From: Micromonospora sp. KC213
Lineage (GTDB): Bacteria > Actinomycetota > Actinomycetes > Mycobacteriales > Micromonosporaceae
Length of the DNA: 64,000 nucleotides
Direction of reading: 5' to 3'
Assembly: GCF_004348325.1 (NCBI RefSeq)
Contig: NZ_SMKF01000006.1
Location: forward strand, 1-64,000
Shown: one piece after another, positions 1-64,000 of the stretch
How the letters are laid out: the number at the start of each line of letters is the position of its first letter
Position numbering within the stretch: position 1 is the stretch's first letter
Position numbers and translations under genes: made by a program
Notes under the pieces: model-generated
What the model was told of the DNA's origin: nothing
What the model saw: only the letters and a program-made list of their open reading frames with translations
Database searches by the model: none

Positions 1-333
1 CGGCTGCGCCGGTTCGGGCGGCTCCGGGTTCACCGGGGTCGCCCGGTAGACGGTTGCGGCACCGCCGGCCCGGGCGATCGCCTGCGCCGCCCCGGCGGCC
101 TCGTCGGCGCGGATCCGGCTGTCCCCCGGCACGGTGGCGCTGGCCCGGGCAGCCGTCGGCGGGGCGAGAACCCGCTGCGCCGGCACGGCACCGCCCGTGC
201 CGGTGCCGGCGGTCACCGGCCGGTCGTCCACGGAGCCTGCCGGGGTGTCGGGTGGGCCGGCCGTGGCGACGGAGTCGACTGCGGACGGTCCGGCCGAGCC
301 GACCGTCTCCGCCGGAACCTTCTGCTCGCCCAT
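1..333 (-). CDS. Hypothetical protein, N-terminal part (runs off the window)
   Basis: An ATG at 331-333 is preceded on its own strand by a GGAGGG-type ribosome binding site, and the frame stays open to base 1, giving 111 residues without a stop. The visible part is rich in Ala, Pro, Thr and Val, has no signal peptide or membrane segment, and looks disordered. It lies 138 bases downstream of the NlpC/P60 gene on the same strand, so the two could share a transcript. I do not recognise a family. The C-terminal part, which may hold the real domain, lies outside the window. Confidence 0.55.
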   Translation of the reverse strand, partial: MGEQKVPAETVGSAGPSAVDSVATAGPPDTPAGSVDDRPVTAGTGTGGAVPAQRVLAPPTAARASATVPGDSRIRADEAAGAAQAIARAGGAATVYRATPVNPEPPEPAQP

Positions 334-471
334 GCTCACCCTCCGCGCCGCGTTCGCACCCACCTCCGTGGCGTCGGAGAAAGGTGTGCCTGAGTGCCAC
401 CGTGCCACATGACACCCCGCCGGCACAGCAGTAGTGCGTACCGGACGGCGAGCCGGCGCGGCCGCGGCAGG

Positions 472-2043
472 TCAGCCGTTGATGTTCGCCGAGGCGCTGG
501 TGCTCGCCGAGGCCGACGCCGAGGCGCTGGTCTCCGGGGCGAGGCTGGAGGTGCTCGGCTCGGCCTTGCTGGTCTCCGGGCTCGGCTGGCCGGCCGGCGA
601 CGAGCTGAACGACGGCGTCGGGGTGGATCCAGACGGGCTGGTCGAGGGGGACGGGGTCGGCGGCGGCGAGGTGCTCGGAGCCGACGGCGACGGGGTGACG
701 CTGGGCGACGGCTTCGGCGACGTCGAGGGGGACGGGGTCGGCTTGGGCGACCCGGAGCCGGTCGGCTTCGGAGCCGGCTTGGTCGGCTTCGGAGACGGAG
801 TGGCCGGCGCGGGCACCGCGCCGACGACCCGGGTCGCCGCGTACAGGCGGGACCAGGGAACCGTGGAGATCTTGACCACGTCGCCGCTGCGGGGCGCGTG
901 CACCATCTTGCCGCCGCCGAGGTACATCCCGACGTGGTGGACGGTCGTCCAGCTGGCCCCCGAGGCGAAGAAGACCAGGTCGCCGGGGAGCAGGGCGCTG
1001 CGGTCCACCGTCCGGGAGCGGGTGGCGTAGTACTGGTAGCGGGAGACCCGGGGCAGCCCGTAGTAGCCGGCCGACCGGTACGCGGTCCACATCAGGCCGG
1101 AGCAGTCGAACCGGTTCGGCCCCTCGGCCGCCCACAGGTAGGGGTCGCCGAGCTGGGCCAGCGCGTACCGGACGGCGGCCAACGCCTGCGGGTTGGCGAT
1201 CAGGCCGTTGCTGCTCTGCCCCTCGACGTACGCCTCGCCCAGCTTCTGCTCGGCGGCCTCCTGCTGTCGCTCCAGCTCGATGAGCTGCGCCTGGTTGTCC
1301 GCCCGGAGCTTGACCAGCTTGCGTTCGGCGTCCCGCAGCGCCTTCTCCACCGCGGTGAACTGCTCGCCTGCGCGGCGGACCCGGTCCTTCGCGGCGGTGA
1401 CCGCCTGGGCGGCGACCTGCTCGGCGGTGCGGGCCCGGGACAGTTCGCCGGCCGCGGCGGTGGTCGTCCCCGCGGCCTGCTCGCCCCGGGTGATCCGCTG
1501 GAGGCGGTCCAGCCCGTGCAGGTCGGCGGCGATCTCGCCGGGCGGCAGCGCCGCGGCGGCCTTGACCGCCTCGGCCGCGACCTCGTCGGCCTGTTCCAGC
1601 GCCCGGGCCAGCGCCCCACGGGCCAGCCCCAGCTCCCGCTCGGCGGCGGTGAGTTGCGTCTGCGCGTCGGTGCGCTGCTGACGTAGTTCGAGTAGCTGGT
1701 CACCGAGCTGGCCGAGCTGCACCTCCAGCTCGTTGATCCGGGCGATCAGCGGGCCGGCCGCGGCGCCACCGACCGACGGCGTGTTGCCGCCGGGCAGGCC
1801 GATGACCGGGTAGCCGGGAAGGGTGGTGGACGAGCCGGGCAGTTGCAGGCCGCCGGTGACGACCGGGCGGGAGCCGGTGTCCGGGACCGCGTTGGGCAGC
1901 GGCGGATCGGCGTAGGCGGGGGTGGCCAGCGCCATTGCCGCGACCGCGCCGAGCAGGGCGGACCAGAGCGCGGGACGCAGCACCGGCGAGACGACCGGGC
2001 TCCGCTTCGCGCGCCGCCGTCGCCCGTGCCCGCTGTCGACCAT
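472..2043 (-). CDS. Secreted NlpC/P60 peptidoglycan endopeptidase with coiled coil and Ser/Pro-rich tail
   Basis: A 523-residue exported cell-wall hydrolase. Residues 1-45 form an arginine-rich signal peptide ending in AYA. Residues 100-270 are a long charged coiled coil, as in RipA-type hydrolases. An NlpC/P60 domain covers about 285-405 with the expected triad: Cys314 in RFDCSGL, His370 in HHVGMY and His382 in VHAPRSG. The family cuts the D-Glu/diamino-acid bond of stem peptides. The last 110 residues are a Pro/Ser/Thr tail ending in an Ala-Ser repeat, probably a wall-spanning or glycosylated linker. I chose the ATG at 2043 because GGGGAG lies just upstream; an in-frame ATG at 2127 would add 28 residues but has no ribosome site and reads through a leader hairpin. 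Confidence 0.88.
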   Translation of the reverse strand: MVDSGHGRRRRAKRSPVVSPVLRPALWSALLGAVAAMALATPAYADPPLPNAVPDTGSRPVVTGGLQLPGSSTTLPGYPVIGLPGGNTPSVGGAAAGPLIARINELEVQLGQLGDQLLELRQQRTDAQTQLTAAERELGLARGALARALEQADEVAAEAVKAAAALPPGEIAADLHGLDRLQRITRGEQAAGTTTAAAGELSRARTAEQVAAQAVTAAKDRVRRAGEQFTAVEKALRDAERKLVKLRADNQAQLIELERQQEAAEQKLGEAYVEGQSSNGLIANPQALAAVRYALAQLGDPYLWAAEGPNRFDCSGLMWTAYRSAGYYGLPRVSRYQYYATRSRTVDRSALLPGDLVFFASGASWTTVHHVGMYLGGGKMVHAPRSGDVVKISTVPWSRLYAATRVVGAVPAPATPSPKPTKPAPKPTGSGSPKPTPSPSTSPKPSPSVTPSPSAPSTSPPPTPSPSTSPSGSTPTPSFSSSPAGQPSPETSKAEPSTSSLAPETSASASASASTSASANING

Positions 2044-2089
2044 GTGGCTCCCCGTCCGGCTGGTGTCGCCGCGTACGGATGGACGCGGC

Positions 2090-2123
2090 GGGACGGAACG
2101 GTACCGGTGAGTAGTTCCGTCCC
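2090..2123 (-). promoter_or_regulatory. Perfect 10-bp hairpin in the leader of the NlpC/P60 gene
   Basis: GGGACGGAAC at 2090-2099 and its exact complement at 2114-2123 enclose a 14-base loop, 47 bases before the chosen start codon at 2043. It could be a leader RNA hairpin or an operator. It does not match the conserved blocks of the c-di-AMP riboswitch that often precedes such hydrolase genes in actinobacteria. Confidence 0.4.
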
Positions 2124-2284
2124 CCATCCTGTCTTACCGCACCCCGGCAGCGATGTCGATGCGTGCGCAGGTAACGGGACGCTGGGAGTCCGGTGAATGT
2201 CGCCGCTGCCGGTGCCCGTCCTGCGGAACGGTCGCGGGTGCGACGTAGGCTCGACGGGACCGCAGGTGGAAGGAAGTGGCTTCG

Positions 2285-3454
2285 ATGGACGCCGGACTCA
2301 AGCGCGAGCTGGAAGCGAAGGTGTACGCCGGGGAGCGGCTGACCCGTGCCGACGGCGTCGCCCTCTACGACAGCGACGACCTGGCCTGGTTGGGGCGGCT
2401 GGCGCACCATCGGCGCACCGAACTCAACGGCGACCGGGTGATGTTCAACGTCAACCGGCACCTGAACCTGACCAATGTCTGCTCCGCCTCCTGCGCGTAC
2501 TGCTCGTTCCAGCGCAAGCCGGGTGAGAAGGATGCGTACACGATGCGCATCGACGAGGCCGTCCGCAAGGCCAAGGAGATGGAGGACGAGCAGCTCACCG
2601 AGCTGCACATCGTCAACGGCCTGCACCCGACGCTGCCCTGGCGGTACTACCCGAAGGTTCTGCGGGAGTTGAAGGCCGCGCTGCCGAAGGTCAACCTGAA
2701 GGCGTTCACCGCGACCGAGGTGCAGTGGTTCGAGAAGATCTCCGGGCTGAGCGCCGACGAGATCCTCGACGAGCTGATGGACGCCGGCCTGGAGTCGCTG
2801 ACCGGCGGTGGAGCGGAGATCTTCGACTGGGAGGTCCGCCAGCACATCGTCGACCACGCCTGCCACTGGGAGGACTGGTCGCGTATCCACCGGCTGGCCC
2901 ACTCGAAGGGGATGAAGACGCCGTCGACGATGCTCTACGGCCACATCGAGGAGCCCCGGCACCGGGTCGACCACGTGCTGCGGCTGCGCGAGCTCCAGGA
3001 CGAGACCGGCGGGTTCCAGGTCTTCATTCCGCTGCGCTACCAGCACGACTTCGTCGACTCGGCGGATGGCAAGATCCGTAACCGGATCCAGGCCCGGACC
3101 ACGATGGCCTCGCCGGCGGAGTCGCTGAAGACCTTCGCGGTCTCCCGCCTGCTGTTCGACAACGTGCCGCACGTGAAGTGTTTCTGGGTGATGCACGGTC
3201 TCTCGGTGGCGCAGCTCTCGCTGAACTTCGGGGTGGACGACCTGGACGGCTCGGTCGTGGAATACAAGATCACCCACGACGCCGACTCGTACGGGACCCC
3301 GAACACCATGCACCGCGACGACCTGCTGCACCTGATCTGGGATGCCGGCTTCCGGCCGGTCGAGCGCAACACCCGCTACGAGGTGGTCCGGGAGTACGAT
3401 CCGGCCCCGTCGCTGGCCGAGCGGCGGGCCGAGCCGCAGCAGGTCTGGGCCTGA
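2285..3454 (+). CDS. mqnE: Aminofutalosine synthase (radical SAM)
   Basis: A 389-residue radical SAM enzyme that adds the adenosyl radical to 3-[(1-carboxyvinyl)oxy]benzoate to give aminofutalosine, the second step of the futalosine route to menaquinone. The [4Fe-4S]/SAM motif CxxxCxxC is at Cys66, Cys70 and Cys73 (VCSASCAYCSF), and the length and sequence fit MqnE throughout. The ATG at 2285 is preferred over a GTG at 2276 because the GGAAGGAAG ribosome site (2268-2276) then has normal spacing. A TAGGCT hexamer at 2246-2251 resembles an actinobacterial -10 box. Two small membrane-protein genes follow. Its partner mqnC lies 23 kb away. Confidence 0.93.
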   Translation: MDAGLKRELEAKVYAGERLTRADGVALYDSDDLAWLGRLAHHRRTELNGDRVMFNVNRHLNLTNVCSASCAYCSFQRKPGEKDAYTMRIDEAVRKAKEMEDEQLTELHIVNGLHPTLPWRYYPKVLRELKAALPKVNLKAFTATEVQWFEKISGLSADEILDELMDAGLESLTGGGAEIFDWEVRQHIVDHACHWEDWSRIHRLAHSKGMKTPSTMLYGHIEEPRHRVDHVLRLRELQDETGGFQVFIPLRYQHDFVDSADGKIRNRIQARTTMASPAESLKTFAVSRLLFDNVPHVKCFWVMHGLSVAQLSLNFGVDDLDGSVVEYKITHDADSYGTPNTMHRDDLLHLIWDAGFRPVERNTRYEVVREYDPAPSLAERRAEPQQVWA

Positions 3455-3495
3455 GCCCACCCGTATCCTCACAGCATCATGACCGGACGGGCGCG

Positions 3496-3918
3496 ATGAC
3501 CGAGCAACGGGCCGGGTTTCCCCGGCGGGACGCCGACGGGCGGGTGCTCACCCTTGGTGACCTGCTCGGGGTCAGTCTCGCCGGTTGGCTGATCGGTGTG
3601 CTGGCACTGGTCCTCTTCGACTGGGCGTTCGCCCTGATCGGCGCCGGTGAGTTCGGCCGTACCAACGGTTGGCTGGCGGTCATCCTGCCGGCCTGGCTGT
3701 TCTGGGACGACTTCCGGGCCTGGGAGTTCGGGGCGGCCCGGGTGGTGGCGGCGCTGGCTGCCGGCGTGCTCGCGGTGGTCGGGGGGCTGCTGGTGGCCGG
3801 GCTGGCCGCCGGTTTCGCGCCGCTGGCCACCGGTGGCCTGGCGGCGGCGGCGTTCACCGTGCTGTACGCGGTGCTCTGGTTTGAGGGCGTGCACTGGCTG
3901 GCCCGGCGGACGGGTTGA
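3496..3918 (+). CDS. Small integral membrane protein of unknown function
   Basis: A 140-residue hydrophobic protein with about four predicted membrane segments (roughly residues 22-45, 55-75, 80-105 and 108-130) and a short hydrophilic N-terminus. No family recognised. It starts 41 bases after mqnE and ends 45 bases before the next gene, so the three may be cotranscribed. An ATG at 3479 is in another frame and stops after seven codons, so the ATG at 3496 is the first usable start in this frame. Its ribosome site is weak, which fits readthrough translation from mqnE. Confidence 0.65.
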   Translation: MTEQRAGFPRRDADGRVLTLGDLLGVSLAGWLIGVLALVLFDWAFALIGAGEFGRTNGWLAVILPAWLFWDDFRAWEFGAARVVAALAAGVLAVVGGLLVAGLAAGFAPLATGGLAAAAFTVLYAVLWFEGVHWLARRTG

Positions 3919-3963
3919 ACCACCGCCCCGGGGGTCCGGTGCGCGGAGAAACGGAGTGGGAAC

Positions 3964-4248
3964 GTGAGCGCGGCGGTCAAGTACACGCTGGGCCGGATCG
4001 GCCTGTTCGTCGTGGTCGTGCTGGCCCTGTGGCCGGTCGAGATGAACATCTTCCTGAAGCTGATGCTGGCGCTGGTGTTCTCCGCCGCGGCCTCGTTCTT
4101 CCTGCTCCGCGGTTGGCGGGACGAGATGGCCGAGGATCTGGCCGTCGCGGCCGAGCGCCGTCGCGCGGAGAAGGAGCGGCTGCGTGCCGCCCTGGCCGGC
4201 GACGACCAGCCGACCGGCGAGGAACCCGGCGACCAGCCCCGCGCCTGA
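3964..4248 (+). CDS. DUF4229-type small membrane protein
   Basis: A 94-residue protein with two closely spaced membrane helices (about residues 9-25 and 29-48) followed by a charged amphipathic stretch rich in Glu, Arg and Ala. This is the layout of the actinobacterial DUF4229 family, whose function is unknown. The GTG at 3964 follows GGAGTGGGAAC. Members of this family are often found near menaquinone and respiratory genes in actinobacteria, and this one is 0.5 kb from mqnE. A link to quinone metabolism is only an inference from position. Confidence 0.7.
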   Translation: MSAAVKYTLGRIGLFVVVVLALWPVEMNIFLKLMLALVFSAAASFFLLRGWRDEMAEDLAVAAERRRAEKERLRAALAGDDQPTGEEPGDQPRA

Positions 4249-4416
4249 CCGATACCCGTTGAAGGAAAGTTACGCACGCCCCGGCGGAGGTGAAGACAAC
4301 TGCCGGCGGGAGGATCGGGCTGGGATGGGGCATCGTAGCGACGGATGTTGATATGACCATGTGACTCTGGTGGAGTGTGCGGACACGGGATCGCCCCGTT
4401 CCCCAGGAGGTTGTCC

Positions 4417-5742
4417 ATGGCCTTCCGCACGTCTCCCATCCGACACCAGCTGGTGCTGGCCATCGCCGTGGGACTCGGCCTCGTCACCGTCGCCACCGGG
4501 CCGGTCGCCGCGCGACCCGGGCCGGTCGCCGCGCCGGAATCCGATTCCGGCGCCGCGTACCGGGTGCTCGGCCCGCGCACACTCGCCGACCGCAACGCCG
4601 TCGCCCGTACCGGCGCCTCGATCGACTACTCCGAGCACGGCATCCTGCACATCTCGGCCACCCGGGCCGAGGCGGCGGCGATCACCCGGCTCGGCTTCCG
4701 GCTGGTACCCGACACCACGGTGGACCCCCACAAGCGCGGCGAGGCGGGCACTCTCGCCTTCCCGCCCGCCGACGCCAACTACCACGACTACGCCGAGCTG
4801 ACCGCCGTGGTGAACAAGGTGGTCGCCGACCACCCGACGATCGCCCGCAAGATCAGCATCGGCCGGTCGTACGAGGGCCGCGACCTGATGGCGGTGAAGA
4901 TCTCCGACAACGTCGGCACCGACGAGAACGAGCCGGAGATCCTGTTCAACGCCCAGCAGCACGCCCGCGAGCACCTGACCGTCGAGATGGCGATCTACCT
5001 GCTCAACCTCTTCACCGACAGCTACGGCACCGACTCCCGGGTCACCAACGCCGTCAACACCCGCGAGATCTGGATCGTGCCCACGGTCAACCCCGACGGC
5101 AGCGAGTACGACATCGCCACCGGGTCGTACCGCTCCTGGCGGAAGAACCGGCAGCCCAACAGCGGCTCGTCGTACGTCGGCACCGACCTCAACCGGAACT
5201 GGAGCTACCAGTGGGGCTGCTGCGGCGGCTCGTCCGGTTCCACCTCGTCGTTGACCTACCGGGGCCCGTCGGCCTTCTCCGCGCCGGAGTCGCGGGCGCT
5301 GCGGGACTTCGTCAACAGCCGGGTCGTCGGCGGCGTGCAGCAGATCAAGGCCAACATCGACTTCCACACCTACTCGCAGCTGGTGCTCTGGCCGTACGGC
5401 TACACCACCGCGAACACCGCCACCGGGATGACCGCCGACCAGTACAACACCTTCGCCGCCGTCGGCCGGCAGATGGCGGCGACCAACGGCTACACCCCGG
5501 AACAGTCCAGTGACCTGTACGTCGCCGACGGCACCAGCATCGACTGGATGTGGGGCGTCCACAAGATCTGGGCGTACACCTTCGAGATGTACCCGGGATC
5601 GTCCGGCAGCGGCGGCGGCTTCTACCCGCCCGACGAGGTGATCCCCCGGGAGACCGCCCGCAACAAGGACGCGGTGCTGCTCCTCTCCGAGTACGCCGAC
5701 TGCCCGTACCGGGCGATCGGCAAGCAGGCCCAGTACTGCTGA
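4417..5742 (+). CDS. Secreted zinc carboxypeptidase, M14 family
   Basis: A 441-residue exported metallocarboxypeptidase that removes C-terminal residues from peptides outside the cell. Residues 1-32 are a signal peptide ending near VAA, followed by a pro-region to about residue 120. The M14 domain shows the zinc ligands His182 and Glu185 (QHARE) and His317 (DFHTYS), with the catalytic Glu390 in TFEMYP. The Cys pair at 268-269 sits in a glycine-rich loop common to actinobacterial members. AGGAGG at 4405-4410 fixes the ATG at 4417. A hairpin terminator follows at 5752, so this gene probably ends its transcription unit. Confidence 0.9.
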
Positions 5743-5751
5743 TCCCGGTCC

Positions 5752-5787
5752 GCCGGTGGGGCCTTCACCCCTCGGGGCCCCACCGGC
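5752..5787 (+). terminator. Hairpin terminator after the M14 carboxypeptidase
   Basis: GCCGGTGGGGCC at 5752-5763 pairs perfectly with 5776-5787 around a 12-base loop, 10 bases after the stop codon. There is no U tract, as is common for actinobacterial terminators. It insulates the cobalamin riboswitch that follows. Confidence 0.7.
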
Positions 5788-5814
5788 ACCCTCCCGTCGG
5801 AACGATCTCCGCTG

Positions 5815-5965
5815 GTCATGCGCTACCGTGGCAGCGATCAGCCCGCAGCGAAACCGGTGCGAAACCGGCGCTGTCCCGCAACTGTGATGCCCCGCCCCAG
5901 AGGCGGGGACGAGCCAGGTCGCCTGCGGGCCGGTCGCGACCCGCGCTCTCGAGGAAGGGCGCCTC
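5815..5965 (+). promoter_or_regulatory. Cobalamin (B12) riboswitch
   Basis: The 5' half carries the family's conserved core: GCGAAACCGGTGCGAAACCGG followed by CGCTGTCCCGCAACTGTGATG (about 5849-5888). A variable GC hairpin follows, then the B12 box GAGCCAGGTCGCCTGCGG (about 5910-5927). It lies 60-200 bases before a B12-type binding-protein gene. In this family, adenosylcobalamin binding lowers expression of downstream uptake genes. The outer boundaries are approximate. Confidence 0.9.
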
Positions 5966-6026
5966 GCGGACGGGCACGCGCAGCGGTCCCGGTCGGCGAA
6001 GCACCACCTCGACCGACAGGAGGACC

Positions 6027-6965
6027 ATGTCCCGCCGTACCCCTCGGCTCTTCGCCGCCGCCCTCGCGCTGGCCGCGCTGACCCTCGGCGCCTGCGCCGA
6101 GAAGGCCCCGAGCGACACCCCCGCCACCGGCGACAGCTCGACGGGCGCCGCCTTCCCGGCCACCGTCGGCCGGTTGACGCTGGAGAAGCGGCCCGAGAAG
6201 ATCGTCTCGCTCTCGCCGACCGCGACCGAGATGCTCTTCGCCATCGGCGCCGGCCCGCAGGTCACCGCCGTCGACGACCAATCCAACTTCCCGGCGGAGG
6301 CACCGAGGAGCGAGCTGTCCGGCTTCCAGCCGAACGCAGAGGCGATCGCGGCCAAGGGCCCCGACCTGGTGGTCCTCGCCAACGACACCAACAAGATCGT
6401 CGCCCAGCTCACCGCGCTGAAGATCCCGGTGCTGCTCACCCCGGCGGCGGCCACCCTGGACGACAGCTACCGGCAGATCACCGACCTGGGCACGCTGACC
6501 GGGCACCCGACCGAGGCGGCCGACGTCACCCGGCGGATGAAGGACGAGATCGCCAAGCTCACCAAGGACCTGCCGCAGCGGTCGACGAAGCTCACCTACT
6601 ACCACGAGCTGGGCCCGGAGCTGTACACCGCGACCAGCAAGACCTTCATCGGCTCGATCTACGCCCTCGCCGGGCTGGAGAACATCGCCGACGCCGCGGA
6701 CGCCGACGGCAAGGCGGGCGGCTACCCGCAGCTCTCCCAGGAAGTGATCGTCAAGGCGAACCCCGACCTCATCTTCCTGGCCGACGCCAAGTGCTGCCAG
6801 CAGAGCCCCGACACGGTCAGGGCGCGCAGCGGCTGGGCCGGACTCAAGGCGGTCAGGAACAACCAGGTGGTGACCCTCGACGACGACATCGCGTCGCGCT
6901 GGGGTCCGCGCGTGGTCGACCAGCTCCGCACGATCGTCGACGCGGTCGCCAAGGTGCCCGCATGA
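6027..6965 (+). CDS. btuF: Cobalamin ABC transporter substrate-binding lipoprotein
   Basis: A 312-residue lipoprotein of the class III (helical backbone) metal-chelate binding family. Residues 1-22 are a signal peptide ending in the lipobox LGAC, with Cys23 as the lipid anchor. The mature part has the family opening KIVSLSPTATEMLFAIGAG and the helix/loop pattern of BtuF. It would capture cobalamin at the membrane surface for the permease encoded next. AGGAGGACC precedes the ATG. The upstream cobalamin riboswitch supports B12 rather than siderophore as the substrate; the sequence alone would fit either. Confidence 0.88.
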   Translation: MSRRTPRLFAAALALAALTLGACAEKAPSDTPATGDSSTGAAFPATVGRLTLEKRPEKIVSLSPTATEMLFAIGAGPQVTAVDDQSNFPAEAPRSELSGFQPNAEAIAAKGPDLVVLANDTNKIVAQLTALKIPVLLTPAAATLDDSYRQITDLGTLTGHPTEAADVTRRMKDEIAKLTKDLPQRSTKLTYYHELGPELYTATSKTFIGSIYALAGLENIADAADADGKAGGYPQLSQEVIVKANPDLIFLADAKCCQQSPDTVRARSGWAGLKAVRNNQVVTLDDDIASRWGPRVVDQLRTIVDAVAKVPA

Positions 6966-6978
6966 CCGTCCGTCGTCG

Positions 6979-8088
6979 GTGACGGCACGGCCCACGGCGG
7001 CCCGACCGGTCCGCCCGCCCGCCGCGACCACCTGCGGCGGTACGGCACGCCCGGCTGGGCTGCGCAAACGGTGGCTCGCCGCCGCCGTGCTGTCCGTGCT
7101 GGTCGCGCTGGTCGCCGGCGTCTCCCTCGGCCCGGTCAGCATGCCGCCCGGCCGGGTCGCGGCCGAACTGCTCAACCTGCTGCCCGGAGTGCACCTCGAC
7201 AGCGGGCTGACCGCCGGCGAGATCGCCATCGTCACCCAACTCCGGCTGCCCCGGGTGGTGCTCGGCCTGCTCGTCGGTGGGCTGCTCGCCCTGGCCGGCG
7301 GGGCGTACCAGGGGGTGTTCCGCAACCCATTGGCCGACCCGTACCTGCTCGGCGTGGCGGCCGGGGCGGGGCTGGCGGTCACCGCCGTCATCGCGCTCGG
7401 CGGTACGACCGACCCGCTGGCCGGGCTGCCGGTGACCGTGCCGCTGGCCGCGTTCCTCGGCGCGCTCGGGGCGGTGACGCTGACGTACCTGCTCGGCGCG
7501 GCCGGCGGGAAGGGCCGCTCCCCGGCGACCCTGATCCTGGCCGGGGTGGCCGTCTCGGCGTTCTTCTCCGCCGGGCAGACCTACCTGCTGCAACGGCACT
7601 CCGACAGCATCCAGCAGGTCTACTCCTGGCTGCTGGGCCGGCTCGCCACGGCCGGCTGGCACGACGTCCTGCTCGTGCTGCCGTACTTCCTGTTGACCGC
7701 CGTCGTGGTGCTGCTGCACCGTCGGGAGCTGGACGTGCTCTCCGTCGGCGACGACGAGGCCACCAGCCTCGGGCTGCATCCGCAGCGCTCCCGCTACCTG
7801 CTGATCGCCGCCGCCTCGCTGGGCACCGCCGCCGCGGTCTCCGCCTCCGGGCTGATCGGCTTCGTCGGGATCATCGTGCCGCACACCGTACGACTGCTCG
7901 CCGGGTCCAGCTACCGGGTGATCCTGCCGCTGTCGATGATCTTCGGCGGGGCGTTCCTGGCACTCACCGACGTGGTGGCCCGGACCGCCGCCGCGCCCGC
8001 CGAGATCCCGATCGGTGTGGTCACCGCCCTGCTCGGCGGCCCGTTCTTCGTCCTGGTGCTGCGCACCGCCCGGCGGGTGCTGTCGTGA
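6979..8088 (+). CDS. btuC: Cobalamin ABC transporter permease (FecCD family)
   Basis: A 369-residue polytopic membrane protein with the usual 10 or so helices of FecCD/BtuC permeases and the conserved segments LRLPRV, GGLLALAGGAYQGVFRNPLADP and GLIGFVGIIVPHTVR. It forms the channel for B12 import with the ATPase encoded next. It begins with GTG 13 bases after btuF and overlaps the ATPase gene by four bases. The first 25 residues are an Ala/Pro/Arg-rich lead, so an internal start near residue 27 is possible. Confidence 0.88.
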   Translation: MTARPTAARPVRPPAATTCGGTARPAGLRKRWLAAAVLSVLVALVAGVSLGPVSMPPGRVAAELLNLLPGVHLDSGLTAGEIAIVTQLRLPRVVLGLLVGGLLALAGGAYQGVFRNPLADPYLLGVAAGAGLAVTAVIALGGTTDPLAGLPVTVPLAAFLGALGAVTLTYLLGAAGGKGRSPATLILAGVAVSAFFSAGQTYLLQRHSDSIQQVYSWLLGRLATAGWHDVLLVLPYFLLTAVVVLLHRRELDVLSVGDDEATSLGLHPQRSRYLLIAAASLGTAAAVSASGLIGFVGIIVPHTVRLLAGSSYRVILPLSMIFGGAFLALTDVVARTAAAPAEIPIGVVTALLGGPFFVLVLRTARRVLS

Positions 8089-8882
8089 CCCCGGCCGGCA
8101 CCGGCAGCGCCCCGGCGGTCGAGGTGCGCGACCTGCACGTCACCCTGGGCGGAGCGCCGATCCTCACCGGTGTCGACCTGACCGTCGCCACCGGAGAGTG
8201 GGTCACCGTGATCGGCCCGAACGGCGCCGGCAAGTCGACCCTGTTGCGGGCCGTCGGTGGCCTGCTCCCCGCCGGGCACGCCGTCTCCCTGTCCGGTACG
8301 CCGTTGCGGGCGATGCGTCCCCGCGCGCGGGCCCGGGTGGTGGCCACCGTCGCCCAGTCACCGGTGGTGCCGGCCGGCATGTCGGTCCTCGACTACGTGC
8401 TGCTCGGTCGCACCCCGTACATCCCGCCGTTGGGCCGCGAGTCCGCCGCCGACCTGGCCGTCGTGTACGAGGTGCTGGACCGGCTGGACCTGGCCGCCTT
8501 CCACGGCCGGGAACTGGCCACCCTTTCCGGCGGGGAGCGGCAGCGGGTCTTCCTGGCCCGGGCGCTGGCGCAGGGCGCCAGCCTGCTGCTGCTCGACGAA
8601 CCGACCAGCGCGCTGGACATCGGCCACCAGCAGGAGGTGCTGGAGCTGGTCGACCAGCTGCGCCGGGAGCACGAGCTGACCGTGCTCGCCACCATGCACG
8701 ACCTCTCCATCGCCGGGGAGTACGCCGACCGTCTGGTGCTGCTCGCCGACGGCCGGGTGGTCGCCGCCGGCCCGCCCACCGAGGTGCTGACCGAGGAACT
8801 GCTCGCCACCCACTATCGGGCGCGCGTCCGGGTCGTTCCCGGCGAGCACGGCCCCCTCGTCGTCCCCGTCCGAGCCGGCTGA
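8085..8882 (+). CDS. btuD: Cobalamin ABC transporter ATP-binding protein
   Basis: A 265-residue ABC ATPase of the FepC/BtuD type. Walker A is GPNGAGKST at 44-52, the Q-loop is near 91, the signature LSGGERQ at 147-153, Walker B LLLLDEP at 167-173, and the switch histidine is in TMHDLS. It powers the btuC permease. Its GTG start lies within the btuC stop (GTGA), indicating translational coupling. The three genes form one riboswitch-controlled importer operon that converges on the VOC gene. Confidence 0.88.
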   Translation: MTPAGTGSAPAVEVRDLHVTLGGAPILTGVDLTVATGEWVTVIGPNGAGKSTLLRAVGGLLPAGHAVSLSGTPLRAMRPRARARVVATVAQSPVVPAGMSVLDYVLLGRTPYIPPLGRESAADLAVVYEVLDRLDLAAFHGRELATLSGGERQRVFLARALAQGASLLLLDEPTSALDIGHQQEVLELVDQLRREHELTVLATMHDLSIAGEYADRLVLLADGRVVAAGPPTEVLTEELLATHYRARVRVVPGEHGPLVVPVRAG

Positions 8883-8904
8883 CGACGCTGGGGCCGGTGT
8901 GGAC

Positions 8905-9666
8905 TCAGGTGGCGGGGGCGAGGATGGAGAAGAGAGCGCCGCTCGGATCGCGGAGGGTCGCCAGCCGGCCCTGGGGGAAGTCTCCGGGCGGTACGAGGAT
9001 GGTGCCGCCCAGCTGCGCCGCGCGGGTCGCGGCGGCGTCGGCGTCGGCCACCGCGAAGAACACCGACCAGTACGCGGACAACTGTGCCGGCAGCCCTTCC
9101 CGCAGGGGCGTCACACCGGCCACGATCCGCGCCCCGCACCGCCAGGCCGGGTAGCTGACCGGCCCCGTCGGCCCGTTCACCAGATGCCAGCCGAAGACCA
9201 GTTCGTAGAAGCGGTGGGCGCCGTCCGGGTCCGGGGTGACCAGCTCGCTCCAGGTGAGTGACCCGGGAACGTTGAACACCTCCGCGCCGCGCATCGCCCT
9301 CGGCTGCCAGACACTGAACGTGGCGCCGCCAGGATCGGCGAACACGCCCATCCGCCCCTGGTCGAACACGTCGAAGGGGGCGACCACCACCTGCCCGCCG
9401 GCCGCCTGGACCCGGCTGGCCGCCAGGTCGGCGTCGTCGGTGGCCACGTACGTCGACCAGACCGGTATCTCGCCGGTCGCGGCCGATGGACCGGCTCCCG
9501 CCACCGCCCGGCCGTCCAACAGGAAGGTGATGTAGCCGTCCGCCTGGGGCTGCCGGGACACCCGCTCGGTCCAGCCGAACAGCTGCCGGTAGAAGCGTTT
9601 CGCGTCCGCCAGGTCGGGGGTGGCCAGGTCGGCCCAGCAGGGCGTGCCAGGCTCGACGCCGCTCAC
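8905..9666 (-). CDS. VOC (glyoxalase/bleomycin-resistance) superfamily protein, two tandem domains
   Basis: A 253-residue cytosolic protein made of two homologous VOC domains (about 1-120 and 130-253). Each starts with a TPCWADLATPD or LTWSELVTPD type strand and contains a YRQLFGW or YELVFGW motif. Each domain ends in a DPSG or DPGG turn followed by a hydrophobic strand, the usual betaalphabetabetabeta pattern. Such proteins bind metals or sequester small molecules, but the substrate cannot be read from sequence. The GTG at 9666 follows GAGGGG. It converges with btuD, with 22 bases between them and no clear terminator. Confidence 0.8.
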   Translation of the reverse strand: MSGVEPGTPCWADLATPDLADAKRFYRQLFGWTERVSRQPQADGYITFLLDGRAVAGAGPSAATGEIPVWSTYVATDDADLAASRVQAAGGQVVVAPFDVFDQGRMGVFADPGGATFSVWQPRAMRGAEVFNVPGSLTWSELVTPDPDGAHRFYELVFGWHLVNGPTGPVSYPAWRCGARIVAGVTPLREGLPAQLSAYWSVFFAVADADAAATRAAQLGGTILVPPGDFPQGRLATLRDPSGALFSILAPAT

Positions 9667-9782
9667 GGTGACCCCTCTTTCGCCGGTGAGGCGGCCGGAC
9701 TGCCCGCCCTGCCCGCATCGTGGCACCACCGGATCGGCTGTCGGGCGGAAACCGGACAACTGGTCAGGTGGAGTGGTGCGGG

Positions 9783-11033
9783 TCAGCCCGTCTGTCGCCC
9801 AGCTGCCGGCGGCAGCGGGTGGACCAGCGCCGGCCCGCCGGGGAGCGGGGCCACGGTACGTGCCCTGACCGGGCCCGGCGTGCGCGCCGACGAACCGCCG
9901 AGCGCCGTGATCAGGAAGGCGAAGGTGGCGTCCGCGATCGGGTCGGGGGCGCCTGGCGCGGCGTAGTGCGTGACATTGCTGCCTAGCGTCACCTGGCGGG
10001 TGCCGTCGGGGCTGTGCAGCGAGATCGTGCTGTGGCCGAAGACCAGGCCGTCGTGGCCCCAGTACGGCCCGCCGGGCAGGGCCAGCCAGTACAGGCCGAG
10101 GCCGTACCCACCCGCCTCCGGCTGCTCGGGGACCAGCGGCACGGTGCTGCGCATCCGGGCCAGTTCGGCCCGGCGCAGCAGCCGGCCGCCGAGCAGCGCC
10201 CGGAAGAAGCGGTTCAGGTCGGCCGACGTGGAGATCAGCGCCCCGGCCGTCCACGCCCACGACATGTTCGTCACGCTGAAGTCCCGCAGGTTGCCGTCGT
10301 ACCAGGGCAGGTAGGCGGCGCTGTGCGGACCGGTGATCCGGGTGCGGTGGCCGGGGAAGTACGTGTCGGTCAGCCGCAGCGGGCGGATCACCCGGCGGTC
10401 GATCTCCTCGGTGGCGGGCCGCCCGGTCAGCCGCTCGATGAGCAGCCCGGCCAGGATGTAGTTGGTGTTCGAGTAGTCGAACCGTTCGCCCGGCGCGCCG
10501 GTCCGTGGTGCGGCCAACCCGAGCCGGACGAGCTGATCCGGGGTGAACGTGGTGTACCGGTGACGCTCCACGTCCTCGCCGGAGGTGAACAGGACGGTGT
10601 CGTAGTCACCGATGCCGCTGGTGTGGTTGAGCAGCATCTCGACGGTCACCCCGTCGACGGCGTACTGCGGCAGGTGACGGCCGATCGGGGCGTCCAACGC
10701 CAACCGGCCCTCGCCGACGAGTTGCAGCAGCGTGGTGGCCACGAACGTCTTGGTGATGCTGCCGACCCGGTGCTGGAGGAAATGCCGCATCGGCCGCCCG
10801 GTGTCCACACCGGCCAGACCGCTCGCGCCCCGCCAGCGGCAGCCGCCGTCGCGCGCCTCCGCGAACACGCCCACCATCCCGGCGTCGGTGACGGCGGACA
10901 GCCCGGCGGCCAGCGCCTCCTCGGGCAGGCGTCCCGCCGCCTCCGCCCGGTGCGGCGTGCCGGCCAGTGGTGCCGCGACCGCCAGTGCGCTGCCGGCCCC
11001 GGCCATCAGTAAACCCCGTCGTGACAGGTGCAT
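9783..11033 (-). CDS. Secreted serine hydrolase, class C beta-lactamase/D-Ala-D-Ala carboxypeptidase fold
   Basis: A 416-residue exported protein. The N-terminus has a twin-arginine type leader (SRRGLLMAGAGSALAVAAPLAG), suggesting Tat export. The active site shows Ser92 and Lys95 (SITK), Tyr187-Ser-Asn189 (YSN), and His327-Asp-Gly (HDG) in place of the KTG box, as in class C-like esterases and DD-peptidases such as the Streptomyces R61 type. A role in peptidoglycan peptide trimming or ester hydrolysis is likely but unproven. GAGGGAG precedes the ATG at 11033. It lies downstream of a two-component system on the same strand, 99 bases away. Confidence 0.82.
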   Translation of the reverse strand: MHLSRRGLLMAGAGSALAVAAPLAGTPHRAEAAGRLPEEALAAGLSAVTDAGMVGVFAEARDGGCRWRGASGLAGVDTGRPMRHFLQHRVGSITKTFVATTLLQLVGEGRLALDAPIGRHLPQYAVDGVTVEMLLNHTSGIGDYDTVLFTSGEDVERHRYTTFTPDQLVRLGLAAPRTGAPGERFDYSNTNYILAGLLIERLTGRPATEEIDRRVIRPLRLTDTYFPGHRTRITGPHSAAYLPWYDGNLRDFSVTNMSWAWTAGALISTSADLNRFFRALLGGRLLRRAELARMRSTVPLVPEQPEAGGYGLGLYWLALPGGPYWGHDGLVFGHSTISLHSPDGTRQVTLGSNVTHYAAPGAPDPIADATFAFLITALGGSSARTPGPVRARTVAPLPGGPALVHPLPPAAGRQTG

Positions 11034-11132
11034 GTTCACTCCCTCGTGGATGGTCACCGTCCATGATCACTGATTCGGGCAAGCCGGGCCACGGCCAGCC
11101 CAACCACGGAAACCGCCCGTGCATGGTGAGCG

Positions 11133-11831
11133 CTACGGCCGTCGTTCAGGCGTGGGATTCACCAGGCCGGCGTCGTACGCGGCGATCACCAACTGCACCC
11201 GGTCACGGGCCGCGAGTTTGCTCAGTAGGTGCGAGATGTGGGACTTGACGGTCTTGACGGCGATGCTGAGGTGCCCGGCGATCTCGTCGTTGGACAGCCC
11301 CTGCCCGATGAGGCCGAGCACCTCGTCCTCCCGGGCGGTCAGTTGGCTGAGCCGGGACCGTGCCGGAGCGGCAGCGACGGGATGCCGCCGGTGGACGTAG
11401 TGCTCGACCAGGCGCGCCAGGATCGACGGGGCGAAGAGCGATTCACCGCTGTGCGTACGCCTGATGGCGTCGAGCAGATCGTCGGGGCGGCTGTCTTTCA
11501 GCAGGAAACCACTGGCCCCGGCACGCAACGCGTGGAACACGTACTCGTCGAGATCGAACATGCTCAGGACCAGCACCCGGGTGTGCGCGAGCTCCGGGAG
11601 CCGACAGATGCTCCGGGTCGCCTCGATGCCGTCGAGCCGCGGCATCCTGACATCCATGACCACCACGTCGGGCGTGGTAACCCTGGCGGTGGCGACAGCT
11701 TCCACACCGTCGCCGGCCTCCCCCATCACGGCGAAACCAGGCTCGGCATCGATGATCATAGCGAGGCTCTGCCGGAGCAGGGGTTCGTCGTCGACGAGAA
11801 GGACCCGCACGGGTCGATCGCACTCGGTCAC
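11133..11831 (-). CDS. LuxR/NarL-family response regulator
   Basis: A 232-residue two-domain regulator. The receiver domain (about 8-125) has the acidic pair Asp14-Asp15, phospho-acceptor Asp60 in VVMDVRMP and Lys near 110 (LLKDS). The LuxR helix-turn-helix (about 160-225) has LTAREDEVLGLIGQGLSNDEIA. It starts with GTG inside the stop codon of the kinase gene (GTGA overlap), so the pair is translationally coupled. The pair diverges from the bacteriocin immunity/export genes at 12924, which makes them candidate targets; this is inferred from position. Confidence 0.9.
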   Translation of the reverse strand: MTECDRPVRVLLVDDEPLLRQSLAMIIDAEPGFAVMGEAGDGVEAVATARVTTPDVVVMDVRMPRLDGIEATRSICRLPELAHTRVLVLSMFDLDEYVFHALRAGASGFLLKDSRPDDLLDAIRRTHSGESLFAPSILARLVEHYVHRRHPVAAAPARSRLSQLTAREDEVLGLIGQGLSNDEIAGHLSIAVKTVKSHISHLLSKLAARDRVQLVIAAYDAGLVNPTPERRP

Positions 11832-12688
11832 GCCGCCCCCTCGGGGATGATGGCCTCGAGGCGGAACCCCGTAGGGCGTCCCGGCTCCTTCGCCCGTGGC
11901 TCCGCCGTCAACGTCCCACCCAGGCTGCTCACCCGTTCCCGCAACCCGATGAGGCCGTGGCCGGCGCCGGGCCGGACGGCCCAGCTCCGGTTCGGCCCGG
12001 CGTCGTCGATGGTCACGCTGACCGCCGACGGTGTTCGCGTCAGACGGACGTCGACGGTGGTCGAGCCGGCGTAACGCGCGCTGTTGGCCAGCCCTTCGCG
12101 GACGACCCGGCAGATCGCCACCTGGACGCCCGGAGACACCGCGCCGAGCTCCTCCTGGGTCAACTCCACGTGCAGGCCGGCCCGCCCGGCACCCTCGACG
12201 ATCTCCGGCAGGGACGCCAGGGTCTCCGTGGGGTGGCGGGCGGGCCGGTCGTCGGCCTCCCGTAGTGCCTCCAGCATCCGGCGTAGCTCAACCGTCGCCT
12301 TCCGGCTGATGGCCTCCACATCCTCGATGGCGGCCAGCAGCGCCTGATCGTCCGGCTTGCGGGCGTGCAGGTGCGCGGCGGCGGCGGTCCGCACGGTGAT
12401 CATGCCCAGGCCGTGGGAGACGATGTCGTGCAGGTCGCGGGCGAGGCGCAGGCGCTCGGCGAGCACCGCCTCCGCGATGTCGCGGCGCGCCATCGCCGCC
12501 TCGTGCTCGGCCCGCTCGACCAGCAGTCGGACAATCGCCCAGACGGAGACCGCCGCGAAGCCGAGCAGCAGGACGGTGACGAACGGCCAGGTGAGTCCGA
12601 GCGCGGGGACGGCCGTTATCACGATGAGCAGCGCACCGGCCGGCAGCAGCAACCATGATCGACGGGAGCGACGCCGGCTCTCGGTCAT
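11828..12688 (-). CDS. NarL-family sensor histidine kinase
   Basis: A 286-residue membrane kinase. Two membrane helices (about 11-31 and 34-55) enclose almost no external loop, so it probably senses within or at the membrane. The HisKA_3 dimerisation domain carries His87 in RDLHDIVSHGLG, followed by a HATPase_c domain with REGLANSARYA (N box) and GHGLIGLRERV (G box). It passes phosphate to the overlapping response regulator. Small intramembrane-sensing kinases of this layout often respond to cell-envelope stress or antimicrobial peptides, which fits the neighbouring bacteriocin module. Confidence 0.88.
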   Translation of the reverse strand: MTESRRRSRRSWLLLPAGALLIVITAVPALGLTWPFVTVLLLGFAAVSVWAIVRLLVERAEHEAAMARRDIAEAVLAERLRLARDLHDIVSHGLGMITVRTAAAAHLHARKPDDQALLAAIEDVEAISRKATVELRRMLEALREADDRPARHPTETLASLPEIVEGAGRAGLHVELTQEELGAVSPGVQVAICRVVREGLANSARYAGSTTVDVRLTRTPSAVSVTIDDAGPNRSWAVRPGAGHGLIGLRERVSSLGGTLTAEPRAKEPGRPTGFRLEAIIPEGAA

Positions 12689-12923
12689 GCGGTGCAGCCT
12701 ACCTTTCTCCGAATCTTCCCAGAGGCGTCTATGTTCCCGAGATCATGTTGACGCGAGGTTACGGGCAGCACATCGGACCACGGTCTGACGGGCTCAGGGC
12801 CGACAACGGACTCCGGATACCGCCCACGGCCCGATGTTCCCTCGGGCTCCGCGTGGTTGTTTGGAGTACGGCGGGCGGGCACCACCTTCCGCACGAGTCT
12901 CTAGAGATCGCCCGGGAGGGTCG

Positions 12924-14891
12924 TTGTACAGGCGCGTGGTAATGGCGGTCGCGGGGGCGCTGTTCTCCCTGTTGGCTCTGGTGGCGGTGATCGTCACCGA
13001 TCTGCACGACCGGGACTTTCCCCAGGCCATCGGCGCGCACAGCAGGTTGGGCCTGGACTTCGGGGAATCGCAGTTCAGCGACCGAGAGGCGTTCGCCGCA
13101 CTGGCGCAGATGGATGCCGACTGGAACCTCGGCCTGGTCAGGATCGCACCGGACCTGGCTGGCGGCAGCGACGAGCGGGTCTTCGTAGCCCTCAACGACG
13201 GGAGCCTGCCCGCGACGTTTCGTTGGTTCAGCGGCACCGGCACGGGAAGGGTCGTCGACCGGGACCGACTGGCCAACTCGTCGCCCGACGGCTCCTACCT
13301 CGTCACCGGGGAGACTGCCCGGCTGGTCGAGTTGGAGAGTCGGCTGCGCAGCGCGGGCGTACGAGTGAACCGCACCGACGCCTCCGTCACCGACAGTCTG
13401 CGGTTCACCATGCGGGAGGGGGGTTTCGCCGCCGCCGTCCTGGCCGCGTTCGCCCTCATCGCGGCGCTGGCGCTGTTCTGGCTGTCGATGAAGGCGCGCA
13501 GCCGCGCGCTCCGGGTGCTCGGTGGCTGCCCCACCTTGCGCATCCAGGCACAGGACCTGGGCGGGTTCGTGGCCGCACTGCTCGTTCCGGCAGCCGCTGT
13601 CACTCTTGCGGCCGCCGGCTACGTGGGCCTTGCTCGTGGCTGGCTGTACGTCAGCGTCTTCGTCAAGGTGCTGGCCGGCGTGGAGGTCGCGGTCATCGCC
13701 GTGTCGCTGCTCGTGGCCCTGGCCATGTCGGCCTCCGCTTGGCCCAGCGCCACCATGCTCGCCACCCGCCAGCCCGCGGTGAAGAGCCTGCGCTCGGCGG
13801 CCGTCGTCCTCCAGGCGCTGACCTTCCTGTTGGTGGTGAGTGCGGCCGGACCGGCCTGGTCGGCGTACCGCAGTTCGTCCGCCACCGCCGCCGAGATGGC
13901 GCAGTGGAAGAACCTCGCGGATCAGGTCGCCATCAGGTTCGGGATGAGCGATGAGGAGATGACCAGTCTCGAACCCCGGATCGGCAACCTGATCAAAGAC
14001 GGTGAATCGGCCGGAGCGGTCGCTTTTTCGTACACCTTCTCGGCGGAGGAGTGGGGAGGCGATTTCGGCGAATACTCGGCGGTCACTTTTGTGAACCAAC
14101 GATGGCTCGACCTGATGACCACGAGCGCGCCGGAGAATGCGCTCACGCCGGTGCCGTACGAGCATGTGAACGGCATGGTCTCCCGAGAGCTCGGTGACCA
14201 GTTCTCCCTCTTTTCCAGAGACCGACGTTCTGGCGAGGAACTCCTGTCGGGCTTCGGATACCTGCGGCCCGCGGACGGATTCCGGCTACCGGTCGGTCGG
14301 GGTGGCGGCAGCTTGAGTTTTCTGGCCGACGTCCTTGTTGTCGTCATGCCGTCTCTGCACTCGGCGATCAATGACCAGAACCTGACGTCGCTGGCCTCGG
14401 GCAGGAACATTCTTTTCACCGGCGTATCAACCACCCAGGCGTTGTTCGAGCGCAACGGGCTGACCGCAGAGGCCCTGAGCAACCGGGGGTTCAAGGGCGA
14501 ACTGGGTATCGTCTACGTCGCGGAGGACGGGATTCTTCGGGCGCAGTTCATGAAGTACCTGGTCTGTCTGATGAATCTCGCGCTCGTCGCTCTCGTCGTC
14601 GCCTTCACGGTCGCGGCTGCGATCAGCGCACTGATCACGGCCCTGTTGCACGCGAAGCGCGATTTCCCGCTGCGGCTGTCCGGCCGGTCGTGGGCGCGGA
14701 TCCTGCAGAGCCGGGTGGTCAAGGAACTGCTGGCCGGCGCGGCCCTGGTCTGCCTCGTTGCGCTCTTCCAGCGGCCCGACGCCGTAGGGGCCCTACTGGT
14801 GGCCGCGCTGTTCGGGATGCTCATCGCCCCACTGAGCCATCTGTGGGCCGCGAACTGGTGTTTCTCCGGCGTCAGTAGGCGTCGCATCTGA
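12924..14891 (+). CDS. Bacteriocin-associated integral membrane protein (lactococcin 972 immunity/export type)
   Basis: A 655-residue membrane protein with one N-terminal helix, an extracellular domain, a group of about four helices near residues 150-300, a second external domain, and four C-terminal helices. This FtsX-like plan, together with the ATPase encoded next, matches the putative immunity/export protein of lactococcin 972 loci. The TTG at 12924 is chosen because GGGAGGG ends four bases before it; GTG at 12936 and ATG at 12942 are alternatives with poor spacing. By eye its codons are less GC-rich at third positions than those of neighbouring genes, suggesting transfer. It ends in TGATG at the start of the next reading frame. 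Confidence 0.78.
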   Translation: MYRRVVMAVAGALFSLLALVAVIVTDLHDRDFPQAIGAHSRLGLDFGESQFSDREAFAALAQMDADWNLGLVRIAPDLAGGSDERVFVALNDGSLPATFRWFSGTGTGRVVDRDRLANSSPDGSYLVTGETARLVELESRLRSAGVRVNRTDASVTDSLRFTMREGGFAAAVLAAFALIAALALFWLSMKARSRALRVLGGCPTLRIQAQDLGGFVAALLVPAAAVTLAAAGYVGLARGWLYVSVFVKVLAGVEVAVIAVSLLVALAMSASAWPSATMLATRQPAVKSLRSAAVVLQALTFLLVVSAAGPAWSAYRSSSATAAEMAQWKNLADQVAIRFGMSDEEMTSLEPRIGNLIKDGESAGAVAFSYTFSAEEWGGDFGEYSAVTFVNQRWLDLMTTSAPENALTPVPYEHVNGMVSRELGDQFSLFSRDRRSGEELLSGFGYLRPADGFRLPVGRGGGSLSFLADVLVVVMPSLHSAINDQNLTSLASGRNILFTGVSTTQALFERNGLTAEALSNRGFKGELGIVYVAEDGILRAQFMKYLVCLMNLALVALVVAFTVAAAISALITALLHAKRDFPLRLSGRSWARILQSRVVKELLAGAALVCLVALFQRPDAVGALLVAALFGMLIAPLSHLWAANWCFSGVSRRRI

Positions 14892-14902
14892 TGGGAGTTC
14901 CA

Positions 14903-15577
14903 ATGCTGGTTGAGGCCGAGGACGTTTCCGTGGCGATCGGCGGGCGCCAGGTGCTCGACGGCGAGTCCGTACGCTGTGAGGCCGGCACGATGACCGCCCT
15001 GGTCGGCCCGAGCGGATCCGGGAAAACCACCCTGCTGCACTGCCTCGGGCTGCTGCTCCCGGTCAGTCGGGGACGCATCCTGATCGATGGAAAGGGCGTC
15101 ACAAGGTACGGCTCGGCGGCGCGGCGTCGGTTCTGGCGGGAGCAGGCGGCGTTCGTGTTGCAGGACTACGGGATCATGGATGAGGAGTCGGTAGCCTTCA
15201 ACGTCACCATGCAGTCGAGTCTGTTGGGCCGGTGGGCCACCGGTGACGGGAAGCGGCTGGCGCAGGTTCTCGAGCAAACCGGGCTGGGGGACCGCCAAAC
15301 TGAGTTGGCCAGCCACCTCAGCGGTGGTGAGAAACAGCGGCTCGCGCTGGCCCGAGCCATCTACAAGCGAGCCGCGGTCGTGTTCGTCGACGAGCCCACC
15401 GCGTCGCTCGACGCCGCCAACCGGCGAAAGGTCATCGCTTTGTTCGCGGAGTTCGCCGCGAGCGGTTGCACAGTCATCGTGTCCACGCACGACTCGGAAA
15501 TGATCGAGGCATGCGGCTCCCGGCACGAGATCGGGAGCGGACGAACTGCTCCGCACCCCGTCAGTCAGTCCCACTAG
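14903..15577 (+). CDS. Bacteriocin export ABC transporter ATP-binding protein, lactococcin 972 group
   Basis: A 224-residue ABC ATPase: Walker A GPSGSGKT at 35-42, signature LSGGEKQ at 139-145, Walker B VVFVDEP at 159-165 and a switch His in VSTHDSE. The Q-loop sequence VLQDYGIMDEESVAFNV is typical of the lactococcin 972 ABC subgroup. It would energise the preceding FtsX-like membrane protein to export or expel the bacteriocin. The ATG at 14903 has GGGAG five bases upstream. An ATG at 14891, overlapping the preceding stop, would add four residues. Confidence 0.82.
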   Translation: MLVEAEDVSVAIGGRQVLDGESVRCEAGTMTALVGPSGSGKTTLLHCLGLLLPVSRGRILIDGKGVTRYGSAARRRFWREQAAFVLQDYGIMDEESVAFNVTMQSSLLGRWATGDGKRLAQVLEQTGLGDRQTELASHLSGGEKQRLALARAIYKRAAVVFVDEPTASLDAANRRKVIALFAEFAASGCTVIVSTHDSEMIEACGSRHEIGSGRTAPHPVSQSH

Positions 15578-15593
15578 GGCGGAAGGACTCCCC

Positions 15594-15950
15594 ATGTCAT
15601 TGGTATCCAAGATCGCGATCGGCGCCGTGTTGGTGGTGGCCGTCGGCGCGGGCACGGCTGCGGTGCTCGGCGGTGTTTTCGCGATGTCGAGCGACACCCA
15701 CCCGCCTTGCGAGGAACTGCCGACCACGGCCGAGGCCACTGCGGCGCTCACCAAAAACCAGGCCCTCGCCACCGACATCGAGACGCTGGGGAAGGGCATC
15801 TCCGTTGATGTGGGCTCGCCGTGCCCCAAGGGCCAGGACCGTGCGCTCATCCAGGTGACCTACGGATCAAAGTCCGAACGTGAGTCCATCGACAGCCTGC
15901 TCGGGCGCCGCGACGGGTTCGGTGTTCCAATGTATCTGGTCGAGAAGTAG
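15594..15950 (+). CDS. Small membrane-anchored protein of the bacteriocin module, unknown function
   Basis: A 118-residue protein with one N-terminal hydrophobic helix (about 7-31) that is either an uncleaved anchor or a signal peptide. The outside part of about 85 residues has two cysteines (near 39 and 77) that could form a disulfide. GGAAGGA precedes the ATG at 15594, 16 bases after the ATPase gene, so it belongs to the same transcript. I do not recognise a family. An accessory immunity role is an inference from operon position. Confidence 0.7.
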   Translation: MSLVSKIAIGAVLVVAVGAGTAAVLGGVFAMSSDTHPPCEELPTTAEATAALTKNQALATDIETLGKGISVDVGSPCPKGQDRALIQVTYGSKSERESIDSLLGRRDGFGVPMYLVEK

Positions 15951-15959
15951 CCGGGTGAC

Positions 15960-16001
15960 ACGCCTGTGGCTCGGCGACCGATGTCACCGAGCCGCAGGTG
16001 T
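15960..16001. terminator. Bidirectional hairpin terminator between the bacteriocin module and the reverse-strand remnant
   Basis: Bases 15960-15974 pair with 15987-16001 over 15 positions, including two G-U pairs, around a 12-base loop. It begins ten bases after the stop of the small membrane protein and ends just beyond the stop of the reverse-strand remnant, so it can serve both. Confidence 0.65.
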
Positions 16002-16011
16002 CAGAGCACCG

Positions 16012-16284
16012 TCAGCAGGTGCGGTAGTAGTAGCTCGCATCGAGGCCAGGCGAGTTGACGGTGTTGATCTCGGCGATGGACTTCCTGCCAGAGGCGGTGT
16101 CGGCGCTGCGCGACCGGTCAACCTCCCGGCCGTCGATGTGCTTGACCACCGTCGAACCGTAGCACTTGTTGACGGTGTAGTAGAACGGAGCTCGACGTCC
16201 CAGAAACCGTAGTTCCAGGTGCCGCCTTCCGACGGGTGCTGCGTCTTCTCTCCCGAGGGTCAGGGGAACCTTACTGGACGCCAC
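16012..16284 (-). pseudogene. Frameshifted, leaderless remnant of a lactococcin 972-family bacteriocin
   Basis: Reading leftwards, one frame at about 16229-16199 encodes EGGTWNYGFWD, matching the conserved start of mature lactococcin 972 (EGTWQHG). The neighbouring frame from about 16185 to the stop at 16012 encodes FYYTVNKCYGSTVVKH, and ends in LDASYYYRTC. These match the family's SNY..H..SATV block and its ASFYY end; actinobacterial members commonly end in YYRTC. A one-base loss between about 16185 and 16206 would explain the break. The TWNYG frame has a stop codon at once upstream, only 60-80 bases separate it from the helicase gene, and no signal peptide or ribosome site is visible. A 90-codon frame from GTG 16284 is open but unlikely to be functional. 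Sequencing error could explain the frameshift, not the missing leader. Confidence 0.68.
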
Positions 16285-16307
16285 GTAAATGGGAAATGAG
16301 TTTAGTT

Positions 16308-18416
16308 TCAGGTATCGCTCGAACAGTCGTGCGTCTGCTGTCGGTCGGTGAGCGACGCCGGTCGGCCCAGCGGGGCGGGCAGCGGGGCGGTGTGCAGCAC
16401 GGTGAGCCGGGAGACCGCCCGGGTCAGCACCACGTAGAGCCGGTGTAGGCCGCGCGGCTCGGCGGCGACGATCGCGGCCGGCTCGACGACCACCACGTGG
16501 TCGTACTCCAAGCCCTTGACCAGGGTCGCGGGGATCACGGTGACCCGCGCCGCGGCCGCGACGTCGTCGGCGGTCGCGGTCTGCACGCCGGCGGCGGCCA
16601 GCGCCGCGCGGAGCCCGGCCACCGCGTCGTCGGTGGCGATCACGCCGATCGAGCCGTCGTGGCCGAGCGCCGCCCGTACCTCGGCCACCGTCGCGGCCGT
16701 CAGGTCGGTCACGGTACGCACGTCCAGCGCGCCGTCGCGGCGCAGCGACTCGGCCGGCGGCACGTCCACGGCGAGAGCGGGCAGCAGCCGGTTGGCGAAC
16801 GCGACCACCGCGGCGGGTACCCGGAAGCCGACGCTCAGCGGCACCACCGTGGCGTCCGGCTTGCCCAGATGGGTCAGGGAGTCCCGCCAGTCGGTGGCGG
16901 CCCAGGGTGCGGTGCCCTGGGCCAGGTCGCCGAGGAGAGTGATCGAGCCGTGTTCGCTGCGCCGGGCGATGGCCCGGCACTGCATGGGGGAGAGGTCCTG
17001 CGCCTCGTCGACCACCACGTGCCCGTAGCCGCCCGGGCGTTCGATCAGCCCGGCGGCCTCGTCGATGAGCACCGCGTCGGCGGCCGTCCACCGGGTGGCC
17101 TTCGGGGTGCGGCCGAGCTTCGTGCCGCCGGGCAGCAGTGCCTGCTCGTCGGCGGTGAGCAGCCCGTCGGCCGCCGCCGCGAGCGCGTCGGCGTCGGAGA
17201 AGAGCCGGTACAGCAGCCCTTCCGGGGTCAGCGCCGGCCAGACCGCGTCCAGGAGGGCGGTGACCGGCTGCGCCTTCGCCATCCGGCGCAGCCAGGCGTC
17301 GCTGGGTGACTCGGCCCGGCGGGCCTCGGCCTGGCGTTGCAGCAGCCCCACCACCCGGGCCCGGATCCGCTCCCGCCCGGTGGCGTACGGCAGGCCCTCC
17401 CGACGGGTTTCCTCGACCATCCGGTGCAGCGGGTCCAGGCCGATCCGCCAGCGGAACGAGCCGTCCGGCACCATGATCGGCTCGGTGGGCGTACCGATGT
17501 GCGTGTCGACGGCCCGACGCAGCACCTGGGCCATCCGGACGTCGTGCTTGAGGACCGCCACGGCGGAATCGTCGACCGCCCGGACCGGCACCCGGGCGAC
17601 CAGGTCCTCCACGGTGGCCTGTGCGACCTCGACCTCGCCCAGGGCCGGCAGCACCGCCGCGATGTACGACAGGAACGCCCGGTTCGGCCCCACGATCAGC
17701 ACACCGGACCGGCGCAGCCGTTCCCGGTGCAGGTAGAGCAGGTACGCGGCACGGTGCAGCCCGACGGCCGTCTTGCCGGTGCCGGGGGCGCCCTGGACGC
17801 AGATCGAGTCGGCCAGGTCGGCCCGGACCAGCTCGTCCTGCTCGGGCTGGATGGTGGCGACGATGTCCCGCATCGGGCCGACGCGGGGCCGCTCGATCTC
17901 GGCGGTGAGGATCCGGCTGGCGGTGCCCAGCTCCTCACCCCGGTCCAGGTGCTCGTCCTCGAAGCTGGTCAGCGCGCCGGCGCTGAAGCCGAACCGGCGG
18001 CGGACGGCGACGCCCTGCGGATCACGGGCGCTGGCCCGGTAGAACGACCGGGAGACCGGGGCCCGCCAGTCCAGCACCAGCGGTTCACCGAGGTCGTCGG
18101 TGACGTGCCGCCGCCCCACGTGGTACTCCCGTCCGGCGTGGTCGGGGTCGGCCGGCCCGAAGTCGAGCCGGCCGAAGAAGAGCGGGGTGGTCGGATCGTC
18201 GGCCAGCTCCTTGACCCGCCGGGCCATGTGCCGGCCGAGCTGCTCGGCGGTGTACGCGTCCCCGGCGACCTTGTCGCCGGTGGCGAAGAGCGCCTCGGCG
18301 CGTTCCCGCATCCGCCGCAGCGCGGCGCGAGAGGCGTCCAGGTGGGTCCGCTCGGCGGCGAGCTGCCCGTCGAGCGTGTCGATCGGATCGCTGGGGGGCG
18401 TGGCGGCACGGGTCAT
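16308..18416 (-). CDS. HelD-type UvrD/Rep-superfamily helicase (RNA polymerase recycling factor)
   Basis: A 702-residue superfamily 1 helicase. A charged N-terminal coiled coil (about 12-75) precedes the NTPase core, with Walker A GAPGTGKT at 209-216, Walker B HVVVDEAQDLSPMQ near 485, and late motifs ATLVKGLEYDHVVVVEP and RLYVVLTRAVSRLTVL. The N-terminal arm and inserted 1A region fit HelD, which removes stalled RNA polymerase from DNA and in some actinobacteria protects against rifamycins. The ATG at 18416 follows GAAAGG. I saw no match to the rifamycin-associated element upstream. The gene ends immediately before the bacteriocin remnant. Confidence 0.83.
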   Translation of the reverse strand: MTRAATPPSDPIDTLDGQLAAERTHLDASRAALRRMRERAEALFATGDKVAGDAYTAEQLGRHMARRVKELADDPTTPLFFGRLDFGPADPDHAGREYHVGRRHVTDDLGEPLVLDWRAPVSRSFYRASARDPQGVAVRRRFGFSAGALTSFEDEHLDRGEELGTASRILTAEIERPRVGPMRDIVATIQPEQDELVRADLADSICVQGAPGTGKTAVGLHRAAYLLYLHRERLRRSGVLIVGPNRAFLSYIAAVLPALGEVEVAQATVEDLVARVPVRAVDDSAVAVLKHDVRMAQVLRRAVDTHIGTPTEPIMVPDGSFRWRIGLDPLHRMVEETRREGLPYATGRERIRARVVGLLQRQAEARRAESPSDAWLRRMAKAQPVTALLDAVWPALTPEGLLYRLFSDADALAAAADGLLTADEQALLPGGTKLGRTPKATRWTAADAVLIDEAAGLIERPGGYGHVVVDEAQDLSPMQCRAIARRSEHGSITLLGDLAQGTAPWAATDWRDSLTHLGKPDATVVPLSVGFRVPAAVVAFANRLLPALAVDVPPAESLRRDGALDVRTVTDLTAATVAEVRAALGHDGSIGVIATDDAVAGLRAALAAAGVQTATADDVAAAARVTVIPATLVKGLEYDHVVVVEPAAIVAAEPRGLHRLYVVLTRAVSRLTVLHTAPLPAPLGRPASLTDRQQTHDCSSDT

Positions 18417-18659
18417 CCGAGGCGACCTTTCGGTGGGGTTCGTGAGTCGGTTGACCTGGGCCGCCCGGCGCTCCGTCAGACGCGGTACCGGCTGTGCCCG
18501 GTGAGCAGGAGGCGCGCTGTCCGCGCGCGGCGCTCCACGTTACGCTCCGCCGTCGGCGGCGGCCACGTATTTACGCCGCTCGGCGCACTGCCTCGCGTCG
18601 CCCACATCTCCCGGCTGCGCACGCTTGCGTCGCTGCGTGGTGCGGCACCCCTGTACGTC

Positions 18660-18760
18660 GCTACGAAGCTGATGTCGCAGACGATTCACCGATGCGCGGG
18701 TGCCCGGTGATGATCACGGGCCCCGCCTGGTTGAGTCATCGGCGTCATCAGGTTCGTAGC
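18660..18760. repeat. Nested inverted repeats, possible structured RNA or miniature element
   Basis: GCTACGAAGCTGATG at 18660-18674 pairs with 18746-18760 with one mismatch. Inside it, CCGATG at 18689-18694 pairs with CATCGG at 18737-18742, and the core around 18703-18720 is nearly palindromic. The successive stems could fold into one long branched hairpin. No flanking target duplication was seen. Confidence 0.45.
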
Positions 18761-18931
18761 GTGCCCGTGCCGACCCACACGGGTGACGGAAGGGGCCGCT
18801 TCCCCGCAGTCGGAGGCGCTGCCGCGGGCCAGCGCGATCAGCCGGACCGCGGTCTGCCTCGGCGCGCTTGCCGGTCCGGTGCTCGCATGGCAACCGCTGC
18901 GGAGTTGGCCACTTGAGGGCCGGGCCGTTGA

Positions 18932-19816
<885 letters not shown>

Positions 19817-19829
19817 GCGGGCCGGCCGC

Positions 19830-20765
19830 TCAGACCGTCGCGCCGAGCGCCGCCTCGGTGATCTTCTGGCAGTTCTTCATGCCGTATTCGTAGCCCAGCC
19901 CGATGGGGTAGCGGACCATCACGCCCATCGTCCAGTCGTCGGCGATCGCCAGGCAGTTGACGTGGATCTCCTGCTCCCGGGTCCGGTCGACCCAGCCGTT
20001 CTTGATCGCGATGGTCTTGCGCTCGGCGGCCGGGAACGCCTTGCGGATGCCGAAGTCGCCGGTGCCCCGGACCAGTCGCATCTCGTTGAGCAGCCACTTC
20101 GTCCACTTCGGGCCGGCCGCGCGACCGTCCTTGATGCACGCGCCGAGCCGGGCGGTGTCCCGGGGGGAGAGGTTCGTCCGGCTCCAGCCCTTGTCGGCGG
20201 CGGGACTGCTGTCGGTGGTCTCGCAGATCGAGATCATGCGCTTGATGGAGGCGGTTTGCCCGAGGTTGTTGTAGAACTGCTGGGTCCGGGTGTTGTCGCT
20301 GTCCCGGATGATCAGCGTCGCGTCGGCGAGCTTGGCGTCGCTCGGGGTCTTCCCGTCCTCGGCCGTGGTGCGCAGGTAGTCGGCGACGATCCACGACTTG
20401 ATCAGCGACGCGGTGGTGCTGGTCTCGGCCATGTTCTGCGAGCCGATGAACTTCCCGGTCCGGGTGTCCAGCACGCTCCAGGCGTACCAACCCTTGAGGT
20501 CCAGGTCGATCTGCCGGTTCTTGAAAGGCAGCGGTTCCAGTGACGGCGTCGGGGACGGGGCCGGCCGGCTGCTGCGGTCGGCCGGCTGGCCGGTGGCCCG
20601 CCCCGCAGTAGACGAATCGCCCCAGCGGGCCGCCGCCGCTGTGGCCAGCGGGGAACCGGGCAGCAGCCGCAGGGACACCAGCACCAGGCCGATCAGCAAC
20701 GCGGAGAAGGCGGCCAACCGCAGCACGGTGGGATCGCCGCGCCGTCCGCGCCCGTCGCCGGCCAT
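19830..20765 (-). CDS. Membrane-anchored class A beta-lactamase-like serine hydrolase (paralog 1)
   Basis: A 311-residue protein with one N-terminal membrane anchor (about 15-33), a Pro/Ser linker to about 80 and a penicillin-recognising domain. The three class A boxes are present: Ser120-x-x-Lys123 (SLIK), Ser156-Asp-Asn158 and Lys255-Asn-Gly257. KNG in place of KTG and the lack of a clear Glu166 loop suggest a cell-wall or regulatory hydrolase rather than a drug-destroying enzyme. Four cysteines may form disulfides. Its ATG shares one base with the stop of the upstream paralog (TGATG), so the two are coupled. Confidence 0.8.
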   Translation of the reverse strand: MAGDGRGRRGDPTVLRLAAFSALLIGLVLVSLRLLPGSPLATAAAARWGDSSTAGRATGQPADRSSRPAPSPTPSLEPLPFKNRQIDLDLKGWYAWSVLDTRTGKFIGSQNMAETSTTASLIKSWIVADYLRTTAEDGKTPSDAKLADATLIIRDSDNTRTQQFYNNLGQTASIKRMISICETTDSSPAADKGWSRTNLSPRDTARLGACIKDGRAAGPKWTKWLLNEMRLVRGTGDFGIRKAFPAAERKTIAIKNGWVDRTREQEIHVNCLAIADDWTMGVMVRYPIGLGYEYGMKNCQKITEAALGATV

Positions 20766-21742
20766 CAGAGCTTCCCGACCGGCTGTTGCGGCACCTTGAG
20801 GGCCGCGCCGGGTTGCGGCGTGACCAACTGGGTGGCGACGCTGGCGCAGACCTTTGCGCCGTACTCGAGCTTGCTTTTCTGCGGATAGCGCAGCATTACG
20901 GCGAGGCTCCATTTGTCGGTGACGGCAAGGCAGTTTACGTGCCAGTTGCCGTCATAGTTCAATGCCGTCCACCCGTTCTTGATGCTCACCGGCCCCTGGG
21001 CCTTGATCGCGGCGGGCAGGCCGTCGACGATGCCCCACTTGCCGCCGCCCGACCGCGCCTGCTGGTCGGCGATGCTGCCGCGGACCTTGGCCATCTCGTC
21101 CAGCACCCACTTGGTCCACTTCGGTCCGGCGGCCCGGCCGTCGGCGATGCAGTCCCCGAGGCGGACGGCGTCGCGCGGGGACATCCGGGTGAAGCTCCAC
21201 CAGCCCTCGTAGCCGGCCACGTTGCCCCGTTTGGTGTCGGTCAGGCCGCAGATCCGGACGGCCCGTTGGATGACCGGGTCGGGCTGCCCGTTCCCCTCCA
21301 CCCCGTAGTCGCCGCCCGCGGCGGCGAAGACCTTGTTCGCCCCGGTGTCGTCGCTGTCCCGGATCGCGATGCTTGCCGCCTTCTTCAACGCCGCCGACGG
21401 TTCCTTGTCGCCGAGCTGCCGCAGGTAGTCCGAGACGATCCAGACCTTGAGCATGGACTCGGTCGAGCTGGTCGCGGCCATGTTCGGCGAGCCGGCGATG
21501 GTGCCGGTCGCCCGGTCCATCAGGGCCCAGCCGAAGTACTCGCCCTTGAAGTTCACCGAGACCTTGCCGGCGGCCAGGGTCGGTGCGGGCGGTGTGGTGG
21601 GCGCGGGAACGGGAACCTGCTCCGCCCCGCCGCCGAGGCCGCCGTCGCCGTCGGACAACCGCGCGTACGCGGTCGGAACCAGCAGACCGACGCCGAGCAG
21701 GATCGCAGCCACGGCGAGCACCATGATCACGCGAGATCGCAT
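20765..21742 (-). CDS. Membrane-anchored class A beta-lactamase-like serine hydrolase (paralog 2)
   Basis: A 325-residue homolog of the next gene, with an N-terminal membrane helix (about 4-25), a Pro-rich linker and the same catalytic boxes: Ser96-x-x-Lys99 (SMLK), Ser130-Asp-Asp132 in place of SDN, and Lys255-Asn-Gly257. The two proteins share long blocks such as GRAAGPKWTKW and an RDSD motif, so they arose by tandem duplication. The Asn-to-Asp change in the second box may alter activity. The ATG at 21742 follows CTGGAG. It heads a two-gene operon diverging from paaA. Confidence 0.8.
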   Translation of the reverse strand: MRSRVIMVLAVAAILLGVGLLVPTAYARLSDGDGGLGGGAEQVPVPAPTTPPAPTLAAGKVSVNFKGEYFGWALMDRATGTIAGSPNMAATSSTESMLKVWIVSDYLRQLGDKEPSAALKKAASIAIRDSDDTGANKVFAAAGGDYGVEGNGQPDPVIQRAVRICGLTDTKRGNVAGYEGWWSFTRMSPRDAVRLGDCIADGRAAGPKWTKWVLDEMAKVRGSIADQQARSGGGKWGIVDGLPAAIKAQGPVSIKNGWTALNYDGNWHVNCLAVTDKWSLAVMLRYPQKSKLEYGAKVCASVATQLVTPQPGAALKVPQQPVGKL

Positions 21743-22103
21743 GAGTGGGTGAACTCCAGATGTCAGGGCCGGGGGGACCGGCTGTGCCGTCATGGGTCGG
21801 CTCGATCGCCCGGCCGGGGGATGGTGGCCGTGGTCGGCGATTGTCAGCAGCCGATCGGTGTGACGGGGGAAGTCTACTTTCGGAAGGGCGACACGCCAGA
21901 TTCCGACACTTATGTAATTCCTGTGAAGGCGAGTTATAGGACCCAAATGTGTGTCTTGGGGGGATTCATATTGACGAAGTGGTGTAAGTCATAACCGCTT
22001 CCGGATGGTTGCGGCGGTGTCGGGGCAGCCCGTCGCCCGGGGAATGCGGGAAAGCCTGTTACACCCTCTGGTGTCGATGGACCCGAGCTGTAACACTTGG
22101 GAC
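21743..22103. other. 361-base divergent promoter region between the hydrolase pair and paaA, with an AT-rich island
   Basis: No gene is visible. About 21890-22005 is clearly less GC-rich than its surroundings, with ACACTTATGTAATTCC and GAGTTATAGG type stretches that could hold promoters on either strand. The right end carries the operator-like repeats at 22057-22094. Confidence 0.5.
22057..22094. promoter_or_regulatory. Operator-like inverted repeats just before paaA
   Basis: A short palindrome ACACC-CTCT-GGTGT lies at 22061-22074, and GTTACA (22058-22063) is mirrored by TGTAAC (22089-22094), nine bases before the paaA start. The position would suit a repressor of the paa operon, such as a TetR-type PaaR sensing phenylacetyl-CoA. 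The match to any known PaaR consensus is untested. Confidence 0.45.
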
Positions 22104-23168
22104 ATGTATGGCAACGACTTCGCCCCGGCGGACGCTTCCGACGGCGACCTGCTCGGCCAGGTCGAGGCCGCCGAGGCAGCCCTGCGGGCGGCGGCGGACC
22201 GGGGTCGCGGCGGCACGGCGGCGCCCGACGCCGACCCCGAGGCGTACTTCGCCGACGTCATCGATGCCGACCAGAAGATCGAACCGCGCGACTGGATGCC
22301 CGAGGCGTACCGGCGGACGCTGATCCGGCAGATCGCCCAGCACGCACACTCCGAGATCATCGGGATGCAGCCGGAGGGGAACTGGATCAGCCGCGCGCCG
22401 TCGCTGAAGCGCAAGGCGATCCTGCTGGCCAAGGTGCAGGACGAGGCCGGGCACGGCCTCTACCTCTACGCCGCCGCCGAAACCCTGGGAGTCAGCCGCG
22501 ACGAACTGGTCGACCTGCTGATCAGCGGCCGGCAGAAGTACAGCTCCATCTTCAACTACCCGACGTTGACCTGGGCCGACGTCGGCGCCATCGGCTGGCT
22601 GGTGGACGGCGCGGCGATCGTCAACCAGGTGCCGCTGTGCCGCTGCTCCTACGGGCCGTACGCCCGGGCCATGATCCGGGTCTGCAAGGAGGAGTCGTTC
22701 CACCAGCGGCAGGGCTACGAGATCCTGCACACGCTCGCCCACGGCACCCCGGCGCAGCGGGCGATGGCGCAGGACGCGGTCGACCGCTGGTGGTACCCGT
22801 CGCTGGCGATGTTCGGCCCGCCGGACGGCGACTCCACCCACTCCGCCCAGTCCATGGCCTGGAAGATCAAGCGCTTCTCCAACGACGAGCTGCGGCAGCG
22901 CTTCGTGGACATGTGCGTGCAGCAGGCCGAGGCCCTCAACCTCGCCCTGCCCGACCCGGGCCTGCGCTGGAACCCCGAGCGGCAGGCGTACGACTTCACC
23001 CAGCCCGACTACGACGAGCTGATGCGGGTCATCTCCGGCGACGGGCCGTGCAACCGACAACGGATGGAACACCGGCGGCGTGCCCACGCCGAGGGCGCCT
23101 GGGTCCGCGAGGCCGCCGCGGCGTACGCGGCGAAGCGGGCCGGGCGGAAGGAGAAGGTGGCGGCGTGA
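22104..23168 (+). CDS. paaA: 1,2-phenylacetyl-CoA epoxidase, catalytic di-iron subunit
   Basis: A 354-residue subunit of the PaaABCE multicomponent oxygenase, which turns phenylacetyl-CoA into the ring 1,2-epoxide, the committed step of aerobic phenylacetate breakdown. Di-iron ligand motifs are visible: [17 protein letters not shown] (Glu114 and His117) and [10 protein letters not shown] 40-residue Asp/Ala/Gly-rich N-terminal lead precedes the conserved domain. The ATG at 22104 is chosen because the upstream repeats look like an operator, and the ribosome site there is weak. An in-frame ATG at 22005 would place those repeats inside the gene. It overlaps paaB by four bases. Confidence 0.9.
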
Positions 23169-23476
23169 ACGAGCCGACCGGTCAGCGCGGCGGGCGGGAA
23201 CCGGCACCGCTGTGGGAGGTTTTCGTGCGGGCCCGGCGCGGGCTGTCGCACACCCACGTCGGCAGCCTGCACGCCCCCGACGCCGAACTGGCCCTGCACC
23301 ACGCCCGGGATCTCTACACCCGTCGCCAGGAGGGGGTCTCGATCTGGGTGGTCCCGGCGGGCGCGATCACCGCGTCCAGCCCCGACGAAAAGGACGCCTT
23401 CTTCGACCCGGCCGCCGACAAGGTGTACCGCCACCCCACCTTCTACGAGGTACCGGACGGGGTGGCCCACCTGTGA
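23165..23476 (+). CDS. paaB: 1,2-phenylacetyl-CoA epoxidase subunit PaaB
   Basis: A 103-residue small subunit needed for epoxidase assembly and activity. It shows the family pattern [28 protein letters not shown] and [14 protein letters not shown]. It begins with GTG within the paaA stop and overlaps paaC in the same GTGA way, so expression of the whole operon is tightly coupled. Confidence 0.9.
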
Positions 23477-24198
23477 ACGGCCCCTTCGAGTTCACCGTCT
23501 CCCTCGGCGACGACGCGCTGGTCGCGGCGCAGCGGCTCGCCGAGTGGACCTCCCGGGCGCCGGAGATGGAAGAGGACGTCGCGCTGGCCAACATCGCCCT
23601 CGACCAGCTCGGCGCGGCCCGCCTGCTGCTCACGTACGCGGGCGAACTGGAGGGCGCCGGCCGGGACGAGGACGCCCTGGCGTACCTGCGCGACGACCGG
23701 GAGTTTCGTAACTGCCTGCTGGTGGAGCTGCCCAACGGCGACTTCGCGGTCACCATGGCGAAGCTGTTCTTCCTGGCGGCGTACCAGCTTCCGCTCTACA
23801 CCGCGCTGGCCGGTTGCGCCGACGAGCGGCTGGCCGCGATCGGCGCCAAGGCGCGCAAGGAGTCCGCGTACCACCTGGACCACGCCGCGCTGTGGGTGCG
23901 GCGGCTCGGTGACGGCACCGAGGAGTCGCACCGCCGGATGCAGGCCGCCGTCGACGGAACCTGGCCGTACGTCCACGAGCTGTTCGCCGCGGACCCGGCG
24001 GCACCGGTCGACCCGGCCACCCTGCGCGGCGACTTCGACACCACCGTCACGACCGTGCTCGCCGAGGCGACGTTGACCCGGCCGGAGACCGGCTGGACGC
24101 CGGCCGGCGGCCGGGACGGCGTACACACCGAACACCTGTCGTACCTGCTGGCGGAGATGCAGGTGCTGCACCGCGCCCACCCCGGAGCCCGCTGGTGA
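23473..24198 (+). CDS. paaC: 1,2-phenylacetyl-CoA epoxidase structural subunit PaaC
   Basis: A 241-residue ferritin-fold partner of PaaA. It keeps the helical core but not the full set of iron ligands, and serves as the structural subunit of the heterodimer. Visible family segments are MEEDVALANIALDQLGAARLL, LLVELPNGDFAVTMAKLFF and KARKESAYHLDHAALWV. The GTG at 23473 overlaps the paaB stop, and the gene's own stop overlaps the paaD start. Confidence 0.9.
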   Translation: MNGPFEFTVSLGDDALVAAQRLAEWTSRAPEMEEDVALANIALDQLGAARLLLTYAGELEGAGRDEDALAYLRDDREFRNCLLVELPNGDFAVTMAKLFFLAAYQLPLYTALAGCADERLAAIGAKARKESAYHLDHAALWVRRLGDGTEESHRRMQAAVDGTWPYVHELFAADPAAPVDPATLRGDFDTTVTTVLAEATLTRPETGWTPAGGRDGVHTEHLSYLLAEMQVLHRAHPGARW

Positions 24199-24674
24199 GC
24201 ACGGCGAGGGACGCGGCGGCGGCGGTGGTGGACCCGGAGATCCGGGTGGTCACCATCGACGAGCTGGGCATCCTCCGATCGGTCGACGAGGATCCGGCGA
24301 CCGGCCGGGTGATCGTCACCATCACCCCCACCTACACCGGCTGCCCGGCGATGGACGTGATCCGCGCGGACATCCTTCGGGCACTGGCCGCCGCCGGTCA
24401 CCCGGACGCCGAGATACGCACGGTCCACGCCCCGGCGTGGAGCACCGACTGGATCTCCGAGCGCGGCCGGGCGAAACTGGCCGCGGCCGGCATCGCCCCA
24501 CCGCCACCGGCCGCGCGCGGCGACGGCGTCGTGCCGCTGACTCTCGCCGTACGCTGCCCGCGCTGCGGCTCGCCCGAGACCGAGCAGGTCAGCCGCTTCG
24601 GCTCCACCGCCTGTAAGGCGCTGTGGCGCTGCCGCGCCTGCTCCGAACCCTTCGACCAGGTGAAGGCGCTGTGA
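24195..24674 (+). CDS. paaD: Phenylacetate degradation protein PaaD (iron-sulfur maturation, MIP18 family)
   Basis: A 159-residue protein with an N-terminal MIP18/DUF59 domain (DPEIRVVTIDELGILR, and Cys50 in YTGCPAMD) and a C-terminal zinc-ribbon-like pair Cys121/Cys124 and Cys146/Cys149. It is thought to help mature the iron-sulfur cluster of PaaE. It starts with GTG in the paaC stop and overlaps the paaE start by four bases. Confidence 0.9.
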   Translation: MSTARDAAAAVVDPEIRVVTIDELGILRSVDEDPATGRVIVTITPTYTGCPAMDVIRADILRALAAAGHPDAEIRTVHAPAWSTDWISERGRAKLAAAGIAPPPPAARGDGVVPLTLAVRCPRCGSPETEQVSRFGSTACKALWRCRACSEPFDQVKAL

Positions 24675-25792
24675 CTGTCACAATCACCCGCCCGGTCCGC
24701 CGCCGGCCGGTCTTCCACCCGCTGCGGGTCGTCGCCGTCGACCGGCTCACCGACGACGCGGTGGCGATCACCTTCGCCGTGCCGGAGGAGTTGCGGCCCA
24801 CGTTCGCGTTCGCCGCCGGGCAACACCTCACCGTGCGGCGTCCGGCTGCCGCCACCGATGCCGACGGCGGGGACGTGCGCCGGTCGTACTCGATCTGCTC
24901 GACGCCCGGCGAGTTGGCCCGCCACGGGCGGTTGCGGATCGGGGTGCGGGAGGTGCCCGGAGGCGCGTTCTCCGCGTACGCCTGCGGCGCCCTGCGCCAC
25001 GGCGACACCGTCGACGTGCTGCCCCCGCTGGGGCACTTCACCACGGCGTTCACTCCGGAGCGGGTGCGTCGCTACGGCGCGGTGGTCGCCGGTTCCGGCA
25101 TCACCCCGGTGCTCTCGCTGGTCGCGACCGCCCTGGCCGTCGAGGAGGCCAGCACCTTCACCCTGGTGTACGGCAACCGCACGGCCAACACGGTGATGTT
25201 CGCCGAGGAGTTGGCCGACCTGAAGGACCGGTACCCGACGCGGCTGCACCTGGTGCACGTGCTCTCCCGTGAGCGCGGGGAGTCGCCGCTGCTGTCCGGC
25301 CGGATCGACGCCGACCGGCTGACCCGGCTGCTGGACAGCGTGGTGCCCGGCGACGCGATCGAGGAGTGGTTCCTCTGCGGCCCGTACGGGATGGTGCTGG
25401 ACGCGAAGGCGGTGCTGGCCGATCGCGGGGTGCCGGAGTCGGCGGTGCACACCGAGCTGTTCCACGTCGACGCGCCGCCGGAGCCGGTACGCCGCCCTGC
25501 CGCCGAGGCGGGCGCGGGCACCGAGGTGACGATCGTGCTGGACGGCCGCTCGTCCACCTTCACGATGGGCCGTACGGAGCGGGTGTTGGACGCGGCGCTG
25601 AAGGTCCGTGGCGAGCTGCCGTACGCCTGCAAGGGTGGGGTCTGCTCGACCTGCCGGGCGAAGGTCGTCGACGGCGAGGTGACGATGGCGCGCAACTACG
25701 CCCTGGAGCCCGACGAGGTCGCCGTTGGTTACGTGCTCACCTGCCAGTCCAGCCCGACCACCGACACCCTCACGGTCGACTACGACGCGTGA
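24671..25792 (+). CDS. paaE: 1,2-phenylacetyl-CoA epoxidase reductase subunit
   Basis: A 373-residue reductase that feeds electrons from NADPH to PaaA. An FAD-binding ferredoxin-reductase domain comes first (RRSYSICSTP flavin motif), then an NAD(P) domain (AGSGITPVLS, EEWFLCGPYGM). A C-terminal plant-type [2Fe-2S] ferredoxin domain follows, with CKGGVCSTC and a final Cys in VLTCQSS. The GTG at 24671 overlaps paaD. The operon ends here without paaK or the ring-opening genes, which must be elsewhere. Confidence 0.9.
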   Translation: MTVTITRPVRRRPVFHPLRVVAVDRLTDDAVAITFAVPEELRPTFAFAAGQHLTVRRPAAATDADGGDVRRSYSICSTPGELARHGRLRIGVREVPGGAFSAYACGALRHGDTVDVLPPLGHFTTAFTPERVRRYGAVVAGSGITPVLSLVATALAVEEASTFTLVYGNRTANTVMFAEELADLKDRYPTRLHLVHVLSRERGESPLLSGRIDADRLTRLLDSVVPGDAIEEWFLCGPYGMVLDAKAVLADRGVPESAVHTELFHVDAPPEPVRRPAAEAGAGTEVTIVLDGRSSTFTMGRTERVLDAALKVRGELPYACKGGVCSTCRAKVVDGEVTMARNYALEPDEVAVGYVLTCQSSPTTDTLTVDYDA

Positions 25793-25937
25793 CTTCGTAG
25801 AACATCGGCCTTCCCGTGGCCAGTCCCGGGTCTCTCCTGACGACGTGGGTGCGCCGGGGTGGTTGTGGGGAGCGCCGCAGGCCACCCGGCCCGGGCGGTG
25901 GGCACATGCTCGGCGACGTACCCTCGGAGGCGTGACG

Positions 25938-27122
25938 GTGAGCCGGGAGATCGACGACATCCTGCAGCGTGGCGCGGACGGCGGGCGGATCACGCCCGAG
26001 GAGGCCCTGCTGCTCTACACGGAGGGGCCCTTCCACGCCCTGGGCGAGGCGGCGGACGCGGTCCGCCGGCGGCGGTACCCGGACAACATCGTCACGTACC
26101 TGATCGATCGCAACATCAACTACACGAACGTCTGCGTGACGGCGTGCAAGTTCTGCGCGTTCTACCGGGCGCCCAAGCACAAGGAGGGTTGGACCCACCC
26201 GACCGAGGAGATCCTGCGCCGCTGCGGCGAGGCGGTCGAGCTGGGCGCGACCCAGGTGATGCTCCAGGGCGGGCACCACCCGGACTACGGCGTCGAGTAC
26301 TACGAGGAGCTGTTCTCCTCGGTGAAGAAGGCGTACCCGCAGCTCGCCATCCACTCGATCGGGCCGAGCGAGATTCTGCACATGGCCAAGGTCTCCGGCG
26401 TCGGCCTGGACGAGGCCATCGCCCGGATCAAGGCGGCCGGGCTCGACTCCATCGCCGGGGCCGGGGCCGAGATGCTACCCGACCGGCCCCGTAGGGCGAT
26501 CGCCCCGCTGAAGGAGTCCGGCGCCCGCTGGCTGGAGGTCATGGAGCTGGCCCACCGGCAGGGCATCGAGTCCACCGCCACGATGATGATGGGCACCGGC
26601 GAGACCAACGCGGAGCGGATCGAGCACCTGCGGATGATCCGCGACGTGCAGGACCGCACGCGGGGGTTCCGGGCGTTCATCCCGTGGACGTACCAGCCGG
26701 AGAACAACCACCTCAAGGGCCGTACCCAGGCGACCACCCTGGAGTACCTGCGGCTGGTCGCGGTGGCCCGGCTCTTCTTCGAGACGGTGCCGCACCTGCA
26801 GGCGTCCTGGCTGACCACCGGCAAGGACGTCGGCCAGCTCGCCCTGCACATGGGGGTGGACGACCTGGGCTCGATCATGCTGGAGGAGAACGTCATCTCC
26901 TCGGCGGGCGCCCGACACCGCTCCAACCTGCACGAGCTGATCGGCATGATCCGTTCGGCGGGCCGGATCCCCGCGCAGCGGGACACCCTCTACCGGCGGC
27001 TTGCCGTGCACCGGACGCCCGCCGACGACCCGACCGACGAGCGGGTGGTCTCGCACTTCTCCTCGATCGCCATGCCGGGCGGCGGTGCCGGCAAGACGCT
27101 GCCACTGGTCGAGGCCCGCTGA
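25938..27122 (+). CDS. mqnC: Cyclic dehypoxanthinyl futalosine synthase (radical SAM)
   Basis: A 394-residue radical SAM enzyme that cyclises dehypoxanthinyl futalosine, a later step of the futalosine menaquinone pathway. The CxxxCxxC cluster motif is at Cys66, Cys70 and Cys73 (VCVTACKFCAFY), and the segments QGGHHPDYG and FIPWTYQPENNHL are characteristic. The GTG at 25938 is preferred to the GTG at 25932 because GGAGG ends at 25930. It is separated from paaE by 145 bases and probably has its own promoter (TACCCT at 25919). mqnB and mqnD are not in the window. Confidence 0.93.
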   Translation: MSREIDDILQRGADGGRITPEEALLLYTEGPFHALGEAADAVRRRRYPDNIVTYLIDRNINYTNVCVTACKFCAFYRAPKHKEGWTHPTEEILRRCGEAVELGATQVMLQGGHHPDYGVEYYEELFSSVKKAYPQLAIHSIGPSEILHMAKVSGVGLDEAIARIKAAGLDSIAGAGAEMLPDRPRRAIAPLKESGARWLEVMELAHRQGIESTATMMMGTGETNAERIEHLRMIRDVQDRTRGFRAFIPWTYQPENNHLKGRTQATTLEYLRLVAVARLFFETVPHLQASWLTTGKDVGQLALHMGVDDLGSIMLEENVISSAGARHRSNLHELIGMIRSAGRIPAQRDTLYRRLAVHRTPADDPTDERVVSHFSSIAMPGGGAGKTLPLVEAR

Positions 27123-27576
27123 CCGGCCGAATGGCTCGGCGATGGTCGCCGGGACGGCATTCGTGGTGACCGTTCGGGCGACGAGCATGGCCGATGCGCC
27201 ACGGCGAGAGTCGCCGATCCGATAATCCCGGATGACGATCCCGCATCGGTTCCGCCGCCGCGCGGCGCGGGGGGTGGCGGCGTCGTGTCCGGGGCCGCTA
27301 ACGTGCGGCGCGCACACGTTCCCTCGCAGCTTGGGCGGGTGCGGCGGGGCCGGTTGGCCCGCACCGAGGCGTGTCCTCCATCGGCCCATGAGGGCCGTTC
27401 ACATATATGCACGGCAGTGAAGGCGGGATGGTTCACCATCCCGCCTTCACTGTTTCCTCCGTACGGTCAGTGATCACCGCGAATCGCGTTACGTAGCTGG
27501 CGAACGGAGGCTGATCTCCGATACCGTCCGCACGGTTCGTACACCAATCCACCTGTCCCTAACCCCCGGGGGATCG
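27123..27576. other. 454-base non-coding region between mqnC and the surface protein
   Basis: No credible gene was found; short reading frames lack ribosome sites and known motifs. A perfect 17-bp hairpin sits at 27415-27452, almost 300 bases beyond mqnC. The last 120 bases before 27577 should hold the surface-protein promoter. Confidence 0.55.
27415..27452. terminator. Perfect 17-bp stem-loop terminator
   Basis: CAGTGAAGGCGGGATGG at 27415-27431 pairs exactly with 27436-27452 around the tetraloop TTCA, followed by TTTCC. It should stop transcription from the left, either extended mqnC messages or an unrecognised small transcript, and shield the surface-protein gene. Confidence 0.8.
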
Positions 27577-28803
27577 ATGACCCAGCTTCACCGCTCGGCT
27601 CTGGCGCGGGTCGGCGCCGTGGCCCTGCTCGCCGCGGGTGGCCTCGCCGGCGTCGCCGCCCCGGCGCACGCCGCCGACGGGGCGGACCTCGAGCTGATCC
27701 CGCTCAGCTACCAGTTGGCCAAGGGCGTCAAGGAGGCCAAGGCCAAGCCGTTCAAGTTCCAGGTCGTCAACACCAGCGACACGGTCGACGCCAAGGGCGT
27801 TCGGGTCGAGGTCGAGACCGCAGGCCTCAAGGACCGCAAGGTGGGCGTGGTGGTCCCGGACGGCTGCGAGGAAGACGGCACCCGGTTCAGCTGCCTCCTC
27901 GGTGACCTGCCCGCCGGCACCACCGAGGACTTCGGCATCCCGCTCTTCTCCACCGGTAAGCGCGGCGCCGCCGGCACGCTGGTGGTGACGATCAGCGCGG
28001 CCACCGCCGACCCCGACCCGGAGAACAACACCGTCGAGCACGCCATCACCGTCGCCAAGCCTGGCTACGACCTCACCACCTGGGTGCAGGACGTGTACGC
28101 CGACGTCGAGGTCGACGGCGACGAGGCCGACGAGGCTGACCTCAAGCCGGTGCGGCCCGGCCAGACCGCCCCGCTGGACTGGGCGGTCTACAACGACGGC
28201 AGCCGCAAGGCCACCGGTCTGGCCTACGGCATCACCCTGCCCGCGGACGTCACCTTCGCCGAGCTTCCCGAGGGCTGTGTCGAGCAGGAGTTGGGCGGCT
28301 TCGCCCAGGCGTACTGCGAGGACAGTGGCGTGGTGCTGAAGCCCGGGCAGTTCTACACCGCCGACGTGCGGGTGAAGGTGGCGGCGGGGGCCACCGAGAA
28401 GGTGCTCCGCCCCGGCATCCTCTGGGGCAAGGGGCTGGACGCCGCCGAGGGCGAGCCGGAGGAGGAGCCGGAGGTCGCCAGCCCGGCGCAGCGCAAGGCG
28501 TTCGCCGAGACCGACGACGGCGACAACATCGCCCAGTTCGACGTCTTCGTCGACCTGAGCCCGGCGCCGAGCCCGTCGGGCTCGCCGAGCCCGACCCCGA
28601 CCGCGCCGCCGAGCGGCCAGCCGTCTGCGAGCCCGACCTCGGGTGGCGGCGGTGGTGGCGGGCTGGCGAACACCGGTGCGCAGACCGGCCTGATCGCCGG
28701 TATCGGTGGTGCGGTGCTGCTCGCCGGTGGCGCGCTGCTGATCCTCTCCCGTCGCCGCAAGGTCGTCCTGGTGGCGCCGGGCGACGAGAAGTCCGAGGAC
28801 TGA
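27577..28803 (+). CDS. LAxTG-anchored cell-surface protein
   Basis: A 408-residue exported protein. Residues 1-33 are a signal peptide ending in AHAA. About 35-330 hold repeated beta-rich DUF11/CARDB-like segments with a PENNTVEH motif. A Pro/Ser/Gly spacer (about 330-362) leads to the sorting signal LANTG at 363-367, a hydrophobic helix and an RRRK stop. LAxTG is the substrate motif of class E sortases of high-GC actinobacteria, so the protein is probably linked to peptidoglycan. Its acidic surface ([10 protein letters not shown]) is marked. Function unknown. A hairpin terminator follows directly. Confidence 0.82.
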
Positions 28804-28818
28804 CGGGTACGACGCAGG

Positions 28819-28848
28819 AAGGGCGGGGTGGGCGACCACCCCGCCCTT
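28819..28848 (+). terminator. Hairpin terminator after the surface protein gene
   Basis: AAGGGCGGGGTGG at 28819-28831 pairs with 28836-28848 around GCGA, followed by a short T run. It lies 15 bases past the stop codon. Confidence 0.85.
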
Positions 28849-28880
28849 TCGCGTGTCGGCGCGGCTGGCAGAGTGGAGGG

Positions 28881-29591
28881 GTGAGCCGTACCCCGCAGGG
28901 CCAGCGCGCCAGCCTGGACAAGCAGCCGCACGAGGTCGCCGCGATGTTCGACGACGTGGCGGCCCGCTACGACCTGACCAACACGGTGCTCTCCTTCGGA
29001 CAGGACCGGTCCTGGCGGCGGGCGACCCGGGCGGCGCTGGCACTGAGCCCGGGTGAGCGGGTGCTCGACGTGGGCGCCGGGACCGGCGTCTCGACCGAGG
29101 AACTCGCCCAGTCCGGGGCGTACGCGGTCGGCGCGGACCTGTCGCTCGGCATGCTGTACGCCGGAAAGCGCACCCGGCCCGGCGTGCCGCTGCTGGCCGG
29201 CGACGCGCTGCGGCTGCCGTTCACCGACGCCAGCTTCGACGCGGTGACGATCTCCTTCGCGCTGCGCAACGTCAACGACACCGACGCGGCGCTGCGGGAG
29301 TTGGCCCGGGTGACGAAGCCGGGCGGCCGGTTGGTGGTCTGCGAGTTCAGCACCCCGGTCAATCCGGCGTTCCGCACGGTCTACCTGTCGTACCTGATGC
29401 GCTCGCTGCCGGCGGTGGCGCGGGCCGTGTCCAGCAACCCCGACGCGTACGTCTATCTCGCCGAGTCGATCCGGGCCTGGCCGGACCAGCCGGCGCTGGC
29501 GGCGCGGATCGGTGCGGCGGGATGGTCGAGGGTCGCGTGGCGCAACCTGACCGGCGGGGTGGTGGCGCTGCACCGCGCGGTCCGCACCTGA
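28881..29591 (+). CDS. menG: Demethylmenaquinone methyltransferase
   Basis: A 236-residue UbiE/COQ5-family methyltransferase that methylates demethylmenaquinone with SAM in the last ring-modifying step. Visible motifs are the [22 protein letters not shown] opening (in part), VLDVGAGTG at 62-69, the DALRLPF loop and SFALRNVND. The GTG at 28881 sits immediately after GGAGGG, unusually close for a Shine-Dalgarno sequence, so the message may be nearly leaderless. It is followed by a small unknown gene and menJ. Confidence 0.9.
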
Positions 29592-29699
29592 CCGGGCACC
29601 CCCGCCGACGGGCGGGTGAGGAATCTCTCCCCGTGGTCGGACCGGTCCCCAGCCAGCGCCCAAATCTGACAAATGCCCGATTTGGGGGGGTGTGGGGCG

Positions 29700-29705
29700 T
29701 AGGCT
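29700..29705 (+). promoter_or_regulatory. Putative -10 box for a leaderless small gene
   Basis: TAGGCT matches TANNNT and ends seven bases before the ATG at 29713, which has no Shine-Dalgarno sequence. A short inverted repeat CCCAAATC/GATTTGGG (29659-29666 and 29679-29686) lies just upstream and could be an operator or the menG terminator. Confidence 0.4.
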
Positions 29706-29712
29706 GCTCCGC

Positions 29713-29952
29713 ATGAGGGGAGCCGAGCCCGCGACCGCAGCCGCCGAGGTCGACGCCGTCGGGGACGACGCCGCGGAACTGGTCGCTCAGCTCAGGGAGT
29801 TGGCCGGGGCGGATCCCGCCGACGTGCGGCAGGTCGTCGCCGAGGTCCTGACGGCGCTCGACCGGGTGGCCGGCGGTGCGCTACGGGAACACCTGCCCGC
29901 GACGATCCGGGCCGACGCCGGGCTGGATGCCGACACCCCGACGCCCCACTGA
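29713..29952 (+). CDS. Small acidic hypothetical protein
   Basis: A 79-residue protein, Ala/Asp/Val-rich and predicted to be mainly helical (DDAAELVAQLRELAG, DVRQVVAEVLTALDRV), without a signal peptide or membrane segment. Not recognised. Support comes from a -10-like box seven bases before the ATG and codon use like that of neighbouring genes. It sits alone between menG and menJ on the same strand. Confidence 0.5.
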   Translation: MRGAEPATAAAEVDAVGDDAAELVAQLRELAGADPADVRQVVAEVLTALDRVAGGALREHLPATIRADAGLDADTPTPH

Positions 29953-30039
29953 GCCCCGCCGCAGCACGGAACCGCCCCCACCGGGACTGTTTCCGAAAAG
30001 TTAGGCACCCCTCACACACTTCCGGTGTAACCCCGGTCA

Positions 30040-30045
30040 TAGACT
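30040..30045 (+). promoter_or_regulatory. Putative -10 box of the menJ promoter
   Basis: TAGACT fits the actinobacterial -10 pattern and lies 14 bases before the Rex operator, so bound Rex would sit at the transcription start and block it. No strong -35 box is seen. Confidence 0.4.
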
Positions 30046-30059
30046 CCAACCCGATCGGC

Positions 30060-30077
30060 TTGTGAACCATTTCACGA
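30060..30077. promoter_or_regulatory. Rex operator upstream of menJ
   Basis: TTGTGAACCATTTCACGA matches the actinobacterial Rex consensus TTGTGAA-N4-TTCACAA at all but one half-site position. It lies 20 bases before the menJ ATG, just beyond a -10-like box. Rex represses respiratory genes such as nuo and cyd when the NADH/NAD+ ratio is low and releases DNA when NADH binds. The rex gene itself is not in the window. Confidence 0.78.
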
Positions 30078-30097
30078 GCGTGCGGGAGGAGGCGCAG

Positions 30098-31372
30098 ATG
30101 ACCGCGGTGGAGAACGACGCCGACGTCATCGTCGTGGGCGCCGGTCCCGGCGGATCGGCGACGGCGTACCACCTGGCGCGGCACGGCGTACGCGTGCTGC
30201 TGCTGGAGAAGACGGAGTTTCCCCGGGAGAAGGTCTGCGGCGACGGGCTCACGCCCCGCGCCGTACGGCAGCTCGTCCGGATGGGCGTGGACACCTCGCC
30301 CGAGGCCGGCTGGCTGCACAACAAGGGCCTGCGGGTGATCGGCGGCGGGGTACGCCTGGAACTGGACTGGCCCGACCTGGCCAGCTTCCCCAACTACGGC
30401 CTGGTCCGTACCCGGCTGGACTTCGACGACCTGCTCGCCCAGCGCGCGGTCGCGGCCGGAGCGGAACTGCGCACCGGGGTCACCGTGCTGGGGCCGGTGC
30501 TCGGCGCCGACGACCGGGTGGTCGGCGTGCAGGCCGAGGTCGGCCCGGACAAGCAGCCCGCCACCTTCCACGCCCCGCTGGTCGTCGCCGCGGACGGCGT
30601 CTCCGGCCGCTTCCCGCTCGCCCTCGGGCTGGCCAAGCGGGAGGACCGGCCGATCGGGGTGGCCGTGCGGCGCTACTACCGCTCGCCCGCCCGGCACGAC
30701 GACGACTACCTGGAGTCCTGGCTGGAGCTGCGGGCCAAGGGCAGTGACACGCTGCTGCCCGGCTACGGCTGGATCTTCGGCCTCGGTGACGGCCGGGTCA
30801 ACGTCGGCCTCGGCATCCTCAACTCGTCGTCGGCCTTCGGGAAGACGAACTACCGCAAGCTGCTCACCGACTGGCTGGCCAACACCCCCGAGGACTGGGG
30901 GATGACCGACGAGACGAACGCCGAGGGGCCGATTCTCGGCGCGGCGCTGCCGATGGGCTTCAACCGGGTCCCCCACTACACCCGCGGAGTGCTGCTGGTC
31001 GGCGACTCCGGCGGCATGGTCAACCCGTTCAACGGCGAGGGCATCGCGTACGCGATGGAATCCGGCGAGCTGGCCGCGGAGGTCGCCGTCCAGGCGCTCG
31101 CGCGGCCCGCCGGCGCCGACCGGGAGCGGGCGCTGCTGGCGTACCCGCAGGAGCTGAAGGCCCGGTTCGGTGGCTACTACCGACTCGGCGGGATCTTCGT
31201 GAAACTGATCGGCCGACCCGAGGTGATGCGGATGGCGACCCGGTACGGCATGCCCCATCCCACGTTGATGCGGTTCGTGCTCAAGCTGCTGGCGAACCTG
31301 ACCGACCCGCGCGGCGGGGACGCGATGGACCGGGTCATCAACGCGATGACGAAGGCGGCACCGGCCGTGTAG
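30098..31372 (+). CDS. menJ: Menaquinone reductase, geranylgeranyl-reductase family flavoprotein
   Basis: A 424-residue FAD-dependent enzyme that saturates isoprene units of the menaquinone side chain. The N-terminal dinucleotide motif GAGPGG is at 14-19. The segment EFPREKVCGDGLTPRAV is typical of the family, and the second flavin motif is LLVGDSGGMVNPFNGEGIAYAM. GGAGGAGG at 30085-30092 fixes the ATG at 30098. A Rex operator lies just upstream and nuoA follows after 144 bases. That context, between menG and nuo, favours MenJ over the archaeal-lipid or chlorophyll members of this family. Confidence 0.88.
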   Translation: MTAVENDADVIVVGAGPGGSATAYHLARHGVRVLLLEKTEFPREKVCGDGLTPRAVRQLVRMGVDTSPEAGWLHNKGLRVIGGGVRLELDWPDLASFPNYGLVRTRLDFDDLLAQRAVAAGAELRTGVTVLGPVLGADDRVVGVQAEVGPDKQPATFHAPLVVAADGVSGRFPLALGLAKREDRPIGVAVRRYYRSPARHDDDYLESWLELRAKGSDTLLPGYGWIFGLGDGRVNVGLGILNSSSAFGKTNYRKLLTDWLANTPEDWGMTDETNAEGPILGAALPMGFNRVPHYTRGVLLVGDSGGMVNPFNGEGIAYAMESGELAAEVAVQALARPAGADRERALLAYPQELKARFGGYYRLGGIFVKLIGRPEVMRMATRYGMPHPTLMRFVLKLLANLTDPRGGDAMDRVINAMTKAAPAV

Positions 31373-31435
31373 TGGACGACCGTGCCTGTCGCCGCCGCCG
31401 GTGTCGGCCCGGGCGCGAACAGGGATCGACCCCCG

Positions 31436-31467
31436 CTGACGCTGGTCAGCGAGGACGCGAATAGTGT
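31436..31467 (+). promoter_or_regulatory. Possible nuo promoter with small palindrome
   Basis: CTGAC-GCTG-GTCAG (31436-31449) is followed by TAGTGT (31462-31467), a TANNNT-type -10 box 49 bases before nuoA. The -35 match is weak. If real, nuo can be transcribed separately from menJ. Confidence 0.35.
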
Positions 31468-31516
31468 GATTTTCGCCAAGCACCCAGGGGCAGGGGAAGG
31501 ACGAGCAGGAGAAGAG

Positions 31517-31882
31517 ATGTCGCTCTCGCCTTACGCACCGATCATCGGGCTGTTCGCCCTCGCCGCGGCGTTCGCGCTGTTCTCCGTGGCCGCCGCCCGC
31601 TTCGCCGGTCCCCGGCGCTTCAACAAGGCCAAGCTCGAGGCGTACGAGTGCGGCATCGAGCCGAGCCCCCAGCCGGTGGGCGGCGGACGGTTCCCGATCA
31701 AGTTCTACCTGACGGCGATGCTCTTCATCGTCTTCGACATCGAGATCATCTTCCTCTACCCGTGGGCGGTCTCCTTCGACGCCCTGCCGATCTTCGGCTT
31801 CGTGGAGATGGTCCTGTTCATCGTCGCGGTCTTCGTCGCGTACGCCTACGTGTGGCGGCGTGGCGGCCTGGACTGGGACTGA
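31517..31882 (+). CDS. nuoA: NADH-quinone oxidoreductase subunit A
   Basis: A 121-residue membrane subunit of complex I with three helices and the conserved AYECGIEP loop between helices 1 and 2, plus [16 protein letters not shown]. It lies near the quinone channel. AGGAG precedes the ATG at 31517. It is the first of 14 closely packed nuo genes in the standard A-N order. Confidence 0.95.
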
Positions 31883-31896
31883 GGGAGGTACGTCAG

Positions 31897-32577
31897 ATGG
31901 GCATCGAGGAGAAGCTCCCCGCCGGCATCCTGCTCACCTCCGTGGAGAAGCTGGTCAACTGGTCGCGGAAGTCGTCCGTCTGGGGCGCCACCTTCGGCCT
32001 GGCCTGCTGCGCCATCGAGATGATGGCCGCCGGCGGCCCGCACTACGACATGGGTCGTTGGGGCATGGAGGTGTTCCGTGCCTCGCCGCGCCAGGCCGAC
32101 CTGATGATCGTGGCCGGCCGGGTGAGCCAGAAGATGGCCCCGGTGCTGCGCCAGATCTACGACCAGATGGCGGAGCCCCGCTGGGTGCTCTCCATGGGGG
32201 TCTGTGCCAGCAGCGGCGGCATGTTCAACAACTACGCGATCGTCCAGGGTGTCGACCACGTGGTGCCGGTCGACATGTACCTCCCCGGTTGCCCGCCGCG
32301 CCCCGAGATGCTCATCGACGCGATCCTCAAGCTCCGCGAGAAGATCATGTACGAGCCGCTCGGCCCGAACGGTCGCAAGATGCTGGAGGCCCGCAAGGAG
32401 CGCGGCGACGTGCCCGTCGTGCCGTACGGCTCGATGCCGTCGTCGTACCGCAACGACAAGGCCCGGCGCGCCGAGTGGACCAAGGCTGTCCGCGAGGGGC
32501 GCGAGGAGCAGTTGCGGATCGAGAACTGGATGAAGGCCCAGAACCACCTGCACCACCCCGGGGGTGTCCAGAAGTGA
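31897..32577 (+). CDS. nuoB: NADH-quinone oxidoreductase subunit B
   Basis: A 226-residue peripheral subunit that holds cluster N2, the last iron-sulfur centre before menaquinone. The ligands are Cys37-Cys38, Cys103 (GVCASSGG) and Cys132 (PGCPPRPE). The C-terminal 60 residues are a charged extension commonly longer in actinobacteria. GGGAGG precedes the ATG. Its stop overlaps the nuoC GTG. Confidence 0.95.
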
Positions 32578-33311
32578 GCGCGCCGAACGACAGGAACGAC
32601 AACGGGGGCGTGCCGGTACCGGTCACCCCGGCAGGTGCCAGCAGTGGCGCCCCCGCCGAGCACCCGCCGTCCAGCCCGGCCGGTCGGGGCATGTTCGGCA
32701 TCCACGGCACTGGCGACGTCTCCGGGTTCGGTGGCCTGGTCCGCCAGCGCAAGCCGGTCGAGGAGACCCCCCGGCCGTACGGCGGCTACTTCGACGAGGT
32801 CCGCGACGCGCTGGAGGAGGCGTACCCGGCCTTCGGCGACGCGATCGAGAAGGTTGTCGTGGACCGGGGCGAGCTGACCCTGCACGTCCGCCCGGAGCGC
32901 ATCGCCGAGGTCTGCCAGGTGATGCGCGACGACCTGGCGCTCCGCTTCGAGCTCTGCTCCTCGGTCTCCGGCGTGGACTACCTCGGCGCCGACGAGCGTC
33001 GGCTGCACGTGGTCTACCAGCTCACCTCGATGACGTACCGCCGCCGGGTCCGGCTGGAGGCCGCCGTCTCCGCCGAGCACCCGCACCTGCCGAGCGTCAC
33101 GGCCGTCTACCCGACCGCGGACTGGCAGGAGCGGGAGACGTACGACATGTTCGGCATCGTCTTCGACGGCCACCCCAACCTGACCCGGATCCTCATGCCG
33201 GACGACTGGGAGGGGCACCCGCAGCGTAAGGACTACCCGCTCGGCGGCGTGCCCGTCGAGTACAAGGGTGCGGAGATTCCCCCGCCGGACCGACGGAGGT
33301 CGTACCAATGA
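32574..33311 (+). CDS. nuoC: NADH-quinone oxidoreductase subunit C
   Basis: A 245-residue hydrophilic subunit of the connecting module. The conserved 30-kDa-subunit domain spans about 95-240 with [40 protein letters not shown] (seen in parts). The first 60 or so residues are a Pro/Ala/Gly/Ser-rich low-complexity lead not needed for the fold. The GTG at 32574 overlaps the nuoB stop, and the end overlaps nuoD by four bases. Confidence 0.94.
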
Positions 33312-34633
33312 CGGCGTCGAACTACGCCACCGAGCGCGAGACGACCGAGGGCAAGGTCTTCACCGTCACGGGTGGGGACTGGGACGAGGTCGTCTCCGGC
33401 ACCGACCCGATCAACGACGAGCGGATCGTGGTCAACATGGGTCCGCAGCACCCGTCCACGCACGGGGTGCTCCGGCTGATCCTGGAGCTGGAGGGCGAGA
33501 CCGTCCGCGAGGCCCGCTCGGTCGTCGGCTACCTGCACACCGGCATCGAGAAGAACCTGGAGTACCGCAACTGGGTCCAGGGTTCGACGTTCGTGACCCG
33601 GATGGACTACCTCGCCCCGCTGTTCAACGAGACGGCGTACGCGCTGGCGGTGGAGAAGCTGCTCGGCATCACCGACGAGGTGACCGAGCGGGCCAACACC
33701 ATCCGGGTGCTGATGATGGAGCTGAACCGGATCTCCTCGCACCTGGTGTGGCTGGCCACCACCGGCATGGAGCTGGGCGCGATCTCGATCATGCTGTACG
33801 GCTTCCGCGAGCGGGAGTACATCCTCGAGATCTTCGAGATGATCACCGGCCTGCGGATGAACCACGCGTACGTCCGGCCGGGTGGCGTGGCGCAGGACGT
33901 GCCGGACGAGGCGATCGTCAAGATCCGCGAGTTCCTCACGATGATGCCGAAGAAGCTCAAGGAGTACGAGGACCTGCTCTCCGGCCAGCCGATCTGGACC
34001 GAGCGGACCCAGAACGTGGCGGTGCTGGACGTGACCGCCTGCCTCGCCCTCGGGGTGACCGGCCCGGTGCTGCGCTCCGCGGGCCTCGCCTGGGACCTGC
34101 GCAAGACCATGCCGTACTGCGGCTACGAGACGTACGAGTTCGACGTGCCGACCCACACCGACGGCGACGTCTGGGGCCGCTACCTGGTCCGGCTCGCCGA
34201 GATCCGGGAGTCGCTGAAGCTGGTCGAGCAGGCGCTGGACCGGTTGAAGCCGGGCCCGGTGATGGTGGCCGACAAGAAGATCGCCTGGCCGGCCCAGCTC
34301 GCCATCGGCGTCGACGGCATGGGCAACTCGCTGGAGCACGTCGCGAAGATCATGGGTCAGTCGATGGAGTCGCTGATCCACCACTTCAAGCTGGTCACCG
34401 AGGGTTTCCGGGTTCCCCCGGGCCAGGTGTACGTCGGCATCGAGTCGCCCCGCGGCGAGTTGGGCGTGCACGCCGTCTCCGACGGTGGCACCCGGCCCTA
34501 CCGGGTGCACTACCGGGAACCGAGCTTCGTCAACCTTCAGGCCCTGCCCGCGATGGCGGAGGGTGGCCTGATCGCCGACGTGATCGCCGGTGGCGCCTCG
34601 CTGGACCCCGTCATGGGGGGGTGTGACCGGTGA
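33308..34633 (+). CDS. nuoD: NADH-quinone oxidoreductase subunit D
   Basis: A 441-residue 49-kDa-type subunit that forms the quinone pocket with NuoB. Conserved parts include [19 protein letters not shown], the [10 protein letters not shown] loop and [10 protein letters not shown]. The last residues read DPVMGGCDR, and the stop codon falls inside a 60-bp repeat unit (CGGTGAGCGCGAGGAG), so the repeat has set the exact C-terminus. Confidence 0.95.
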
Positions 34634-34806
34634 GCGCGAGGAGCGCAGCGAAGCGGAGCACCGCAGTCGCGAACGAAGGGCGGCTGCCGGTGAGCGCGAG
34701 GAGCGCAGCGAAGCGGAGCACCGCAGTCGCGAACGAAGGGCGGCTGCCGGTGAGCGCGAGGAGCGCAGCGAAGCGGAGCACCGCAGTCGCGAACGAAGGG
34801 CGGCTC
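34629..34806 (+). repeat. Three tandem copies of a 60-bp element between nuoD and nuoE
   Basis: Three essentially identical 60-base units start at 34629, 34689 and 34749, beginning GGTGAGCGCGAGGAGCGC and ending near CGCGAACGAAGGGCGGC. The first unit supplies the nuoD stop codon, and the last ends three bases before the nuoE ATG. Because 60 is a multiple of three, one frame stays open through the array (20-residue repeats with [11 protein letters not shown]) from a possible GTG at 34623. There are no spacers, so this is not CRISPR. Confidence 0.92.
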
Positions 34807-34808
34807 TG

Positions 34809-35926
34809 ATGACGACGACTTTCAGTGACGAGACCCGGGCCCGGGCGCGGGCGATCATCGCCCGGTACCCGGCCGACCGGTCCCGGTCGGCGCTGCTGCC
34901 GCTGCTGCACCTGGTGCAGTCGGAGGAGGGGTACGTCTCCCCGGCCGGCGTGGAGTTCTGCGCCGAGGTGCTCGGCCTGAACAAGGCCCAGGTCGGCGCC
35001 GTCGCCACCTTCTACACCATGTACAAGCGCCGGCCCACCGGTGACTACCTGGTCAGCGTCTGCACCAACACGATGTGCAACGTGCTCGGTGGCCAGGAGG
35101 TCTACGACACCCTCGCCGAGCACCTCGGCGTCGGGCACGACGAGACCACCGCCGACGGGAAGATCACCCTGGAGCACGCCGAGTGCCTGGCGGCCTGCGA
35201 CTACGGGCCGGTGATGACGGTCAACTACGACTTCTTCGACGGTGTCGACCCGCAGAGCGCGCTCGGCGTGGTCGACGAGCTGCGCGCCGGTGGCCGGCCG
35301 ATGCCGACCCGGGGCGCCCGGCTCTGCACCCTGAAGGAGATGTCGGTGCAGCTCGCCGGGTTCGCCGACGAGCGGGAGGGCGCGGTCGCCGACGGCGGGC
35401 CGGGGGAGCCGACCCTGCGGGGTCTGCGCCTGGCCGAGCAGCACGGCATCTCGGTGCCCGGCTTCGACCCGAACACCCCGATCCGCAGCAAGGCCGAGGC
35501 AGACAAGGCCGCCGCCGAGGCGAAGGCGAAGGCCGAGGCCACGAAGTCGGCCCCGGCACCGGCCGGCAACGCGGGCACCGGCGCACCGGCACGGCCCGAG
35601 CAGGCCACCGGTAGCACCGCGCCGGACGTCAAGGCACCGGACGACAAGTCGCCCGAGACCCGGGCCGCCGAGACCCGGCAGCCCGACGCGTCGACCGCCG
35701 TGCCCGACGCGCCCGGTACCAAGGTCCCGGCGGACACCACCCCGCCGTCGCCCCGCGACGCGCAGGAGGCGCAGGCCGCCGGAGCCGCCGCCAACCCGCC
35801 GGCCGGGGACGGCAAGCCCGCCGGCGACGAGGCCGGGGCGCAGCGGCGCAACCTCTCAGAAGCCGAGGCAGGATCCGGTGCCACCGGCGCGGGTTCCGCC
35901 GTCGCGAGCGAAACGGGGGTCCAGAA

Positions 35927-35930
<4 letters not shown>
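34809..35930 (+). CDS. nuoE: NADH-quinone oxidoreductase subunit E with long C-terminal extension
   Basis: A 373-residue protein. Residues 1-190 are the thioredoxin-like 24-kDa subunit with the [2Fe-2S] ligands Cys85, Cys90, Cys126 and Cys130. Residues 224-373 are an Ala/Pro/Glu/Lys-rich, apparently disordered tail, making the protein about twice the usual length. The ATG at 34809 directly follows the triple repeat, whose GAACGAAGGGCGG end may act as ribosome site. A GTG at 34623 would add 62 repeat-encoded residues and is less likely. The stop overlaps nuoF. Confidence 0.93.
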
Positions 35931-37242
<1,312 letters not shown>

Positions 37243-37243
<1 letters not shown>

Positions 37244-39744
37244 TGACCGACGTAGCGAAGCAGACCGAGACGGTCACGCTCACCATCGACGGCGTCGAGG
37301 TCACCGCCCCGAAGGGTGCGCTGTTGATCCGGGTCGCCGAGCAGTTGGGCACGGAGATCCCCCGGTTCTGCGACCACCCGCTGCTGGCCCCGGCGGGCGC
37401 CTGCCGCCAGTGCCTGGTGGAGGTGGAGGGCCAGCGCAAGCCGGTCGCCTCCTGCACCCAGACGGTCGCCGACGGCATGGTGGTCCGTACCCAGCTCACC
37501 TCCCCGGTCGCCAAGAAGGCGCAGGAGGGGGTGATGGAGCTGCTGCTGCTCAACCACCCGCTGGACTGCCCGATGTGCGACAAGGGCGGCGAGTGCCCGT
37601 TGCAGAACCAGGCGATGTCCACCGGCCGCGCCGACTCCCGGTTCCACGAGCACAAGCGGGAGTACGAGAAGCCGCTGGAGATCAGCACGCAGGTGCTGCT
37701 CGACCGCGAGCGGTGCGTGCTCTGCCAGCGCTGCACCCGGTTCTCCGAGGAGATCGCCGGCGACAAGTTCATCGACCTGATGGGCCGCTCGTCCGCCGAG
37801 GAGATCAACATCTACCGGGACGAGGAGTACGGCGAGGAAGGCGACGCCGGGGACGTCCCGTTCAACTCGTACTTCTCCGGCAACACCGTGCAGATCTGCC
37901 CGGTGGGGGCGCTGACCGGTGCCCAGTACCGGTTCCGGGCCCGGCCGTTCGACCTGGTCTCCAGCCCGAGTGTCTGCGAGCACTGTTCGGCCGGCTGCGC
38001 CCAGCGCACCGACTGGCGGCGGGGCAAGGTGCTGCGCCGGCTGGCCGGCGACGACCCGCAGGTCAACGAGGAGTGGAACTGCGACAAGGGCCGGTGGGGC
38101 TTCCAGTACACCCGTGCCGTCGACCGGCTCACCACCCCGCTGGTTCGTGACGAGCACAGCGGGGAGCTGCGGGCGGCGTCCTGGAGCGAGGCGCTGACCC
38201 GGGCCGCCGAGGGGCTGCGCGCCGCCCGGGACGGCGGGCAGGGCACGGCGGTGCTGACCGGCGGCCGGCTCACCGTCGAGGACGCCTACGCGTACGCGAA
38301 GTTCGCCCGGGTCGCCCTGCACACCAACGACATCGACTTCCGGGCCCGGCCGGTCTCCCGCGAGGAGGCCGACTTCCTGGCCAGCACCGTCGCCGGGGCC
38401 ACCGAGGTGACCTACGCCGACGTGGAGAAGGCGTCCGCGGTGGTGCTGGTCGGCCTGGAGCCGGAGGAGGAGTGCCCGATCCTCTTCCTGCGGCTGCGCA
38501 AGGCGTACCTGAAGAAGAAGCTGACGGTCTACGCGATCGCCCCGTTCGCCACCCGTGGCCTGGAGAAGCTCGGCGCCAAGCTGGCCCGGGTGGTGCCGGG
38601 CGAGGAGGCGAGCGTGCTCGCCGAGCACCACACCGTGGCCGAGGCGCTGGGCACCGAGGGGGCCATCCTCTTCGTCGGCGAGCGGCTGGCCAGCGTACCG
38701 GGCGGCCTCTCCGCCGCGGCGGACGTGGCCCGGCGTACCGGCGCGAAGCTGGCCTGGGTGCCGCGGCGCGCGGGTGACCGCGGCGCGGTCGACGCCGGTT
38801 GCCTGCCCAACCTGCTGCCCGGTGGGCGGCCGGTGACCGAGCCCGCCGCCCGCGCCGAACTCGGCGAGGCGTGGGACATCCCGGCCGGGGTCATCCCCAG
38901 CCAGGCCGGTCGGGACACCGACCAGATCCTCGCCGCGGCGGCCGACGGCCGGCTCGGCGCCCTGGTGGTGGCCGGCGTGGACCCGGCCGACCTGGCCGAC
39001 CCGCGCCTGGCCGAACAGGCCCTCGACGCGGTGCCGTTCCTGGTCAGCCTGGAACTGCGCAACTCAGCGGTGACCCGCCGGGCGGACGTCGTCTTCCCGG
39101 TCGCGCCGGTGGTCGAGAAGGCCGGCAGCTTCCTGGACTGGGAGGGGCGGCTGCGCACCTTCGAGGAGGTGCTGCACACCGGGGCGCTCTCCGACGGCCG
39201 GGTGCTCGACGCGCTCGCCGCACAGCTCGACGTCCGGCTCGGCACCGGCGACGTGCCGAGCATCCGCCGCGAGCTGGGCGGGCTGCCGCCGACCCGGGTG
39301 AATTCGCCGGCCGTCCCCAGCGTCGAGCCCGGTGCCGTGCCGAGGCCCGGGCCGGGCGAGGCCGTGCTGGCCACCTGGCACCAGCTCATCGACCTGGGCA
39401 GCCTCATCGACGGTGACGAGCACCTCGCCGGCACCGCCCGCCCGCCGGTGGTCCGGCTCGGCAAGGGCACCGCCGAGGCGCTCGGTGTCGCCGACGGCGA
39501 TCCGGTGACGGTGGGCACCGACCGGGGGGCGGTGACCCTGCCGACGCTGATCACCGAGATGCCGGACGGCGTGGTCTGGCTGCCGACCAACTCACCCGGC
39601 TCGACCGTGCGGCGCAGCCTCGGCGCGACGTCCGGCACGGTCGTACGGATCTCCGCGGCCACCGCCGGGGCCATCCCGGCCGAACGGGCCGCCGCGGACG
39701 AGACCGGCAGCCCCGCAGTCGCGAACGAAAGGTGGGCACGGTGA
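37243..39744 (+). CDS. nuoG: NADH-quinone oxidoreductase subunit G
   Basis: An 833-residue iron-sulfur subunit. The N-terminal ferredoxin domain has Cys43, Cys54, Cys57 and Cys71. It is followed by [14 protein letters not shown], the 4Fe-4S block [13 protein letters not shown]...CPVGALTG, and a CEHCSAGC...NCDKGRWG block that would bind the off-path N7 cluster found in some bacteria. A molybdopterin-oxidoreductase-like region and a C-terminal beta domain complete it. Its last codons ([10 protein letters not shown]) are encoded by a fragment of the junction repeat, which also gives the nuoH ribosome site. Confidence 0.95.
39711..39733 (+). repeat. Fragment of the junction repeat at nuoG/nuoH
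   Basis: CCCCGCAGTCGCGAACGAAA at 39711-39730 plus GGT is the same as the right end of the element at nuoM/nuoN and nearly the same as the nuoD/nuoE units. It encodes the end of NuoG, and GAAAGG sits eight bases before the nuoH GTG. Confidence 0.7.
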
Positions 39745-41093
39745 CCGTCCTCCTCGCGCAGGACCCGACGCTGGCCGACTTCGGCCGGGACCCGTGGTGG
39801 CTGGTCCTCGGCAAGATCGTGTTCGCGTTCGTGTTCGGCCTGTTGGCCACGCTGCTCGGCGTCTGGTTCGAGCGGCGGGTGGTCGGCTACATGCAGGTCC
39901 GGCCCGGCCCGAACCAGGTCGGCCCGTTCGGCCTGCTGCAGACCCTCGCCGACGGTCTGAAGATGGCCTTCAAGGAGGACATCCTCCCGCGGGCCGCGGA
40001 CAAGGTCGTCTACTTCTTCGCACCGGTCATCTCGGTGGTCTGCGCGGTCACCGCCCTGTCGGTGATCCCGTTCGGTCCGATGGTGAGCATCTTCGGGCAC
40101 CGGACCCCGTTGCAGGTCACCGACGTGCCGGTGGCGGTGTTGGTGCTGCTGGCGTGTTCCTCGCTGGCCGTCTACGGCGTCGTGCTCGGCGGTTGGGCCT
40201 CCGGTTCGACCTACCCGCTGCTCGGCGGTCTCCGCTCCACCGCCCAGATGATCTCGTACGAGGTCGCGATGGGGTTGAGCATCGTGGCGGTCTTCATGAC
40301 CGCCGGCACGATGTCCACCAGTGGGATCGTCGCCGCCCAGGCGAGCGGCACCACGCTGAGCCTCGGCGGCTTCGAGATCCCGGCCCCCGGCTGGTACGCG
40401 ATCCTGTTGCTGCCCAGCTTCATCATCTTCTTCATCGCCATCGTCGGTGAGACCAACCGGGCACCGTTCGACCTGCCCGAGGCGGAGTCGGAGCTGGTCG
40501 CGGGCTTCATGACCGAGTACAGCTCGCTGAAGTTCGCGCTCTTCATGCTCTCCGAGTACGTCGCGATGGTGACCATGTCCGCGGTGACCACGACGTTGTT
40601 CCTCGGCGGTTGGCGGGCCCCGGCCCCGATCACCACCTTCTGGGCGGGGGCCAACTCCGGCTGGTGGCCGATGCTGTGGTTCTTCGGCAAGGTGCTGATC
40701 CTGGTCTTCGTCTTCGTCTGGCTCCGGGGCACCCTGCCCCGGCTCCGGTACGACCAGTTCATGCGTCTGGGCTGGAAGGTCCTGCTGCCGATCAACCTGG
40801 TCTGGATCCTGGTCCTGGCCGGCCTGCGGTCGATCGAGGACTGGCAGTCGCGGGACCGGATGCTGGCCACCGCCGTCGGCGCGGGTGTGCTGCTGCTGAT
40901 CACGATCCTCTGGCCCAGCCGGCAGCCGAAGCCGAAACCGACTCTGCAGGAACAGGTCGACAGCCGTCCACCGGGCAGCTTCCCGCTGCCCCCGCTGGAC
41001 CTTCAGGTACCACCGAGCCCGCGCACCAAGCGCGTGGTCGCCGAGCGGGAGCCGGCCAACATCGTTGCCGGCTCGGACTCCAGGGAGGTGTGA
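39741..41093 (+). CDS. nuoH: NADH-quinone oxidoreductase subunit H
   Basis: A 450-residue membrane subunit with about eight helices, which docks NuoB/D to the membrane and forms the entry of the quinone tunnel. Family segments include [19 protein letters not shown], a cytoplasmic loop with [20 protein letters not shown] and [14 protein letters not shown]. The C-terminal 60 residues are a Pro-rich extension. The GTG at 39741 is chosen over 39732 because GAAAGG then has proper spacing. It overlaps the nuoG stop. Confidence 0.94.
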
Positions 41094-41094
41094 C

Positions 41095-41736
41095 GTGGGC
41101 GCGATCACCGGAACGTTCAAGGGCTTCGGGGTCACCTTCTCGCACATGTTCAGGAAGGTCGTCACCACCGACTACCCGTTCAAGCCGCCGGTCTCGGCGC
41201 CGCGCTACCACGGCCGGCACATCCTGAACCGGCATCCGGACGGCCTGGAGAAGTGCATCGGCTGCGAGCTGTGCGCCTGGGCCTGCCCGGCGGACGCGAT
41301 CTACGTCGAGGGTGGCGACAACAGCGAGGAGCAACGCTTCTCGCCAGGTGAGCGGTACGCCAGCGTCTACCAGATCAACTACGCCCGGTGCATCTTCTGC
41401 GGGCTCTGCATCGAGGCCTGCCCGACCCGTTCGCTGACCATGAGCAACGAGTACGAGCTGGCCCGCGACAACCGGCAGGACCTGATCTTCACCAAGGAGC
41501 AGTTGCTCGCGCCGCTGCTGCCGGGCATGGAGCAGCCGCCGCACCCGATGCGGCTGGGCGACAGTGAGAAGGACTACTACGTCGGCGCGCTGGACAACCC
41601 GGGTACCTCGGCCGGTGCCGAGCGATCGGCCAACAACCCGGGCCGCTACCAGCTCGAGGAACACCCGGGGGTGACCTTCCCCGGCGCCGAGCAGCACGCC
41701 CAGCGGGCCGAGGCGGGCAAGGGAGCAGAAGCATGA
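41095..41736 (+). CDS. nuoI: NADH-quinone oxidoreductase subunit I
   Basis: A 213-residue ferredoxin-type subunit carrying two [4Fe-4S] clusters (N6a and N6b): [12 protein letters not shown] at Cys54-Cys64 and [12 protein letters not shown] at Cys99-Cys109. It links NuoG to NuoB. An amphipathic N-terminal helix and a disordered C-terminal tail flank the core. GGGAGG precedes the GTG at 41095. It overlaps nuoJ by four bases. Confidence 0.95.
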
Positions 41737-42503
41737 CCACGTCTACGGTGCTCGCCGCGGCGGGTGAGGTGTCCGGGGGTGAGGAGGTCACCTTCTGGAT
41801 CCTCGCCCCGCTGGCGCTGATCGGCGCGATCGGCATGGTGTGGGCCCGCAACGCGGTGCACTCCGCGCTATGGCTGGTGCTGACCATGCTCTGCCTGGGC
41901 GTGTTCTACGTGCTTCAGGCCGGACCGTTCATCGGCATGGTGCAGATCATCGTCTACACCGGCGCGATCATGATGCTCTTCCTCTTCGTGCTGATGCTGG
42001 TCGGCCGGGACGCCTCCGACTCGCTGATCGAGACGTTGCGCGGGCAGCGGATCGCCGCGGTGGTGCTGGGTCTCGGCTTCGCCGGCCTGATCGGCACCGG
42101 TCTGCACCGGGCGCTCGGCGGGACCGCCGGAGTGGGCCTGGAACAGGCCAACGCCGAGGGGAACGTGCAGGGCATCGCGCGGCTGCTCTTCACCAAGTAC
42201 GTCTTCGCCTTCGAGCTGACCTCGGCGCTGCTGATCACGGCGGCCGTCGGCGCGATGGTGCTGGCGCACATCGAGCGGCGCCGGGAGGACCGGATGGACC
42301 AGGTCGCCACCATGAAGGCCCGGTTCCGCCCCGGCAACTACCCGGGTCCGAAGCCCGGCCCCGGTGTCTTCGCCACCTCGTCCTCGGTGGCCACCCCGGC
42401 CCGCCTGCCCGACGGCCGGCTGACCGAGCGCAGCACCCCGGAGATCCTGCCGGTGCGGGAGATGACCGCCGAGGAAACCTCCCTGAAGGGGACTGACAAA
42501 TGA
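41733..42503 (+). CDS. nuoJ: NADH-quinone oxidoreductase subunit J
   Basis: A 256-residue membrane subunit with five helices, including the [24 protein letters not shown] segment (seen in parts) that contains the pi-bulge helix coupling quinone chemistry to proton pumping. The C-terminal 80 residues are a hydrophilic tail. It overlaps nuoI and nuoK by four bases each. Confidence 0.94.
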
Positions 42504-42799
42504 CCCCCGACTACTACCTCATCCTCGCGGCGGTGCTCTTCACCATCGGCGCCGTCGGCGTGCTGGTTCGGCGTAACGCGATCGTGCTGTTCATGTGCGT
42601 CGAGCTGATGCTCAACGCGGCGAACCTGACGCTGGTCACCTTCAGCCGGATCAACGGTGACCTCAACGGCCAGATCATGGCGTTCTTCGTGATGGTGGTG
42701 GCCGCGGCCGAGGTCGTGATCGGGCTCGCCATCATCATGTCGATCTTCCGGACCCGGCGCTCGGCGAGCGTCGACGACGCCAACCTGCTGAAGTACTAA
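42500..42799 (+). CDS. nuoK: NADH-quinone oxidoreductase subunit K
   Basis: A 99-residue three-helix antiporter-like subunit with the membrane-embedded glutamates of the proton path in [13 protein letters not shown] and [11 protein letters not shown]. Length and sequence are typical. The ATG at 42500 overlaps the nuoJ stop. Confidence 0.95.
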
Positions 42800-42811
42800 A
42801 GGGGCCCTGCG

Positions 42812-44770
42812 GTGGATCACATTCTGACGTACGCCCAGGCAGAGCCGACCGGTGCCGTCACCTACGCGGCGGCCAGCGGTCTGCTGAGCAGCGTCTGGCT
42901 GCTGGTGGCGATTCCGCTGGTCAGCGCAGCCATCCTGCTGCTGCTCGGCCGGCGGGCGGACCGCTGGGGGCACTGGCTCGGGGTGGCCGCGATCGGCGTC
43001 GCGTTCGTGCTCGGGGTGGCCTCCTTCCTCCAGCTGCGCGGCCTGGAGAACAAGTCCGTCGAGCTGAGCCTCTGGGACTTCATCGCCGTCGGCAACCTGA
43101 GAGTGGACTTCGGGCTGCTCTTCGATCCGCTGGCCGCGGTCTTCGTCCTGCTGATCACCGGGGTGGGTTTCCTGATCCACCTCTACGCGGTCGAGTACAT
43201 GGCGCACGACGAGGGCCGGCGGCGGTTCTTCGCGTACTTCAACCTGTTCGTCGCCGCGATGCTGCTGCTGGTGCTCGGCAACAACTACGTGATGCTCTAC
43301 TTCGGCTGGGAGGGCGTCGGTCTGGCGTCGTACCTGCTGATTTCCTTCTGGTACGGGCGGCCGAGCGCTGCCACCGCCGGCAAGAAGGCGTTCCTGATGA
43401 ACCGGGTCGGTGACGCCGGCCTGGCGATCGGCATCTTCATCATGTTCGCCACCCTCGGCACCACCCAGTACGACGAGGTCTTCACCGGCGTCGGCGGGCT
43501 GGCCGGCGGCACCGTGCTGGTGCTGGGCCTGCTGCTGCTGCTCGGCGCGTGCGGCAAGTCCGGCCAGTTCCCGCTCCAGGCGTGGCTGCCGGACGCGATG
43601 GAGGGCCCGACCCCGGTGTCGGCGCTCATCCACGCCGCCACCATGGTCACCGCCGGCGTCTACCTGATCGCCCGCTCGAACCCGATCTTCTCGGCCAACG
43701 CCACGCTCCAGCTCGTGGTGGTCAGTGTCGGCGCGGTCACCCTGCTGATGGGCTGCCTCATCGGCGCGGCCAAGGACGACATCAAGCGGGTGCTGGCCTG
43801 GTCGACGGTGAGCCAGATCGGCTACATGTTCCTCGGCGTCGGTCTGGGCGGCGGGGCGTACGCGCTGGCCATCGTGCACCTGCTGGCGCACGGCTTCTTC
43901 AAGGCCAACATGTTCCTCGGCGCCGGCTCGGTCATGCACGGCATGAACGACCAGGTGGACATCCGCCGCTTCGGCGGCCTGTCGAAGTACATGAAGGTCA
44001 CCTGGATCACCTTCATGATGGGCTGGCTGGCCATCATCGGCATGTTCCCCTTCTCCGGCTTCTTCTCCAAGGAGCCGATCATCGTGGCCGCGTTCGAGCG
44101 GGAGGGCTGGACGGCCTGGCTGTTCGGCGGCGCGGCGCTGCTCGGTGCGGGGCTGACCGCCTTCTACATGACCCGGCTGTTCGTGCTCACCTTCCACGGA
44201 CCGAAGCGGTGGACCGAGGACATCGAGCACCCGCACGAGTCGCCGAAGCTGATGACGATCCCGCTGATCCTGCTGGCGATCGGGTCGGTCGGTGCCGGTT
44301 TCCTGCTCGCCACGTCGGTGCCGGACTGGTTGACCGCCACCGCCGGCCTGGGTGGCCAGACGGAGGGGCACGAGGCCGTCCTGTCGCACGTCGTGATCAC
44401 CGTGCTCTCGCTGCTGGTCACGGTGCTCGGCGCGGGGCTGGCCTGGATGCTGTTCCGGGCCGGTACGGCCACCGAGCCGCAGCCGGCCGGGGTGCTGGTC
44501 ACCGCCGCCCGGCGCAACCTGTACACCGACGCCTTCAACGAGGCGGTCTTCGAGAAGCCCGGTATCTTCCTCACCCGGGCGCTGGTCTTCCTGGACAACC
44601 GGGGCGTCGACGGGCTGGTCAACGGCCTGGCGGCGGCGGTCGGTGGCGGCTCCGGCCGGCTCCGCCGGCTACAGACCGGCTTCGTCCGGTCGTACGCGAC
44701 GTCCATCCTCACCGGCGCGCTGCTGGTGGTGGCGGCGTTCCTGGCCGTACAGGCGGGGTGGTTGGCGTGA
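42812..44770 (+). CDS. nuoL: NADH-quinone oxidoreductase subunit L
   Basis: A 652-residue Mrp-antiporter-like proton-pumping subunit with about 16 helices. Key parts are the LYFGWEGVGLASYLLISFWY glutamate helix, the discontinuous-helix lysine segment GKSGQFPLQAWLPDAMEGPTPVSALIHAATMV (in parts), and a long lateral C-terminal helix (AAARRNLYTDAFNEAVFEKP region). The GTG at 42812 follows a modest GGGG site. A 21-codon frame overlaps its stop. Confidence 0.94.
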   Translation: MDHILTYAQAEPTGAVTYAAASGLLSSVWLLVAIPLVSAAILLLLGRRADRWGHWLGVAAIGVAFVLGVASFLQLRGLENKSVELSLWDFIAVGNLRVDFGLLFDPLAAVFVLLITGVGFLIHLYAVEYMAHDEGRRRFFAYFNLFVAAMLLLVLGNNYVMLYFGWEGVGLASYLLISFWYGRPSAATAGKKAFLMNRVGDAGLAIGIFIMFATLGTTQYDEVFTGVGGLAGGTVLVLGLLLLLGACGKSGQFPLQAWLPDAMEGPTPVSALIHAATMVTAGVYLIARSNPIFSANATLQLVVVSVGAVTLLMGCLIGAAKDDIKRVLAWSTVSQIGYMFLGVGLGGGAYALAIVHLLAHGFFKANMFLGAGSVMHGMNDQVDIRRFGGLSKYMKVTWITFMMGWLAIIGMFPFSGFFSKEPIIVAAFEREGWTAWLFGGAALLGAGLTAFYMTRLFVLTFHGPKRWTEDIEHPHESPKLMTIPLILLAIGSVGAGFLLATSVPDWLTATAGLGGQTEGHEAVLSHVVITVLSLLVTVLGAGLAWMLFRAGTATEPQPAGVLVTAARRNLYTDAFNEAVFEKPGIFLTRALVFLDNRGVDGLVNGLAAAVGGGSGRLRRLQTGFVRSYATSILTGALLVVAAFLAVQAGWLA

Positions 44771-44832
44771 TCGACCTTCAGGCGGCCGTCGTCGGCGGAC
44801 CGCGCAGTGACGACGGAGGTAAGGCCGAATAA
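44767..44832 (+). CDS. Possible 21-residue coupling mini-gene between nuoL and nuoM
   Basis: A GTG at 44767 overlaps the nuoL stop (GTGA), and the 21-codon frame ends in TAATG, overlapping the nuoM start. It exactly bridges the only sizeable gap in the right half of the operon. The product is hydrophilic and unrecognised. It may act only to carry ribosomes to nuoM, whose site GGAGGTAAGG lies inside it. Chance is not excluded. Confidence 0.3.
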   Translation: MIDLQAAVVGGPRSDDGGKAE

Positions 44833-46364
44833 TGTCCGACTTCCCGTTCCTCTCGGTGCTCACCGTGGCGCCGCTGGTCGGTGCGCTGGTGGTGGTCCTG
44901 CTGCCCCGGCGGCGGCCCGAGCTGGCCAAGCAGGTGGCGCTCGGCTGGTCACTGCTGGTGCTGGCGCTCTCCGTGGTCATGTGGGTGTCGTTCCAGGTCG
45001 ACGGCGACCGGTTGCAGTTCCGTGAGTCGTACCCGTGGATCCCGACCTGGGGGGTCAACTTCACCTTCGCCGCGGACGGCATCGCGCTGGTCATGTTGAT
45101 GCTGATCGCGGTGCTGGTGCCGCTGGTGATCCTGGCGTCCTGGCACGACGCCGAGTCCTCGAAGCGGTCGGTGCCGGTCTACTTCGCCCTGCTGCTCGTC
45201 CTCGAGTGCACGATGATCGGCGTCTTCGCCGCCGCCGACGTCTTCCTGTTCTACGTGTTCTTCGAGGTCATGCTGGTGCCGATGTACTTCCTGATCGGCA
45301 GCTACGGCGGCCACCAGCGGCAGTACGCGGCGGTGAAGTTCTTCCTCTACTCGCTCGTCGGCGGTCTGTTCATGCTGGCCGCGGTGGTCGGCCTCTGGGT
45401 GGTCGGCGGGAAGACCCTCGACTGGCAGACGCTGACCCAGGTGGACATCTCCACCGGCACCGAGCGTTGGCTGTTCCTCGGCTTCTTCCTCGCCTTCGCC
45501 ATCAAGGCGCCGTTCTTCCCCTTCCACACCTGGCTGCCGGACGCCGGTGGGGCCGCCCCGGCGGGCGCCGCCGCACTGCTGGTCGGGGTGCTGGACAAGG
45601 TCGGCACCTTCGGCATCCTGCGGTACTGCCTGCCGCTGTTCCCCGAGGCGTCGAAGTGGTTCGCGCCGTGGGCGCTGGCGCTGGGCCTGATCGGCATCAT
45701 CTACGCGGCGTTGCTGGCGGTGGGGCAGTCCGACCTGAAGCGGCTGGTGTCGTACACCTCGATCGCCCACTTCGGTTTCATCGGGGTCGGTATCTTCGCC
45801 TTCACCACCCAGGCCGGCACCGGCGCGGTGCTCTACATGCTCAACCACGGGCTCGCCACCGGCCTGCTGTTCCTGGTGGTGGGGATGCTGATCGCCCGCC
45901 GGGGATCGGCGCTGATCAAGGACTTCGGCGGCGCGGGCAAGCTGATGCCGCTGCTGGCCGGGGTGCTCTTCTTCGCCGGCCTGGCCTCCCTGGCCCTGCC
46001 CGGCACGGCACCGTTCGTCTCCGAGTTCCTGGTGCTGATCGGCACGTTCACGGTGAACAAGCCGGTCGCGGTGATCGCCACCCTGGGCATCATCCTGGCC
46101 GCCGCGTACGTGCTGTGGATGGTACAGCGCACCACGCAGGGCACCCTCAACCCGGAGCTGACCGGCATCGAGGCGATGCGCCGCGACCTGAGCCTGCGGG
46201 AGAAGGTCGTGGTCGCCCCGCTGATCGCCCTGGTCCTGCTGCTCGGCTTCTACCCGAAGCCGGTCACCGATGTCATCAACCCCGCCGTCCAGGCGACCAT
46301 GCAGGACGTCGGCAAGACCGATCCCGCCCCTGAGGTCGGCAGCGTCCAGGAGGCTAGCCGGTGA
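44832..46364 (+). CDS. nuoM: NADH-quinone oxidoreductase subunit M
   Basis: A 510-residue antiporter-like proton-pumping subunit with about 14 helices. The family signatures FYVFFEVMLVPMYFLIGSYGG and KAPFFPFHTWLPDAGGAAPAGAAALLVGVLDKVGTFG (in parts) are clear. GGAGG precedes the ATG at 44832. Its stop codon lies within a copy of the junction repeat that runs up to nuoN. Confidence 0.95.
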   Translation: MSDFPFLSVLTVAPLVGALVVVLLPRRRPELAKQVALGWSLLVLALSVVMWVSFQVDGDRLQFRESYPWIPTWGVNFTFAADGIALVMLMLIAVLVPLVILASWHDAESSKRSVPVYFALLLVLECTMIGVFAAADVFLFYVFFEVMLVPMYFLIGSYGGHQRQYAAVKFFLYSLVGGLFMLAAVVGLWVVGGKTLDWQTLTQVDISTGTERWLFLGFFLAFAIKAPFFPFHTWLPDAGGAAPAGAAALLVGVLDKVGTFGILRYCLPLFPEASKWFAPWALALGLIGIIYAALLAVGQSDLKRLVSYTSIAHFGFIGVGIFAFTTQAGTGAVLYMLNHGLATGLLFLVVGMLIARRGSALIKDFGGAGKLMPLLAGVLFFAGLASLALPGTAPFVSEFLVLIGTFTVNKPVAVIATLGIILAAAYVLWMVQRTTQGTLNPELTGIEAMRRDLSLREKVVVAPLIALVLLLGFYPKPVTDVINPAVQATMQDVGKTDPAPEVGSVQEASR

Positions 46365-46419
46365 GCGCGAGGAGTGAACGAGCGCAGCGAGTGAGCCCCG
46401 CAGTCGCGAACGAAAGGTC
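46359..46419 (+). repeat. Single variant copy of the junction repeat between nuoM and nuoN
   Basis: The stretch begins CCGGTGAGCGCGAGGAGTG and ends CAGTCGCGAACGAAAGG, sharing both ends with the 60-bp units at nuoD/nuoE but with a different middle (AACGAGCGCAGCGAGTGAG). It provides the nuoM stop codon and places GAAAGG upstream of the nuoN GTG. Confidence 0.85.
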
Positions 46420-46425
46420 AGACCA

Positions 46426-47979
46426 GTGACCGAGCTGAAACTGCCGTCGATCGACTACGCGGCGCTCTCCCCGATCCTGATCATGCTGGGCGTGGCTCTG
46501 CTCGGGGTGCTGGTCGAGGCCTTCGTGCCGCGCCGCCACCGGCACCTGACGCAGCTCTCACTCGCCCTGGTGGCGGTGCTCGGCGCACTGGTGATGGTGG
46601 TGTTCAACGCCGACGAGCGGCTGGTCACCATCGGTGGCGCGATCGCCGTCGACGGTCCGACGCTGTTCCTCCAGGGCGCCATCCTGGTGCTCGCCGCCAT
46701 GGCGCTGCTGCTGATCGGGGAGCGCTCGGTGGAACGCGGCGGGGCGTTCGTCGCCCAGGCCGCGGTGACCGCCGAGTCGGACGACGACCGGCGGCAGGCC
46801 GAGGGGAGCAACGGTGCGACCGAGGTCTACCCGCTGACCACCTTCGCCGTCGGCGGCATGCTGATCTTCGTGGCGGCGAACGACCTGCTGACCATGTTCA
46901 TCGCGCTCGAGGTCTTCTCGCTGCCGCTCTACCTGCTCTGCGCGCTGGCCCGCCGTCGGCGGCTGCTGAGCCAGGAGGCGGCGATGAAGTACTTCCTGCT
47001 CGGCGCGTACGCCTCGGCGTTCTTCCTGTTCGGTGTGGCGCTGGTCTACGGCTTCACCGCCGGAATGCCGGACCGGGCGGCGGGCGTCGACTTCGCCACC
47101 GTGCACGCGGCGGTGAAGGATTCGCCGGCCAGCCCGGTGCTGCTCTTCGCCGGCATGGCGCTGCTCGCCATCGGCCTGCTGTTCAAGGCCGCCGCCGCGC
47201 CGTTCCACGTCTGGACGCCGGACGTCTACCAGGGCGCCCCGACGCCGGTCACCGCCTTCATGGCGGCCTGCACCAAGGTCGCCGCCTTCGGGGCCCTGCT
47301 GCGGGTGTTCCACGTGGCGTTCGCGGACGCCGCCTGGGACTTCACCCCGATCCTCGGCGTGGTGGCGGTGCTGACCATGCTGGTCGGCGCGGTGCTGGCG
47401 GTGACCCAGACCGACATCAAACGGCTGCTGGCGTACTCGTCGATCGCCAACGCCGGCTACCTGCTGGTAGGTGTGCTCGCGCCCACCGGCGCGGGCGTCG
47501 CGGGCACGATGTTCTACCTGGCCGCGTACGGGTTCTCGGTGCTGGCCGCGTTCGCCGTGGTGACCCTGGTCCGGGACGCGGACGGCGAGGCCACCCACCT
47601 GTCCCGCTGGGCCGGGCTGGGTCGCCGCTCGCCGTTCTACGCCGGCGTCTTCACCTTCATCCTGCTGGCCTTCGCCGGTATCCCGCTGACCAGTGGCTTC
47701 ATGGGCAAGTTCGCGGTCTTCGGTCCCGCCCTGGAGAGCGGTCAGGCGTGGCTGGTGGTGGCCGGTGTGCTGACCAGCATGGTGCTGGCGTTCCCGTACC
47801 TGCGGGTCGTGGTGATGATGTGGCTGTCCGAGCCGGGGGACAGCACCCCGACGGTCACCGTGCCGGGTGGGCTGACCGCCACCGCGCTCATGATCGGCGT
47901 GGCGGCCACCCTGGTGCTCGGGGTGCTTCCCGCGCCGCTGCTCGATCTGGCGACAGACGCCGCGACGTTCGTCAGGTGA
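46426..47979 (+). CDS. nuoN: NADH-quinone oxidoreductase subunit N
   Basis: A 517-residue antiporter-like proton-pumping subunit with about 14 helices. Visible family parts are FIALEVFSLPLYLLCALARR, FKAAAAPFHVWTPDVYQGAPTPVTAFMA (in parts) and LLAYSSIANAGYLLVG. It begins with GTG, six bases after the repeat's GAAAGGTCAGACCA. It is the last nuo gene and is followed by a GC-rich terminator-like hairpin. Confidence 0.95.
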   Translation: MTELKLPSIDYAALSPILIMLGVALLGVLVEAFVPRRHRHLTQLSLALVAVLGALVMVVFNADERLVTIGGAIAVDGPTLFLQGAILVLAAMALLLIGERSVERGGAFVAQAAVTAESDDDRRQAEGSNGATEVYPLTTFAVGGMLIFVAANDLLTMFIALEVFSLPLYLLCALARRRRLLSQEAAMKYFLLGAYASAFFLFGVALVYGFTAGMPDRAAGVDFATVHAAVKDSPASPVLLFAGMALLAIGLLFKAAAAPFHVWTPDVYQGAPTPVTAFMAACTKVAAFGALLRVFHVAFADAAWDFTPILGVVAVLTMLVGAVLAVTQTDIKRLLAYSSIANAGYLLVGVLAPTGAGVAGTMFYLAAYGFSVLAAFAVVTLVRDADGEATHLSRWAGLGRRSPFYAGVFTFILLAFAGIPLTSGFMGKFAVFGPALESGQAWLVVAGVLTSMVLAFPYLRVVVMMWLSEPGDSTPTVTVPGGLTATALMIGVAATLVLGVLPAPLLDLATDAATFVR

Positions 47980-47998
47980 ACCGTCGTTCCTCGGATCC

Positions 47999-48028
47999 GG
48001 GGCCGGTGCGCGGTGGCGCACCGGCCCC
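47999..48028 (+). terminator. GC-rich hairpin at the end of the nuo operon
   Basis: GGGGCCGGTGCG at 47999-48010 pairs perfectly with 48017-48028 around CGGTGG, 20 bases after the nuoN stop. No U tract. The prenyl synthase gene starts 42 bases later, so termination may be partial. Confidence 0.65.
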
Positions 48029-48069
48029 GGGCCGTATCCCCGCCCCGGAGCAGGTCGAACGGGTGTGGC

Positions 48070-49155
48070 ATGGTTGAGGGCGTGGTGAATCCGGCTGGCG
48101 AGCGTTCAGAGGCGGTCGGTTCCGGCGGTCGTCGGGGCCGGGCGGGCACGGGCCAGATCGGCGCGCTCGGCGTTCATCTCGCCGACCCGCACGTCGAGTC
48201 GTCCGTGCTGGGTCTGCTCGACTCCGTCGAGACCGAGCTGCGGGCCAGCGTGGCCAGCGCCGATCCGTTCGTCACCGAGGCGGCGCGGCATCTGGTGGAG
48301 GCCGGCGGGAAGCGATTCCGGCCGCTGCTGGTGGCACTGGGCGCCCAGTTCGGTGACGCGGGGGCCCCGCAGGTGATCCCGGCCGCGGTGGTGATGGAAC
48401 TCACCCACCTGGCGACGCTCTACCACGACGACGTGATGGACGAGGCAGCCGTCCGGCGCGGTGCGCCGAGCGCCAACTCCCGCTGGACGAACTCGGTGGC
48501 CATCCTGGTGGGCGACTACCTTTTCGCCCGGGCCGCAGACATCGCCGCCGACCTCGGCCCCGAGGCGGTCCGGCTGCAGGCGCGCACGTTCGCCCGGCTG
48601 GTCCACGGCCAGATCGCCGAGACCGTCGGCCCTCGCGCCGGCGAGGACCCGATCGCCCACTACCTGAACGTGATCGCGGAGAAGACCGGCTCGCTGATCG
48701 CCACCTCGGCCCGCTTCGGTGGCATGTTCGGCGGCGCGTCGGTCGCGCACACCGAGGCTCTGGCAGGCTACGGCGAGACCATCGGGGTGGCCTTCCAGCT
48801 CTCCGACGACCTGCTCGACATCGCCAGCGAGTCGCGGCAGTCGGGCAAGACACCCGGGACGGACCTGCGCGAGGGCGTGCCGACCCTGCCGGTGCTCTAC
48901 GCCCGGGCCGCCGACGACTCGGATGCCGCCTCGGTGCGGCTGCGGGAGATCCTGGCCACCGGCCCGCTGGTCGACGACGCGCTGCACGCCGAGGCGCTCG
49001 GCCTGCTGCGCGAGTCGCCGGCGCTCAAGCGGGCCCGGGAGACGGTACGCAGCTACGCCGAGGGCGCTCGGGCGCAACTCGCCCCACTGCCGGACAGCCC
49101 GGCCCGCCGGGCCCTCGAATCGCTCTGCGACCACATCGCCGACCGCACCGGCTGA
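48070..49155 (+). CDS. Long-chain all-trans polyprenyl diphosphate synthase (menaquinone side chain)
   Basis: A 361-residue prenyl synthase. The first Asp-rich motif is DDVMD at 120-124 and the second DDLLD at 246-250, with GGKRFRPLL before them and GDYLFARA between. It condenses isopentenyl diphosphate into a long chain such as hepta-, octa- or nonaprenyl diphosphate. The position right after nuo and menaquinone genes points to the menaquinone tail. Chain length cannot be fixed from sequence by eye. The start is uncertain: ATG 48070, or GTG 48082/48085 just after TTGAGGG. The first 30 residues are a Gly/Arg-rich lead. Confidence 0.88.
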   Translation: MVEGVVNPAGERSEAVGSGGRRGRAGTGQIGALGVHLADPHVESSVLGLLDSVETELRASVASADPFVTEAARHLVEAGGKRFRPLLVALGAQFGDAGAPQVIPAAVVMELTHLATLYHDDVMDEAAVRRGAPSANSRWTNSVAILVGDYLFARAADIAADLGPEAVRLQARTFARLVHGQIAETVGPRAGEDPIAHYLNVIAEKTGSLIATSARFGGMFGGASVAHTEALAGYGETIGVAFQLSDDLLDIASESRQSGKTPGTDLREGVPTLPVLYARAADDSDAASVRLREILATGPLVDDALHAEALGLLRESPALKRARETVRSYAEGARAQLAPLPDSPARRALESLCDHIADRTG

Positions 49156-49189
49156 CCGCCCCCGGCGCGCGGCTTGGCCGGACGCGGGC

Positions 49190-50368
49190 TCAGCGGGCGA
49201 GGAGGCGGCTGCCGGTGAGCATGAAGGCGGCGGCGGCGAGCATGGCCGCGGCGGCGGCCAACCACATCATCGGGTAGCCGAAGGCGGCGGCGATGGTGCC
49301 CAGCCCGAGCGGGCCGAGGCAGCCGCCCGCGTACACCCCGGTCTGGGTGATCGAGGTGGCGGCGGCCGGAGCCTGCGGATGCAGCTTGACCACGGCGAAG
49401 TTCATCAGCCCGGGCCAGGCCCAGCCCAAACCGAAACCGAGCACCACGCCCACCACCAGCGGCACCGTGCCGGCCACCGCGAGCAGACCCAACCCGGCCG
49501 CGCCCACCACCAGCATTCCGGCGATCAGCGCGACGTGCCCCTCGGCACGCCGGTCGGCGAGCCAGCCCCCACCCACCCGGGCGGTCACGCAGACCGCGCT
49601 GCCCAGGGTGAGGGTCAGCCCGGCCAGCCCCGGCGCGAGACCACGTGCCACCGCAGAGTCGACCAGGAAGGTGCCCAGTGCGTTCGCGGCAGCCGCCGCG
49701 AGGGTCGCCGCCACCCCCACCACCACGAGCGCCGCGGTGGCCCGCCCGCCGCGCGCCGACGCGGCGCGCCGTTTCGGCCCGGCGTCGCCCGGGGGTACGG
49801 CGGGCAGGGTGGCCAGCGCGGCGACCGAAGCGGCCACAAACGCCCAACGCCACCCGGCGGTGAGTGCGATGGCGGGTACCGCCGCGCCGGCCAGCAGGGT
49901 GGAAGCGGGGATCGCGGCCTGTTTCACGCCGAAGGAGAGCCCCTGCCGGCGGGCCGGGACGTGCCGGGCCAGCGCCGCGTTGCTGGCGAGTTGACCGAGC
50001 GCGTTCGCCGCCGCGCTCAACCCCAGCAGGACCACCAGCACCGGGTACGAGCGGGCCAACGTCGCGATGGCGAGCAGGCAGGCAGCGGCGAGCAGGATGC
50101 CGGCGCGGGCCACCGTGACCGGCCCGTACCGCTCGACGAGACGCCCCGACGGGACCGAGGCCAGCGCGCTGACGCCGAAGTACACCGCGACGGCCAACCC
50201 CAGCCCGGCCGGGGAGAAATGGAGGTCGTCGCCCATCTGCACGGCCAGACCACCGACCAGGAACACCGGCAGCACGCAGGCGATGGTGGTGGCGACGGCG
50301 CCGGCACCGGCGCGCAGCGGGCGTACCTCGGGCCGGTGCGTGGATGAGGTGAGGTCGGTGTCGGTCAT
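49190..50368 (-). CDS. Major facilitator superfamily transporter
   Basis: A 392-residue protein with 12 predicted membrane helices in two halves joined by a basic loop near 190-210 (GPKRRAASARGGRA). The loop GRLVERYGPVTVARAG is the MFS motif A between helices 2 and 3, and GGWLADRRAEGH is its partner in the second half. The substrate is unknown; a YbfB/CynX-like exporter or importer is possible. It diverges from an IclR-type regulator with 156 bases between, so the regulator may control it. Confidence 0.83.
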   Translation of the reverse strand: MTDTDLTSSTHRPEVRPLRAGAGAVATTIACVLPVFLVGGLAVQMGDDLHFSPAGLGLAVAVYFGVSALASVPSGRLVERYGPVTVARAGILLAAACLLAIATLARSYPVLVVLLGLSAAANALGQLASNAALARHVPARRQGLSFGVKQAAIPASTLLAGAAVPAIALTAGWRWAFVAASVAALATLPAVPPGDAGPKRRAASARGGRATAALVVVGVAATLAAAAANALGTFLVDSAVARGLAPGLAGLTLTLGSAVCVTARVGGGWLADRRAEGHVALIAGMLVVGAAGLGLLAVAGTVPLVVGVVLGFGLGWAWPGLMNFAVVKLHPQAPAAATSITQTGVYAGGCLGPLGLGTIAAAFGYPMMWLAAAAAMLAAAAFMLTGSRLLAR

Positions 50369-50380
50369 GGTGCGGCCAAC

Positions 50381-50436
50381 GTACGTGAGTCTGCTTTCCG
50401 ACCGCCCGACGTGGCGCAGCGATACCCGTCACGTAC
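50381..50436. promoter_or_regulatory. Inverted repeat in the MFS/IclR divergent promoter region
   Basis: GTACGTGA at 50381-50388 is exactly mirrored by TCACGTAC at 50429-50436. The spacing of 40 bases, about four helix turns, would suit cooperative binding by a dimeric regulator such as the adjacent IclR protein. Confidence 0.4.
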
Positions 50437-50524
50437 ACGCTGGTCTGGCATTCTCGACCCGAACGGGCGTTCCGTCCCTGGGCGTTTTTTCATATGGTGT
50501 AAGTCCCCGGCTGCGGAGGTGGTT

Positions 50525-51307
50525 GTGCGCGACCCCCTGGCGGAGCCTTCGGATCTCATCCGGAGCGTCTCCCGCGCCCTGCGCGTGCTCGAGTCGGTCG
50601 GCCGCGCCCCGAAGGGGCTGACCGTCAAGCAGATCGCCCGGCGGTGCGAGCTGACCGTCGCCACCACCTACCACCTGGTCCGCACTCTGGCGTACGAGGG
50701 TTACGTGATTCGCCGGGAGGACGGCACCTACATCGTCGGGCTGGAGGTCGCCGACCGGTACCGGGAGCTGGTAACCGCTTTCCGAGGGCCGCCGGCGGTC
50801 GGGGAGACGCTGCGCCGAGCCGCCGCCGACACCGGCTGGAGCCACTACCTCGGCCGCTTCGTGGGCGGGCAGGTGGCGGTCACCGCGGTCGCCGAGGGCG
50901 TCCGCTCGCCGCACCTGGAGGAGCTGGTGCCCGGCTTCGACGAGGGCGCGCACGCGACCGCGCTCGGCAAGAGCCTGCTCGCCACGCTCACCCCCGACCA
51001 GCGTTTCCGCTACCTGCGCGAGTACGGCATGCGCCCGTTCACGACCGCCACCCTGACCACGGTGGAGGCGTTCGAGGCGGACCTGGCCGCCGGGGAACGC
51101 CGTGGCATGCAGTTGGAGCTGGGGCAGTTCCGGCAGGGGGTGGCCTGCGCGGCGGTGCTGGTCGCCCCGGACAAGGACATCGAACGTCGGGTGGCGCTGG
51201 CCTGCGCGCTGCCGGCCAGCGAGATGATGACCTCCGCCCGGGTGGTACGGGCCAAGCTGCTGACCGTCGCCCGGTCCCTCGCCGACATCATCACCGCCGA
51301 CACCTGA
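50525..51307 (+). CDS. IclR-family transcriptional regulator
   Basis: A 260-residue regulator with an N-terminal winged helix-turn-helix (about 12-75: LTVKQIARRCELTVATTYHLVRTLAYEGYV in parts) and a C-terminal IclR ligand-binding domain (about 90-255) with GAHATALGKSLLATL and REYGMRPFT. GGAGG at 50515-50519 is five bases before the GTG at 50525. It probably senses a small organic acid. It diverges from the MFS gene and converges with phoX at a shared terminator. Confidence 0.86.
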   Translation: MRDPLAEPSDLIRSVSRALRVLESVGRAPKGLTVKQIARRCELTVATTYHLVRTLAYEGYVIRREDGTYIVGLEVADRYRELVTAFRGPPAVGETLRRAAADTGWSHYLGRFVGGQVAVTAVAEGVRSPHLEELVPGFDEGAHATALGKSLLATLTPDQRFRYLREYGMRPFTTATLTTVEAFEADLAAGERRGMQLELGQFRQGVACAAVLVAPDKDIERRVALACALPASEMMTSARVVRAKLLTVARSLADIITADT

Positions 51308-51338
51308 CCTCCCGCCCGGCCCGGCCGATCACCGACAC

Positions 51339-51380
51339 GCCGACGGGCCCCGTCCCGGGCGGAGAGCGGGGCCCGTCGGC
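51339..51380. terminator. Bidirectional hairpin between the IclR gene and phoX
   Basis: GCCGACGGGCCCCG at 51339-51352 pairs perfectly with 51367-51380 around a 14-base loop. It lies 31 bases after the IclR stop and 32 bases after the phoX stop on the other strand, so it serves both. Confidence 0.82.
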
Positions 51381-51412
51381 CGGTGGCCGGGGTAGGCCAC
51401 CGGAGGGGAACG

Positions 51413-53527
51413 TCAGCTGCCGATCGGGCCGCCGTCCAGCCGCCAGGCGACCACCACACCCGGCTTGGCGTAGTCACCGTCCGGCCAGGTCGACGCCGGC
51501 TTTTCCACGCTCGCCCCGGTCAGCTCACCGGGGTGCTGCACCGCCACGAAGACCGAACGGTTGTCCTCGGTGATGAACGGGCCGCAGGTCTCCGCACCGA
51601 CCGGCACGGTCAGGAACTGCTTGAGGTGGCCCCGCTCCGGGCCCTCCACGGGGGTGGCGAAGAGACCGTCGTTGCTGCCCAGCGCGTTGCCGTCGGTGGA
51701 GATCCACAGGTTTCCGGCGGCGTCGAAGGCCACGTTGTCCGGGCAGGAGATCGGCGACACCTTCGTCTTGTCGTACCCGGCGAAGTAGGTCGACGGGTCG
51801 GTCGGGTCGCCGGCGACAATCGGCAGCGACCAGGCGAAGGTCTCCGCCGTGTTGTCGGCGCGGTCCTCGACCAGCTCCAGGATCTGGCCGTGCTTGTTGA
51901 GGTTGCGCGGGTTGGCCTCGTCGGCCGGTGCCTTCCCGGGCTTGCCCCGGTCGGTGTTGTTGGTCAGCGCCACGTACACCTTGCCGGTGAGCAGGCTCGC
52001 CTCGACGTCCTCCGGCCGGTCCATCTTGGTCGCGCCGACCTTGTCGGCGGCCAGCCGGGTGAAGGTGAGCACGTCGGCGGCGGTCATCCCGTCGACGTAC
52101 GAGCGGGTGCCGCTGACCAGCCTGATCCACCGCCCCCGGCCGTTGAACGCGCCGTCGGCGGGGAGCTTGCCGGAACCGTCGATCTCGGCGGCGCTGGTCT
52201 GCTCGATCTTCGCCACGTAGAGGGTGCCGGACTCCAGCAGCGTCAGGTTGTGCTTGCGGGCCACCCACGAGTCACCCGGCATGAACTTCTTGTCCGAGAC
52301 GAACTTGTACAGGTAGTCGAAGCGCTCGTCGTCGCCCATGTAGGCGACCACCTGACCGTTGCGCGCCACGATCACGTTGGCGCCCTCGTGCTTGAACCGG
52401 CCCAGCGCGGTGTGCTTGCGCGGGCGGCTCTCCGGGTCGAACGGGTCGATCTCCACGATCCAGCCGAAGCGGTTCGCCTCGTTCGGGTGCTTCGCCAGGT
52501 CGAACCGCTCGTCGGCCCGCTCCCACCTGCGGCTGCCGCTCGGGTACCGGGCGGTGGTGGTGATGCCGTACCGGGCGAGCTTCGGCTTGACCTCCTCCGG
52601 CACGGCGTCGCCGCCGACGAAGTACTGGTTGAAGTTCTCCTCGCCGGAGAGCACCGTGCCCCACGGGGTGACCCCGCCGGCGCAGTTGTTCAGCGTGCCG
52701 ACGACCGTACGGCCCTTCGGGTCGGCGGCGGTACGCAACCAGGCCGACCCGGCGGCCGGTCCGGTCAGGTCGAACTTCGTGGCCAGCGCGGTCACCCGCC
52801 GGTTGTACGGACGGCGGCCCTGGGTGACTGGACGCCACTGCCCGGTGCCGTCGACCCGCTCCAGCTCCACCACGGACATGCCGTGCGCGGCCATGGTCAC
52901 CCGCAACTGCTCCACCGTGAGCGCGTCCATGCTGGTGAAGCCGGGGAACATCAGATCCTCGTTGGTGTACTCGTGGTTCACCACGAGCAGCGCCCGCCGG
53001 CCACGCCGGTCCAGCGGCAGCACCCCGACGAAGTCGTTGTTGTAGCCGAACTGCTTGGCCTGGGCGGCGGCGGTCTGGTTGCGCAGGTCGAACCGGGGGG
53101 CACCGGGGACGACCGGGTCACCCCAGCGGATGACCACCGAGTGGTCGTACCCGTTCGGCACGACCAGGGTGTCGAGCTTGTTCGGCGGGATCGGTTTGAA
53201 GGTGAGTGCTCCGGTGCCGGCGGGCGGACGGGGGCGGCGGAAGCCGGTCACCTCGGCGGCGGCGGGCGCGGCGGCGGCCGGAACCGATCCGCCGGTGGCG
53301 CCGGCGGCGGTGCCGAAGCCGAGGACCAGGGCACCGACGGCCCCGGCGGACAGCACGCCGCGCCGGTTCACCTCGGCGGAGACGATGTCGCCGAAGTACG
53401 CGTTGTCGGAGGTGTTGGGCACGGGGTGGTCGCAGGCGTTGCCGCACCGGTACAGGCAGGTCATCGCATCGCGGCTGCCGTGCCGGGGGGTGCCCAGCAG
53501 CGGGAGCAGCCGGGGACGGTCGCTCAT
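51413..53527 (-). CDS. phoX: PhoX-family alkaline phosphatase (DUF839), Tat-exported
   Basis: A 704-residue secreted phosphatase. The PhoX-type N-terminus CLYRCGNACDH comes before a twin-arginine leader NRRGVLSAGAVGALVLG (Arg55-Arg56), then a beta-propeller domain with GTLNNCAGGVTPWGTVLSGEEN and HPNEANRFGWIVEIDP. The family uses calcium and iron cofactors to release phosphate from organic esters. AGGAGG precedes the ATG at 53527. A PHO box about 105 bases upstream suggests control by PhoP under phosphate limitation. Confidence 0.9.
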   Translation of the reverse strand: MSDRPRLLPLLGTPRHGSRDAMTCLYRCGNACDHPVPNTSDNAYFGDIVSAEVNRRGVLSAGAVGALVLGFGTAAGATGGSVPAAAAPAAAEVTGFRRPRPPAGTGALTFKPIPPNKLDTLVVPNGYDHSVVIRWGDPVVPGAPRFDLRNQTAAAQAKQFGYNNDFVGVLPLDRRGRRALLVVNHEYTNEDLMFPGFTSMDALTVEQLRVTMAAHGMSVVELERVDGTGQWRPVTQGRRPYNRRVTALATKFDLTGPAAGSAWLRTAADPKGRTVVGTLNNCAGGVTPWGTVLSGEENFNQYFVGGDAVPEEVKPKLARYGITTTARYPSGSRRWERADERFDLAKHPNEANRFGWIVEIDPFDPESRPRKHTALGRFKHEGANVIVARNGQVVAYMGDDERFDYLYKFVSDKKFMPGDSWVARKHNLTLLESGTLYVAKIEQTSAAEIDGSGKLPADGAFNGRGRWIRLVSGTRSYVDGMTAADVLTFTRLAADKVGATKMDRPEDVEASLLTGKVYVALTNNTDRGKPGKAPADEANPRNLNKHGQILELVEDRADNTAETFAWSLPIVAGDPTDPSTYFAGYDKTKVSPISCPDNVAFDAAGNLWISTDGNALGSNDGLFATPVEGPERGHLKQFLTVPVGAETCGPFITEDNRSVFVAVQHPGELTGASVEKPASTWPDGDYAKPGVVVAWRLDGGPIGS

Positions 53528-53629
53528 CGGGGAAGCCTCCTGGAAGCAGGTTCACTGGCACGGCCGGAACAGCGGGTGGACGTGCGTACCGGCCGGAGGC
53601 TGCCAGGGCGCGGTGAGCGGGCCTCGGCG

Positions 53630-53651
53630 CGAGTGTGAACCTCATGTGAAC
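53630..53651 (-). promoter_or_regulatory. PHO box (PhoP operator) upstream of phoX
   Basis: Two direct repeats with an 11-base period read GTTCACATGAG and GTTCACACTCG on the reverse strand. They match the core GTTCA(C/T) of the actinobacterial PHO box, which is built of 11-base units. The box lies in the gap between phoX and the divergent sigma factor gene, about 105 bases from the phoX start. Confidence 0.68.
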
Positions 53652-53662
53652 AGCGGGAGCGG

Positions 53663-54259
53663 ATGAACCGATCGGTGGGGTCGCGCGTATCCACAAGCGG
53701 ACCCCACACCGTCCGACCCGGCGCGCAGAGCGAGGTGATCACCGTCAGCGACCACGATGCCCAACTGCTGCGCGCGTTGCACGACGAGCATGCCGAGGCG
53801 CTGTACGCGCACGCGCTCCGCCTGGTCAACGGCGACCGGACCCGGGCGGAGGATCTGGTGCAGGAAACCCTGTTGCGGGCCTGGCGCCATCCGGAGTCGC
53901 TGGACCCGCGTCGCGGTTCGGTCCGCGCGTGGCTGTTCACCACCGCCCGGAACCTGGCGATCGACGCGTGGCGGCGCCGGTCCACCCGGGTGGGTGAGGT
54001 GTTCACCGAGGAACTGCCCGAGCCGCCCGAGACGGTCGACGAGGCCGAGCGCGCGGTGGAGGCGTGGACCGTCGCCGAGGCGCTGAACCGGCTCAGCCCG
54101 ACCCACCGCGAGGTGCTCGTCGAGTGCTTCTACCAGGGGCGTTCGGTGTCCGAGGCGGCTGCCCGGCTGGGCGTGCCGGCGGGGACCGTCAAGTCCCGCA
54201 CCCACTACGCACTGCGTTCACTACGGCTGGTCCTGGCTGAGATGGGGGTGACCGGATGA
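53663..54259 (+). CDS. ECF RNA polymerase sigma factor (SigK/SigL-like)
   Basis: A 198-residue extracytoplasmic-function sigma factor. Region 2 (about 40-110) has LYAHALRLVNGDRTRAEDLVQETLLRAWRHP and AWLFTTARNLAIDAWRRR in parts; region 4 (about 135-190) has LSPTHREVLVECFYQGRSVSEAAARLGVPAGTVKSR in parts. The ATG at 53663 follows GGGAG. A GTG at 53735 would remove 24 residues outside the conserved region, and would leave the PHO box in non-coding DNA well upstream. The gene is coupled by ATGA to its anti-sigma factor. Confidence 0.86.
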   Translation: MNRSVGSRVSTSGPHTVRPGAQSEVITVSDHDAQLLRALHDEHAEALYAHALRLVNGDRTRAEDLVQETLLRAWRHPESLDPRRGSVRAWLFTTARNLAIDAWRRRSTRVGEVFTEELPEPPETVDEAERAVEAWTVAEALNRLSPTHREVLVECFYQGRSVSEAAARLGVPAGTVKSRTHYALRSLRLVLAEMGVTG

Positions 54260-54963
54260 CCCGCTGCGAGTTCGCGTTCGACGACGGCGCGTACGTTCTG
54301 GGCGCTCTCGCCCCGGCGGACCGGGCGGCCTACGAGCGTCACCTCGCCGGCTGTTTCGAGTGCCGGGAGGCGGTCGCCGAGATCGCCGTGCTGCCCGGGC
54401 TGCTGGGGCGGCTCGACCCGACCGACCTGGCGGAGTTCCTGCCTCCGCCGCCGGAGATCGACCGGGTGCCCGACCTGCTCGCCGTGGCGCGCAGGCGCCG
54501 CCGCCGGGAACGCTCCGCCAGCCGGCTGAGGTACGCGCTGACCGCGCTGGTCGCCGCCGGGTTCGCGGTGGTGGTGGGTTTCGGCGGGGCCACCGTGCTG
54601 CGTCCGGCCCCTGGTCCGACGCCGACGCCGACCGTGCAGGCGATCCGCATGGTCTCCATGGCGCCGGTGTCGGCGAAGACTCCCGCGGTGCACGCGGAAA
54701 TCGGGCTGACCGGCAAGAAGTGGGGCACCGAGATCACCATGCACTGCGGGTACGACGCCACGGCCGGCTACGGCAAGGCCTACACCTTCCGGCTGGTGGC
54801 GTACGGCCCGGACGACGCCACCGAACAGATCGCCTCCTGGCTGGCGGGCCCCGGCGACGACGTCCGCCTCACCGGCGCGACCCGGTTCACCGACGCGGAG
54901 CTGGTCCGGCTGGAGTTGATCCGCGCCGACGGCACCACCGTCCTGGACTACGAGGTGCGCTGA
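54256..54963 (+). CDS. Membrane-bound anti-sigma factor with zinc-binding HxxxCxxC motif
   Basis: A 235-residue partner of the preceding sigma factor. The N-terminal zinc-binding anti-sigma domain has His29, Cys33 and Cys36 (HLAGCFEC). One membrane helix (about 92-112) follows an Arg-rich stretch, and an external domain of about 120 residues follows that. It would hold the sigma factor at the membrane until a signal releases it. The ATG lies in the sigma gene stop (ATGA). The gene converges with rarD, separated by a short GC-rich self-complementary stretch. Confidence 0.85.
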   Translation: MTRCEFAFDDGAYVLGALAPADRAAYERHLAGCFECREAVAEIAVLPGLLGRLDPTDLAEFLPPPPEIDRVPDLLAVARRRRRRERSASRLRYALTALVAAGFAVVVGFGGATVLRPAPGPTPTPTVQAIRMVSMAPVSAKTPAVHAEIGLTGKKWGTEITMHCGYDATAGYGKAYTFRLVAYGPDDATEQIASWLAGPGDDVRLTGATRFTDAELVRLELIRADGTTVLDYEVR

Positions 54964-55009
54964 GCGTCGCCCCCGGCCGGTCCCGGCCGGCTCGGGGCGC
55001 GCCGGTGGG

Positions 55010-55927
55010 TCAACCGGCGGCGACCGGCGCCGGGGCGCGGGCGGCGATCCGGTTGCGGCGCCCCTGCCGCAGCAGGTCCACCGTGAAGATCATCAGCGCC
55101 GCCCAGACCAGGACGAAACCGGCCAGCCGGGCCGGTGGCAGTGGCTCGTGGAACAGCAGCACACCGCAGCCGAGCTGGAGGATCGGGGCGAGGTACTGGA
55201 GCATGCCCAGCCCGGTCAGCGGCAACCGGTTGGCCGCCCCGGCGAAGAGCAGCAGCGGGACGGCGGTCACCGCGCCGGCCAGCGCCAGCAGCACGGTGTG
55301 CCCGGCCGAGACGTGGCCGAAGGTGGACCCGCCCCGGGCCGCCAGCCAGCCCAGGTACGCCAGGGCGGGCAGTGCCAGCACCGCGGACTCGACGAAGAAC
55401 CCTTCCGCGGCGGGCAGTCCGAGCCGCTTCTTGACCAGCCCGTACCCGGCGAAGGTGAACGCCAGGGTCAGCGCCAGGTACGGCAGCCGGCCGTAGTCGA
55501 CGGTGAGTACCGCCACCGCGAGCGCGCCGACGCCCAGGGCCACCCACTGCGCCGGGCGCAGCCGCTCGCGGAGCACGAAGACGCCGAGCAGCACCACGAC
55601 CAGCGGGTTGATGAAGTAGCCCAGGGCGGTCTCCACCACCCGGTCGGAGTTCACCCCGTAGATGTAGGCGGTCCAGTTGACCGCAATCAGCGCCGCCGCC
55701 GTACCGACCCCGGCCAGCGTCCGGGGCCGGCGGACCAGCGCCCGCAGGAAGCCGACGTTGCGCATGGCGGCCAGCACCAGCGCGACGAAGAGCACCGACC
55801 AGACGATCCGGTGGGCCAGGATCTCCACCGGGCCGGCGGGGCGCAGCAGCTTCAGGTAGACCGGAAAGAAACCCCAGGTCAGGTACGCCCCGAAGCCGTA
55901 GAGGTAACCGAGTCGCGTCTGGTTCAC
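55010..55927 (-). CDS. rarD: EamA-family transporter RarD
   Basis: A 305-residue membrane protein with ten predicted helices forming two EamA repeats. The opening GYLYGFGAYLTWGFFPVYLK and the segment EILAHRIVWS are diagnostic for RarD. Later segments are NWTAYIYGVNSDRVVETALGYFINPL and LGMLQYLAPILQ. Substrate unknown; members export small metabolites. The GTG at 55927 follows GGTGGAGG very closely, so it may be near-leaderless. Confidence 0.87.
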   Translation of the reverse strand: MNQTRLGYLYGFGAYLTWGFFPVYLKLLRPAGPVEILAHRIVWSVLFVALVLAAMRNVGFLRALVRRPRTLAGVGTAAALIAVNWTAYIYGVNSDRVVETALGYFINPLVVVLLGVFVLRERLRPAQWVALGVGALAVAVLTVDYGRLPYLALTLAFTFAGYGLVKKRLGLPAAEGFFVESAVLALPALAYLGWLAARGGSTFGHVSAGHTVLLALAGAVTAVPLLLFAGAANRLPLTGLGMLQYLAPILQLGCGVLLFHEPLPPARLAGFVLVWAALMIFTVDLLRQGRRNRIAARAPAPVAAG

Positions 55928-56069
55928 GCCTCCACCGTAAGGCCCGGTGAGCCGATCGGATCCTTTCCGGTGACCTCGTTCACCACTCGCCAGTTCCACT
56001 GCGCCTGGTGCACCGGCCGCGCCGGGCCGGTGGGGTTTCTCCACCGGCCCGGGTGACCGTGGCATTCGC

Positions 56070-56333
56070 TCATCGGTCGGCGGTGCGGCTTCGGATCACC
56101 AGCAGCACCAGCCGCACCAGCGCGATAGCGCCACCCCAACCGAAGATGATCAGCGGGAGGGCGAGGGGGGCGCGCTGCCCTGCCACCAGCCACACCACCA
56201 GCGCCACCGATGCCGCCACCATCAGGGCCAGGTAGGACAACTGCACTGCCGGCCGTCGTATGGGTACCGATGCCGCCGCCGTCCAGACGATCGCGACGAA
56301 CAGGCAGGCCAGTGCGATACCCGTGATCACCAT
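56070..56333 (-). CDS. Small three-helix membrane protein of unknown function
   Basis: An 87-residue protein with three hydrophobic helices (about 2-21, 30-51 and 57-80) and a short basic C-terminus. Not recognised. GAGAGGTAG precedes the ATG at 56333. It lies 14 bases downstream of the large secreted protein gene on the same strand, so it may be cotranscribed with it. Confidence 0.6.
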   Translation of the reverse strand: MVITGIALACLFVAIVWTAAASVPIRRPAVQLSYLALMVAASVALVVWLVAGQRAPLALPLIIFGWGGAIALVRLVLLVIRSRTADR

Positions 56334-56347
56334 GGGCTACCTCTCGG

Positions 56348-59300
56348 TTACTGACTGCTGTAGTCGGGGTCGCCGGTCAGGTTACGGTCGACGCAGAAGT
56401 GGACCCTGGACGGGTTGACGTGCGGATCGGCCGGCGGCAGCGCCGTGATGTCCCACGGGTTGCCACTCTTGTTGGTCGTGGCTCCGCAGGGGCCGTACGG
56501 GTTCTGCCACAGGGGGGAGTCGACGTTGGGGTCCGGCACTCGGCTGAAGGCGGCGAAGTCCCCTGTCCATAGCGGTGCCGCGCTGGTTCGGGCGGCACCG
56601 TCGGCGTTGATTGCTTTGCCGTCGGCGTAGAGGTACTGACTGGGCATCAGGCTGGCCCGCAGGATCGGTCGGTCGCTGTTCTTCCGGAGTGAACCGTCGG
56701 CGCAGTAGCGGAAGTTCAGCTCCTGCCAAATCGGCGGGGACTGGCCAAAGATCGACCCGGTCGTCCCGTCCTTGAAGAACAGGTTGTAGATGTTCTCCAC
56801 GAGGACGTCCACCTCGGGCGGTACCCGCGAGTCGCCCCTCACGCGAGAGCTCCACGTACGGTAGTTGGCCGACACCGAGGTGCCCAACGCCGGCCGATAC
56901 CCGATCGATCCGCCGGCGGTGAACAAGGCGGCGACGCAGTTGCCGTCGGTGGTGGGATTGCCATTGAGGTCGGTCACTGTCGGCTTCTTGCCCGCGAAGG
57001 AGTACGCCCGCCCCGGCAGGACTCCGTCCTTCTGCGGCTCTGCTAGCCGGACGACACCATCATGGGTGTTGAGGTCCGGTAGCCGGTACGACAGGTCGGG
57101 CAGCGGGACGCCGTAGTCCGCGTTGATCGCCCGGAACGTCTCCAGGACGAAGTCCGGCAGGTGGGTGTCCGCGGTCCGGTGGCTGTAGGCGACCGACTCG
57201 CTGCCCTGCACGATCTTACCGTCGGCGGTCTTGACGAACGATACCTGCGCCTGAGCGCGGATCTTGAAGCTCGCGTCGTCGGTCTGGAAGTGCGCCGGCA
57301 TACTGTCGGTGGTCGGTCGTTGGGTGTACTTGTTCGCAAAGTTGATCCACGCCGCCACGGACGAACCAGCCGGGTGGGAAGTGGCACTGGTACCCGAGGC
57401 AATCACCCAGTTCTGCCAGGTTTGCATTGCGTTGCGCAGCTTCGGGGTAACGCAGGTCGCGTTTCCGCTACCAGTGCACACGGGCATCCGGGTGAGTGGC
57501 AGCGACATCTGCATCGCCCAGTCGTAAAGCGACTGATGCGAGGCGAGCGGAGTGTCCGCCCAGGAGGTCGGTGCAGTTGTGTTGATGTCCTGGTTCTCGT
57601 CAAAGTAAGCCACGGCGTCCACGGTCTTCTCCTGGTACGTGCCGGAAATCGGCACGACCGCAATCGCGTCCCAGGCGACGGGCTCGTCTCCGGTGCCACC
57701 GTCAATGAGGTTACTCAAAGTCACCTCGGGTGGCGCGTTGAACAGGAACGCGCCCAGCGACACCCACCGGTTCGTCGCGCTGTCCTGGCTGACCATACGG
57801 GACCGGACGCCTCTGGCGGTCTTGATGTCGTAACGTACCCGTGCCTGGGCGCCGGTGTTCGGCACATGGACCAGGATCTGGGCCGGACCGTTGACTGCGC
57901 TGCTGAGCGTCCACTTGCCGGTGACCCCGAAGGGAGTGCCCTGGCCGTCTGGGGTGTGCGTGAAGCTGTACCAGATGTGTCCGCCGAATCCGACGCCGCG
58001 CTGGTGGAAGTCAACCTTCGAGCGGAACATGCCGGCGCCGTCCCGGTTGAAAATCAGGCCGAACGTGCCGGCCGAGGCGGGACGGGTACAGGCCGACCCG
58101 TCGTTGAGGCGGCGGATCGAGGGCACCGAGTCTGCCAAATTGTCGATCACCTTGGCGCCGGCCGGAAGCCCGGCGGTGGAGCAGTTGGGCTCGTCGTTCG
58201 TGCCGTCTGGCTGTTCCGGGTACGTGGTGTCGAAGCGCAGCAGCTCGTTGCCGCAGTAGCCGGAGGAGCAGTCCCGGTAGTTGGCGATCGACGAGTGCCA
58301 CCAGCAGTGCAGGTCGTACTTGCCTGCAGCATTCTTGCTCAGGCATGGGCCGGCCGGTTCACCCACCACGGAGGGGTCGTCGGGGGTGACACTGTGGTTG
58401 ATGTCGCACTTGTTCTCCTGGGGGAAGCAGAAGAAGCCCCGGGGCGGCTGCGCCGCCCGGCGGTCGAGTGCGGTCACCCACCATGCCGGTCGGAAGCCCG
58501 GTCCGTCGACGGTTGAGATCGAGTACGCGGCCCAACCGATCACCTTCTCCGGGTACGGCCAGTCCTGCGGGTGGGCGGCGTCGTGCGGGTCCTCGTTGAA
58601 GAACAGGCGACTCGGCGGGTACTTCGGGTTCGCCGGGTTGTTGTGCCACCCGAGACCCCAGTTACCCTGCGCGTCGGTGCAGGTCGGCCCGGGGTCGCAG
58701 CCGGAGGTGTTGCCGTTGGCGGCATTGGGCTGTAAGCCGGAGTTGTACGCCCAAACGGGCATGAACCAGCTCTCCAGCCACTTCGGGTCGAACCGGTCCT
58801 TGGGCAGCATCCCCTTTGCTTTGAGCAGGTTCCATTTGGACTGCAGGATGCGTAGGCCGCCGGCGATGTTGGCCGTGTAGTCCAGCGCCGCAGCGCGCTG
58901 CTGGGTCGTGCTGAGGATGACCTCATCGGGCTTCGGGTGCGCGGGCTTGCGCATGCCGTCGGTGATCTGGGTCAACCCGTACCCACAATCGCTGTCCGCG
59001 AAGTTGATGACCCAGTCGTCTCCTGCGTCGTTGTTGTAGGTGTCCCTTCCGTAGAAATTACCGATCAGTGAGTTGCCGGTGCTGCCCGACTTGACTTGGC
59101 CCGACGCCTGCCAGAGGTTCGACTCCTGCGCCAGGATGCCGAGGAAGATCTGCACTGGGACTCGGCCCCCGTCGGTCAGGGCCAACGGTGGGAACAGTTT
59201 CTGCGGTTGGTAGGACGGAAGCCCGGACCCCTTCCAATTCAACGGCCGAACCAGGTTGAGGTTGCCGACCACGGCTTGGTCCGCCGCCCACTCGACCTGC

Positions 59301-60718
59301 CGGGCGGTGGGCTGGTAGGTCTGCGTGCGGGCGTCGTTGCGGGCCACCGAGCACCATGCGTCGGTGTCAACCGGGTCGGTCGGTGAGGACGTGGAGGCGG
59401 CACGGGTACGTTGCGCATTGGCGGCCGGTGCCGCGTTGAGCGGGTGCGGGGCCGAGCCATCGGAAAGCAGCGGCGCCGGCCGCACGCCGGGCTGCACCGT
59501 GAACGACGCCTGACGGCCGGTGGTCAGCACACGGGTCGACAGGGTGAGCGTATCGGGGGTGCCCGAAGCCGAGGCATGAGGGTTGGTCATCGCGTCCACG
59601 TACGCCTTGGGCAGCGGGTCGGTGCCGGCACTGGGCTTGGGCCTAGACGAGTGCAAAATTGCCAGCCCACCGCCCGTGGACGGCTCCGACGTGGCGGGCA
59701 CCTCGAGGCGTTTCGCCCCGGCTGGTAGGCGACCCGTGACGTTCGCCTCTCCGAGGACGAACGCCCGAAGCCCGGTGCCCGGCCTCAGATCGAGTCGGTC
59801 CACCGGACCGGAGGCCAGAGTCACTGGCCGGCCTGCTGCGGCCGTGTGCGCGAGGCGGCGCAGGGTGCTGGTACGGGTGCCGGGGTCGAGGTACACGAGG
59901 CCGCCCTCGCCATCGATGGTCAGCCGGAACGGAACAGACGAGGTCCGGGTGAGGGTGCGACGGCGACCCCTGGTGTCGATCGAGACCAGGCTTGCCCCGT
60001 TCGCGGCGACGATCCGGTCGGCCGGTGCGGGTACCGCCGAGGTGACCTGACCGGGTAGCTCGTGTGAGCGGACCACCTCGCCGGTAGACGCGTCGATTGC
60101 GATCAGACGGGTCGCGGGTGGTGCGCCAGACGGGTCCACTTCACCGCGGGCCTGGGTAATCACCGCCCGCTCCCCAGCACCGCAGCCTGGATCGAAGTAG
60201 GCGATTGAACCGCGGACCGGCAGTTTCGTGACAGCGCCAGTGGTGGTGTCGACGACCGCGGTAAATGCACCGCGGTCGAAGAGCTGATCACGGTTGGTGA
60301 AGCTGCGGGGGGCATAGACGACGACCGCCTTACGACCGGACTCGGTCAGGCAGACATTGCCGATCCAACGGTCGGTCTCGATGCCGGCCTCACGTAGTGT
60401 GGCGACGGTGCGCCAGGCGTAGCCGCTGGCCGCTGGCGCCATCAGTAGATGGAAGCCGGTGTCGTCTCCAGCGGTCGTCCAGGCGATGTCGGTCGACTTC
60501 TGCCAGTCCTCGCCGAGTGCCTCGGCCCGCTCCGCGGGAGTGACCTCCGACTCGGCGAGCGCCCTGGCCTCGGACGCGGGCGGTGTGACGACGGAAGCCG
60601 GGGTTATGGGCGGTACCGCGTGTGCGCCGGTTGGTGGCGCTCCCAGCAGGGAGGCGGTCGCCGCAAAGGCGGTCCACGCTCCGATGGCAGAGACGATGGC
60701 CCGTCGTTCCATGCGCAT
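56348..60718 (-). CDS. Very large secreted protein with lytic-transglycosylase-like segment and golvesin-like domain
   Basis: A 1456-residue exported protein. Residues 1-34 are a signal peptide ending in AHA. About 75-380 look like a beta-propeller of repeated short strands. About 520-650 resemble a soluble lytic transglycosylase/lysozyme fold, with ILAQESNLWQASG (Glu near 532) and DCGYGLTQITDGM (near 583). About 930-1025 match golvesin-C-type domains, with ILVHVPNTGAQARVRYDI and an NRWVSLGAFLF motif. The final 430 residues are unassigned. Cysteine pairs suggest disulfides. Wall binding and glycan cleavage are plausible. ATG 60718 and ATG 60712 are both possible starts. Codon use appears less GC-biased than that of neighbours. 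Confidence 0.78.
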   Translation of the reverse strand: MRMERRAIVSAIGAWTAFAATASLLGAPPTGAHAVPPITPASVVTPPASEARALAESEVTPAERAEALGEDWQKSTDIAWTTAGDDTGFHLLMAPAASGYAWRTVATLREAGIETDRWIGNVCLTESGRKAVVVYAPRSFTNRDQLFDRGAFTAVVDTTTGAVTKLPVRGSIAYFDPGCGAGERAVITQARGEVDPSGAPPATRLIAIDASTGEVVRSHELPGQVTSAVPAPADRIVAANGASLVSIDTRGRRRTLTRTSSVPFRLTIDGEGGLVYLDPGTRTSTLRRLAHTAAAGRPVTLASGPVDRLDLRPGTGLRAFVLGEANVTGRLPAGAKRLEVPATSEPSTGGGLAILHSSRPKPSAGTDPLPKAYVDAMTNPHASASGTPDTLTLSTRVLTTGRQASFTVQPGVRPAPLLSDGSAPHPLNAAPAANAQRTRAASTSSPTDPVDTDAWCSVARNDARTQTYQPTARQVEWAADQAVVGNLNLVRPLNWKGSGLPSYQPQKLFPPLALTDGGRVPVQIFLGILAQESNLWQASGQVKSGSTGNSLIGNFYGRDTYNNDAGDDWVINFADSDCGYGLTQITDGMRKPAHPKPDEVILSTTQQRAAALDYTANIAGGLRILQSKWNLLKAKGMLPKDRFDPKWLESWFMPVWAYNSGLQPNAANGNTSGCDPGPTCTDAQGNWGLGWHNNPANPKYPPSRLFFNEDPHDAAHPQDWPYPEKVIGWAAYSISTVDGPGFRPAWWVTALDRRAAQPPRGFFCFPQENKCDINHSVTPDDPSVVGEPAGPCLSKNAAGKYDLHCWWHSSIANYRDCSSGYCGNELLRFDTTYPEQPDGTNDEPNCSTAGLPAGAKVIDNLADSVPSIRRLNDGSACTRPASAGTFGLIFNRDGAGMFRSKVDFHQRGVGFGGHIWYSFTHTPDGQGTPFGVTGKWTLSSAVNGPAQILVHVPNTGAQARVRYDIKTARGVRSRMVSQDSATNRWVSLGAFLFNAPPEVTLSNLIDGGTGDEPVAWDAIAVVPISGTYQEKTVDAVAYFDENQDINTTAPTSWADTPLASHQSLYDWAMQMSLPLTRMPVCTGSGNATCVTPKLRNAMQTWQNWVIASGTSATSHPAGSSVAAWINFANKYTQRPTTDSMPAHFQTDDASFKIRAQAQVSFVKTADGKIVQGSESVAYSHRTADTHLPDFVLETFRAINADYGVPLPDLSYRLPDLNTHDGVVRLAEPQKDGVLPGRAYSFAGKKPTVTDLNGNPTTDGNCVAALFTAGGSIGYRPALGTSVSANYRTWSSRVRGDSRVPPEVDVLVENIYNLFFKDGTTGSIFGQSPPIWQELNFRYCADGSLRKNSDRPILRASLMPSQYLYADGKAINADGAARTSAAPLWTGDFAAFSRVPDPNVDSPLWQNPYGPCGATTNKSGNPWDITALPPADPHVNPSRVHFCVDRNLTGDPDYSSQ

Positions 60719-60976
60719 TCACCCTTTTTCGATTATTTCCTGCCGGCGTGAGCCTGCTTCGGTGCACGCAGAGAGAGATGACCGGCGCTCACTGTGAGGT
60801 GCCCGACAAGAATATCGGCGTAGGGCGATTGGTGTGACCCGACAAATGGGGCTTATTGCTTGCCGTCAACGGCCGTCCTGGCTCTTCGGTTCGAGCCGAG
60901 CAGCGCGGTCCCAACGGCTGTTGCGGTGACTGGTGACCCGTATGCCCGCCCCGGTGCAGTCGCCGCCCCGGTGCGC

Positions 60977-61354
60977 TCAGTCCCGGTCGAGGACCGCGCC
61001 CAGGATCCAGGTCACGATGCCGACGAAGAGCGCGCCGAGTACGGCGGCCGGCCAGAAGCCGTCCACGTGGAAGGGCAGCCCGGCCTCGCCGGCGATCCAG
61101 CTCGTGAGCAGGAACAGCAGGCCGTTGACGACCAGCGCGATCAGCCCCAGGGTCAGCAGGTACAGCCCGCAGCCCACGGTCTTGATGATCGGCTGGAGTA
61201 CCGCGTTGACCACTCCGAAGATCACCGCGACCAGCAGCAGCGTGACGACCGTGTCGACCGCCGAGCTGGAATCCAGGGAGATGCCGGGGATGAGCAGCGT
61301 GGCCAACCAGAACGCGACGGCGGTGGCACCCAGCCGGATGAAAATGCCCTTCAT
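60977..61354 (-). CDS. Phage-holin-4-like small membrane protein
   Basis: A 125-residue protein with four membrane helices, matching the Mycobacterium-type phage holin family 4 (DUF360) pattern: GVVNAVLQPIIKTVGCGLYLLTLGLIALVVNGLLF in parts. Despite the family name, chromosomal members are widespread and not clearly phage-related. The ATG at 61354 opens with MKGIFIRLG. No phage genes surround it. Confidence 0.78.
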   Translation of the reverse strand: MKGIFIRLGATAVAFWLATLLIPGISLDSSSAVDTVVTLLLVAVIFGVVNAVLQPIIKTVGCGLYLLTLGLIALVVNGLLFLLTSWIAGEAGLPFHVDGFWPAAVLGALFVGIVTWILGAVLDRD

Positions 61355-61404
61355 GCAGGGATGGTGTCACGGGAGATCCACTGTGGGAACCCTCTGGGCA
61401 GGCC

Positions 61405-61424
61405 GCCGGCGGATGACCGCCGGC
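61405..61424 (-). terminator. Short hairpin just after eccE
   Basis: GCCGGCGG at 61405-61412 pairs with 61417-61424 around ATGA, one base past the eccE stop on the reverse strand. The stem is short but very GC-rich. Confidence 0.45.
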
Positions 61425-61425
61425 C

Positions 61426-63249
61426 TCAGCGCCGCCCCGGTCGGCCGATCAGCTGCGACTCGATCGCCGTGGGGGAGAGCAGCGCCCAGCGCAACGCCCG
61501 CCGGTTCACCACCGCCACCATGTCCGTGCGGATCCGGGTCAGCCACTCCGCCGACCCGCCCAACCCGAGCGCGGCCCCGGCCAGCGCCGCCTCCCGCGGG
61601 TCCAGCGGTTGCAGCACCGCCAGGTCCGCCCGGCCCAGGACGTCCACGTCGGCGGCGGTCAGCTCGTCGCGTACCACCAGGGTGGCCTGCCAGGCCGGCC
61701 CTGGCGTCGGTTCGGTCGGCGTCGCCCCCGCGTCCACCACCAGCAGCACCGGGCATATCGGTGAGCCGGGGCCACCGCCGACCGTGCGCCCCGGCGGCAG
61801 CACCGCGACGCCGCCACCGGTGCTGCCCACCCCTCGTACGAACGGCTCCCACACCCGTGGGCGGCCGGTCTGTACGGCCACCCGCGCGCCCAGCGCCATC
61901 GCCCGCAGGACCAGCAGCTGCGCCGCGCGGACCCCGCCGACGAGGACCAGCCGGGTGCCCTCGGCGCGGAACAGCCGCACGGTGACCGCACCGCCGTGCC
62001 GGTTGGCGCCGACCATCAGCCCGCCGCCCCCGATCGACAGTTCCAGCGGCTCAGGATCCGGACCGACGGCCACCGCAGCGCCGGCCACCGCGAGCGGCAG
62101 CGTGGCGGCCAGCCCGTCGAGCTGATCGCCGTCGAGTCGGCGTACCTCGCCCCCGGCGTCCGCGACGAGCCGAGCCAACGCCTGGGTGGCCAGGGCGAGT
62201 TCGTCGGGCGTCCAGGCGGCCAGCCGTACCGTCAGCTCCGCTGGCATCCCGGCGGTGTCGGCGCCGGTGCGCGGGCCGGCGCAGAGCGCGACGCTGGTCG
62301 CGGTCGCCGGCAGCGCCAGTAGCCGGGTCACCAGCCGGCGGCCCAACTCGGCGTGCGGGTCGGGCCAGCGGCGCAGCCGGAAGCTGGCCTGGAGCAGCCC
62401 GCCGGCACAGACCACCTGCCAGGTCTCGCGGGTCGGCCAAGCGCCGTCGTGGTGGGCCAGTTCCCCGAGTACGCGCAGCGCGGCATGCTCACCGAGGAGT
62501 CGCCCCCCGGCCGGGCCGAGGCGTCGGACGATCCGGCGTACGGTGCCGGAGAGGGCTACCCGCAGTTCCTCGTCGCGCCAGCCGTCGACCCGCAACACCC
62601 GGACGGCGAGCAGCGCCCGCTCCTGCCCCGGCAGCCGGCCCCCGGTCAACTGCCGGTACGACGTGCCCGCGGTGCCGCCGGCCGTGACCGGCGCGGGGGC
62701 CGGCGCGGCGTGCAGCAGCAACTGGATCCGGACCGGCGGATGCTCGCCGTCGGCCGGCGGCAGCAGCGCGCTGGGCGTGGGCAGTGCCCGCCGGGCATCG
62801 CCCAGCAGGTCGCCGGGGTCGCCCAGTTCCAGCACCGCGGTCAGCCCGGTGGCGTCGTCGACCACGGCGGCCGGTTCCCCGGCCAGCTCCACCGGGCGTA
62901 CGGCCGCGCCGGGGAGCACCAGGTCCAGCAGGGCATTCGGACCGCCGGCCGGCGGGGACACGTGCCGCCGGCCGGCGTACCCGGCGGCGGTGATCAGCCA
63001 CTCGAACAGCCACCGGCCCCGCCAGCGCACCCAGGCGGTAACGACCATCAGACCGGCGGTCAGCAGGGCGAGCCCGACCAGCGCCGGACCCCGGCCGGAC
63101 GCGGCGACGACCAGCGCCACCGCGAGCTGGGCGGCCACGATCTGACCGGCACGCACGGCGGTGCCGGACCGGCCCGCGCCGATCCACCGCCCCGGCACCG
63201 GCGGGCGGGAAACCACCCGGACCGGTTCTCCGGTCGTGCTCGCCGTCAC
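61426..63249 (-). CDS. eccE: Type VII secretion protein EccE
   Basis: A 607-residue membrane protein. Two adjacent N-terminal helices (about 32-75) are followed by a large cytosolic domain of alternating strands and helices. This agrees with EccE, the periphery subunit of the ESX secretion complex. The conserved opening of the domain (RWLFEWLITAAGYAGRR) and the ELAHHDGAWPTRETWQVV segment support the call. GGAGGAGG precedes the GTG at 63249. It diverges from two WXG100 genes, which strengthens the assignment, though EccE is poorly conserved. Confidence 0.75.
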   Translation of the reverse strand: MTASTTGEPVRVVSRPPVPGRWIGAGRSGTAVRAGQIVAAQLAVALVVAASGRGPALVGLALLTAGLMVVTAWVRWRGRWLFEWLITAAGYAGRRHVSPPAGGPNALLDLVLPGAAVRPVELAGEPAAVVDDATGLTAVLELGDPGDLLGDARRALPTPSALLPPADGEHPPVRIQLLLHAAPAPAPVTAGGTAGTSYRQLTGGRLPGQERALLAVRVLRVDGWRDEELRVALSGTVRRIVRRLGPAGGRLLGEHAALRVLGELAHHDGAWPTRETWQVVCAGGLLQASFRLRRWPDPHAELGRRLVTRLLALPATATSVALCAGPRTGADTAGMPAELTVRLAAWTPDELALATQALARLVADAGGEVRRLDGDQLDGLAATLPLAVAGAAVAVGPDPEPLELSIGGGGLMVGANRHGGAVTVRLFRAEGTRLVLVGGVRAAQLLVLRAMALGARVAVQTGRPRVWEPFVRGVGSTGGGVAVLPPGRTVGGGPGSPICPVLLVVDAGATPTEPTPGPAWQATLVVRDELTAADVDVLGRADLAVLQPLDPREAALAGAALGLGGSAEWLTRIRTDMVAVVNRRALRWALLSPTAIESQLIGRPGRR

Positions 63250-63501
63250 CGTGCCTCCTCCGCACTCGACGTGCCAACCCGGCACCGCGCCTGCTCTGCC
63301 GCAGCGCGACGGGGGCGTGACCCATGGTAAGAGCCGGACCGGCTTCGCGTCGTCCACAGGGGAGCGCCGGGGGGTAGCACGACCGCTATCTGACCGCTAC
63401 CGTCAGCGACGAGTTCGGCCGACCGCGGCCGCCGGGCCTGCTCCCGGCTCTTCAGGTCCACGATGGACAGGCCGACGGTTCGCCACAACCGGGAAGGCGA
63501 G

Positions 63502-63834
63502 GTGACGTCCAAGGTGTCGCAGACCCAGGCAGAAGCCGCGGTGATGCAGCAGACCGCCGCGAAGTTCGAGCAGGTGGACCAGTCGCTGCAGAGCATGCTC
63601 AGCGGCCTGATGGCCGAGCTGGAGGTGTTGCAGCAGGCATGGCGGGGCGCCGGTGGGCGCTCCTTCGAGCAGGTCAAGCAGCAGTGGTCGCAGGATCAGG
63701 CCGCGTTGCAGCGGGCACTGCGGGAGACCGCCTCGGCGATCCGCACCGCGGGCCAGCAGTACGACGTCTCGGACACCGAGGCCGCCGGCCGGATCGCCGG
63801 CACGAACCGGGGCGGCATCCAACTGCCGCTGTAA
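63502..63834 (+). CDS. WXG100-family (ESAT-6-like) secreted protein
   Basis: A 110-residue helical-hairpin protein with Trp47-Arg-Gly49 (AWRGAGG) at the turn, long amphipathic helices on both sides, and no signal peptide, as in substrates of type VII secretion. A YDVSDTEA stretch near 93-100 gives the usual Y-x-x-x-D/E secretion signal after the second helix. The GTG at 63502 follows GGAAGG. It pairs with the next gene, as EsxA/EsxB-type proteins do. Confidence 0.85.
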   Translation: MTSKVSQTQAEAAVMQQTAAKFEQVDQSLQSMLSGLMAELEVLQQAWRGAGGRSFEQVKQQWSQDQAALQRALRETASAIRTAGQQYDVSDTEAAGRIAGTNRGGIQLPL

Positions 63835-63861
63835 CCACCGATCGAGGGGGAGGAACATCCG

Positions 63862-64000
63862 ATGGACCACGGTGTCCTGGTCGTCAACTTCGCCGCGCTC
63901 CAACAGGCCGGCGCGGACATCCAGAAAGCGTTGAACACGCTCGACTCACAGCTCGGCCAACTGGAAAAGGACGCGGCCCCACTGGTGGCCACCTGGACCG
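63862..64000 (+). CDS. WXG100-family protein, partial (runs off the window)
   Basis: The ATG at 63862 follows GGGGGAGG, 27 bases after the preceding WXG100 gene. The first 46 residues are visible, an amphipathic helix leading to TW at residues 44-45, the expected start of the WxG turn. It should form the heterodimer partner of the preceding protein. Confidence 0.8.
   Translation, partial: MDHGVLVVNFAALQQAGADIQKALNTLDSQLGQLEKDAAPLVATWT

Follow-up and report, generated by a model that had tools for sequence, protein, structure and literature searches.

Lactococcin 972 (Lcn972) is described as a bacteriocin that binds lipid II and inhibits septum formation (PMC4055356; PMC9964109). A related locus, the pneumococcal streptococcin B locus scbABC, is reported to combine an L972-type toxin gene with predicted immunity and transporter genes; only ScbBC is encoded in 157 of 571 pneumococcal genomes, and the same account states that the B and C functions are unverified in any L972 locus (PMC11796350). 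A precedent for toxin loss with the B and C genes kept—scbBC without scbA—has already been described in pneumococci (PMC11796350).

The DNA analysed here (the window) is a stretch of 64,000 nucleotides from Micromonospora sp. KC213. On its reverse strand, positions 16012–16244 hold what is very probably a dead lactococcin 972-family bacteriocin gene, a pseudogene relic that may formerly have been the toxin gene of the adjacent module or of a sister one. What remains is the mature part and the stop codon; the first ~40 codons are absent. Both peptides quoted in the original prediction are present, in neighbouring reverse-strand frames. The first half (16182–16259) lies in a frame that reads ...EGGTWNYGFWDVELRS and has a stop codon just upstream, with neither a start codon nor a signal sequence before it. 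The second half (16012–16185) lies in the frame with YYTVNKCYG...YYYRTC and reads FYYTVNKCYGSTVVKH...LDASYYYRTC, followed by a stop. A fuller reading of the same strand gives ...PSEGGTWNYGFWDVELRS for the first of these frames and FYYTVNKCYGSTVVKHIDGREVDRSRSADTASGRKSIAEINTVNSPGLDASYYYRTC-stop for the second. The mature region shared by the family and the relic is GGTW-YG...YYTVN-C-GSS...YYYRTC, then a stop.

The assignment to the lactococcin 972 family is borne out by profile, structure-database and DNA-level comparisons. The 57-aa second half alone matches PF09683 (Lactococcin_972) as the only Pfam family at E≤10, with 13.8 bits (E 0.088), below the cut-off of 22. With the halves joined by XXXX, the search that the original prediction had proposed, the score rises to 25.9 bits (E 1.5e-5), above that cut-off. 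Among PDB sequences, the second half alone retrieves 9HKJ with E 1.5e-11, and the two halves together retrieve it nearly full-length (E 1.5e-19, 73.5 bits). A literature search found no paper naming 9HKJ; PMC12328743, considered as its source, concerns another peptide class. A self-built profile of 27 peptides (that of G673 and those of 26 fetched profile-hit loci out of 28, L096 and L099 being dropped) detects only the first half of the relic (14.5 bits, E 0.0047) and misses the second half at E≤1. TIGR01653 of NCBIfam does not match the window relic, for which no family was returned at E≤1, and the intact peptide of genome G404 (see below) likewise falls under the cut-off (16.2 of 32.1 bits).

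Taken alone, none of the longer frames matched a Pfam family at E≤10, and this holds for the 108-aa frame around the second half as well. When the complete KC213 genome was searched with PF09683, nothing was returned, as for all 14 control genomes, so a routine search misses the relic; the original prediction had expected standard gene calling to do so. Neither tblastn with the second half in 300 genomes of the family nor the G673 mature peptide in 153 genomes of the class found anything but the window, and elsewhere in the KC213 genome there is no full-length copy of the relic segment (best secondary match 44 bases, E 0.002). One further place in the genome contigs, at L061, was rejected as a chance match: 28 residues inside an 818-aa frame that reads as a sulfatase. 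Against plasmid records, the second half gave one weak match (E 0.1), annotated as an IS91 family transposase and also set aside, and the G404 peptide gave none at E≤0.1.

Could the resemblance be due to chance, or the segment be conserved sequence of another kind? The single frames do fall below the PF09683 cut-off, and the sole match in the genome contigs is a short stretch inside an unrelated long open reading frame. Against this stand the 9HKJ match obtained from one half and the DNA-level homology to intact family genes described next, which leave such an explanation a negligible probability.

The first of the intact relatives was found through PF09683, which occurs in 18 of 354 genomes of the window's family (none of the 18 in its own genus) and in 14 of 397 genomes sampled from the order, with five genomes common to the two lists. 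Regions around 28 of these places were fetched, and one partial place, L030, was left out. The original prediction had suggested looking for the same locus in related strains with an intact signal peptide; such genes were located in G404 and G673, which belong to another family than the window's, and both are intact and signal-bearing. The product of the G404 gene (C1:265128-265472) is a precursor of 115 aa; its N-terminus is signal-like, and its mature part is 67% identical to the window halves over 24 residues and 55% over 56 residues. At the DNA level, 169 of 235 alignment columns are identical between this gene and 16012–16244. The G673 gene (C1:6139187-6139531), found among 80 genomes of G404's genus, is 83% identical to that of G404 and shares 176 of 217 aligned bases, gaps left out, with the same window segment; a third match in that genus, in G675, is weak (E 9.7e-4).

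In both G404 and G673, the toxin gene lies directly upstream of, and on the same strand as, homologues of the window's large membrane protein (39% identity) and ABC ATPase (57–58%). Among the 28 fetched regions, a membrane-protein match of this strength occurs only in G404 (next, L079, 21%, E 1e-4). ABC matches in the other 27 L972-profile regions reach 34–40% at best in 13 and are absent at E≤1e-3 in 14. As a separate observation, the PF09683 match at L096 (G470; 6604–6708 of the reverse complement) stops at profile position 37 and the remainder seems out of frame; this locus, followed downstream by an open frame of 714 codons and an ABC gene, is possibly a second split L972 copy.

Comparison with the intact genes reveals two independent defects in the window copy. 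Firstly, in the G404 and G673 alignments homology begins at about codon 41–44 of the intact gene: the start codon, the signal peptide and the first mature residues are gone, in agreement with the original prediction that the signal peptide is missing. Upstream of EGGTW, the best mean hydrophobicity over 12 residues in any of the three frames is 1.1, compared with 2.3–2.4 in intact G673 and G404; of the 28 profile-hit loci, 27 reach at least 1.8 on the same measure, and only L099, which is not a convincing member, falls short. Secondly, there is a frame change in the mature part near 16182. The predicted offset between the halves is recovered by tblastn with the G404 peptide, which gives exactly two pieces in adjacent frames (E 2.9e-19); neither this search nor the frame translations found one continuous reading frame at the relic. 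We classify the relic as a pseudogene because it is without its first ~40 codons and a signal core is encoded in none of the upstream frames.

The frame change, taken by itself, could be a sequencing error. On this explanation, error in sequencing or assembly accounts for the whole frame change, and the gene has one continuous mature frame, still lacking a signal peptide. The assembly is a draft of 363 contigs, neither half contains an internal stop, and the remaining codons look constrained: dN/dS is 0.31 and 0.37 against G673 and 0.27 and 0.58 against G404 (24 or 51 codons), with 0.22 between the intact G404 and G673 genes. Error alone nevertheless seems unlikely to be the full account, as it leaves unexplained the missing first ~40 codons and the absence of a signal core in three frames; the missing 5' end could not be a sequencing error. 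Given that the remaining codons still look constrained, the loss may be recent, or the numbers may be too small to tell.

The segment could conceivably yield a functional product that lacks a signal peptide or that arises by recoding from one frame to the other; the mature-part codons and the stop are retained. We consider this very improbable: the first-half frame offers no start codon in the bases that separate the upstream stop from EGGTW, such an arrangement is not used in G404 or G673, and the close relative G090 lacks the segment. The relic is a decayed addition to a known bacteriocin family, itself an ordinary dead gene.

Immediately upstream of the relic is a stretch (16245–16326) with a GC content of 51%, compared with 75% for the adjacent HelR gene, whose extended end it overlaps. 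No frame of this stretch encodes a signal core, and it is absent from G090. Positions 16245–16330 have only 7–8-base words in common with the sequences that precede the membrane protein gene and the intact genes. The HelR/HelD-type RNA polymerase motor gene (16308–18416, reverse strand) ends, as had been stated for the helicase, ~80 bases before EGGTW, with its stop at 16308. Its reading frame continues for 18 codons beyond the point where its relatives commonly stop: stops lie within four codons of the PL motif in 22 of the 24 loci read in frame (29 HelR loci, five of them read out of frame). At 16308–16360, then, the window's HelR-type gene has lost the common stop position of its relatives.

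On the other side of the relic, between its stop codon and the convergent 118-aa gene, lies a strong hairpin (15960–16001). A 70 nt fold past the stop has an energy of -40.8 kcal/mol and a z of -4.5, and 15 of 26 intact L972 genes (L081, L096 and L099 left out) have z ≤ -3 in the 70 nt after the stop. A consensus promoter and terminator scan, which needs a T-run, found nothing at the relic; the hairpin is seen by folding only. We take it to be the relic's own terminator, now common to the convergent 118-aa gene. Stable hairpins after L972 stops (L072–L104) are perhaps attenuators that set the ratio of toxin to immunity where a membrane-protein gene follows.

The module with which the relic converges has genes on both strands. 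On the forward strand are (i) a large membrane protein gene of bact_immun_7tm-like type (12834–14891; start codon uncertain), with a mere trace of TIGR01654 (10.6 bits; cut-off 189.35), (ii) an ABC ATPase gene of the L972-export type (14891–15577), for which TIGR03608 is the best NCBIfam model at 171.1 bits, below its cut-off of 254.85, and (iii) a gene for a 118-aa protein (15594–15950), the third member of the transporter operon. The G404 homologues also score below both cut-offs, at 32.7 bits for the membrane protein (TIGR01654) and 167.4 bits for the ATPase (TIGR03608). The 118-aa protein has homologues beside the same ABC gene in G090 (86%), G607 (48%) and G260 (35%). By eye it shows one N-terminal hydrophobic stretch and two Cys, and it has no Pfam match over cut-off; it is a candidate for an undescribed immunity component. 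On the reverse strand, divergent from the membrane protein gene, are genes for a histidine kinase (HisKA_3; 11828–12688; PF07730, 48.8 bits) and a LuxR/NarL-type response regulator (11133–11831; PF00072, 93.9 bits; PF00196, 64 bits). The membrane-protein homologue at L112 (G260; 6132–8159) contains one in-frame TGA.

Relic and module together form a discrete block of ~5.3 kb (11065–16342), between the HelR gene and a beta-lactamase-fold gene, as delimited by blastn of both flanks to L100. Genome G076 is without the whole block: the flank alignments end at window positions 16343 and 11064, which fall 3 bases apart in G076, between its own HelR and beta-lactamase-fold genes. No direct repeat is obvious by eye at the block ends. 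The relic stands at the end of the block, and G090 (~90% DNA identity) carries the complete block without it: at the place of 366 window bases that include the relic, it has 61 bases of unrelated sequence.

The original prediction went further and suggested a loss of the toxin with retention of its immunity and export genes. The neighbours are indeed of the L972 immunity and ABC type, and this part stands. That the module lost its own toxin is only plausible: the relic lies past the downstream end of the module and points towards it, while in G404 and G673 the toxin is upstream and on the same strand, and six genomes with the membrane protein have no detectable toxin nearby. Homologues of the membrane protein occur in five of 151 genomes of the genus and, at E≤1e-40, in six of 397 genomes of the order, the window's own genome being included in both counts. 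Nine genomes with the membrane protein comprise two with an intact L972 gene, one with a relic (the window) and six without a convincing L972 gene in the fetched regions, a count biased by G673 having been found through its peptide.

These observations bear on whether the relic was ever the cognate toxin of the adjacent transporter. It may not have been, if the module already stood alone and a bacteriocin fragment arrived or was rearranged beside it. Within the fetched regions, no convincing L972 gene lies beside the membrane protein in G090, G015, G115, G111, G607 or G260 (weak matches in these loci are noise: profile 7.1 bits, E 0.99 in G111; tblastn E 0.013 or worse). A divergent kinase fills the upstream slot in G000, G090, G015, G115, G111 and G260, G090, G607 and G260 have the 118-aa gene as third member, and the convergent orientation of the relic points the same way. 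In G607, which outside the genus has the closest relative of the membrane protein (61%; ATPase 83%, 118-aa gene 48%), no L972 gene could be detected over 6.7 kb on the upstream side and 4.8 kb on the downstream side, and for this reason the module may have been toxin-free for long. In an unrooted protein tree, the window groups with G090, then with G015/G115 and G607, away from G404 and G673. Set against these points is the position of the relic's nearest relatives, in G404 and G673, directly upstream of the same rare membrane-protein and ABC type (six of 397 order genomes). We regard a late arrival as a serious possibility, though not the likelier one. A common origin of relic and module is favoured because chance adjacency to the rare transporter type of the relic's nearest relatives is unlikely.

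How such a locus would work can be outlined from the intact members. An intact precursor would be exported by Sec, and the mature peptide would attack lipid II of sensitive Gram-positive neighbours, as is known for Lcn972 and presumed for this subtype. In the window copy the start, the signal peptide and the first mature residues are gone and the rest of the mature part is split over two frames, and on these grounds no secreted bacteriocin should be made from it. We infer that the relic once served this module as its toxin gene, or else a sister module that came in as part of the same block. What survives (the two-component system, the membrane protein, the ATPase and the 118-aa protein) would now act, if at all, as a toxin-less immunity or stress module. 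More tentatively still, and with some doubt on our part, the block could be a stand-alone, sensor-controlled resistance module against the L972-type peptides of other strains, kept because neighbours make them; the relic would then mark its origin from a toxin locus, and the 118-aa protein would be an undescribed third immunity component. The locus illustrates in detail how a dead L972 gene can escape single-frame profile search. It also connects lactococcin 972-type peptides with a two-component/ABC block that otherwise has no name, making a toxin-free immunity role testable.

In relation to known systems, the closest likeness is to the lactococcin 972 family itself (PF09683), as represented by G673 and G404: the window shares their mature motifs, stop, hairpin, and neighbouring membrane protein and ABC ATPase. 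The window copy differs from the intact genes in having no start or signal peptide, in being broken across two frames, and in its convergent position beyond the downstream end of the module. The solved structure 9HKJ ('Lactococcin 972 family bacteriocin') is of a complete peptide, unlike the window relic, and lcn972-orf2-orf3 of pBL1 is described as plasmid-borne, intact and bacteriocin-producing, again unlike it (PMC4055356). With scbABC, as reported (PMC11796350), the window shares the pattern of toxin loss with the B and C genes kept; there scbA is missing, whereas in the window a convergent split relic remains, and the window module is adjoined by a kinase/regulator pair of another type, which may control it.
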